DNA from: a virus
Virus record (IMG/VR): IMGVR_UViG_3300023184_009621
Coordinates: 1 to 35,829 of that record
Direction: 5' to 3' (one strand)
Length of the DNA: 35,829 nt
Part shown: piece after piece, positions 1 through 35,829 of the stretch
Layout of the letters: each line of letters starts with the position of its first letter
Position numbering within the stretch: the stretch's first letter is position 1
The notes under the pieces: generated by a model
The model's input: only the letters and a program-made list of their open reading frames with translations
What the model was told of the DNA's origin: nothing
Databases searched by the model: none
Translations under genes and position numbers: made by a program

Positions 1-1
1 C

Positions 2-1426
2 ACGCAAGGTGCTCAAAGCAATCAAGGAAATCAAAGTAATCAAGGAAATCAAGGAAATCAGGGAACACAAGGCACTCAAGGTACACAAGGCACACAAGGT
101 ACACAAGGCACACAAGGCACACAAGGTACTCAAGGTACTCAAGGTACTCAAGGTACTCAGGGTACTCAAGGCACTCAGGGTACTCAAGGCACTCAAGGCA
201 CTCAAGGTACTCAAGGCACTCAAGGCACTCAAGGTACTCAAGGTACTCAAGGTACTCAGGGAACTCAGGGAACTCAGGGTACGCAAGGCACTCAAGGCAC
301 TCAAGGCACTCAAGGTACTCAAGGCACTCAAGGCACTCAAGGTACTCAAGGCACTCAAGGTACTCAAGGAACTCAAGGAACTCAAGGAACTCAAGGCACT
401 CAAGGCACTCAGGGTACTCAGGGCACTCAAGGCACTCAAGGTACTCAAGGTACTCAAGGTACTCAAGGTACTCAAGGTACTCAAGGTACTCAAGGAACTC
501 AAGGAACTCAAGGAACTCAAGGCACTCAAGGCACACAAGGAACTCAGGGTACTCAGGGCACTCAAGGCACTCAAGGTACTCAAGGCACTCAAGGCACTCA
601 AGGTACTCAAGGTACTCAAGGTACTCAAGGTACTCAAGGTACTCAAGGAACTCAGGGAACTCAGGGTACGCAAGGAACTCAGGGTACGCAAGGTACTCAG
701 GGTACGCAAGGTACTCAGGGTACGCAAGGCACTCAGGGTACGCAAGGTACTCAAGGTACGCAAGGTACTCAAGGTACTCAAGGTACTCAAGGAACTCAGG
801 GTACGCAAGGCACTCAGGGTACGCAAGGCACTCAGGGTACGCAAGGTACTCAGGGTACTCAGGGTACTCAAGGAACTCAGGGTACGCAAGGTACTCAAGG
901 AACTCAAGGAACTCAGGGTACGCAAGGTACTCAAGGAACTCAGGGTACGCAAGGTACTCAAGGAACTCAGGGTACGCAAGGAACTCAGGGAGGATGTGAT
1001 CCTTTATACCCTACTACTGGTCCTCACACAATAGAACTGCATTATACTGGATGTGGTTTAGTGCCAAATTTATCTGGATGGTTTAGTTTTACAGCAGTTG
1101 GAAGTGGTACATTATCATTATTGAAAACTTCAAGTCCTTGTGGAGAGTTAACAGGATATATTAACGGAGAGGGACAAACCGTAATACTAAATGATTGTGA
1201 CACAGTTTTAGTTTCAATAGACATACCAGATACAAATGAATGTTGTTTCTGTTGCCCTTATCAAACAGTTGTGACACTTAGCGATCACTGTGGTGGCGGG
1301 GATGTTGATCCTTGTGGATCTAGTTTAAGAATAGCAAAAACATCATCTGGAAAATTTATAACTGTAAATAAAAAAGCTCTTATATCAAGAGTGAAAAAAA
1401 CAATTCGTTATATTTCCAAGGATTGA
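2..1426 (+). CDS. Collagen-like (Gly-Thr-Gln) fibre protein, 5'-truncated
   Basis: The frame is open from the window edge (first whole codon at base 2) to TGA at 1424. Bases 8-988 encode 109 triplets, almost all Gly-Thr-Gln, with a few Gly-Asn-Gln or Gly-Ala-Gln and two near the left edge where Ser replaces Gly. A tip of about 145 residues follows, with ten cysteines including a CCFCC cluster, and a basic tail. Gly-X-Y repeats form collagen-like triple helices, which phages use in tail fibres and other virion fibres. Thr-rich collagen stalks can be O-glycosylated (BclA of Bacillus spores is the known bacterial case), and this window is rich in sugar transferases; that link is inference. The true start lies left of the window. 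The stop overlaps the convergent helicase gene by 19 bases. Confidence 0.85.
   Translation, partial: TQGAQSNQGNQSNQGNQGNQGTQGTQGTQGTQGTQGTQGTQGTQGTQGTQGTQGTQGTQGTQGTQGTQGTQGTQGTQGTQGTQGTQGTQGTQGTQGTQGTQGTQGTQGTQGTQGTQGTQGTQGTQGTQGTQGTQGTQGTQGTQGTQGTQGTQGTQGTQGTQGTQGTQGTQGTQGTQGTQGTQGTQGTQGTQGTQGTQGTQGTQGTQGTQGTQGTQGTQGTQGTQGTQGTQGTQGTQGTQGTQGTQGTQGTQGTQGTQGTQGTQGTQGTQGTQGTQGTQGTQGTQGTQGTQGTQGTQGTQGTQGTQGTQGTQGTQGTQGTQGTQGTQGTQGGCDPLYPTTGPHTIELHYTGCGLVPNLSGWFSFTAVGSGTLSLLKTSSPCGELTGYINGEGQTVILNDCDTVLVSIDIPDTNECCFCCPYQTVVTLSDHCGGGDVDPCGSSLRIAKTSSGKFITVNKKALISRVKKTIRYISKD
8..988 (+). repeat. 109 x 9-base tandem array coding Gly-Thr-Gln
   Basis: Nine-base units of the form GGN-AC(T/A/G)-CA(A/G) run without interruption. 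Variants (ggt, ggc, gga, ggg; act, aca, acg) form longer blocks: the roughly ten-unit segment at 361-456 recurs at 487-590 with one extra unit, which indicates past segmental duplication. Such arrays change length easily by slippage or recombination, so the copy number here may differ between isolates or assemblies. Confidence 0.9.
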
Positions 1427-3435
1427 GAAGGGCCAATCATTTCTTGAATTTTTTCAGGCTTCATATTCAATATATTGCTTAATTTAGAAATATCAGTTGC
1501 AACAAATTGTTTTGCCGTAGTAATTCCAGCAGCATAAAGCTTTTCCGCACGAACTTTTCCTATATTTGGAACTTGACAAAGATCAATCAGATGAGGATCA
1601 ACACCATAAACAATACGAGCTTCAAGAGCTTTAAACCATAAACTTTTATTCCACTTACCGGCTTGTTGATCTAAGGCTTGTAAAACCTGAGACAAACGAG
1701 AATAATCTGCTTGTAAAACACGCTGGAATGAAGAAAAAACTGGCGATATTCGTCCGTGTAACATATTAAAATAACAATAACCTGCCCTCAAAACTCCATC
1801 CATAAATTTTTTGCCAATAAAGAGTCCTCGAACCTTGTTAGCATAAACTTGCATCTCATCTTTTTCTTGACGAGAAACTATTGCAGTCCAATTACTATCA
1901 AGCATAGCCAATGCCATTGACAAATAATATTCATCAGCTTCTCTTTTGTTTTCAAAAAGACTAGTAAAATTGCTAAACAAATCACCAACATCAAACGGAC
2001 TCATATAAAACAAACTTGCAATTTTGCCAACAGGCCTTGCAGCCAAAGAGTTTTCTTTTTGATAGATTGCTTTACACATACACAAAGACTCTAAAGTTTT
2101 TTCGACAACTTTATCGTCTAGAACTTTATTTTGAAAATGAGCTAAAGTGCGTTTAAACCATTCATCTACATCATCTATTGTAGAAATATTTCCATTAACA
2201 ATCTCACTTACCAAATGAAATGCAAGTGTTTTGTATTTTAAATTTACGACTGTCAATAATTGAGATTCAATTTTTTTAGATTTGCTATAACGCTGTCGCA
2301 TTTCTTTTTGTTTGCTTTCAGGAACTAAGATATAAGCATCGCCCATAGGATCAATACCGTATCTACCTGATCGACCAATCATCTGAAGAATATCATGACT
2401 TTCAACAATATCTGTGCCTCGATTTACACCAAGAATGATGACTCTACGAGCAGGAAGATTTAAGCCCCAAGCCAAAGTCGAAGTAGCAACAATAACTCGC
2501 AATTTAGGGTCATTTTTAAAACGATCTTCTACCTTTGCTCTTTGATCTGAATTTAGGTCAGCATTATGAAATTGAACATCTATTCCAGCTGATAAAAGAT
2601 GTTTTTTCATCATTTCGCCAGTGCGTTTAGTATGTGCAAAAACAAGAAATTTATCATTTTTATACCATTCAATAATATCCAAGGCTTTATTTATTTTTTC
2701 TCGTTCTACAAGATCATAACGACCAACATCATCACTGTAAGGCTCATAATGAGTAGTCAAAGGAACAGGTCTGTATTCAGATCGTAAAACAAAAGTTTCA
2801 CGACCTGTAAGGCTATAAGAAATCCATTCAGCAATTTCTTCTACATTTGGCATTGTTGCAGAAAGAAGAACAATGCGAGCATTAGGATTTGATTTAGAAA
2901 AATTCATAAGACCAACTTCAAGATGGTCTCCTCTTCCTTCCACCGTCAACAAATGACTTTCGTCTACAACCAATGTGCCAACTTTAGACAACCAATTATT
3001 TTGTTCTGAGGAAGCGTTTCGACTACGATGAGAAAGCATCTCGGAAGTCATAATAACAAGATTGCTATCATTTAATTCTTTTGTGCGTTCTTTAGTGAGA
3101 CGATAATCACCCGTGCAAATACTAATATTTAAATCGTTAAAGTGATGACTTTCACTTTTCCAATCAGTAACTTTTTCTCTGGCTAGTGCTCTTAGTGGGG
3201 CTAAAAACATACCTTTACCGCCACGACGACGAACCTCATCGGCAAGAAACATTTCTGCGACTACAGTTTTTCCAGCACTAGTAGAAGCTGCCACTAAGCC
3301 ATTAACTTCTTTATCAAAGAAGTCCATGATTCGACTTTGGACTGGGTTAAAATTTTCAAATTTCCAATTGGCATAAGGATATTGAGAAGTGGCAACACAA
3401 ATATTCTGGTCTTCAACCTTAATAATAGGCGGCAT
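1408..3435 (-). CDS. Ski2/Hel308-like superfamily 2 DNA helicase
   Basis: 675 residues. An FNPVQ-type Q motif lies near 29-33, then Walker A ASTSAGKT (about 50-57), DESH box (158-161), SAT motif (192-194) and QMIGRSGR motif VI (351-358). The C terminus carries a helix-hairpin-helix pair (PNIGKVRAEKLYAAG, about 620-660) typical of Hel308/PolQ-type helicases. These unwind branched DNA at stalled forks in a 3'-5' direction, so a role in replication repair or recombination is likely. The start is supported by an AGGTG ribosome site and a near-consensus sigma70 promoter just upstream. It converges on and overlaps the fibre gene by 19 bases. The Hel308-like order of motifs plus HhH is clear; the exact activity is inferred. 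Confidence 0.88.
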   Translation of the reverse strand: MPPIIKVEDQNICVATSQYPYANWKFENFNPVQSRIMDFFDKEVNGLVAASTSAGKTVVAEMFLADEVRRRGGKGMFLAPLRALAREKVTDWKSESHHFNDLNISICTGDYRLTKERTKELNDSNLVIMTSEMLSHRSRNASSEQNNWLSKVGTLVVDESHLLTVEGRGDHLEVGLMNFSKSNPNARIVLLSATMPNVEEIAEWISYSLTGRETFVLRSEYRPVPLTTHYEPYSDDVGRYDLVEREKINKALDIIEWYKNDKFLVFAHTKRTGEMMKKHLLSAGIDVQFHNADLNSDQRAKVEDRFKNDPKLRVIVATSTLAWGLNLPARRVIILGVNRGTDIVESHDILQMIGRSGRYGIDPMGDAYILVPESKQKEMRQRYSKSKKIESQLLTVVNLKYKTLAFHLVSEIVNGNISTIDDVDEWFKRTLAHFQNKVLDDKVVEKTLESLCMCKAIYQKENSLAARPVGKIASLFYMSPFDVGDLFSNFTSLFENKREADEYYLSMALAMLDSNWTAIVSRQEKDEMQVYANKVRGLFIGKKFMDGVLRAGYCYFNMLHGRISPVFSSFQRVLQADYSRLSQVLQALDQQAGKWNKSLWFKALEARIVYGVDPHLIDLCQVPNIGKVRAEKLYAAGITTAKQFVATDISKLSNILNMKPEKIQEMIGPSQSLEI

Positions 3436-3459
3436 GTTTCACCTGTACAAGAAAATATT

Positions 3460-3488
3460 AGTGTAACTAATGATGAAAGAAGTGTCAA
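3460..3488 (-). promoter_or_regulatory. Sigma70-like promoter for the Hel308-like helicase
   Basis: On the minus strand, TTGACA (3488-3483) is followed by a 17-base spacer and TACACT (3465-3460). The predicted start of transcription is about 18 bases before the ATG at 3435, with AGGTG as ribosome site. A perfect -35 with optimal spacing suggests early expression by unmodified host RNA polymerase. Confidence 0.75.
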
Positions 3489-3503
3489 TATAAAAGACAA
3501 TGA

Positions 3504-3725
3504 CTAATTTAAATCAGCACTGACTCTATTTAAAATTTCACGATTTTCTTTGGAGCGATTATAATTTTTACATCCATTAAATTGAATTGGGGAGGCAAGG
3601 TCTTCATACATTAAAATTGTATCAACACAGCCTTTATTATAACCCAATTCTTTGCCCCAATTAAAACTCAAAGCACAGCCAAAAATAAAACCAACACCAA
3701 TAAAAATGGTAGTGCGTGTAATCAT
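3504..3725 (-). CDS. Small membrane-anchored protein
   Basis: 73 residues from the ATG at 3725. The frame extends to 3773, but that would place the start inside the terminator at 3748-3790, so the internal Met is preferred; its ribosome site is weak. Residues about 4-20 (TTIFIGVGFIFGCALSF) form one hydrophobic segment. The next residues, GYNKGCVDTI, resemble those after the membrane segment of the 53-residue protein at 30800 (GYQSGQQDYI). A lipoprotein signal ending in FGC is possible but weak. No function is recognised. It could be a membrane-acting early protein or a lysis accessory; both are guesses. Confidence 0.55.
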   Translation of the reverse strand: MITRTTIFIGVGFIFGCALSFNWGKELGYNKGCVDTILMYEDLASPIQFNGCKNYNRSKENREILNRVSADLN

Positions 3726-3747
3726 GGTTAATGTACCAAAAAAATTT

Positions 3748-3790
3748 AAAACAATAAAGGCGTTTTTTAACAAAACGCCTTTATTGTTTT
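3748..3790. terminator. Perfect 19-bp inverted repeat, intrinsic terminator
   Basis: Arms 3748-3766 and 3772-3790 are perfectly complementary with a five-base loop. The arms begin and end in A/T runs, so the hairpin reads as a terminator in either direction. A further T run follows on the minus strand. It lies seven bases after the stop of the minus-strand gene ending at 3797. Confidence 0.85.
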
Positions 3791-3796
3791 ATTTAA

Positions 3797-4048
3797 TTAA
3801 CGAGCATTTAAACGACGCTCGTGTTCTTTGCCTACTGCTGCATGAATTGTATCAATCATATTGTAAAATTCATCAGAGTCGTTTGCAGAAATCAACCATT
3901 TGTCAATTTCTTTAACATAACTTAAAAAATCAACTGCTTCGGAAAGGTCGCCTGATAAGCGTTGATTAAGTCTTCCAACAAGGAACTTAACATGCTCGTC
4001 GGAAAGTTTAGAACAATACTCTTTTAAATAAACTTCGGGTTTCTTCAT
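3797..4048 (-). CDS. Hypothetical protein, 83 residues
   Basis: The start at 4048 (MKKPEVYLKEY) is chosen because AGGGAGA sits eight bases upstream; the longer frame from 4093 lacks such a site. The protein is predicted mostly helical (SDEHVKFLVGRLNQRL, SEAVDFLSYVKEIDKWL) with a basic end (EHERRLNAR). No family is recognised. It is followed at once by the strong terminator at 3748-3790 and is divergent from the plus-strand gene at 4073, with only 24 bases between the two starts. Confidence 0.65.
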   Translation of the reverse strand: MKKPEVYLKEYCSKLSDEHVKFLVGRLNQRLSGDLSEAVDFLSYVKEIDKWLISANDSDEFYNMIDTIHAAVGKEHERRLNAR

Positions 4049-4072
4049 GTGAAATCTCCCTAAGGTGCCAAT

Positions 4073-4411
4073 ATGTTGACCGGTATTTTTCAAGAAGACA
4101 ATTTTGAGGGAGTCCTCACAGCCAACTGGACACGCTTTATGGACAGCGGTAAACTGTTGGCATATGTACTACGCAATGTACAAGAACATGCCAACCGCCT
4201 TGCCATTATAAGTGGCACAAAAGTAAAAGCAAAAGGTGTAAGCATGACCATATCAAGATTTTATCTCAACAATAACGGTTTTGGGATATGGCTAGAGTTT
4301 TCTGTTCCTGTTGGCCAAAATAAAACTGCCGAAGGAACGATGGAACTCAGCCTTGATTTAAAAGGTAATTTAAATCATGTTCAAACAATAGGCAATGTTT
4401 ATGTTCCTTAA
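4073..4411 (+). CDS. Hypothetical protein, 112 residues
   Basis: A plus-strand gene set inside a minus-strand run. AAGGTG lies six bases before the ATG. The composition looks like a real folded alpha/beta protein, for example GVSMTISRFYLNNNGFGIWL and AEGTMELSLDL, which read as alternating beta strands. No family is recognised. Its 3' end overlaps the convergent gene at 4408 by four bases, and its 5' end faces the divergent gene at 4048, so its promoter must lie within the neighbouring gene. Confidence 0.6.
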   Translation: MLTGIFQEDNFEGVLTANWTRFMDSGKLLAYVLRNVQEHANRLAIISGTKVKAKGVSMTISRFYLNNNGFGIWLEFSVPVGQNKTAEGTMELSLDLKGNLNHVQTIGNVYVP

Positions 4412-4707
4412 ACAACATCTAATCGTCGAACTTTTTCACCATTTTGATCGGTAAACTTATCTTCAAAAACTATAAGATTTTCTTCGTTTTCAAAGCGAAG
4501 GCCAAGATTGTAAGCGTCCAAACTTGTAGATCTACCTTCACGGGAAGCAATCACCCAACAATAATCATCTTTTACAACTAATCTGCCGTTTTGATTTTCT
4601 TGAGTTGTTCCAATTTCCAATTTTACATTATCCGGTAGAAGAATCTCCAATTGTCCGTGCTTCATAAGATGCTCAACAATCATCGATTGAATTTTATTTT
4701 TTTTCAT
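4408..4707 (-). CDS. Hypothetical protein, 99 residues
   Basis: The ATG at 4707 has GAGGGT nine bases upstream. An N-terminal amphipathic helix (KNKIQSMIVEHLMKHG) precedes a beta-rich part (LEILLPDNVKLEIG, GRLVVKDDYCWVIASREGR). The N terminus resembles the helical start of many small phage regulatory proteins, but no family is recognised. The four-base tail overlap with the plus-strand gene suggests compact convergent packing. Confidence 0.65.
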   Translation of the reverse strand: MKKNKIQSMIVEHLMKHGQLEILLPDNVKLEIGTTQENQNGRLVVKDDYCWVIASREGRSTSLDAYNLGLRFENEENLIVFEDKFTDQNGEKVRRLDVV

Positions 4708-4884
4708 GGCTTTGGACCCTCATTCAATTTGATACGCCGAAGGCTGGCGTGTAACTTATATATCGTGCGAATACACTATTGTTTCGCTCTTCGTACCAAA
4801 TAACAACAATTAAAAAAATAAGCTATCATCTAATATTTAGAATAAAATATTAGGTAAAATAAATGTTTTAAAATTGTTTAAATT
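4708..4884. other. AT-rich spacer with two small hairpins
   Basis: No gene seen. A GC hairpin (ACGCC/GGCGT, 4733-4749) lies in the presumed leader of the minus-strand gene starting at 4707. A 9-bp AT hairpin (CTAATATTT/AAATATTAG, about 4830-4853) lies just after the stop of the gene ending at 4885 and could weaken readthrough. A TATATA box on the minus strand near 4758 could be a -10, but no convincing -35 goes with it. Confidence 0.35.
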
Positions 4885-5346
4885 TTAAAAGAAATCTGCT
4901 TGATGAGGCTGCATATAAAGATATTTAAATCCTTCATATTCGCATGGCTCAAGCGTTTCATTTGGCGGAGAAATAGATTTTCCAGCCTTATCAGTACAAA
5001 CGCTCCAGACATATATTTTACGATTTTCTCTAAAAAGCTCAATAAGATTAAGATTAGATGATCCTAAAAAACGGCGTCCAATTTTGCAAATTAAATGAAA
5101 AGGTAAAAAAGGGCCTTTTATATTGTGCATTTGAAGTGTTTCGATGAAATAATCTTCATAATCTGATTTTTGATAATGAACAAAGATGTTATATCCATCA
5201 ATTATAGCTTCTCGTGCCTTAAAAATTCCCAAATCATCCTCCAAATCTATATTAGCTTGGGGAAAGTTATATGGCACCAATACATCACTTAAGGCTTTTA
5301 TTTGAAAAACCAATTCATCAAGCGTGAGTGGCTTTAATTTATTCAT
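4885..5346 (-). CDS. Hypothetical protein, 153 residues
   Basis: The ATG at 5346 follows AAGG about eight bases upstream. The protein is acidic near the N terminus (ANIDLEDDLGIF), then contains an alternating strand region (NIFVHYQKSDYEDYFIETLQM) and an FRENRKIYVWSVCTDKAG segment. The tail ends in YMQPHQADFF. No family is recognised. It lies 26 bases downstream of the amidoligase and probably shares its promoter, so a joint role is possible but unproven. Confidence 0.65.
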   Translation of the reverse strand: MNKLKPLTLDELVFQIKALSDVLVPYNFPQANIDLEDDLGIFKAREAIIDGYNIFVHYQKSDYEDYFIETLQMHNIKGPFLPFHLICKIGRRFLGSSNLNLIELFRENRKIYVWSVCTDKAGKSISPPNETLEPCEYEGFKYLYMQPHQADFF

Positions 5347-5372
5347 AATAAGCCTTAAGAGACAGGGCTATT

Positions 5373-6434
5373 CTATATACGGTATTCTTCACCAAATATA
5401 GATTGTTCTGAATCATCAATCAGTTCATTAGTAACAAAATCTAAACTATAATTATTTTTAAAACAAGTAATAGGAGCATTATTTATAAGGTCGCTAATTT
5501 GTTGTTGGGCTACTCGACGAACAGCATAGCTCATTACCCCATTTTGAAAAACTTGCTGACAATTTAAATATAATCTTTCCAAAAACCATGATCTAACTTG
5601 TTCCAATCCGGGGGATAAATTACAAGAACCATCAAAACCCAAAAATCGAAAGACTTCTTTTGGATCAAGCCAACAATATCCTGACCAACAATCGCCGGGG
5701 TAATATGAATTTGGCATTCCAGTTTTTAAAGCACGCTCAACAAAATGCAGCATTAAACGAATATAATTCTTGGCATCCCAAGCATCAATGCAACAATCTG
5801 AATCCATAATACGAAATTCAAGAGTTTTACGCTTATTATTGTAATAATGATATGTATTTATAGTGTAATACTTACAGACACCCAACTTACGAATCAAATT
5901 TTCACTTGAGTAAAAATCATCTTCAACCCGCTGAAATATTTCGGATTGTCCAAGTAATTGACAATATTGATTGCGTTTACGAGTAGAAGGAACAGAATCC
6001 ATAAAAACAGGTTCACATTTGACCCACCATGTGACAATACTGTTTAAATCATTATCATTTAAATCTGATACATCGACATGAACATGAAAAGAACAGCGAT
6101 CATCAACATTGATTTGTGAATTACCTAAAACATCAATAACACGACATGTCTCCATAAGACCATGCCATCCTTTAAGGACTGGAGTGCAAATCTCTATTCC
6201 ACAACTAGAATCAGGTTTAATGATCCAAGACATGTTGTTGTGATCATATGCCCATTTGTGTATTTTCACTGCTTTGCCTGAAGCTTTATAAACCAGATTG
6301 GCTATTTCATGTATGCCTTCTGGTAAATTGCCATTCACTGCAGGGCGATTTCTAAGGTCAAAAGCATTAACTTCAATTTCAGCACCAAAACGACGCAAGT
6401 ATTTGCAATCAAGATTTTCCTTGCCTGCGTCCAT
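5373..6434 (-). CDS. Amidoligase (COOH-NH2 ligase) family protein
   Basis: 353 residues. The ATG at 6434 is chosen because GGAGG lies seven bases before it; the frame runs on to 6494 without such a site. Motifs of the amidoligase family related to glutamine synthetase are visible: FGAEIEV (16-22), KPDSSCGIEICTPVL (73-87), CSFHVHVDV (114-122) and TLEFRIMD (204-211). These carry the acidic and His residues used for Mg-ATP binding. The family is predicted to join a carboxylate and an amine using ATP, in peptide or metabolite modification, sometimes in phages. The substrate here is unknown. Transcription is likely from the divergent promoter at 6451-6479. Confidence 0.85.
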   Translation of the reverse strand: MDAGKENLDCKYLRRFGAEIEVNAFDLRNRPAVNGNLPEGIHEIANLVYKASGKAVKIHKWAYDHNNMSWIIKPDSSCGIEICTPVLKGWHGLMETCRVIDVLGNSQINVDDRCSFHVHVDVSDLNDNDLNSIVTWWVKCEPVFMDSVPSTRKRNQYCQLLGQSEIFQRVEDDFYSSENLIRKLGVCKYYTINTYHYYNNKRKTLEFRIMDSDCCIDAWDAKNYIRLMLHFVERALKTGMPNSYYPGDCWSGYCWLDPKEVFRFLGFDGSCNLSPGLEQVRSWFLERLYLNCQQVFQNGVMSYAVRRVAQQQISDLINNAPITCFKNNYSLDFVTNELIDDSEQSIFGEEYRI

Positions 6435-6450
6435 AATGCCTCCACAACAT

Positions 6451-6479
6451 ATTATAGATGAATAACTAAAAACTGGCAA
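6451..6479 (-). promoter_or_regulatory. Sigma70-like promoter for the amidoligase operon
   Basis: Minus strand: TTGCCA (6479-6474), 17-base spacer, TATAAT (6456-6451). The ATG at 6434 and its GGAGG site lie immediately downstream. The -35 physically overlaps that of the plus-strand promoter. Confidence 0.75.
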
Positions 6480-6501
6480 AGTAAAGAGTTGCATCTATAA
6501 T
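6473..6501 (+). promoter_or_regulatory. Sigma70-like promoter for the 6529-8015 operon
   Basis: Plus strand: CTGGCA (6473-6478), 17-base spacer, TATAAT (6496-6501), 28 bases before the ATG at 6529. Together with the minus-strand promoter it forms a symmetric unit flanked by a perfect 10-bp inverted repeat, ATTATAGATG (6451-6460) and CATCTATAAT (6492-6501). Confidence 0.7.
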
Positions 6502-6528
6502 TGTTTGGCACTTTTGATGGAGTAACTT

Positions 6529-6990
6529 ATGAAATGCCTTTTGATCGAAACTCGTGACAAAAGAAAATTTTTTACGCACCAGAAAAACTTTGGGCCTCTT
6601 ATTGAATTTTCTAAAAGTTTCAAAGCAAATATAACGCTTGTCAACATGACAGGTGGTGAATTATTAGATTTAGAAGAACTTGCCACAGCAATATGCAGTG
6701 CTTCTATAAAGAATCAAAAAGTTGAATATGAAGTGTTGACGAATATGCTTAACACAAACAAAAACAGTAAAAAAAACTTACTGTTACAATCAGAAAAAAT
6801 TCAAAATTTTATTACAACAACATTTAAACAAGGAGATGTTGTTGATTTTCAAAAAATTAAAAAAAAGTTTAAAACTCTAACCTTAAGTAATGCGACCATC
6901 TGCAACCATGTGAAAAAATCTCGTGATAAACTCACAGCAGAAGGTTACAAATTTGAAAAAATTGGAGCTGGAAAATACAGGATAATCTAA
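6529..6990 (+). CDS. Protein with a possible C-terminal winged-helix domain
   Basis: 153 residues; GGAG seven bases before the ATG. The N-terminal half (MKCLLIETRDKRKFF, GGELLDLEELATAI) is a small alpha/beta unit that I cannot name. A basic linker follows. Residues about 105-153 (DFQKIKKKF, LSNATICNHVKKSRDKL, GAGKYRII) read as helix-turn-helix-wing, with the second helix suited to DNA contact. It is the first gene after the symmetric divergent promoter, so autoregulation is plausible. The next gene starts on its stop codon (TAATG). Confidence 0.55.
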   Translation: MKCLLIETRDKRKFFTHQKNFGPLIEFSKSFKANITLVNMTGGELLDLEELATAICSASIKNQKVEYEVLTNMLNTNKNSKKNLLLQSEKIQNFITTTFKQGDVVDFQKIKKKFKTLTLSNATICNHVKKSRDKLTAEGYKFEKIGAGKYRII

Positions 6991-8015
6991 TGGCAACTTT
7001 TGAAATCAATGTACCAATTGAAAATAAAAATGAAAAAATCACCACTAGAATAGCTGATTTTAAAAAATACGGCTTTCAAAACATCAAGAACCATAAGATA
7101 AAACTTTATCTTATGGCTTCTAAAGACAATGAAATAGATGATTTATGCGAAGGATGGCCAGATAGTGTTGAGCCATTTTTTATAAAAACACCTTATGTCT
7201 ATGTCGCACAGCGTGTTTTTTATTATTATTCATCTATCATCAAACCCAACAGAGCAGATTGGTATATTCGCATTGATGAAGATAGCATAACTGACATAGA
7301 TGGTCTTGCTAATATTTTAGAAAAAAGATATGACCATGAAAGAGATTATCATCTTGGAGGAATTATAAATTATGACCCGTGTGATCTGGACAGAAATTTA
7401 TTGGGCCTGCTTGGGTTCTCCGAATGGTATCGTGGCAATGAGAACTTTACAGGCGATAATCCAGCACACGAAGTTGAAATTTCAATTACAAGCAATTCCG
7501 CAATACAAAAATTTGCAGAAAATCCTCTTTGCAAGCGTTATCTTGAAATGAGACAAGAATTCTCTGAAGGCTATGGAGATCAAGGTTTTTGCCACGCTTT
7601 ACGAATGTGTAAAATATATCCATTACACACAAAATTTTTAATTCACGATCCTGAGATTCTAAATTTCAGTATTTTTGGTGGAGTGCGTTATCACATTCAC
7701 CATGTGTCTCGTGACAATACACCAAAAATGCTTGAATGGTTTGATATATTTACTAAAAAAATGGACGAAAAACTTGTTAACAAAATATTCTTTTTAAGCC
7801 AAATTGAAAATGGAAGAAAACTTGTAAAGCTTTGCGATGATTATACGATATGCAATTTTAATGGCCGACGCAACGAAACAATAGGACTGTGGTGCTCAAA
7901 AGAAGATAAAATTTTAATGTATTCTGATATCCACAGAGAGAAAATAATAATTTTAGAAAAACAAAACAATGAATTTGTAAATGGAAGCTTTAAACTTACT
8001 TTTGCACAGTATTAA
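6990..8015 (+). CDS. GT-A glycosyltransferase-like protein (Fringe-like)
   Basis: 341 residues, starting on the last base of the preceding stop. The segment WYIRIDEDS (91-99) matches the metal-binding DxD region of GT-A enzymes. Further on, EGYGDQGF resembles the acidic G-x-x-(E/D)D motif of Fringe-like (GT31-type) enzymes, followed by a conserved-looking FLIHDPE and an HIHHVSRD segment. Such enzymes move a sugar from a nucleotide donor to an acceptor. Donor and acceptor are unknown. Translational coupling to a probable DNA-binding protein is unusual. It ends just before the bidirectional terminator at 8023-8054. Confidence 0.65.
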   Translation: MATFEINVPIENKNEKITTRIADFKKYGFQNIKNHKIKLYLMASKDNEIDDLCEGWPDSVEPFFIKTPYVYVAQRVFYYYSSIIKPNRADWYIRIDEDSITDIDGLANILEKRYDHERDYHLGGIINYDPCDLDRNLLGLLGFSEWYRGNENFTGDNPAHEVEISITSNSAIQKFAENPLCKRYLEMRQEFSEGYGDQGFCHALRMCKIYPLHTKFLIHDPEILNFSIFGGVRYHIHHVSRDNTPKMLEWFDIFTKKMDEKLVNKIFFLSQIENGRKLVKLCDDYTICNFNGRRNETIGLWCSKEDKILMYSDIHREKIIILEKQNNEFVNGSFKLTFAQY

Positions 8016-8022
8016 AAAAATT

Positions 8023-8054
8023 AAAAAAGGTAGCACTTAAGTGCTACCTTTTTT
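8023..8054. terminator. Perfect 32-base palindrome, bidirectional terminator
   Basis: Bases 8023-8038 and 8039-8054 are exact reverse complements, with six A at the left end and six T at the right end. It sits between the convergent stops at 8015 (plus) and 8097 (minus) and can end transcription from both sides. Confidence 0.88.
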
Positions 8055-8096
8055 ATGATTGAGAAAAATAACACATTTGTTATTTTAAAAAGTTAA

Positions 8097-9314
8097 TTAT
8101 CCTTCTAATTCTTCATCTATCAAATCATCGTCAAGTTCATTAGCTTCATTAAGTTCAACATCACTGTCGTCTTCTGCCCGACTTTCTAATGCCAACTTAT
8201 AAGGTTCTAGATAATTCTGTACTTGTTCTGTAGAACTTGCGTCAATCAACGCTGGACATTTAAGTAAAATATCTACAGGAATATCATTTCGATCTAAACT
8301 AGCTCGAAACTTAACCTCTTCACCATTGCTAAAAGAATCATTGACCTTATAACTTCCAGTTCCTGCCTGTTCAATCCTGCCAGAATCTAAAAGGCAAGAA
8401 AGTAAACCAGAAATAGGATTTATACCCTTGTCGAAAAGAAGCTGAACATTTTCAGATTCAACAAAAGGACGATGAGTTTTATTTTTGCGATTGATAAGTT
8501 TTACATTGATGCCAAGAATTTTTTTCTTCTTAGCACTCAATTTCTTTTCAATCTTTTGCATGGTTTTCGTTTCAAGACGACATGATGCATAAAAAGGCAA
8601 AGCATTTCCGCCACCTGCCGTTGTCTTGGTTGGAACATAAGTACCAATCTTGTCACGAGTTTGATTAAGAATCACAACAGTAGCGTTGTGTTTCTCCATA
8701 ACCGTGTTCAATTTTCGAAATTCCCTAGAACAAATTTTAGCTCGTTCGCCGGGCTGTTCATTTCCACCCACAATAGCTTTAAACTGAGCTTTGGTATATC
8801 CCTCAGGAAGATTAACCTCACGCAATTCACGAGCAGAAGGCGAAACCCCAATTGAATCATAAACAATAACAATAGGCACTTCAGGGCCTTTTTTCTCCCT
8901 TACTGCCTCAATAACTTTATACATTTTAGTAAACACTTCCTCAAGAGTTTGAGGCGTATGACGCACAATCCTTTTCAAATTGCAATGTGAGGCAAGTTGA
9001 ATGAATTCCTTATTGGCACTATTTTCGCAATCAAGAAGACATGGAATGCCACCAACTTTTTGTGTTCCAAAAAGAATATTTGCACCAAACAGTGATTTGC
9101 TGCTGCTATTTGGTCCAAAAATTTCAGTCAGTTTACCGCCGGGAATGCCTCCAGTAATAAACCTACCAGAGCAAATATAATTCAAAGCCAAAGATCCAGT
9201 ATCAATAAAGTATTTGATAGAATCAATGGAATCAAGTACATCACCACCTGTTTTTTCAGCTAAATCTTCAAAAAAATCATCATCAACATCGCTATTTAAT
9301 TTCTTCTTAGCCAT
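8097..9314 (-). CDS. uvsX: RecA/UvsX-type recombinase
   Basis: 405 residues; AGGAGG site before the ATG. Walker A reads GPNSSSKS (67-74), lacking the second Gly of the usual RecA motif. T4 UvsX also has a non-Gly residue there (GPSKSFKS), so this supports UvsX affinity. Walker B is IVIVYDSIG (148-156). NQTRDKIG (217-224) and TTAGGGNALPFYASCR (231-246) match the RecA core next to loop L2. The C-terminal tail is very acidic. It should form filaments on single-stranded DNA and drive strand exchange. The SSB gene lies upstream on the same strand, separated by the terminator at 9346-9378. Confidence 0.93.
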   Translation of the reverse strand: MAKKKLNSDVDDDFFEDLAEKTGGDVLDSIDSIKYFIDTGSLALNYICSGRFITGGIPGGKLTEIFGPNSSSKSLFGANILFGTQKVGGIPCLLDCENSANKEFIQLASHCNLKRIVRHTPQTLEEVFTKMYKVIEAVREKKGPEVPIVIVYDSIGVSPSARELREVNLPEGYTKAQFKAIVGGNEQPGERAKICSREFRKLNTVMEKHNATVVILNQTRDKIGTYVPTKTTAGGGNALPFYASCRLETKTMQKIEKKLSAKKKKILGINVKLINRKNKTHRPFVESENVQLLFDKGINPISGLLSCLLDSGRIEQAGTGSYKVNDSFSNGEEVKFRASLDRNDIPVDILLKCPALIDASSTEQVQNYLEPYKLALESRAEDDSDVELNEANELDDDLIDEELEG

Positions 9315-9345
9315 TGTAACCTCCTAGTATTTCAGATGAAAAAGC

Positions 9346-9378
9346 GAGCCACTCAAAGGCACATCCTTTGAGTGGCTC
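9346..9378 (-). terminator. Intrinsic terminator between SSB and recombinase genes
   Basis: A 14-bp perfect stem (9346-9359 with 9365-9378), loop of five bases, followed on the minus strand by GCTTTTTC. It would stop or attenuate transcription from the SSB gene, so the more abundant SSB message can be separated from the recombinase message. Confidence 0.85.
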
Positions 9379-9392
9379 TAAAACATTAACAA

Positions 9393-10403
9393 TTACATGC
9401 CAGACAGTTCTTTCATGAACTCATCATCGGCAAGAACTTCATCTTCAGAGGAGGATGACGCAGCTGTAGCTTTAGTTGCTTGGCTGCTGACGACAAGATC
9501 TTCTCTCACTGGAGCAGAGCTAGCTGCCTTAGCAGAAGAAGTAGAGGAGTTGCCACCATCTGCTTGGCGGAATTCAGCGAGTTCATCATTGATTTCGCTT
9601 TGTTCCTTAACCATACCAAGATGAACACGAAGAGCATACTTCAACTCATCAGCAGTTTTTATAACACGCAAAGACTGAAGATCATGCGTGTTTTCAAGCC
9701 ACTTTTCTACTTCATCAAGATTGCCAGCAGGAGCAGGATCTTCAAATTTGGACTGATCATAGTTAGGGTATTCGCTACCACCGCCACCTTTAACTACTTT
9801 CTTAACTACCCTGAAATCCCGACCGTTAGTGGGATGACTTACATCGCCCAAAGGTTTTTCACCTGCTGTAGGATCACCAAGGATGGCTCTAATTATCTTA
9901 CTGTGAACTGTTTTGCCACAGCTATAGATCTTAGGACCAACATTTTTCTTAACATTGCCATCTTTATCCTTTTCAGAACGAACGATGACATTGTAGTAAT
10001 ACCTTTCAACAGGCTTGATGGCACGAGCTTGATTCTGAAGATCTTCTTGCTCTTTGCCACTTTTACCTTCTGACTTCTGCCAAAGATCGTTGTAGTATTT
10101 GCAAATAATACAATCGCCTTGCCAACGATCTCCACGCTCAGTTTTCACAAGCGTTTTAGGACAATGATAGGTTTTCTTTTGACGAGTGGCAGGGTTGTTC
10201 AAGGTGTGAACACGGGTAACCACAAAGAATGGAGTGCCTTTTTTTCTAGGCATAAATCGCAAAAGCGAAAAACCATCACGCTCTGGTAGTCGCACGAACT
10301 TTTCAAGGTAATCACCGTTGCCAGCAACACCTCCCTCATCCGAGACTCGTTTAGCCTCGTTCATGAGTTCGTTCATGTCTAGTCCTTCGTAATCAGTACT
10401 CAT
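9393..10403 (-). CDS. gp32-like single-stranded DNA-binding protein
   Basis: 336 residues; AAGGAAG before the ATG. A zinc site like that of T4 gp32 is visible as H66, C81, C98 and C101 (H-x14-C-x16-C-x2-C). The core contains KPVERYYYNVIV and GPKIYSCGK, typical of the gp32 OB fold. A low-complexity Ser/Ala linker leads to an acidic tail (EDEVLADDEFMKEL), which in gp32 recruits partner proteins. It coats single-stranded DNA at forks and in recombination and should act with the UvsX and DnaB homologues here. A TACACT box (10435-10430, minus) may be its -10; the -35 is poor. Confidence 0.92.
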   Translation of the reverse strand: MSTDYEGLDMNELMNEAKRVSDEGGVAGNGDYLEKFVRLPERDGFSLLRFMPRKKGTPFFVVTRVHTLNNPATRQKKTYHCPKTLVKTERGDRWQGDCIICKYYNDLWQKSEGKSGKEQEDLQNQARAIKPVERYYYNVIVRSEKDKDGNVKKNVGPKIYSCGKTVHSKIIRAILGDPTAGEKPLGDVSHPTNGRDFRVVKKVVKGGGGSEYPNYDQSKFEDPAPAGNLDEVEKWLENTHDLQSLRVIKTADELKYALRVHLGMVKEQSEINDELAEFRQADGGNSSTSSAKAASSAPVREDLVVSSQATKATAASSSSEDEVLADDEFMKELSGM

Positions 10404-10455
10404 AGTAGTCTTCCTTAGTAAGGGTAAAAAGTGTAACGCATTTTGTTAAAGAAAA

Positions 10456-10487
10456 AGACTTCAACTCGGCGTCCACGAGTGAAGTCT
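10456..10487 (-). terminator. Intrinsic terminator upstream of the SSB gene
   Basis: Arms 10456-10468 and 10476-10487 pair with one bulged base. On the minus strand the hairpin is followed by CTTTTTCTTT. It ends the 12427-10539 gene run and isolates SSB expression. Confidence 0.75.
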
Positions 10488-10538
10488 AATATAATAACGG
10501 CAGATGATGCAAGAGACTTTAGAAGAATTTCTTTAACT

Positions 10539-11006
10539 TTAACTTTTTTTCTTCCCAGCACTGGATTCTTCAGCTTTTTCTGTTGCAGCAAGAGCTTGCA
10601 TATCAGCAACTTCTTTCATTCTCAAAGCCTTTTCTTGCAAAGCGGCCATCTTATCTTTCATAGAGTTGTAGCCTTCGGACTCCAATTTATCATTCAAATT
10701 TTTTCTATTTAACTGTTCTGCATCATATTCTGCTTCAAGTGCTTTCAAAATCTCAATATTGCGTTGCAACTTATTAGCAACCTCCTGAGCTTTTCGAGCC
10801 TCTTTTTTTGCAGCAAGTTCAGGATTGCCCGGCAAAGCCTCTTGTGTAGCTCCGTGTTCCAATTTCCACCTCTCTAATTCTTGTTGTTTTTCAACCTCAA
10901 TAAGCTTGCGTTCTTTACGCAATTCCTCTCGTTGAGCCAAAATTTTCTTACGCACAGCCTTTTGACGAGCCTTGCGCTTTTCAATCTTTTTTCTAGACAA
11001 TGACAT
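10539..11006 (-). CDS. Charged coiled-coil protein
   Basis: 155 residues; TAGGAG before the ATG. Almost the whole protein is a Lys/Arg/Glu-rich helix: KKIEKRKARQKAVRKK, then REELRKERKLIEVEKQQELE, a Pro-containing hinge (ALPGNPEL), then a second long helix. The pattern suggests a two-part coiled coil. The very basic first 30 residues could bind nucleic acid. No family is recognised. It lies 14 bases after the 11021 gene and is followed by a terminator. Its position beside the SSB gene makes a replication or scaffold role possible, but this is only context. Confidence 0.7.
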   Translation of the reverse strand: MSLSRKKIEKRKARQKAVRKKILAQREELRKERKLIEVEKQQELERWKLEHGATQEALPGNPELAAKKEARKAQEVANKLQRNIEILKALEAEYDAEQLNRKNLNDKLESEGYNSMKDKMAALQEKALRMKEVADMQALAATEKAEESSAGKKKS

Positions 11007-11020
11007 AGAAAACTCCTAAA

Positions 11021-11788
11021 TTAACGACGCCCTCGAAGATTTGGCATGGTGTCAGAACCAGCACCACCCCAATAAAGATTTCCGCCATCTCGTTCTTTGG
11101 GGTTTTCGCTAAATCCAAGTTCTCGATCACCAAACAAGTTAATATTTGCTGGAACAAAATAAGTGTCTGGTATAGTTTGTTCCCGACCAATATCATCTTG
11201 TATCACGAAAATTTCGCCCAATCCTTTAGGATTAGGGCGTTTTTCGTAAATTTCATACTTCTTATCAACAGTAAATTTCAAACCTTTTTTCTGTGCTTCA
11301 AAAAGTTGTTGAGGCTCAGGACTATAGACCATTATGTCTATTGCACGCCTTACTTGTGGACGCACCATATTGTGAGGTTGAATTGCGGTTGATGCAGCAG
11401 ACAAAGTTTGCTCAGAGTCTGCTGCAGGCTTTGAATGATATTCTGAAACTGTGTATTGATTAGAACAAGAAGCGATAGAAGATTGATTTTCTTCAACGGC
11501 AACAATACATGTTTCAGCACCACCGTCAAAAAGAAACTTTTTATTTTTAAGAACAATTCCGCCCTTGGCTTCTTTAAAACTCACCTGTTTTTTGCTAATT
11601 TCATAAACATCAACATTTATAATCCAAATATCACGACGAGCCAACTGAGCCATAATAGCACCAGCAAGCTTTTCTAGTTGAACATCATCAAGAGGATCTC
11701 CAACCTTCTTTTTAAAGGTTTTTGTTTCCTCTTTATTATATTCACCATCAATTCGTTCATGATAATGATAAACGCATTCAAATCCCAC
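11021..11788 (-). CDS. Hypothetical protein, 255 residues, GTG start
   Basis: GTG at 11788, with a strong GGGGAGG five bases upstream and no alternative Met nearby. The N-terminal part (about 1-100) is alpha/beta with DIWIINVDVYEISKKQVSFKE. A Ser/Ala/Gln-rich linker follows (about 100-145). The C-terminal part has RRAIDIMVYSPEPQQL and GREQTIPDTYFVPANINLFGD, then a Gly/Arg-rich tail (GGAGSDTMPNLRGRR). I do not recognise the family. Its place between a methyltransferase and the replication genes gives no firm clue. Confidence 0.7.
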   Translation of the reverse strand: MGFECVYHYHERIDGEYNKEETKTFKKKVGDPLDDVQLEKLAGAIMAQLARRDIWIINVDVYEISKKQVSFKEAKGGIVLKNKKFLFDGGAETCIVAVEENQSSIASCSNQYTVSEYHSKPAADSEQTLSAASTAIQPHNMVRPQVRRAIDIMVYSPEPQQLFEAQKKGLKFTVDKKYEIYEKRPNPKGLGEIFVIQDDIGREQTIPDTYFVPANINLFGDRELGFSENPKERDGGNLYWGGAGSDTMPNLRGRR

Positions 11789-11800
11789 AATATCCTCCCC

Positions 11801-12427
11801 TCACTTTTGAACCAGACCTGTACCATATCTAGTTGCGAAAAGCAAAGGCTGCCTATTTTTACTTTCACAAAAAGCCATGAAAGCATCCTTCGCAGGCTTA
11901 TTTTTGTTTAAATATTCGCAAACAATTATACCGTTTTCACTTACACTTGGCCATATAAAGTCTAAATATTCCAAATGTTTATCATAATGAGACTCATCTG
12001 TAATAAAAACCATATCCCATTCGCCAGAAATAAGTTGCTCAAAATTAAAATCATATAAATTACCCATGTAAAAATTACGATCACCTTTTATAGAACGCTT
12101 AATATTGCGTTCTCCAAGACGAGTCGAAGTAAATTCCTTGTTTATCTGCCTATAACCAAGAAATTTTTTAACTGTTTTACAAGAACTTAAAAAAGTTCCA
12201 GATAATAAACCAAGGTCAAAACCAATTTCCAACAAACTACAAGGACTTACATACTTGCTCAAATGATAATAAAACCCCGAGTAATTTGGGTCTACATACG
12301 AAGCAGAACGACGAGAACTCTCGTCAATCACGCAAAACCTATCAAGAATTACTTTTCCACTTATAGATCTTGATTCCAAATTAGAATCGAGAGCTTTTTT
12401 GAATTCTTTTAGTTCCAACTTAATCAT
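11801..12427 (-). CDS. Class I SAM-dependent methyltransferase-like protein
   Basis: 208 residues. SLLEIGFDLGLLSGTFL (about 64-80) fits methyltransferase motif I, with Phe-Asp where G-x-G is usual. WDMVFITDESHYD matches the acidic motif around post-II/III, and NGIIVCEYLNK the strand after. This resembles small stand-alone methyltransferases found near sugar genes. The target is unknown. No Shine-Dalgarno site is visible: the ATG is only 14 bases from the divergent ATG at 12442, and a shared A/T box lies between them. Confidence 0.6.
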   Translation of the reverse strand: MIKLELKEFKKALDSNLESRSISGKVILDRFCVIDESSRRSASYVDPNYSGFYYHLSKYVSPCSLLEIGFDLGLLSGTFLSSCKTVKKFLGYRQINKEFTSTRLGERNIKRSIKGDRNFYMGNLYDFNFEQLISGEWDMVFITDESHYDKHLEYLDFIWPSVSENGIIVCEYLNKNKPAKDAFMAFCESKNRQPLLFATRYGTGLVQK

Positions 12428-12429
12428 AG

Positions 12430-12436
12430 TATAATA
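12430..12436. promoter_or_regulatory. Overlapping -10-like boxes in a 14-base divergent gap
   Basis: TATAAT on the plus strand (12430-12435) overlaps TATTAT on the minus strand (12436-12431). Transcription from the plus box would begin at or next to the ATG at 12442, giving a leaderless message. No good -35 is seen. Neither flanking gene has a Shine-Dalgarno site. Confidence 0.4.
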
Positions 12437-12441
12437 CAGTT

Positions 12442-13281
12442 ATGTCTGACCTACATATTTATTGTGAAACTGGAGCTATTGGTGATATTGCTATTAGCAT
12501 ATGCCGATCACACATAGCAATGGAAGCATGGGGACACACCAAAACGATAATTCATACATCACCCATTTTTCGATATGGAAATCCACCCCAAGATAAACCT
12601 TATAACTCTGATTGCATTACTATTCTTCAACACTGCAACTTTATAAAAGACATTGTTTTTGAATGCGAACACGATAAACCTGAAACCATCCAAATAAGCA
12701 AAAAATATAAATGCCAGATTACCCAACCTATCATTTATAGGGAAAAACAAAACATATTAGATTGGATAAACCTTAAAAATTTTTTACCAAAAGAAGAATT
12801 CAAAGGCAAAGTTGCAATATTTCATCCCGTAAGTCTTGCCAACAAGCCTTCAAAGCATCTTGATGATTATATTCCTGAATGGGATCGATGTATTAAAACA
12901 CTTATACAAAATGGATTCACCATTGTTATGGTAGGTGGCGAAAATGATCCAATACATCTTACCATGAAAAAAACAACGATAGAAAAAATAAACAATAAAA
13001 TAGGATTATGGTCACAATTAGAATCCTTGGCCTTTCTTTTATATCGAGCAGATGTAGTTGTCTCCTGTGATAGTTGGGGAGCAATTTGGGGACCAGCAGC
13101 ACGCATTCCTTCTGCTATTGCGTGGGGATATCGTATGGAAAACAACATAGATTGGTGGGTGACAGGATTTATAGGCAACAAAGATTGTTATAAATATTCA
13201 TGGTCATCACAAAAAGACTACTGCGATGTAGATCTTGCTAACTACCTTGGAAGATTGAACATAAAGGAACGCCATGTCTGA
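12442..13281 (+). CDS. GT9/heptosyltransferase-like glycosyltransferase
   Basis: 279 residues, GT-B type. The N-terminal segment GAIGDIAISICRSHIA matches the G-x-x-GD-x-x loop of GT9 enzymes. FTIVMVGGENDP starts the second Rossmann half, and VVSCDSWGAIWGPAARIPSAIAWG corresponds to the conserved D-(S/T)-G-x-x-H-x-A donor-site region, with Trp-Gly replacing Gly-x-x-His. GT9 enzymes transfer heptose or related sugars from ADP- or other nucleotide donors. The acceptor is unknown. It overlaps the galactopyranose mutase gene by eight bases, so the two are co-expressed. Confidence 0.72.
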   Translation: MSDLHIYCETGAIGDIAISICRSHIAMEAWGHTKTIIHTSPIFRYGNPPQDKPYNSDCITILQHCNFIKDIVFECEHDKPETIQISKKYKCQITQPIIYREKQNILDWINLKNFLPKEEFKGKVAIFHPVSLANKPSKHLDDYIPEWDRCIKTLIQNGFTIVMVGGENDPIHLTMKKTTIEKINNKIGLWSQLESLAFLLYRADVVVSCDSWGAIWGPAARIPSAIAWGYRMENNIDWWVTGFIGNKDCYKYSWSSQKDYCDVDLANYLGRLNIKERHV

Positions 13282-14407
13282 ATATAATTTTCTTGTAATT
13301 GGAGCAGGCTTTTTTGGATCTACATTTGCAAGAATGGTTAAAGATGCAGGAAAAACTGTTCTTGTAATTGACAAAAATCCCCACATAGCTGGAGCGTCTT
13401 ATGACCGTCGAATCAAAAACATTCTTGTAAACGACTATGGAGCACATATATTTCACACGCATAGCGAAGATGTATGGGCATTTGTTAATCGATTTACAAC
13501 GATGGATCCATTTATCAACAAACCTAAAGTAATATCAAAAAAAGGTGTTTTCAGCTTTCCTATAAACATGATGACATTACATCAATTATGGGGAGTAATA
13601 ACCCCAGAAGAAGCTTTCAATGAACTTCAAAAAAGAAGAATTCCATGTGCAAATCCTCGTAATTTTGAAGAATGGGCATTAGATCGTGTAGGTAAAGAGT
13701 TGTATGAATTATTCTTTTATGGATATACAAAAAAACAATGGATGAAAGAGCCAAGCCAGCTTCCATCATCAATTATCCAAAGACTACCAATTAGGTTAAC
13801 TTATGAAGAAAATTACTTTACAACACAATATCAAGGTGTGCCTCGTAATGGATACACTAACACAATTCAAAACATGCTTGATGATATTCCAGTAGAATTA
13901 GGCGTCGATTTTTTCGCAATGCGAGACAAATGGTCAAACATAGCCGATCATATTGTTTATACTGGGCCAATAGACAAGTTTTTTAATTATGAATATGGAG
14001 AGTTAGAATACAACACATTGCGCTTTGAACACAAAGAATATGCCGGAGATCAACAAGGCAATGCGGTATTTAATTGGGTCGATGAATCTGTACCATACAT
14101 AAGAAGCATTGAATATCGTCATTTTTACGAAAGAAAAATCACAAAACACTATGATCAAAAATCATTTGATTATAGCCCAACCATAGTAACTTATGATTTT
14201 CCCGTTGCCTTTAAAGATCATCCCGAACCTTATTATCCAATAAGAGATTTTAAAAACAGTGAATTACACAACAAATACACGCAATTAAAAACGGCTACAA
14301 GTAAAATTACATTTGGAGGGCGTCTGGGTGAATATAAATACCTCGACATGGATCAAACCATGGCATCAGCAATGGTAAAAGCAAGGACATTGTTAGGAAT
14401 AAAATAG
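13274..14407 (+). CDS. glf: UDP-galactopyranose mutase
   Basis: 377 residues, close to the usual length. The FAD dinucleotide site is VIGAGFFGSTFA (8-19), and ASYDRRI with DYGAHIFHTHSEDVW are typical Glf segments. GYTKKQWMKEPSQLP, LTYEENYFTTQYQGVP, VYTGPIDKFFNYEYG and GGRLGEYKYLDMDQ all match conserved Glf positions, including the Arg that holds the UDP-sugar. The enzyme converts UDP-galactopyranose to UDP-galactofuranose, using reduced FAD. The product feeds galactofuranosyltransferases, so one of the nearby transferases may be Galf-specific. Galactofuranose is used in bacterial surface polymers. Overlap with the GT9 gene shows an operon. Confidence 0.95.
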   Translation: MSEYNFLVIGAGFFGSTFARMVKDAGKTVLVIDKNPHIAGASYDRRIKNILVNDYGAHIFHTHSEDVWAFVNRFTTMDPFINKPKVISKKGVFSFPINMMTLHQLWGVITPEEAFNELQKRRIPCANPRNFEEWALDRVGKELYELFFYGYTKKQWMKEPSQLPSSIIQRLPIRLTYEENYFTTQYQGVPRNGYTNTIQNMLDDIPVELGVDFFAMRDKWSNIADHIVYTGPIDKFFNYEYGELEYNTLRFEHKEYAGDQQGNAVFNWVDESVPYIRSIEYRHFYERKITKHYDQKSFDYSPTIVTYDFPVAFKDHPEPYYPIRDFKNSELHNKYTQLKTATSKITFGGRLGEYKYLDMDQTMASAMVKARTLLGIK

Positions 14408-14436
14408 GGAAGTTAGGCATAAAGCACTAACTTCCC
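14407..14436. terminator. 10-bp hairpin at the end of glf
   Basis: GGGAAGTTAG (14407-14416) pairs perfectly with CTAACTTCCC (14427-14436) around a ten-base loop. It begins at the last base of the glf stop codon. The T run after it is weak, so it may be a terminator or part of the adjoining inverted-repeat island. Confidence 0.5.
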
Positions 14437-14600
14437 TTGTCCTTGCGAGATTGGGTCTCTGAGGAACTTCCCACAACCGGTGCCTCACAAGCATCCCAGT
14501 TCTGCATAAGGGTCTGATCCATTTTCACCACCAGTTCAGACATCAATGCAGGCAGTCTGAACATCAGGGTAGAAAATTTGAGGTAGAGCAACAAGGACAA
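14437..14600. other. GC-richer island bounded by 9-bp inverted repeats
   Basis: TTGTCCTTG (14437-14445) and CAAGGACAA (14592-14600) bound a segment visibly richer in G+C than its surroundings. Inside are GAGA/TCTC (14447-14459), TGAGG/CCTCA (14460-14487), and an extended hairpin of CTGAT/ATCAG (14514-14518, 14563-14567) enclosing GTTCAGAC/GTCTGAAC (14534-14541, 14555-14562). On the minus strand an ATG frame of 45 codons (14564 to 14427) is open, with codon choice more G/C-ending than nearby genes and a tail SETQSRKDKGS; it has no clear ribosome site. Possible readings are a small structured RNA, a miniature inverted-repeat element, or a captured gene fragment. The sequence does not decide. 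Confidence 0.5.
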
Positions 14601-14635
14601 TTTATTTATTACAATCGAAAAGAAAAAGGTTGTTA

Positions 14636-15640
14636 ATGTTAAAATATATAAAGAAAAAAATTGCAGCTAGAACACTTAAAGAGCACTACCTTTGTAGAAA
14701 CAAAGTACTTTTAAAAAGGCGTGAAGGTGGCTATGGAGACATACTTGTTTCCCGAATGCTATGTGAAGACATGCATAGAATAATGCCAGACATTGAATTA
14801 ACCTATGGATGTGTTGATAGATACAAATCCATTATGCAAAAACACCCATATGCTGAAATTGTTGGTCTTAACGGACTTGATGAATCAAAATATGGAAGCA
14901 TATACGACATAAGTATAGCTTGTGCCATTCATGAATCAACCACAGGAATTAAAAACTCCATGAATCGCTCAGATGTATGGGCAAAACACTGTGGGTACAC
15001 ACTTACAAAACATAATGCATATCTCAAAAAAGAAAACGATGAGCAATATCGTGAATTGATAAATAAAGAAAATTTAGAAAAAAAACCAACCATACTTTTT
15101 GTTCCATCATCTATTGATTATGATTACGGAAGAAGCAAATCCCTACTCTACAATCTTGCTTATGATGTTGTAAAAGTTTTAAGAGAAATGGGATTTTATG
15201 TATATTCAACCAATTCTGAAAATATCAGTGCATTAAATGATTTAAATGTAAAACAATATATTAGACCACATGAAAAAGATTGGATTGGTATCGTTGGTGC
15301 TGCTGATTATATTTTAACTATAGACACCGCAACACTACACATAGCAGGAATGCTAGAAAAACCACTAATTGGAATATTTGGACACACTAATGGAAAACTT
15401 GTATGCAAATATTATGATCATGTTTTAGTGCAAAAACACAAAGATGATGGAAATTGGCCTTGCGGACCATGCTATGTTTATCACTCATGCACCAAAAGTA
15501 ACGAAGAAATTAAACCATGTATTTCTGAATTAACCACAGAAGAGATTATAGCAGGTGTTAAAAAAGCAATTATTCGTTGGCCTCATCCTCATTTTTCAAC
15601 AAAACCATTTCTACCCCTGCCTCTTGAAACAATTTCTTAG
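14636..15640 (+). CDS. GT9/heptosyltransferase-like glycosyltransferase
   Basis: 334 residues from the ATG at 14636, with AAGG six bases upstream; a TTG two codons earlier is less likely. EGGYGDILVSRMLCEDM matches the GT9 N-terminal loop. The donor-site region reads DYILTIDTATLHIAGMLEKP, a clear D-T-(A/G)-x-x-H-(I/L)-A motif, then LIGIFGHTNG. CGPCYVYHSC near the end holds paired Cys, as in the C-terminal part of several GT9 proteins. It is better conserved than the GT9 at 12442 and probably active. Its last 71 bases overlap the convergent dCMP deaminase gene. Confidence 0.8.
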   Translation: MLKYIKKKIAARTLKEHYLCRNKVLLKRREGGYGDILVSRMLCEDMHRIMPDIELTYGCVDRYKSIMQKHPYAEIVGLNGLDESKYGSIYDISIACAIHESTTGIKNSMNRSDVWAKHCGYTLTKHNAYLKKENDEQYRELINKENLEKKPTILFVPSSIDYDYGRSKSLLYNLAYDVVKVLREMGFYVYSTNSENISALNDLNVKQYIRPHEKDWIGIVGAADYILTIDTATLHIAGMLEKPLIGIFGHTNGKLVCKYYDHVLVQKHKDDGNWPCGPCYVYHSCTKSNEEIKPCISELTTEEIIAGVKKAIIRWPHPHFSTKPFLPLPLETIS

Positions 15641-16022
15641 AAATCTCCATGTCTTCCTGCCAACGAGGATTATCACTAATCGGAGCTACCACTCTTACAA
15701 TTCCTGCTTGAATAATCATTGAACAACAAGTTGCACATGGCATCATTGGCCAAGTATAAATAGTGCAACCTTGTACGCTTCCACGAGCAAATAATAAAGC
15801 ATTTCTCTCAGCATGAACAATCATTTTATATTTTAAATTACGATCATTAAGACGCTCGTGACTGTCTTCTACGCCACGAGGCAAACCATTATATCCCAAA
15901 GAAACAACTCGACGATCCTTGTCTGCTATTACTGCACCGACTTTTGTTGATGGGTCTTTAGATGCAGATGCGACATATTTAGCTAAACCAATAAACCAAA
16001 AATTCCATTTATTGTTTTTCAC
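15570..16022 (-). CDS. dCMP deaminase
   Basis: 150 residues. The zinc site is HAE (70-72) with PCATC (95-99), so H70, C96 and C99 bind zinc and E72 is the catalytic acid. NGLPRG and the Trp-rich N terminus fit the phage/bacterial dCMP deaminase family. It turns dCMP into dUMP for thymidylate synthesis and helps raise the dTTP pool, which suits an AT-rich phage. GTG start with AAGGA seven bases upstream. It overlaps the acetyltransferase stop by 14 bases and the convergent GT9 gene by 71 bases. Confidence 0.9.
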   Translation of the reverse strand: MKNNKWNFWFIGLAKYVASASKDPSTKVGAVIADKDRRVVSLGYNGLPRGVEDSHERLNDRNLKYKMIVHAERNALLFARGSVQGCTIYTWPMMPCATCCSMIIQAGIVRVVAPISDNPRWQEDMEISKKLFQEAGVEMVLLKNEDEANE

Positions 16023-16524
16023 GGCTTTTCCTTGTTCTTGTCTTTTTAACAGGAACTATTTTTGGTTTATCAATAGAATAAACAAAATGATAACCATCAT
16101 GGCTAGGACCAAAAGCGTCCGCCTCTATTTTTACCGCCTTAAAATCCAAAGCTTTCAAAAATAAATGCGTAGACAAATTATGGTCGCTAACAACCAAACA
16201 AACTTGCTCTCGTTTAGTTTCAGAAGGAGGCGTTGACAACAACTTGTCAGTAACAAATTTAACAAGATAACGGCCATATCCTTGACGCTGATACTTAGGC
16301 GATATGGCCATATTAACTATAATGATATTTTTCACGCCTATTTGATAAATGATATGACCAATAACTAAATCATTTTTACATAAAACCATTGCGATGGTAT
16401 TTTTTTGACTTAAAGCAAATTTAAAATCTTGACTATCCCAAGGATTTTCAAAACATTTTTTTTCAACATAAAGCATCCTTCGCATATCACTTTGAAGAGC
16501 CCAACGAACTTTTAGTTTTGTCAT
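16009..16524 (-). CDS. GNAT-family N-acetyltransferase (RimI-like)
   Basis: 171 residues from the ATG at 16524, with GGAAG five bases upstream. The acetyl-CoA site is in NMAISPKYQRQGYGRYLV (72-89), with the Q-x-x-G-x-G core at 79-84, and SDHNLSTHLFLKALDFKAV gives motif B. The order is like RimI, which acetylates protein N termini. The C-terminal tail is very basic (VKKTRTRKSREKQ). The substrate is unknown; host ribosomal or virion proteins and small molecules are all possible. It overlaps the glycosylase gene by 38 bases and the deaminase by 14. Confidence 0.8.
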   Translation of the reverse strand: MTKLKVRWALQSDMRRMLYVEKKCFENPWDSQDFKFALSQKNTIAMVLCKNDLVIGHIIYQIGVKNIIIVNMAISPKYQRQGYGRYLVKFVTDKLLSTPPSETKREQVCLVVSDHNLSTHLFLKALDFKAVKIEADAFGPSHDGYHFVYSIDKPKIVPVKKTRTRKSREKQ

Positions 16525-17161
16525 ATGACTTCCAGCCATAGTAAGCAATCCATTTAGATTTAAGCCTGTTAAGAAATTCTATACCAGACTCATCAGTATG
16601 TCTATTAGAATAAACTTTCCAGATAAGAAGATCAAGATCAGCAACGCTTTTCTTTGACATTTCTGCTATTTTAAGAAAAATTTGTTCTAAATTCTTATAC
16701 TTTTTACCACTTGGAGAATTTTTTGGAGTTGATATACCACAGTCAGACATAAAGTTAAGTATATGACGATCCAAACCAGCATATTTTTGATTAGGTCTAC
16801 TATGCATCAAAAAACAACGAGCAGTTTTTGGTCCAATACCCGGAATTGCCTCTAATTCTTCAACGCTGCAAATCTTCAAATTCAAACCACTATAAGCTAA
16901 AGCTCTAAAAGTTTTTGCTTTGTTATTATAACAACCAATACCTGCCTTGCGCATTTCCTCAGCAAGATTAGATTGCTTATCGATAAGGCGAATAAAATCA
17001 AAAGGATGTTTGTTTTTTTTATTTTGTTTTGACAATAATTTTTCAAGGGAATTGGCAGCAGTAGTTCCATTTTTTCCTGCTGCACAAATCCAAAATAAAA
17101 GAACTTCTTCTAAACCATCTTGAGACAAATTAAAAGAAGTTATATTTTTAGGATCAATCAT
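16487..17161 (-). CDS. HhH-GPD DNA glycosylase
   Basis: 224 residues from the ATG at 17161. LEAIPGIGPKTARCFLMH holds the helix-hairpin-helix (107-113) with Lys112 in the position of the catalytic Lys of endonuclease III/OGG-type enzymes. GLDRHIL supplies the conserved Asp (131). No C-terminal 4Fe-4S cysteine cluster is seen, unlike endonuclease III and MutY. It should remove damaged bases, and the Lys predicts a combined glycosylase/AP-lyase, but base specificity cannot be told. Its ATG overlaps the preceding stop by one base (TAATG), so it is coupled to the UvsY-like gene. Confidence 0.8.
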   Translation of the reverse strand: MIDPKNITSFNLSQDGLEEVLLFWICAAGKNGTTAANSLEKLLSKQNKKNKHPFDFIRLIDKQSNLAEEMRKAGIGCYNNKAKTFRALAYSGLNLKICSVEELEAIPGIGPKTARCFLMHSRPNQKYAGLDRHILNFMSDCGISTPKNSPSGKKYKNLEQIFLKIAEMSKKSVADLDLLIWKVYSNRHTDESGIEFLNRLKSKWIAYYGWKSYDKTKSSLGSSK

Positions 17162-17652
17162 TATCGAACCTTCATAAAATCTTCGGCAGTACAAGTTAAA
17201 TTAGCTGCCTCATCAACAATGTCACGATTTAATGACTTCATTTCAGCACGCATTGTGTGACCACGATTTTGAGCATTGTCGTGATTTTTATACCACGCTT
17301 GTAAATGTGCTCGAATATGACCAACAACTTCTTTGCGTTCAGCAATTTTCTTTTTTGCTGCAACAACATCTACATTTGCAGTAGCAAATGCTTTAGCATA
17401 ATTGTCACTATTACCTGCATCTTTTGCTTCAATAAACTTTAGACTATACAAAGCATCGGCATCAATATCTGCCAGTAAAACTTCTTTCTGAGCATATTCA
17501 AGTTGTTTTCCTAAATAATCAATCCATCCATATTCTTTGTTCATGTAATCAGGAAGAGTAAGTTCATTATATCTCATGTTTGCGGGATCAAGAATGACTT
17601 CTCTACCCTGTACTAAAACAATAATTCGATCCAATGGGGCATCAATAGACAT
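17161..17652 (-). CDS. UvsY-like recombination mediator (putative)
   Basis: 163 residues from the ATG at 17652 (GGAGA upstream). Direct sequence similarity to UvsY is weak, but the layout fits: a short N-terminal beta-like part, a conserved-looking Tyr/Trp segment (YMNKEYGWIDYLGKQLEYAQ), a helical Lys/Ala-rich centre, then an amphipathic helix ending in a RG-(x)n motif (NAQNRGHTMRAEMKSLN) like the ALDAIKSRGFAIKHI end of T4 UvsY. UvsY loads UvsX onto gp32-covered DNA, and both partners are in this window, as are the helicases. Position and size support the call, but a fold search is needed to confirm it. Confidence 0.5.
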   Translation of the reverse strand: MSIDAPLDRIIVLVQGREVILDPANMRYNELTLPDYMNKEYGWIDYLGKQLEYAQKEVLLADIDADALYSLKFIEAKDAGNSDNYAKAFATANVDVVAAKKKIAERKEVVGHIRAHLQAWYKNHDNAQNRGHTMRAEMKSLNRDIVDEAANLTCTAEDFMKVR

Positions 17653-17680
17653 GACATATTCTCCAATCTGCAACCAAATA

Positions 17681-17845
17681 CTATGATTTTAAAATTAACT
17701 CTCGCAACATAGCTGTCAACTCAAAGGAATTAAGTTTTTCAGACTCTAAAGTCTTTACTCGTTCTACAAGAATAGTGTGATTTTCTTCCAAACGAACTAG
17801 GCGATCAATTATCTCAGACGATAAATCGTCCTTGCTTGCATCCAT
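17681..17845 (-). CDS. Small coiled-coil protein, 54 residues
   Basis: ATG at 17845 with GGAGG eight bases upstream; TAG at 17683-17681. The protein is acidic at the start (MDASKDDLSSEIIDRL), then has heptad-like Leu/Val spacing (VRLEENHTILVERVKTLESEKL) and a short C-terminal helix. It lies between the DnaB helicase and UvsY-like genes on the same strand, and the strong ribosome site argues that it is translated. It could be a small helicase or recombination accessory; nothing in the sequence shows which. Confidence 0.7.
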   Translation of the reverse strand: MDASKDDLSSEIIDRLVRLEENHTILVERVKTLESEKLNSFELTAMLRELILKS

Positions 17846-17905
17846 AATAAAATCCTCCAACTCATGTTAAATCTAAATGAGTATGGAAAAACTCTTTCCC
17901 AAAAA

Positions 17906-19441
17906 TCAAGCTTCATATGTTGCATCATCAATTGAATCACCCTTAAAACCTCTTCTACTACGCTGACCTTTTTTAGAATCTGTCACATTATCAATTGTGA
18001 CTTCCTCTGCCTTTTTTTCCTGAACAAGATTCATGCGCTCACGATATTGCTCTTTTGATATTTGAAACATATCAAGAGTGCCAAGAGCATAATCAAATCC
18101 TATGTTAAAGGAAAATCTAGATCGACCGTTTCTATGCTTAATCACAAAAACTCTTCCAACCTGAGCATCTTTCTCCAAAACCTGTTGGTTGATTGACCAA
18201 AAAGCATCAAGGGGTTTAAACTGATCAAAGCTTGTGCCAATATTACTTTCATCAATATATTGACCTATTTCGAGCTTTGCAGCACTCTGATTTGGTTGAA
18301 CGCAAGTAAAGGTGCAATGACCTTTTTCTACACCAAAACCTCTAAGATCCCGAAGAATACGATAAGCACTTTCATATTTTTTTACCGTAGGATCATCTTT
18401 CATTTCGCCAACATAATCAACAATAAGAACATTAGGTTTAAAACCTCGCAATTCTAATTGTGCCATGAATGCTCTAATCCCATTTACATCAAGCATGCCA
18501 CCGGGAAATTGCTTAATATGCAAAAGATTAGAATCCATTTTTTCTTTTTTAAACTCTTCAACAGTTTTATAAACTTCATCTTTACAACCACGAAGATTAT
18601 TGATGTCCATCTTTGTAAATTGAGAAGTAAACCGTTGAGCAATACCCAACTCATCCATTTCCATGGTTAAATAAAGAACTTTATGACCAAGTAAAACATT
18701 GCAAACAGCAGTTTTTACAAGGGCCAATGATTTACCAGTACCGGGAAGTCCAATCCAACTACCAATTTGACCTACAAACATTCCACCACCTGTTAAGGTG
18801 TCATCAATCGCAGGAAATCCAGTGGTGAAACGATCCTTGCCAACAAAAACCTCATCCATTCTTTTGTACATTTCGTCAAGCTGACTGAAATAATCAAGAC
18901 CGGGCTCATAGCTGCGGTCAATAAGCATCGCTTGACGCATACGCTCATAAACAAAAGACCAAGTTTTTTCATCTTCGGGAGCTTCTTGCATCTTTTCAAG
19001 ACTTGCATGAAAGGCCACTTTAACAGCTTGAACTTTTGCAAAAAATGTTACCTTATCAATAAGATAATCACGAGTTTCTAAACCCGGCACATAATAATCA
19101 GTAAGAGCTTTTAGTTCACCAATATAAACCAATTGAACTGAACGCTCACGATCTTTAGTTGCAGTTAAAATGTCATTAGACAAAAAATCTAAATCAGGCA
19201 TTGATTTTTTATTTGCAAAATATTCAAAAAGCAGCTTGCAAATAAGAACATGTGCTTCATTGCTAAAATATTCAGGCTTAATTTTATCCATAGACTGAAT
19301 AAGCATCTGATCATCTGTCAAAAGCATACCAAGCAGCTTGCGCTGAAATGTATCATCCCAAGCAAATTTTGGCTTAATTACTTCAGAATCGCCACTTATT
19401 GATTCCAACTGGGCTTGTTCTTCAGGAGTCAATTCTCGCAT
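17906..19441 (-). CDS. DnaB/gp41-type replicative helicase
   Basis: 511 residues; GAGG seven bases before the ATG. An N-terminal helical domain (about 25-150, FQRKLLGMLLTDDQM and following) resembles the DnaB N-terminal domain. The RecA-like core has Walker A GLPGTGKS (231-238), a Glu-rich strand YLTMEMDE and Walker B VLIVDYVGEM (338-347). FVIKHRNGRSRFSFNIGFD matches the arginine-finger region near the end. The tail is basic then acidic. It should unwind the fork as a 5'-3' hexamer. No primase or loader gene was recognised in the window. Confidence 0.92.
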   Translation of the reverse strand: MRELTPEEQAQLESISGDSEVIKPKFAWDDTFQRKLLGMLLTDDQMLIQSMDKIKPEYFSNEAHVLICKLLFEYFANKKSMPDLDFLSNDILTATKDRERSVQLVYIGELKALTDYYVPGLETRDYLIDKVTFFAKVQAVKVAFHASLEKMQEAPEDEKTWSFVYERMRQAMLIDRSYEPGLDYFSQLDEMYKRMDEVFVGKDRFTTGFPAIDDTLTGGGMFVGQIGSWIGLPGTGKSLALVKTAVCNVLLGHKVLYLTMEMDELGIAQRFTSQFTKMDINNLRGCKDEVYKTVEEFKKEKMDSNLLHIKQFPGGMLDVNGIRAFMAQLELRGFKPNVLIVDYVGEMKDDPTVKKYESAYRILRDLRGFGVEKGHCTFTCVQPNQSAAKLEIGQYIDESNIGTSFDQFKPLDAFWSINQQVLEKDAQVGRVFVIKHRNGRSRFSFNIGFDYALGTLDMFQISKEQYRERMNLVQEKKAEEVTIDNVTDSKKGQRSRRGFKGDSIDDATYEA

Positions 19442-19532
19442 TTTACAACCTCATGTACATAGTTTAACCTATCGTACCACAAATAATGGCAATCAAGATA
19501 GACTATTTTTTTAAACATTAAGTTCAAATAAA

Positions 19533-19877
19533 CTATGGACGAAAATACGCCAATATCAATTGAGCGAAACGACGAGCTTGAGGAGAAAGATTTTTATTGT
19601 TTGATGCCGATACAACCCTATGATAAAAATCAGTATCAGCCTTCAAAGTGTTTTTATCTCTATACATAGAAAATGGCAATGCTGCTCGCCAATCTTTCCC
19701 TGCCTTGCAATATTCAATATCATGGATTTGACAAGCACCATCAATCGGATCAATAGGACTAGGAAGTGGAGATCCATCTTTCAAAGAATCACAGGATTTA
19801 GCAGAAAGCTTTGGGCCGGGACCACAATAAATCCCATGCCAGTTTTCTTGCAATTGTATCCAATCAATAAACTTCAT
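19533..19877 (-). CDS. Phospholipase A2-like protein
   Basis: 114 residues. The calcium loop YCGPG (17-21) and the catalytic His-Asp pair in DGACQIHDIEYCKA (46-59, H52-D53) are those of secreted and parvovirus-capsid phospholipases A2. A later Asp (ADTDFYHRV) is placed where the family has its second acid. The first residues, MKFIDWIQLQE, look like the capsid-targeting peptide of T4 internal proteins. If packaged, the enzyme could cut host phospholipids during entry, as the parvovirus domain does, or act in lysis. No ribosome site is visible before the ATG. Confidence 0.75.
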   Translation of the reverse strand: MKFIDWIQLQENWHGIYCGPGPKLSAKSCDSLKDGSPLPSPIDPIDGACQIHDIEYCKAGKDWRAALPFSMYRDKNTLKADTDFYHRVVSASNNKNLSPQARRFAQLILAYFRP

Positions 19878-20022
19878 GAACTATTTAGGGAAGATAGATT
19901 TGAAAATGAGCGGCACACCGGCAAACATTCACTATGGTATCATTATCATTAAAAAAACAAATATCTTATATTAAATTTGCGAATGACGGCGAACTATACC
20001 GCTCAATTTCAATTATATAGTA

Positions 20023-20580
20023 TTATTGACCCTGCAGATAATCAAATTCACTTAGAGAAACCATTCCGTTACGAATAGACTTCTCACGAGTAATTTTTTT
20101 ACCCATACTTTTTTGACCATTCCAAACAATAGCTTTGCAATAAGTTGCAAACTTAGAATCAATTTTCAACGGAGCATTTTTATCGGGTCGTTCATTTTTA
20201 GGCACAAAACAATGAATAACCCTATCTAAAAGCCTTTCTTGAAACTTGCCATATTTTTGACGATTTGCTCCATGACGAGTGCGATTTGCCCAAAGATTTT
20301 GAAGCTCATCTACAATCTTGATTACAAAAAAATCCTTTGCATGTTTTTTTGCAACAGCCAAAGATTTTTCAATATAAACTTGTCTTTTATAATATGAACC
20401 GGCTCGCAACATAGACATCTGCAATTCCTGCTTGATATCTTCAGCATCATCAATAAAGTTGTTATTAGTGTTTTTCTTTTTTAATTCATGACTAGCATGC
20501 CAACAAAGGCGAGAAAAACGACGGTCAAGATCTTCAAATTCAATTTCCGTAATCGGAAAATCATGTATAATTTCTTTCAT
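20023..20580 (-). CDS. Possible phage sigma factor (region 2-like)
   Basis: 185 residues from the ATG at 20580 (GGAGA nine bases upstream). RRFSRLCWHASHEL with DDAEDIKQELQMSML resembles sigma regions 2.1-2.2, where D-A-E-D-(I/L)-x-Q is common. Near the end KFATYCKAIVWNGQKSMGKKITREKSIR resembles regions 2.3-2.4 (F-x-T-Y-A then basic/aromatic DNA-contact residues). Between them is an insertion of about 70 residues. T4 gp55 is likewise a short sigma with region 2 only. No clear region 4 is present. It follows the polymerase gene by 16 bases. A fold search could overturn this call. Confidence 0.42.
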   Translation of the reverse strand: MKEIIHDFPITEIEFEDLDRRFSRLCWHASHELKKKNTNNNFIDDAEDIKQELQMSMLRAGSYYKRQVYIEKSLAVAKKHAKDFFVIKIVDELQNLWANRTRHGANRQKYGKFQERLLDRVIHCFVPKNERPDKNAPLKIDSKFATYCKAIVWNGQKSMGKKITREKSIRNGMVSLSEFDYLQGQ

Positions 20581-20596
20581 TCGGCACAATCTCCAT

Positions 20597-21916
20597 TTAT
20601 TCTTTATGGCCTATAGGCTTGAGATCATTAAGATTTCTGCCAGCACGGCAAGTAACCTTCATGCACAATCCGGGACTAAGTCTTGATTCTGCTGTAAGAA
20701 CCTTGTGACAAATGCTGTATATTTGCTTCCAATTATCTTTTTTAGCATACACGACATACCCGTCATGAACAGTATAAGCGATATCAGCCTTTTTATACAA
20801 AGCCACATGTAGGTCTATAAGTTTTTCTAAACACAAAGTAGCTGCGGGTGATTGAACAGCAAAATTCCTAGCAAGATATTCTTTACCAGCATCGAAATTG
20901 GCCCGACGACGCCCAAAAACATCTTGAGCAAATCCGTGTTCACGAACCATAGACTCACATTGTGTTACAAAGACTAAAGAGGCTCGAAACGAAGAACTAA
21001 TTCGTTCCACTACCAATTCAGCCAAGTCGATTGCAACCCCACAACGCTGTGATAGCGCACGGGCCGACTGTCCATATATAGTCGGCAAAAAACATTTTTT
21101 TGCGAAATCCCTATCTTGTAAACCTTGAGATTTTTGACCTGTCAATTTTTCATATAACGCCGAATAAACATCAGACTTAACATACATTTCACTTAAACCT
21201 ACATCTTTACTTAAGTGAGCTAAAACTGCTACTTCCATGCCTTTAAAATCAAAAGACATAAATAATTGATCTTGACGCAAAGGCTTTAAAACCGCCTTTA
21301 TTTGGTCTCCCATAGCATGAGGCACATAACCTTTATCAAAAGCTTTTGTGCAAAGCAAACGACCATTTTGCTGTCCCTCAATGTCATAACAAGCATGCAC
21401 TTTAGCTTGTATTTCAACATCAAGAATTCCTATTGATTCCAAATGAGGCAAAACCGTCGTTAAAAGCGGTAAATGAATATTTTTGTATATTGGCTCAGAT
21501 TGACGCCAATAATCGTTTTTAATGAGGTTTTTGAGCCTCTGAAGGGCTTCTGCTAAATTTTTTGGAGCAACCGTCTTTAAACCGCTGTAATTTTCTAAAA
21601 CCTTAAAATCAATAATTGCACCATTTACTTCATATGATTTGCCAGTTTTGAAACGAATATATGTGGATAGAGCTTTCCAATTCCAAGTCAATATTTTCCA
21701 GCCTTTTGAAAAGATTGATATACTGAGCATGCTGGAGATAATAGGCAAAGTTTCATCTTTTAAAACAAGTATTATTTCATGACCTTCTTTGCCACTAATA
21801 ATCAACTCATTACTCGCATTTTTATCAGTAAAATCAAGAATTTCGGGTCTACAGGTCACAAGAACACTGTTCCCCTCAAATTGATTCAATGCTTCAGCCA
21901 AATCGTTGTAATTCAC
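20597..21916 (-). CDS. Family A DNA polymerase, compact, exonuclease-degenerate
   Basis: 439 residues. Motif A is SFDFKGMEVAVLAHLS (221-236, catalytic D223). Motif B is RDFAKKCFLPTIYG (269-282; R269, K273, Y281). RNFAVQSPAA precedes motif C, AYTVHDGYVVY (VHDG 383-386), where most family members have HDE, so the Glu is replaced by Gly. The first 170 residues have the outline of a 3'-5' exonuclease domain (WKILTWNWKALSTY, GAIIDFKVLENYSGLK) but lack the usual D-x-E acids. Proofreading may come from the separate DnaQ-like exonuclease at 28431. The start is GTG at 21916, with AGGA upstream and a good promoter at 21938-21966. Confidence 0.9.
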   Translation of the reverse strand: MNYNDLAEALNQFEGNSVLVTCRPEILDFTDKNASNELIISGKEGHEIILVLKDETLPIISSMLSISIFSKGWKILTWNWKALSTYIRFKTGKSYEVNGAIIDFKVLENYSGLKTVAPKNLAEALQRLKNLIKNDYWRQSEPIYKNIHLPLLTTVLPHLESIGILDVEIQAKVHACYDIEGQQNGRLLCTKAFDKGYVPHAMGDQIKAVLKPLRQDQLFMSFDFKGMEVAVLAHLSKDVGLSEMYVKSDVYSALYEKLTGQKSQGLQDRDFAKKCFLPTIYGQSARALSQRCGVAIDLAELVVERISSSFRASLVFVTQCESMVREHGFAQDVFGRRRANFDAGKEYLARNFAVQSPAATLCLEKLIDLHVALYKKADIAYTVHDGYVVYAKKDNWKQIYSICHKVLTAESRLSPGLCMKVTCRAGRNLNDLKPIGHKE

Positions 21917-21937
21917 AGAGTTTTCCTAAATGATCCC

Positions 21938-21966
21938 ATTATGCCCTAAAACAAAAAGAACATCAA
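21938..21966 (-). promoter_or_regulatory. Sigma70-like promoter for the polymerase operon
   Basis: Minus strand: TTGATG (21966-21961), 17-base spacer, CATAAT (21943-21938), 21 bases before the GTG at 21916. It lies outside the structured region that starts near 22023. Confidence 0.65.
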
Positions 21967-22022
21967 GAAAACTTTAACATATTTCAATTTAAAATTCTGG
22001 TTGTACAATCATAATTTATAAC

Positions 22023-22529
22023 GGGATGCAGACTCAAGTTGTCCTTATGCGTTAAGAAAAGAATAATTACTTTTCTTAGATAAGTTTGATTTTGTTTGAG
22101 CAAACTCAGTGTTTAAACTTTGTACGCTCACGGATAATTATTTTTAGGTAATTATCGTGTAACCAAAATCAAATTACCCCGCATAAAACACTTTAAGTGT
22201 TGCGGTTTAGTGTACTTTTTTTTGCCGACATCCTAAAGCTGTTTAGTCCTAACCCATGCTCCAAGGTAGGATTCTGCAATTTTTCTAAACAGCCATGACC
22301 TAATCGGCTGCGAGTAACAATGCCTCCCGTAGCGGCATTCGATTGTAGCAATCTACAAAGACTCACCCTGTCAAGGGCCTCGCAGGTTTAACAATTAACC
22401 ACCTCTGGCAGTACAAAGCCTTTAGTGAATCAATGGGAGCAAAAGAGTGCCCTTCTCAGTACTTTTTAGTGAGAGCAAGATGCCTAAAGCTTTATCCACA
22501 TCTAAAAGACATGGGGCTAAAGTGCATGT
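22023..22529. ncRNA. Large, multi-helix structured RNA (about 500 nt)
   Basis: No credible gene lies here, but perfect helices are packed end to end: GGGATG/CATCCT (22023-22028, 22229-22234, one G-U), TTATGCG/CGCATAA (22045-22051, 22180-22186), a 9-bp hairpin 22053-22078, a 10-bp stem 22085-22094/22164-22173 enclosing an 8-bp hairpin 22133-22156, a hairpin 22187-22201, GCTGTTTAG/CTAAACAGC (22238-22246, 22285-22293) enclosing TCCTA/TAGGA, and CTGCGAG/CTCGCAG (22308-22314, 22379-22385) closing a junction of three hairpins (22319-22339, 22343-22358, 22366-22377). More hairpins follow at 22385-22400, 22454-22474, 22478-22503 and 22509-22529. Nesting and junctions suggest a folded RNA comparable in size with the phage GOLLD and ROOL classes, though I see no diagnostic match. 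Strand is undecided. Confidence 0.65.
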
Positions 22530-22595
22530 AATAATACTAACAATTTTTTGCAACGAGTCAATTCAAATGTTTAATAAAATGATTCAAAAATGCCT

Positions 22596-22623
22596 TTGCA
22601 TTTTAAATTTATTTGTTTATACT
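22596..22623 (+). promoter_or_regulatory. Sigma70-like promoter for the PD-(D/E)XK-like gene
   Basis: TTGCAT (22596-22601), 16-base spacer, TATACT (22618-22623), then AAAAGGAG before the ATG at 22656. The gene therefore does not depend on transcription through the structured RNA. Confidence 0.6.
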
Positions 22624-22655
22624 TTTAAAAATTCAAATGATAAAAGGAGTTATCA

Positions 22656-23210
22656 ATGTCAGAGCCAGTTATCATCAACACAAATGAAGATATGCTCAAC
22701 TATGCTTTTAAGCAAGCCCAAAAAATGGGAGCTATACGCAATTCAATAAGAAAAGGCAAAGGTAATTATGCAGGTTTTGTTGGCGAAGCTGCTGTCCGTC
22801 AATTTTTTGGCTTCCCTTTAGAATTAAATCAAAACACATATAATTTTGATATTATTTTTGATAATACAACATATGATATCAAATCAAAACAAACTACTGT
22901 TGTTCCAAAGCCTGATTATGAAGTTAGTGTATGTGACAAAAATACATTTCAAGACTGCTCAGCTTATCTATTTTCACGAGTTTATTGGCCAAGTCATTCA
23001 GAAGATCCTTTAAAAGTTTATCTTGTAGGTTGGTATCCAAAAAATATTTATTATGAAAAAGCTGTATTTTGCTCAAAAGGTGGCCGAAGTCTATCTAATA
23101 CAAATGATTTTGTAGTTAAAGAAGATTGTTGGAATATGTATCACAAAGATTTATTAGATGTAAGAGACATTTTAAGTCGTGCTAGGTCGGTAAGCCAAAG
23201 TTCTTTATAA
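22656..23210 (+). CDS. PD-(D/E)XK nuclease-like protein
   Basis: 184 residues; AAGGAG site upstream. GFVGEAAVRQFFG (Glu44) followed by YNFDIIFDNTTYDIKSKQT (Asp65, Asp74-Ile-Lys76) matches the E...D...(D/E)-x-K order of the restriction-endonuclease fold. The rest (LFSRVYWPS, KVYLVGWYPK) reads as core strands. Phages use such nucleases for host DNA breakdown, recombination or RNA/DNA processing. It is the first gene beside the structured RNA, so a functional link could be tested. Its last 29 bases overlap the convergent glycosyltransferase gene. Confidence 0.65.
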   Translation: MSEPVIINTNEDMLNYAFKQAQKMGAIRNSIRKGKGNYAGFVGEAAVRQFFGFPLELNQNTYNFDIIFDNTTYDIKSKQTTVVPKPDYEVSVCDKNTFQDCSAYLFSRVYWPSHSEDPLKVYLVGWYPKNIYYEKAVFCSKGGRSLSNTNDFVVKEDCWNMYHKDLLDVRDILSRARSVSQSSL

Positions 23211-24069
23211 TCCATTCAATTTTTTGTTCGTAATTGAAAAGCAAAGGTGGAAATTCAACTGGCAATTCATTAAAACTACTTCGATCAATACTAACAATTT
23301 CAGGAACTTTTTTCATAAGTCTTTCAAAACATTCTCTGCCTTTATCATAATTAACTCTTTGAATGCTATTCGAACTGGTTCTATCAAGTAATTGTATATC
23401 AGAACAAAAAGTGAGCCAAAAAGCTATTTTTCCATCTTGATGTCGCTTTAAAAATTCAAATTCAAGAAGAAAATCTTCTCCAAGCAATTGATCTTCATCA
23501 TATCTTAGACCTTCAATTGCTTTCTTGCTATAAAAAATATGTCCGCCATTATTTGTAGCAGATCCATGTCCTATAGTAAAAATATCATGTTTGTCGGGAC
23601 CACAATTTGGAATTTTGACGAAATTAGTACCCCAACAATTAGCAAAATAACCTTCAGCAACTTTATATCCAACTCCACTGTTGTCTACTCGATCAGATGG
23701 CTTAGTAATAAGAACATCTGTTGATGGATGGTGAAGCAAATGTCTTTCTATTTGTTGCCCTCGTGTTGGCCAACACATATCATCGCCATCAACCATTGAC
23801 AAGCCGTCAAAAAAACTGTCACGAAAAAAATCAAGAACAGCATTTTTACCTTTTGGTGCAGTGCCGTTTGATTCTGTAACTCTGTACGATACATCGTTTT
23901 CATCACACCATTTTGAAAAATCATCAATAAATTTAAAGTCCAAAGAATTGATGATTGGTATTGTTGTAAATTTATGAACCTTTGTGGGAAAAATATTTTT
24001 AGCGCTTTTTACAGATCTGATAGCCTTTTCGAGATCACGGCTAACTAAGGGGCAAATTACAATGTTCAT
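23182..24069 (-). CDS. GT-A family glycosyltransferase-like protein
   Basis: 295 residues from the ATG at 24069; the frame runs back to a GTG at 24117, which would overlap the divergent gene, and the inner ATG starts a typical strand (MNIVICPLVSRD). MVDGDDMCWPTRG carries the DxD metal site (about 93-97). GEDFLLEFEFLKR resembles the catalytic E-D motif of GT-A enzymes. An internal SDIQLLDRTSSNSIQR segment is also visible. Donor and acceptor are unknown. The ribosome site (AAGG) is 12 bases away, which is long. It converges with the nuclease-like gene by a 29-base overlap. Confidence 0.65.
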   Translation of the reverse strand: MNIVICPLVSRDLEKAIRSVKSAKNIFPTKVHKFTTIPIINSLDFKFIDDFSKWCDENDVSYRVTESNGTAPKGKNAVLDFFRDSFFDGLSMVDGDDMCWPTRGQQIERHLLHHPSTDVLITKPSDRVDNSGVGYKVAEGYFANCWGTNFVKIPNCGPDKHDIFTIGHGSATNNGGHIFYSKKAIEGLRYDEDQLLGEDFLLEFEFLKRHQDGKIAFWLTFCSDIQLLDRTSSNSIQRVNYDKGRECFERLMKKVPEIVSIDRSSFNELPVEFPPLLFNYEQKIEWIIKNFGLPT

Positions 24070-24110
24070 GTTTGCTAAATACCTTGAAAATTTTACTTTA
24101 ATGGAGTAAG

Positions 24111-24845
24111 ATGCCACGCAAGAAAAAAAATGTTGATCAGGAGCCCAAAATGTATTTAGATTCCATCATTCAATATGAAATGGATCAATTGGAAGCTAAA
24201 GCCATGCATGTGGTTGTTCTTTGGCTTGAAAGAAGTCGTAAAGTTTTTCCTGATTATCGTCATGCAACTATGGGCAAAGGCGATCCTCGTCGTTCTCTTA
24301 TTTTTAAAATTTGTTATAAGCTTGTGCGTGAAACTCAAGGTGTTTTAGAAGACACAGAATATTCATTATATGTTCGTGCACAACTTGATGTTTTAAAACA
24401 CATTAACAGTAATCGTGGCACTCCGTTGATTGACCCTAATTGTTTAGTAGGCGAAAAAGCTTGGAAGCGCTGGAAACTTTGGAAGCGTCGTTATGATGCT
24501 ATTCAAAATAAACCCAAAAACACAACAGACAAATCAACACCTCAAGGAGTGATTAAAGCTCTTGATGGTTTAGAAAAAACAAAAGAATTTTTAGCTAAAT
24601 CTTTAGGGGAATGCACTGAAGCAAAATATAAAGAGGCATATCTAAACAATAATTTTTTTCGTTGGTACAACTTAGGAAAAATTTCACCATATTATTTGGC
24701 AACATCTTCATATTGGCAGGGTATTTTAAAGCCTGAAGATTATAAAAAGCTTAATTTTGACATACAGGTTTATAAACCATGTATTGAAGAGATGGTGCGT
24801 AAAAAGTTTACTGAATTATTTCCTAATGAACCTTTAGCCCTTTAG
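24111..24845 (+). CDS. Hypothetical helical protein, 244 residues
   Basis: GGAG five bases before the ATG. Basic start (MPRKKKNVDQ), then mostly helix: YEMDQLEAKAMHVVVLWLERSRKVF, RRSLIFKICYKLVRETQ, then a Trp/Lys-rich WKRWKLWKRRYDAIQ and a region with FFRWYNLGKISPYYLATSSYW. The size and the Trp/Tyr/Lys-rich second half could fit a DNA-binding accessory such as a helicase loader, which this replication set otherwise lacks, but no family match is visible and this is only a suggestion. It overlaps the convergent methyltransferase by 12 bases. Confidence 0.65.
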   Translation: MPRKKKNVDQEPKMYLDSIIQYEMDQLEAKAMHVVVLWLERSRKVFPDYRHATMGKGDPRRSLIFKICYKLVRETQGVLEDTEYSLYVRAQLDVLKHINSNRGTPLIDPNCLVGEKAWKRWKLWKRRYDAIQNKPKNTTDKSTPQGVIKALDGLEKTKEFLAKSLGECTEAKYKEAYLNNNFFRWYNLGKISPYYLATSSYWQGILKPEDYKKLNFDIQVYKPCIEEMVRKKFTELFPNEPLAL

Positions 24846-25475
24846 CCACAAGGCCATAAAACCTCGTGATAAAGGAGAATCATAATATCCAGTACAATTA
24901 GCATGTTTAGCTAAAGAAAGCACATCATTTCGGTATTTATTTTGAATATCTTTAGCTGTAAATTTTTCTGTTCGAGTTGGTGAAGTATCATGAAAAACAG
25001 CTAATTTTCTTAAAAGTCCTTTTTCCAAACAAATGGAACATTCTTGAGCACGAATTGTGGTTTCGCTATCAAAAAACCCTATATCAAATATTTTATTATA
25101 TCTGGTTAAGTATTGAATAGAATCTATGCAATAAACATCAACATATTTATTAAGACGAGCTTCATCAAGAACTTGTTCTATACGAAGACATTGTCTTGAA
25201 TCAATTTCTAATGTTGTTACTTTACCAAACCCATTAAGCTTGCAAGCGTGAGCGAGTGCAATGGTTCCTAAACCATCCCAACCACCAGTCTCAAGAATTT
25301 CTTCGGGTTTAAGAAGGCGTACTGTGCTATGAAGCCAATTTAGTACTTCATATTCAGTTGATCCACCATCTGCTGCATCAAAAAGATGACTTTTTTCTTC
25401 AGGGCAATGTGGATGAATGTCAATTTCTCGCATTAAGGCAGCCCATTTAGGTTGCCATAAATAATCTTTTGCCAT
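24834..25475 (-). CDS. Class I SAM-dependent methyltransferase-like protein
   Basis: 213 residues from the ATG at 25475; a TTG four codons earlier has a slightly better-spaced ribosome site, so the N terminus is uncertain. EEILETGGWDGLGTIALA gives motif I (E-T-G-x-x-x-G), VTTLEID motif II, and FDIGFFDSE the motif with the post-II acid; LAVFHDTSPTR follows. This arrangement matches the Methyltransf_24 type that often sits beside sugar-biosynthesis genes. The target is unknown, perhaps a sugar hydroxyl. It may cooperate with the nearby glycosyltransferases. Confidence 0.7.
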   Translation of the reverse strand: MAKDYLWQPKWAALMREIDIHPHCPEEKSHLFDAADGGSTEYEVLNWLHSTVRLLKPEEILETGGWDGLGTIALAHACKLNGFGKVTTLEIDSRQCLRIEQVLDEARLNKYVDVYCIDSIQYLTRYNKIFDIGFFDSETTIRAQECSICLEKGLLRKLAVFHDTSPTRTEKFTAKDIQNKYRNDVLSLAKHANCTGYYDSPLSRGFMALWLKG

Positions 25476-25513
25476 AGCAATTCTCAATTGGCCTTTTGAT
25501 CAATTATAGGCAA

Positions 25514-26329
25514 TTAGTATTGTAAGAAAAGAGTTACTATATTTTCAACTATTTCATCATCATCTTGTTTAGGCGAAAAGCGTTCATCCCATTCGGGAGT
25601 TTGAATGAGCCAGTAATGACCTCTCATAGGACTATCTATATCATACGCAAAACATCTAATCATACCTTTGTCTTGTTCATAAATTAGGTCAATATGAAAC
25701 TGTTCTGTACGACCTGTTTTACCAGAAAAAGGTGATCCAGAACCCTGTCCACGCATATCATAAACAAGTTTGTAGTAGTTTTCGTTTTGTTTTCTTAATG
25801 TTACTGGAAACATAATATAAGATGGATGTTGTTTTTTAGTTGTATGCCACAATTTCCATGCAAGGCGTTCAATGTCAGTATAGTCTTTTTCAGGTGACTC
25901 CAAAGGCTGTTCTGAAACCAATTTCAAACCTTTGTATACTTCTTCAGCAATACTAATTTCTTTATATTGATCTTTGTTATCTTTAAGTGGAAATACTTTT
26001 CTTAAAACCCAAGTATTTTCACCTTTAAGATTGGTAATCATGCGTCTGGTTACGAGTTTTTGTGAACCAAGAGGTGTAATAGAAACTTTTATTGCTCCGG
26101 GTTGGTTGCCCCATTGGACGGTGTCGTCCCAAATTTGCACAGCCTCGACATTTCCAAGAGGTGGCATGCGGGTAAGTTCATTCACAATAAGGTTGGTGTT
26201 TATTTTTGCAAATACTCCATCACCTTGCATAATTTCAGTGCCACCCTTAATTTCAGCATTGGCGTCATCGCCAAAACCGTATTGGGCCATTTCATTCTGA
26301 AGCCAGTATTTGAAAGACAATCTGTTCAT
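25514..26329 (-). CDS. Hypothetical protein with capsid-targeting-like N terminus
   Basis: 271 residues. The start MNRLSFKYWLQNE is followed by a Gly/Asp-rich stretch, resembling the short cleaved peptide on T4 internal head proteins (aromatic, two residues, aromatic-hydrophobic, then Glu). The main body is beta-rich (AIKVSITPLGSQKLVTRRMITN, PSYIMFPVTLRK, FHIDLIYEQDKGMIRCFAYD). No family is recognised. There is no ribosome site before the ATG; an A/T-rich leader with TATATACC stands there instead. Divergent from the 96-residue gene at 26380, which has a similar N terminus. A virion-internal role is inference. Confidence 0.6.
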   Translation of the reverse strand: MNRLSFKYWLQNEMAQYGFGDDANAEIKGGTEIMQGDGVFAKINTNLIVNELTRMPPLGNVEAVQIWDDTVQWGNQPGAIKVSITPLGSQKLVTRRMITNLKGENTWVLRKVFPLKDNKDQYKEISIAEEVYKGLKLVSEQPLESPEKDYTDIERLAWKLWHTTKKQHPSYIMFPVTLRKQNENYYKLVYDMRGQGSGSPFSGKTGRTEQFHIDLIYEQDKGMIRCFAYDIDSPMRGHYWLIQTPEWDERFSPKQDDDEIVENIVTLFLQY

Positions 26330-26379
26330 GTATAGGTATATAGGATAGAGTTATAAAACAATAAAGTGGGACACTATAG

Positions 26380-26670
26380 ATGACAGATATTTCTTTTAAA
26401 TTATGGCTTGAATCCAAAGAGAAGGATTTTGAGTTTTATAAAAATTTGGTTCTTGGAAAGCTTAATTTAGATGGTACTGAGGGATTATCGGCAACTTTGA
26501 ATACTTGGAAGCCAGAAGGTCTTCAGCAAATTCTGCAAGGCTTGGGAGAGTTTAAAGCCTTGCCAGAAGCAATTCAAAAACAAGTTTTTGGAAAGATTGA
26601 TAGTGGTAGTGGAACTTTAGCAGATATCATTAGAATGATGGCTTCTCAAGCACAAAACATAAAATCTTAA
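26380..26670 (+). CDS. Small protein with capsid-targeting-like N terminus
   Basis: 96 residues. MTDISFKLWLESKEKDFEFY begins with the same F-K-x-W-L-x-x-x-E pattern as the divergent gene at 26329. The rest is helical, with a repeated-looking LQQILQGLGEFKALPEAIQKQVFGKI and a tail TLADIIRMMASQAQ. The ribosome site is weak (GTGGGA). It is a good candidate for a small internal head protein, judging by size and N terminus, but unproven. Its stop overlaps the convergent glycosyltransferase by four bases. Confidence 0.6.
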   Translation: MTDISFKLWLESKEKDFEFYKNLVLGKLNLDGTEGLSATLNTWKPEGLQQILQGLGEFKALPEAIQKQVFGKIDSGSGTLADIIRMMASQAQNIKS

Positions 26671-27728
26671 TCAATTAAATCAAGTATAGAAGAAGCCATA
26701 TGTGCCCATGTTTTTTGAGTCATAGTTTTTGCCCCTTCTGTGCCTAACTTAGAAAGTTTAGAACGATTGTTGTAAGCCCACTCAAGATTTTCTAAAATGC
26801 TTTCAGAACTAGGTTCTTCCCAAATGCTTATTTCTTTACCATTTTCTTGAAGAGAACAAGCACCAAGAGATTCAATAATGCGACTATTATTAGGTGTAAG
26901 TAAATCTGCTTGACCTGTACCAATTGTTGCAATAGCTGGTTTTCCGCAAGCCATATATTCCATCATAACGAGATTTGTTCCAGCTTCACATCTAGAAGGA
27001 AAAACTCCAACATCTGTATTTTGATATATGTTTGCCATGCAATTATTCATCATCAAAGGGATGCGAATAACCCTGCTTAAATCAATGTTTGCTTCTTGTA
27101 AATGTTTAAAGCCATCATTTTTAGTATATGAATTTACCCAAGCACACACTAAACGCACATCAGGATGGCGATCTTGAAATGTTTTATAAGCTTTTATAAA
27201 AACATCTTGGCCTTTTCGATGTTCAAATTTACCGCCTGAAAAAACCACAAAATCATCTATAAAAACTTCTTTTTTTTTGTGGTTTTTGTTAAAAATAAAA
27301 GGATCAACGCCCTGATGTATGACAATTGATTCTACTCCATATTTCTTTAGAAGATTCTTGCTCCATTCTGATCCAGCAATAATATAATCAAAGTTAGCTC
27401 TAGCTTTTTGAGCTAAATCTTCAGGTATGAAACGATCAGAAAAGCATAGTCCTATTTTTTTTGATCCTTTTAAATAACCTTGATATGGTTGAAGATCGTG
27501 TTCTAGAGATTGAATGATAGGATAATCGTTTTGATTTTTAAGATATTCAATATTATCTAATCTATATTTTTTAAAGAATTCTGATTCTATTGGATTTGCC
27601 CCAGAGTTTAAATCAAATTCAGTAGAAAAATATCTAATTTGTTGTTTTTTACTTATTTGTTTTGCTAAATTTATGCTGCAATTACCCCAGCCTGAATGAT
27701 AGTTGTATGGCAAAACAAGAAAAATCAT
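26667..27728 (-). CDS. GT4-type (GT-B) glycosyltransferase
   Basis: 353 residues. The N-terminal half has YHSGWGNCSINLAK, a Gly-rich acceptor loop. FSGGKFEHRKGQDVFIKAY (163-181) is the hinge strand and phosphate-binding region with the usual R-K-G. DVGVFPSRCEAGTNLVMMEYMACGKPAIA is the donor site, with E-A-G-x-x-x-x-x-M-E in the place of the E-x7-E motif. The enzyme should transfer a sugar from a nucleotide donor with retention. It starts on an ATGA overlap with the upstream virion-type gene, which suggests joint expression. Confidence 0.85.
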   Translation of the reverse strand: MIFLVLPYNYHSGWGNCSINLAKQISKKQQIRYFSTEFDLNSGANPIESEFFKKYRLDNIEYLKNQNDYPIIQSLEHDLQPYQGYLKGSKKIGLCFSDRFIPEDLAQKARANFDYIIAGSEWSKNLLKKYGVESIVIHQGVDPFIFNKNHKKKEVFIDDFVVFSGGKFEHRKGQDVFIKAYKTFQDRHPDVRLVCAWVNSYTKNDGFKHLQEANIDLSRVIRIPLMMNNCMANIYQNTDVGVFPSRCEAGTNLVMMEYMACGKPAIATIGTGQADLLTPNNSRIIESLGACSLQENGKEISIWEEPSSESILENLEWAYNNRSKLSKLGTEGAKTMTQKTWAHMASSILDLID

Positions 27729-28264
27729 AAACTATAGCCTAAAATTGTACCTTCAAAATCACAAGAAACACCTGCTTGATGAGTAACTTTTAATACTATT
27801 GAAACACCTTCTTCAACTTTAATTGGAGAAAAACTATAAGCTTGCGACCAATTCAAATTAGCAACTGAAGTGCGTCCAGCTAAAACAACGCTACCATTCA
27901 CATAAATTTTATATAAGGCATTTGCATTTCCGCAAGCGTGAATCCCAATAAAGTAAAAAGTTTCAGATAATGGGGTTGTATATGTTGTTATAGTTGTTTC
28001 TGTATTGGTTGGAACAAGTGTTATAGCATTAAATACATTTGTTTCAACGCCCGGATAATTTGGGATTACTGGGCGAGTAACCAAGGCAATTTCTGAGCCA
28101 GTAACATTTGTAGCCTTGGCTGCAGCTATTTCATCATTGCCTTCACCGGTAATTACAACACGAGGTCGTTTTCTGTTTAATGGAGCGCTAGGGTAGACGC
28201 AGAGCGTCTCATCCATAACATCCCCGCCAATACCGGGATTTAGTATCGTGTAATCATCTGCCAT
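27725..28264 (-). CDS. Virion-type structural protein (putative)
   Basis: 179 residues; AAGGG five bases before the ATG. The opening DDYTILNPGIGGDVMDETLCVYP with PRVVITGEGNDEIA and a Thr/Val-rich beta body (TETTITTYTTPLSETFYFIGI, YKIYVNGSVVLAGRTS) is typical of phage tail, neck or decoration proteins, but I cannot name the family. The C-terminal half (VSIVLKVTHQAGVSCDFEGTILG) reads as a jelly-roll-like beta domain. Coupling to a glycosyltransferase by ATGA is notable: the sugar enzyme may modify this protein, though that is inference. Confidence 0.55.
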   Translation of the reverse strand: MADDYTILNPGIGGDVMDETLCVYPSAPLNRKRPRVVITGEGNDEIAAAKATNVTGSEIALVTRPVIPNYPGVETNVFNAITLVPTNTETTITTYTTPLSETFYFIGIHACGNANALYKIYVNGSVVLAGRTSVANLNWSQAYSFSPIKVEEGVSIVLKVTHQAGVSCDFEGTILGYSL

Positions 28265-28369
28265 AGTACCCTTTTGTCTCCTCTTTTATTTAGTCTCTGC
28301 ATGCAAAAAAGGTCATCTTCTTTTTTGGATAAGACTTAGGAAAAGTCATATTTTGTTAAGAGTTGCCAA

Positions 28370-28406
28370 TTTTCATGGTATCAGTCTTCATTTTTCATGG
28401 TATTAT
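28370..28406 (+). promoter_or_regulatory. Direct repeat with an extended -10 promoter
   Basis: TTTTCATGGTAT occurs at 28370-28381 and 28392-28403, exactly 22 bases apart, which puts both copies on about the same DNA face. The second copy runs into TGG-TATTAT (extended -10; hexamer 28401-28406). No good -35 exists, which fits an activator-dependent promoter like T4 middle promoters, although the box differs from the MotA box. AAGGAG (28417-28422) and ATG (28431) follow. Confidence 0.55.
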
Positions 28407-28430
28407 TGTTTATCTTAAGGAGACTCAAAA

Positions 28431-29042
28431 ATGCGATATTGTTCGATTGATATTGAAACAACTGGATTAAACCCTGATACATGTGATATATTACAGTTTG
28501 CCGCTGTTTTAGATGATCTAAATGATCCCAAGCCATTAGTTGATTTGCCTCGTTTTACCACATATTTTTACAAAGATGAACCTATTTGTGGAGAGCCATA
28601 CGCTCTCGGTATGCACGGTCAAATATTCAAGAAAATTGCCGAAGCTCAACGCAATGGAATTGAATTTGATGATCGAACTGGCGAACGATACATGAAAATT
28701 GAAAGTTTACCTCATGCATTAAGTGTTTTTTTAATGAAAAATGATTGGCCCACAGATAAAAGAAACCGTTTAAAAGTAACTGTTGCTGGAAAAAATGTTG
28801 CAGGTTTTGATCTTAGGTTTTTAAAAACCAAGATCAAAGATTGGGAGCAAATATTTTTCTTGAGTAGAACTTTTGATCCAGCAGTGCTTTATTTAGACTA
28901 CAAGAAAGACACGGAACTACCAGATCTTAAAACTTGCATGGAGCGTGCAAATATTGCTGGAGAAGTTGCACATACAGCTTTGGAAGACGCATTAACTGTT
29001 GTTAAGCTGATACGATATAAGATGATCAAGAAGACTAAATAG
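28431..29042 (+). CDS. DnaQ-like 3'-5' exonuclease (DEDDh)
   Basis: 203 residues; AAGGAG before the ATG. Exo I is SIDIETTGL (5-13, D-x-E). Exo II is in VAGKNVAGFDLRFLK, with the Asp. Exo III is AHTALEDALTVVKLI, giving the H-x4-D of the DEDDh group. It can serve as a proofreading or trimming exonuclease. This is relevant because the family A polymerase in this window seems to lack its own exonuclease acids. It is expressed with the UvsW-like helicase 13 bases downstream. Confidence 0.9.
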   Translation: MRYCSIDIETTGLNPDTCDILQFAAVLDDLNDPKPLVDLPRFTTYFYKDEPICGEPYALGMHGQIFKKIAEAQRNGIEFDDRTGERYMKIESLPHALSVFLMKNDWPTDKRNRLKVTVAGKNVAGFDLRFLKTKIKDWEQIFFLSRTFDPAVLYLDYKKDTELPDLKTCMERANIAGEVAHTALEDALTVVKLIRYKMIKKTK

Positions 29043-29055
29043 TTTTGAGGCTAAT

Positions 29056-30498
29056 ATGAATAATATTTTGCGAATCAACAACGATTACTCATTCTTCATT
29101 TCTAATGATGAAATCGTAAAAACAGATCTTTTTTATCGCTTGCGATTTAGAGATAAAAATTATTTTCACAGCCGTGCATACAAGATGCGTAAGTGGGATG
29201 GGTTTATCAATTTTTTTAATCAAGAAACTGGCAAGTTTTTAACAGGATTACTTCCAGAAGTATCAGCAGTACTTCGACATTTTAAATTAGATTATACCGT
29301 TGACGATCAAAGAGTTAAGACTTCATTTCAACATGACAAAATTGACCCTGAATTTTTGAATCAATTTTTGTCTAAAAATTCTGATGGAAGTGTTCAAAGT
29401 TCAATTGAACTTTATGATTATCAAGTAGACTCGACAAATATGGCGATTAAACATCGTCGTGGTATTGTTGTTGCTCCAACTGGTGCGGGTAAAACAAATA
29501 TCATGATTTCATTCTTGAAATCAATTGCACCAAAAACACCAATTCTTATTCTTCAAAACAGAATTTCTCTTGCTCAACAAAATTATGATGAACTAATGAA
29601 ATGGGGTTTTGATAATGTAGGAACACTTTGGGGTGGTTCTGTACATCCCAATTTGATTACTGTTGCAAGTGTTCAAAGCATTCAAAAAATTGAAAAATTG
29701 CTTCCTAAATTTAAGGTTCTTATTGTAGATGAAATTCATGATATGATGAGCGATCTTCCCAAAGCTGTTTATAAAAAAATGAAACATGCTGATGTTCGAT
29801 TGGCTGTTAGTGCTACACCTTTTAAATTTGGTGGAAAAGATCATGTTCAAAAGTTTTATGTTCGTGGTTTTTTTGGGCCAGTATTAAAAATTACTTGCAG
29901 CGAAACTGGAGTGCTTACCACTGCAGATTTGCAAGATCGTGGTATTTTAGCAAAATCTAAATGTATATTTTATCCTATTCAAGAGCCAAAAATACCTCAT
30001 GACATTTATATTGATGCTGTAACTCGTGGTGTTGCTGAATCATTTTATTTTCATGATGTAGTAACTAGACTCGCAAAAAAGATGAAAGGACGAACCTTGA
30101 TTTTGGTGGATAGGATTGCTCATGGCGATGCTTTGAATAATTTACTTCCCGGAAGTTTATGGGTACGAGGTCAGGATGATGCCGAAACTCGCAAGGGTGT
30201 GATTAAGCAATTACAAAAAGCTAAAGGCGATTTAATTGCAATCGCTACGCAGCAAATTTTCAACACAGGCATCAATGTTCATCCACAAAATTTAATCAAT
30301 GCTGCTGGTGGTCAAGCTGACCATATGATTATTCAGCGCATGGGTCGTGGCTTGCGTACCGCTGAAGACAAAGATCAACTTAACTACTATGATTTTCTTT
30401 TCGATATCAATCCATATTTAGAAGAGCATAGCAACAAACGCATCAATATTTTGCGTAAAGAGGGACACGATGTAGAAATTAGGGAGATTGATTTTTGA
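29056..30498 (+). CDS. uvsW: UvsW-like superfamily 2 helicase
   Basis: 480 residues. An N-terminal domain with YKMRKWDGFINFFNQ and TGKFLTGLLPEV corresponds to the small DNA-binding domain of T4 UvsW. The helicase core has Walker A APTGAGKT (140-147), DEIH (225-228), SATPF (252-256), an IFNTGINV segment (motif V) and QRMGRGLR (427-434). UvsW unwinds R-loops and branched recombination intermediates and regresses forks. It should act with the UvsX, UvsY-like and gp32-like proteins. The following gene starts on its stop codon (TGATG). Confidence 0.92.
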   Translation: MNNILRINNDYSFFISNDEIVKTDLFYRLRFRDKNYFHSRAYKMRKWDGFINFFNQETGKFLTGLLPEVSAVLRHFKLDYTVDDQRVKTSFQHDKIDPEFLNQFLSKNSDGSVQSSIELYDYQVDSTNMAIKHRRGIVVAPTGAGKTNIMISFLKSIAPKTPILILQNRISLAQQNYDELMKWGFDNVGTLWGGSVHPNLITVASVQSIQKIEKLLPKFKVLIVDEIHDMMSDLPKAVYKKMKHADVRLAVSATPFKFGGKDHVQKFYVRGFFGPVLKITCSETGVLTTADLQDRGILAKSKCIFYPIQEPKIPHDIYIDAVTRGVAESFYFHDVVTRLAKKMKGRTLILVDRIAHGDALNNLLPGSLWVRGQDDAETRKGVIKQLQKAKGDLIAIATQQIFNTGINVHPQNLINAAGGQADHMIIQRMGRGLRTAEDKDQLNYYDFLFDINPYLEEHSNKRINILRKEGHDVEIREIDF

Positions 30499-30803
30499 TG
30501 AGCGATAGCCCTGAGCATAATCCTGAATTTTATATCAATCAAATTGAAATGATGAAGGCAAGATATTCTATTGTATTTGAAAAATGGGGAATCAAATGGA
30601 AAAGATATATTGATGATGTAGAATATAAATTGAGTGATAGAAAATATTGGGTATGGTGTTTTTTAGTAGGTTTTGAAGCTTTTGTAAAAAAGCACACTCA
30701 TAAAAAACAAGTTAGTAAAGCCTTGGAATTTGATAAAGAAGATCGCATAAGACGCATAATTGGTGACTTTTATAAAGTTCAAGAATATGTGAGGAATCTA
30801 TGA
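30498..30803 (+). CDS. Hypothetical protein, 101 residues
   Basis: The ATG at 30498 overlaps the helicase stop by one base; a TTG one codon earlier is less likely. GGAGA is ten bases upstream. The protein is rich in Lys, Tyr and Trp: RYSIVFEKWGIKWKRYIDDVEYKL, then YWVWCFLVGFEAFVKK, a possible short hydrophobic helix, and a charged helical tail. T4 also has a small gene (uvsW.1 region) behind uvsW, but I see no match. Coupled translation suggests a role linked to the helicase. The next small gene starts inside its stop (ATGA). Confidence 0.65.
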   Translation: MSDSPEHNPEFYINQIEMMKARYSIVFEKWGIKWKRYIDDVEYKLSDRKYWVWCFLVGFEAFVKKHTHKKQVSKALEFDKEDRIRRIIGDFYKVQEYVRNL

Positions 30804-30961
30804 TTAAAATTTTATTGCGCCTACCAATTTTTGCAATGCACCTTTTAATGGCATTTATATATTTGGTTTTTGGTTATTTGATTGGTTACTATTTTGGCTA
30901 TCAATCTGGACAACAAGACTATATTGATTATCTAAATAAACTTTTTATTAAAGGTAGTTAA
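30800..30961 (+). CDS. Small single-pass membrane protein, 53 residues
   Basis: ATG at 30800 overlaps the previous stop (ATGA), with GAGG six bases upstream; TAA ends at 30961. One hydrophobic segment, about residues 8-34 (LPIFAMHLLMAFIYLVFGYL and on), is followed by GYQSGQQDYIDYLNKL. The post-membrane motif G-Y-x-x-G-x-x-D-x-I also occurs in the small membrane protein at 3504-3725, so the two may be related. No function is recognised. It ends one base before the stop of the convergent triple methyltransferase. Confidence 0.7.
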   Translation: MIKILLRLPIFAMHLLMAFIYLVFGYLIGYYFGYQSGQQDYIDYLNKLFIKGS

Positions 30962-30962
30962 T

Positions 30963-32585
30963 TTAAATTTTAGTTAGTTCAACAATCAAACTTATGTCTG
31001 GCAGCATATCAAATGTTTCTTTAATGATTTGGGGATGTCCATCGCCAAACGATTTTCTTTCAATTTTAAATCCTGTTGAATCAGCCATAAATTTTAATGA
31101 TTCATAATCATATGCTGTTCGGTGGCCTTCGAAAAGAATTGACCATAATTTAATTGATTGTGAAGAATAAGCAGCACATCCATCATTGATTTCATCAAAA
31201 ACACTAAGTTCATTCTTTTTATAAAGATCAATTAGTTTTTCGGTATCTGGAACAAGTATTCTGATAACTGCTCCATTTTTCATAGCAACATGTAAATTAC
31301 GCAAAAATAAGAGGCCTTCAGGTACAGTCAAGTGTTCCAGCATATGGCTAGAATAAGCTAAATCAATTGTATTAGGTTTAAATGGAAGAGCACCACGAGC
31401 ATCAAATGGAATATATTTGTATTTGTGTAGATCAGCAAATTTTTGCAAATCTATATTATCAAGATTGACCCATCCATCGTGAAACATATTGATGAAGCTG
31501 CCAAAATTAACTTTTAATTTTCCATCACCAATAGGAATGCTTTGAATTAAATTGCCTTTTTCTAGCTCTTCTTTATCAATAATTTTATGACCGTCTGGAA
31601 AACGACTTGTCCACCAATCTAGTGTTTTGAGTGTGCAGTGTGTTTTGTCAAATCCGTCATCTTTTTCGCCAAAATCAATTCCATGAAGGCCACGCTTAGT
31701 TATTCGCTTTAATTCATTAAATATGGCAGGAAGATATTCTTCTGGAATGTGTTCAAAAACTGCAATAGAAAACGCCAAATCAAATTCTTTATCCTTGAAT
31801 GGCCAAGGTGTTTGGCAAATATCAAATTCAACCACATCATCAGTTACCCTTGTCATTTGACAATGATGAGAAATTTCAATTCCCTTACTTCTAATTCCCA
31901 TGCCATTTAATCGTTTGACAATATATCCTCGTGCTGCTCCTATTTCTAAAACAGATTCTGGATGTTCATTAAGAATGTGTTGAAGCGTGACCCAATGAAC
32001 AGGATAATCCCAATATCCTTCATAAGCATAACCTCCAACTTTAGACCCGCCATTAAAGTAATGTTTGTCAAAAAGCTGTTTGCGGTCTTCGGTGTTTTTG
32101 CTTGCTTCAATGATCATATCTGTTCCTAATTGTCCGTGAGGCAAAGTGATTATATTAGAAAACCCAGCCTCAGTGAGAAGCTTTATTGCGTATTCTGGAC
32201 TTAAACTATTACGATGGGTATTTTCATCATAATTTTGATCTCCAAAAATAATTGATGAAGAATCATCATTCCATTCTTCTTGTTCAAGCACCCATTTCAT
32301 TTGGCTTTTAGTGTTGGCCGTAACGAATACGGCTTTGCCTTTATTTTTCAAGATACGATACACTTCTTTTAAAAAAGATCTTACATTTCTCCATGATATG
32401 TGTTCAATGCAATAGCTGCTAAATACACCGTCATATTCATTATCTTGAAGTGGTAATTCTTTGTTGAAATCTGCAACAATATCAATATTAGGTCCGTTTC
32501 TAACATCTAAATTTGGACGAAAATATGGATTATCTCCACCGCCCAATTCAATAACTTTACCTTTAAAGGGGAAATTATAATTCAC
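30963..32585 (-). CDS. Protein with three methyltransferase-like domains
   Basis: 540 residues, GTG start with AAGGA eight bases upstream. Domain 1 (about 8-160): VIELGGGDNP, YDGVFSSYCIEHI and an AVFVTAN strand. Domain 2 (about 205-340): VLEIGAARGY, KGIEIS, FDLAFSIAVFEHIP. Domain 3 (about 356-540): KLKVNFGSFINMF with GWVNLDNID, IDLAYSSHMLEHL and IRILVPDTEKL; here the usual L-G-C-G loop is degraded to N-F-G-S. Domains of this kind are common beside sugar and O-antigen genes. The third may bind poorly or serve structure. It overlaps the next gene by 11 bases, in a run with three glycosyltransferases, so it may cap or methylate the glycan they make. Confidence 0.85.
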   Translation of the reverse strand: MNYNFPFKGKVIELGGGDNPYFRPNLDVRNGPNIDIVADFNKELPLQDNEYDGVFSSYCIEHISWRNVRSFLKEVYRILKNKGKAVFVTANTKSQMKWVLEQEEWNDDSSSIIFGDQNYDENTHRNSLSPEYAIKLLTEAGFSNIITLPHGQLGTDMIIEASKNTEDRKQLFDKHYFNGGSKVGGYAYEGYWDYPVHWVTLQHILNEHPESVLEIGAARGYIVKRLNGMGIRSKGIEISHHCQMTRVTDDVVEFDICQTPWPFKDKEFDLAFSIAVFEHIPEEYLPAIFNELKRITKRGLHGIDFGEKDDGFDKTHCTLKTLDWWTSRFPDGHKIIDKEELEKGNLIQSIPIGDGKLKVNFGSFINMFHDGWVNLDNIDLQKFADLHKYKYIPFDARGALPFKPNTIDLAYSSHMLEHLTVPEGLLFLRNLHVAMKNGAVIRILVPDTEKLIDLYKKNELSVFDEINDGCAAYSSQSIKLWSILFEGHRTAYDYESLKFMADSTGFKIERKSFGDGHPQIIKETFDMLPDISLIVELTKI

Positions 32586-33582
32586 TTAGTAATTCCTTCC
32601 ATGTATCTGTATACAAATTTCTAACTCTTTCCCAAGAGTAATTATTGCTCCAATCATGAAGCTCTTGAGCGTTATTGAATGTGGTGGATTTATAGTCTTC
32701 GATTGCTTGAGCTATTGCTTTGAAATTCCTTTTAGGAACGATTTTACAATCGTTGTTTAAACAATCAATTGCTCCAACTCCATCTGAGGCAATAACAGGT
32801 CTTCCATATGACATCGCCTCAAGAACTTCAATCCCAAATCCTTCAGTAACACTTGGTTGAATATAGACATTGATTGATTGAAAAAAATGTTCAATATTTT
32901 TTACAAATCCAAGAATTATGTAATTTCCAACATCATATTGTCGAATTAAATGAATCAATTCTGGCGATTGAATACCTGCTAAATAAAGAACGGAATCTTT
33001 ATAATTAAGTTTTGCCCAAGCTTCTATGAGATATCGCACCCCTTTATCTGGACCAATTTGACCTAGATAACCAACTGCAAATTTTTTGGGAGCAGGTAAA
33101 ACATAACCATTTTTACAGCCATGTGGAATTATGGATACTCTATTGCACCCAAATTCATGCATAATATTTTTACTATGTTTGCTTGGACATATAACAAGAT
33201 CGGCATTTCTGTAACTGACTAAATATTTTTGAAGTATTTCAGGATTGGTTAAATGAGGGAAATCATAAGGAATGTTATTCTTTTCAAATTCTTCCCTACT
33301 TAGCTTGATGTCATGTGCTGCTGCTGTGTAAGTTATTTTTACACCTTGAGCTTTGAGTTTTTCGGTAAGTCTAGGAAATGTTCCTGAATAAAAATGGGCT
33401 AGTTTGTATTTGCTGTAATCTTCATTTGGCAAAAGTTGGTCTGGTAAAAATGGATTTTGACTTGGTTCAGGATTGATAATATCAACATGACCAAGAGATT
33501 TGAGTGCTGTTAATTCGTTACTCGTAACAGCACCGCCACCTGTTTTTGATCCAATTCTATCACAAGTTACATAGAGAAACAT
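32575..33582 (-). CDS. GT4-type (GT-B) glycosyltransferase
   Basis: 335 residues, beginning directly after the upstream stop (TAA-ATG), AGGTGG seven bases before. KTGGGAVTSNELTALKSLG is the N-terminal acceptor loop. VGYLGQIGPDKGVRYLIEAW holds the G-x-x-x-x-x-K-G phosphate-binding region. YIQPSVTEGFGIEVLEAMSYGRPVIAS carries the E-x7-E motif (E-G-F-G-I-E-V-L-E) intact. This is a complete GT4 and probably active. Sugar and acceptor are unknown. Confidence 0.9.
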   Translation of the reverse strand: MFLYVTCDRIGSKTGGGAVTSNELTALKSLGHVDIINPEPSQNPFLPDQLLPNEDYSKYKLAHFYSGTFPRLTEKLKAQGVKITYTAAAHDIKLSREEFEKNNIPYDFPHLTNPEILQKYLVSYRNADLVICPSKHSKNIMHEFGCNRVSIIPHGCKNGYVLPAPKKFAVGYLGQIGPDKGVRYLIEAWAKLNYKDSVLYLAGIQSPELIHLIRQYDVGNYIILGFVKNIEHFFQSINVYIQPSVTEGFGIEVLEAMSYGRPVIASDGVGAIDCLNNDCKIVPKRNFKAIAQAIEDYKSTTFNNAQELHDWSNNYSWERVRNLYTDTWKELLSEL

Positions 33583-34617
33583 TTACCAACCACCTGTTTC
33601 AATAGCTTCATAGCAAAGTTCTTCATATCGATTGACCATATTCTCAAAGCTAAATTGTTGAGCCCATTCGATGCATCGTTTGGGATTTATTGTTGAAACA
33701 GAATCACTTTTTATAAGTTCTTCCATTTCTTCTTGACTATCAACAAGAAACCCTGTTTCTTTGTCTTTTATTGTTTCTTTACAAGCACCGTTTCTCCATG
33801 CAATAACAGGCATGCCACAAAGCTGAGCTTCAACTGGAGCAAGACCGAATGGCTCACGGAAAAGTTTATTTGGATGAAGCATGGCTTTATTTGTATTAAA
33901 CCAACCAACACATTCATCACGATTTTGATGACCAACATATCTTAAGTTTGGCGAAAGAGAACATGCTGCTTTTACTTGAGCAAGAAGTTGTGGTTCTCCT
34001 GTAATCCTATCGTCTCCAATTAGATCAAGATCAATTTTACACTTGTTTGCAACATCTACGGCAATATGTGGTCCTTTGATGGTGCTAATTCTAGCCAAGA
34101 AAAGCCAACGATTGTTTCTTTTATAATTAAGATTTTTATAAAAGTTAACATCAACACCGTTATAAGAAACTCTTGAATCACAATTTAAATGTTCCTTACA
34201 TCCTTCTGACTGGTCTTTCGATATGCAAACAAAAGTTGGCTTAGGAACAGGAGGGATAGACATGTACATTGTGTTTACTGGAGCGTGTAAAACACCAAGA
34301 ATTGGAGTAGAAATTTTTCCTTCGACCTTAAGAATATAACTCCATTTTTCCCAACTATGATCGATAACTGCATCAAATTCTGCAAGCTTTGACCAATATC
34401 CTGAATAAGCTGCTTTTTCAGGTTCGTTTAATGTGGTTTCATGAAGCGTACAATTTGTTTTTGAACCTTGTGGTGCCACAAGTGTCACATCGTGACCTTT
34501 GGATTTTAATCCCTCAGCTACTTGCCAAGCAATCATTTCAAGGCCAGAATATCCTACTGGAGGACAAGGCAAAACCGTAGTTGAAATAACACAGATTTTT
34601 AATTTATTGTTTTTCAT
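33583..34617 (-). CDS. GT4-type (GT-B) glycosyltransferase
   Basis: 344 residues; GGAG nine bases before the ATG. PPVGYSGLEMIAWQVAEGLKSKGHDVTLVAP is cut here only for description: it is the N-terminal loop with the G-G-like turn. WLFLARISTIKGPHIAVD gives the hinge strand with K-G. FREPFGLAPVEAQLCGMPVIAW has the E-P-F-G-L-A-x-V-E donor motif (E-x7-E) intact. It overlaps the GT2-type gene by four bases (ATGA) and abuts the next GT4, so all three sugar enzymes are made together. Confidence 0.9.
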   Translation of the reverse strand: MKNNKLKICVISTTVLPCPPVGYSGLEMIAWQVAEGLKSKGHDVTLVAPQGSKTNCTLHETTLNEPEKAAYSGYWSKLAEFDAVIDHSWEKWSYILKVEGKISTPILGVLHAPVNTMYMSIPPVPKPTFVCISKDQSEGCKEHLNCDSRVSYNGVDVNFYKNLNYKRNNRWLFLARISTIKGPHIAVDVANKCKIDLDLIGDDRITGEPQLLAQVKAACSLSPNLRYVGHQNRDECVGWFNTNKAMLHPNKLFREPFGLAPVEAQLCGMPVIAWRNGACKETIKDKETGFLVDSQEEMEELIKSDSVSTINPKRCIEWAQQFSFENMVNRYEELCYEAIETGGW

Positions 34618-35282
34618 ATTTTAAGCTCCAGCGGTTTGAATCCTTCTACGCTGCTCTCTGATAAGCCAATATGTCGGCATTGAATTCCCGTATCTACAAA
34701 AATTTTAAAACCATGTTTTTGTGCATGTTGCATAAATGTAAAATCTTCGCTGGTTCTTTCATTCATTTCTAGATCAACACGATCACACTGCCATTGAAAC
34801 CATCGACAACGATTGCTAAGCGGTGGCAAAGCTTCCAGTGCACTTCTATGAATTAAAAGACAGCCAGAACCAACATAATCAACTTCTACAAGGCTATTTT
34901 GTGGATATTCAGTTACCCATTGTGGTCCTTGAGGTGATTTGCGAAGCATGACAGGAGTAAGTGGAGGCATGCGTCTATAATATAATCCTGAAACAATTGG
35001 TAGATTGTGAGAAACTAATCGTGTAATGGTGTCTGGAGGACATATTACATCATCATCTAAAAAGAATAAGTACTCCCATCCCATTTCAAGAAGCTTTTGA
35101 CAACCAGTGTTTCTGGCATGATCAAAAGGCATGCCAGATAAGAATGTATAAGTTCCATTTGGAATCATGAGATTTTTAAACCCCATGGCCCAAGTAGAAC
35201 TTACAATTTCTCTTGTTAAGATAGCAACTAAAACTCTTGGATTTTGCTTTTCGTAAGCAAGTATTTCCCAACTGCCTGCCAT
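34614..35282 (-). CDS. GT-A glycosyltransferase-like protein (GT2-type)
   Basis: 222 residues. RVLVAILTREIVSSTWA is the first strand-helix; MPFDHARNTGCQKLLEMGWEYLFF leads to LDDDVICPPDT, the DxD metal site (76-78). VDYVGSGCLLIHRSAL and ERTSEDFTFMQHA give the acceptor loop and the catalytic E-D motif. A His near the end (QCRHIG) is placed as in GT2 enzymes that bind metal through it. First gene of the four-gene sugar run. The ribosome site is weak (GAGA); a TATAAT box (35315-35310, minus) lies upstream without a clear -35. Confidence 0.8.
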   Translation of the reverse strand: MAGSWEILAYEKQNPRVLVAILTREIVSSTWAMGFKNLMIPNGTYTFLSGMPFDHARNTGCQKLLEMGWEYLFFLDDDVICPPDTITRLVSHNLPIVSGLYYRRMPPLTPVMLRKSPQGPQWVTEYPQNSLVEVDYVGSGCLLIHRSALEALPPLSNRCRWFQWQCDRVDLEMNERTSEDFTFMQHAQKHGFKIFVDTGIQCRHIGLSESSVEGFKPLELKI

Positions 35283-35355
35283 AAAAAATCTCGTAACGGA
35301 AGGTGTTTAATTATATTGGAGTATTCATCCAAAATAACTTTTGACAAGATTTTAA

Positions 35356-35829
35356 TTAAATTGTAATTATTTCTTCAATCGTAGTGGCATTTTGAACCGC
35401 TCTTTTTCTTGAAGCATAAAGCTTTGAAAGATTGCTTCTATATTGACCATATTGCAGCATGAACAAAGTCATGGCTTGAATGTCTGAAAATACTATTTCT
35501 TGGTTGTCCAAAGTAATAATTGGAGGTAAAGGCAAGCCCATATTGGCAGTTTCTTTTGACAATGAATAAGCTCCATTTAACAATGCAACATCTTCACCAG
35601 ATATACCAAGAATTCCTTGTCCTGAATTCCATCCAGATTTAATTGCCGTATTCCATTCGGCATCGATTTGTTTCAGCTTGTTTAATTTAGCTTCTTCTAA
35701 AGGCCAAGCTAAAAGACGATTATTAGCTTCTTGTTTTTGTTCATCAGTTGCTTCATCTTTAAAATCAATCCTATATTCATTTTCACTTACTTGTGAAATT
35801 CCATGAATTGGACAAACTTTTTCAATATA
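35356..35829 (-). CDS. Tail-type protein with DUF4376-like C terminus, 5'-truncated
   Basis: The frame is open from the window edge to a TAA at 35356, giving the last 157 residues; the start lies beyond 35829. A helical Lys/Gln-rich stretch (EEAKLNKLKQIDAEWNTAI) is followed by PPIITLDNQEIVFSDIQAM and a second helix ending in RKRAVQNATTIEEI. This helix - short strands - helix layout is that of DUF4376-like domains at the ends of phage tail fibre and tail assembly proteins. Assignment rests on layout, not on a strong motif. It suggests that virion genes continue to the right. Confidence 0.6.
   Translation of the reverse strand, partial: YIEKVCPIHGISQVSENEYRIDFKDEATDEQKQEANNRLLAWPLEEAKLNKLKQIDAEWNTAIKSGWNSGQGILGISGEDVALLNGAYSLSKETANMGLPLPPIITLDNQEIVFSDIQAMTLFMLQYGQYRSNLSKLYASRKRAVQNATTIEEIITI

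Follow-up and report, generated by a model that had tools for sequence, protein, structure and literature searches.

In a group of metagenomic phages that includes the source of the 35,829-nt huge-phage fragment analysed here in its entirety (the window), a non-coding RNA that evolves rapidly and has a conserved, pseudoknotted fold is encoded just upstream of the gene for a Pol I-type DNA polymerase, on the polymerase strand and in single copy. This RNA is a candidate origin element for huge phages, and it comes with a concrete and testable context, namely an adjoining Pol I-type gene and a GC skew switch, repeated across diverged phages.

The RNA lies in a gap of 739 bases (21917-22655) between the polymerase gene and a 184-aa gene. 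The longest stop-to-stop frame within the window RNA has 64 codons, and the similarity among homologues in the RNA regions consists of short pieces across all six frames, i.e., it is similarity at the nucleotide level; the absence of a credible gene, noted in the initial annotation of this DNA, was borne out. The conclusion that the region 21917-22655 is non-coding and holds a real, conserved structured RNA holds. The features of the locus are as follows.

20597..21916, minus strand: family A (Pol I type) DNA polymerase, 439 aa (Pfam DNA_pol_A, 5e-29; PDB profile matches to Taq and Bst Pol I)
21964..22013, minus strand: AT-rich stretch, candidate unwinding element, directly past the RNA 3' end (78% A+T against 60% in the RNA)
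22018..22527, minus strand: predicted structured RNA, 5' end at about 22527 and 3' end at about 22018 (promoter, 3' motif, strand counts, fold z and homologues)
RNA 3' end, minus strand: conserved 3' motif GUCUGCAUCCCG, marking the predicted 3' end
22534..22561, minus strand: predicted RNA promoter, TTGACT, 16 nt, TAGTAT with TG before it (-35 at 22561-22556, -10 at 22539-22534)
22656..23210, plus strand: 184-aa gene, divergent neighbour of the RNA gap

The label of nuclease given earlier to the 184-aa gene is unconfirmed, as the protein has no Pfam, PHROGs or credible PDB match and its AlphaFold model has a pLDDT of 36. The gene is absent at the RNA locus in the other lineages that were examined; its place is taken there by a different gene that is co-directional (295 aa in L012) or by a divergent one. 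A YDIKSKQ stretch in its sequence could suit a PD-(D/E)XK nuclease. The window as a whole carries replication and nucleotide genes, including those for a DnaB-like helicase, UvsX, SSB and an exonuclease. Additionally, a repeat-rich ORF (9-1034, plus strand) aligns with a related locus, L012, at many different offsets, a pattern that points to tandem peptide repeats, and amidoligase, UDP-galactopyranose mutase and several glycosyltransferase genes (5373-6494, minus; 13274-14407, plus; 26667-27728, minus; 32575-34617, minus) form a surface-sugar modification set in this phage record.

Three sets of 18, 51 and 80 loci, which overlap in part of their contigs, were obtained by polymerase searches of public viral contigs, and one further locus came from a genome bin labelled Neisseriaceae. 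About 16 distinct lineages of phages known from metagenomes have colinear blocks directly upstream of the same family A polymerase gene, on contigs of up to 225 kb, with weaker matches in 381- and 62-kb records. The covariance model R1, built from the alignment A3 of the 99-nt core, matches these loci at E 1e-15 to 6e-28 and, more weakly, L039 (8.7e-6) and L151 (0.0024). All of its strong matches adjoin the polymerase gene, each of seven records (69-225 kb) with an R1 match in a whole-record search has one copy, and pattern scans for copies away from the polymerase gene returned the known loci only. A DNA search of phage records gave no match, scans with the 184-aa and 311-aa neighbours gave no relatives, and the one full-length polymerase relative obtained by protein search, from a 595-kb uncultured phage, has no such RNA in the 900 nt upstream of its polymerase gene.

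In more distant polymerase relatives, the corresponding position is again taken by a long stretch poor in coding sequence (roughly 600-900 nt); its sequence is a different one, conserved and apparently structured, that has diverged too far for R1 to recognise. Six of the polymerase relatives, forming group IV (L176, L177, L178, L182, L184 and L187), share among themselves a conserved gap of about 500 non-coding nt upstream of the polymerase gene. Its sequence differs from that of the RNA (e.g., CCATGTAACCAGATAGT), and between this gap and the polymerase gene lies a small ORF for a basic protein. Another conserved long gap of different sequence, not recognised by R1, is shared by L028, L029, L037 and L154; G004, the long record belonging to this group, has the skew step described below as well.

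The elements of the predicted fold have the following positions, all of them on the minus strand of the window.

22407..22420: 5' hairpin E, stem 22407-22409/22418-22420, whose loop UGUACU (22410-22415) pairs with 22211-22216 to form P1
22295..22393: core domain recognised by R1 (98.8 bits, E 1.2e-27) and covarying in A3; it contains the conserved strand GUCUUUGUAG
22298-22301/22384-22387 and 22310-22314/22379-22383: core helices J0 and J1, closing the junction
22319-22339, 22341-22353 and 22366-22377: core hairpins inside the J0/J1 junction
22224..22308: C domain, helix P2 (22224-22228/22304-22308) around stem C1 (22238-22246/22285-22293), with many double changes in helices 9, 10 and 12 of alignment A7
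22273..22278: 5' strand of pseudoknot PK2, UGCAGA in the C-domain bulge, pairing with 22027-22032
22211..22216: 3' strand of the long-range helix P1 (columns 199/472 of the group I alignment)
22045..22186: 3' domain (A7 helices 14-16), in which stem D (22045-22051/22180-22186) encloses stem B1 (22085-22094/22164-22173) and hairpin A (22054-22061/22070-22077)
near 22111-22118: conserved GUUUAA hairpin in stem B1
22027..22032: 3' strand of PK2 at the RNA 3' end, conserved in alignments A5 and A6

Read from 5' to 3' along the RNA, hairpin E with its loop in P1 is thus followed by the three-hairpin junction closed by J0 and J1, the P2/C domain and the 3' domain, and the C-domain bulge reaches to the 3' end through PK2. 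Since J0 crosses P2 and P1 crosses PK2, the fold is pseudoknotted, the pseudoknots being made by three long-range helices (P1, P2 and PK2). Both nested arrangements described in the initial annotation are present, i.e., the 7-bp stem D around the 10-bp stem B1, and a 7-bp stem (22308-22314/22379-22385) closing three hairpins.

In the core alignment A3, comprising 14 lineages, 97.6% of the cells are paired, double changes occur in 13 of the 21 pairs against 7.3 in shuffles, and covariation reaches 0.495 against 0.168, a value attained by none of 500 shuffles; sliding one partner by one column lowers the pairing to 36-49%. Very few wobble pairs occur in the core. The whole-RNA alignment A7 of five relatives, with 99 pairs, is 95.1% paired and has double changes in 29 pairs against 10.2 in shuffles, again with none of 500 as good. 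Among the long-range elements, P1 covaries through UGUACU/AGUACA (window), CGUACU/AGUACG, CGCACU/AGUGCG, GAUACC/GGUAUC and AGUAUC/GAUACU, and PK2 appears in relatives as CUGA/UCAG, CAGA/UCUG and CCGA/UCGG, the states in other lineages having been read by eye from the alignments. The strong covariation among homologues, together with a fold z beyond that of all 100 shuffles, supported the large folded RNA that had been proposed from the window alone.

The direction of transcription was judged from a hand-defined structure on five well-aligned relatives, in which the A7 helices, read on the polymerase strand, contain 23 G.U and 5 A.C departures from Watson-Crick pairing. The opposite strand would reverse these counts, which argues for transcription of the RNA in the polymerase direction; an automatic helix search on A5 and A6 gave ambiguous G.T/A.C totals owing to misaligned rows and was not used for this purpose. 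The fold z of the window is -3.78 on the minus strand and -2.95 on the plus strand (for each strand, none of 100 shuffles did as well), and that of homologue L040 is -7.10 on the polymerase strand against -4.85 on the other. On these counts, and with near-consensus sigma-70 promoters at the 5' end, the predicted RNA is on the minus strand, co-directional with the polymerase gene. A plus-strand reading, with conserved TACAAT/TATACT-like boxes left of the RNA taken as a possible promoter, was also considered and was ruled out by the wobble counts, the fold z and the position of the consensus promoters at the opposite end.

These promoters stand in the relatives at the same position as in the window; the sequences are TTGACA-17-TATAAT (perfect) in L021, TTGACA-16-TATAAT (perfect boxes) in L040, TTGACA-16-TAGAAT in L022 and TTGACT-17-TACAAT in L038. 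In these four relatives, the sole strong promoter on the polymerase strand precedes the RNA, and no intrinsic terminator was found between the RNA and the polymerase gene in the 18 lineages with a located RNA 3' end. This evidence leaves doubtful the earlier view that each flanking gene is served by a promoter of its own lying outside the RNA. From the predicted start to the 3' motif, the RNA measures about 420-510 nt in the relatives, the window included, and the 50 nt that follow it have 70-88% A+T in eight relatives, against 47-65% in their RNAs.

The GC skew switches sign near the RNA locus in long records, and it does so also at third codon positions within genes of one strand. In the test applied, a regression modelled third-position skew by gene strand and a step term, and the step obtained for the RNA position was ranked against all positions of the same record; the polymerase gene and its gap served to locate the site in G004, G008, G012, G015, G016 and G019, as R1 fails on diverged sequence. 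The strand-corrected skew turns upward at the locus, and the step ranks high in eight of the 11 long records (at 30 kb: G008.011, G016.011, G003.029, G017.036, G004.042, G012.042, G009.054 and G001.10), with no step in the other three (G010, G015 and G019). The combined Fisher p is 1.9e-4 at 20 kb, 4.5e-5 at 30 kb and 2.9e-5 at 50 kb. The same test was flat at uvsX (ten records, 8-25 kb away; p 0.28-0.59) and at the terminase gene (three records; p above 0.9), and in G017 and G008 the raw cumulative skew reaches its minimum no more than 1 kb from the RNA. Bidirectional-type skew has been reported for approximately 30% of huge phages (PMC7162821). Given the skew upturn in most long relatives (shown STATISTICALLY), the locus is probably a replication origin, placed at a resolution of kilobases, at which the origin could be any element near the polymerase gene. 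In G013, the record behind L168, an RNase HI gene (204671-205114) lies directly upstream of the polymerase gene (205881); the search for RNase HI covered seven further records and gave no match in any of them.

A promoter, a folded RNA, an AT-rich stretch and a Pol I-type gene, in this order, make up the layout of a transcription-primed origin, and for this reason an origin RNA is proposed, i.e., an R-loop primer or origin switch with a layout like that of ColE1 RNA II; we regard this proposal as quite possible, though short of probable. That the RNA itself would act at the origin we infer from the locus and the layout. According to this scheme, host sigma-70 RNA polymerase would transcribe the RNA early, from the RNA's own promoter, and the RNA would fold while emerging. 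The transcript would then enter the AT-rich stretch downstream and form, or permit, an R-loop that opens the origin, and the R-loop transcript, once cut, would serve as a primer for the Pol I-type polymerase encoded next to it. The fold of the RNA would decide whether the hybrid forms, and read-through would also yield polymerase mRNA, coupling origin firing to polymerase synthesis. No phage RNase H was found in the RNA-bearing records searched, so the primer model needs the host enzyme, and weak DnaG-like primase matches in some relatives mean that the RNA primer would not be obligatory. Also counting against the origin-RNA reading are the skew step of G013, which has no RNA gap, the three of eleven records that show no step, and the commonness of AT-rich spacers upstream of genes. 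The broader claim, that this is a new class of large structured RNA defining the origin of a widespread huge-phage lineage, with the fold controlling R-loop formation and priming by the phage Pol I-type polymerase, is a rather doubtful possibility; if it is true, origin firing in these viruses would be run by an RNA machine.

Two other readings are serious rivals to the origin RNA, each of them rather unlikely when taken singly. The RNA may serve in cis as the 5' leader of the polymerase mRNA and regulate the synthesis of the polymerase by autoregulation or ligand sensing, as would suit its position, always directly upstream of the polymerase gene on the same strand, and the sole strong promoter before it in L021, L040, L022 and L038 with no terminator between. 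However, the spacer between the RNA and the polymerase gene varies from about 50 to 228 nt, with neither length nor sequence conserved among 18 spacers, and across these spacers no expression platform (a terminator or sequestered ribosome binding site) is conserved, nor is any element at the ribosome binding site of the polymerase gene. Moreover, the small ORF of the group IV relatives intervenes between gap and gene, and a pseudoknotted fold of this length is far larger than known leaders.

The RNA could also be an independent, trans-acting ornate RNA of the GOLLD/ROOL kind, serving as a scaffold, a cage or a binder of host factors and placed beside the polymerase gene for early expression. 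Its size and complexity, the pseudoknots, the occurrence in phages and the strong promoter of its own are in keeping with this, and GOLLD and ROOL do make RNA-only cages (PMC12286853). The search of Rfam 15 (4227 families) at gathering thresholds, however, gave no match in the whole window or in 16 related loci, and permissive thresholds gave irrelevant weak matches only, in the window region and the relatives; GOLLD and ROOL were not among the matches up to E 10 (region) or E 1 (six loci). No Rfam match was obtained to group I/II introns, RNase P RNA or tmRNA either (the latter also by ARAGORN), and, in agreement with the initial annotation, no tRNA cluster is present, with 0 tRNAs in the window and 0 in 18 related loci. 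The resemblance to GOLLD and ROOL drawn there therefore stands for size and complexity, but not for sequence or for the vicinity of tRNAs, which are near no copy. The trans-acting reading, in addition, leaves the strict linkage to the polymerase gene and to the skew switch unexplained, and no terminator was found between the RNA and the polymerase gene. No earlier description of the RNA was found in the literature, subscription papers and preprints being outside the coverage. With no Rfam match, tRNA islands, reverse transcriptase, intron or RNase P match, or prior description, the RNA class is almost certainly new, as had been suggested.

It is improbable that the neighbouring polymerase binds the RNA as its dedicated cofactor or template, in the way that reverse transcriptases use retron or DRT ncRNAs: strict same-strand adjacency in about 16 lineages would suit such a role, but the polymerase has an ordinary family A palm/fingers domain and is not a reverse transcriptase, and polymerase relatives without the RNA gap exist (L168, L190 and L193). 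Slightly less credible still is a folded single-stranded DNA or cruciform at the origin, with which the coincidence with the skew switch and the scarcity of wobble pairs in the core would agree, whereas the 23:5 wobble asymmetry between strands, the asymmetry in folding energy and the consensus promoter at the 5' end are expected for RNA only. Chance hairpins in AT-rich intergenic DNA, a thought invited by a region of 60% A+T in which single short hairpins are common, are refuted by covariation in 14 lineages unmatched in 500 shuffles and by the collapse of pairing upon a one-column slide; the L040 fold z of -7.1 also counts against them.

Large structured RNAs are rare, and, to our knowledge, replication initiation in huge phages is largely unstudied and the functions of the phage GOLLD and ROOL RNAs remain unknown. 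Even if the origin role fails, an uncatalogued RNA fold in many phage lineages stands, and its relatives provide a deep natural alignment for work on RNA structure and function.

Among known systems, retron and DRT ncRNAs are likewise structured RNAs encoded immediately before a polymerase gene and in its direction, but the neighbour here is a family A DNA polymerase instead of a reverse transcriptase, and the RNA is much larger. GOLLD and ROOL (PMC12286853) are also large, ornate, pseudoknotted phage RNAs; GOLLD members often exceed 800 nt and often lie near tRNA islands, whereas the present RNA, at about 420-510 nt, has no such islands nearby and is strictly tied to the polymerase gene and a putative origin. 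The T4 origins oriF and oriG consist, as proposed here, of a promoter and a downstream A+T-rich unwinding element, with the transcript priming the leading strand from an R-loop (PMC3016281); the minimal T4 origin, however, measures about 100 bp and its R-loop needs no specific sequence, whereas a conserved 420-510-nt fold intervenes here. A further parallel in layout is ColE1 RNA II, a structured RNA of about 550 nt that starts at a sigma-70 promoter 550 bp upstream of the origin, is followed by an AT-rich region, and forms an R-loop priming a Pol I-type polymerase (PMC5043065). A start from its own promoter about 500-550 nt upstream of the origin fits the promoter and length found here, the putative origin being placed from skew of kilobase resolution. 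Unlike RNA II, the present RNA is phage-encoded beside the phage's own polymerase and has a different fold with three long-range pseudoknots; no opposite-strand promoter for an antisense RNA like RNA I is consistently placed among the relatives, and the Rfam search, published families included, gave no relevant match. The likeness is one of layout, the primer role of the present RNA being putative. The class is almost certainly new, but the way in which the RNA works may be one already known, for example a variant of the known R-loop origins.
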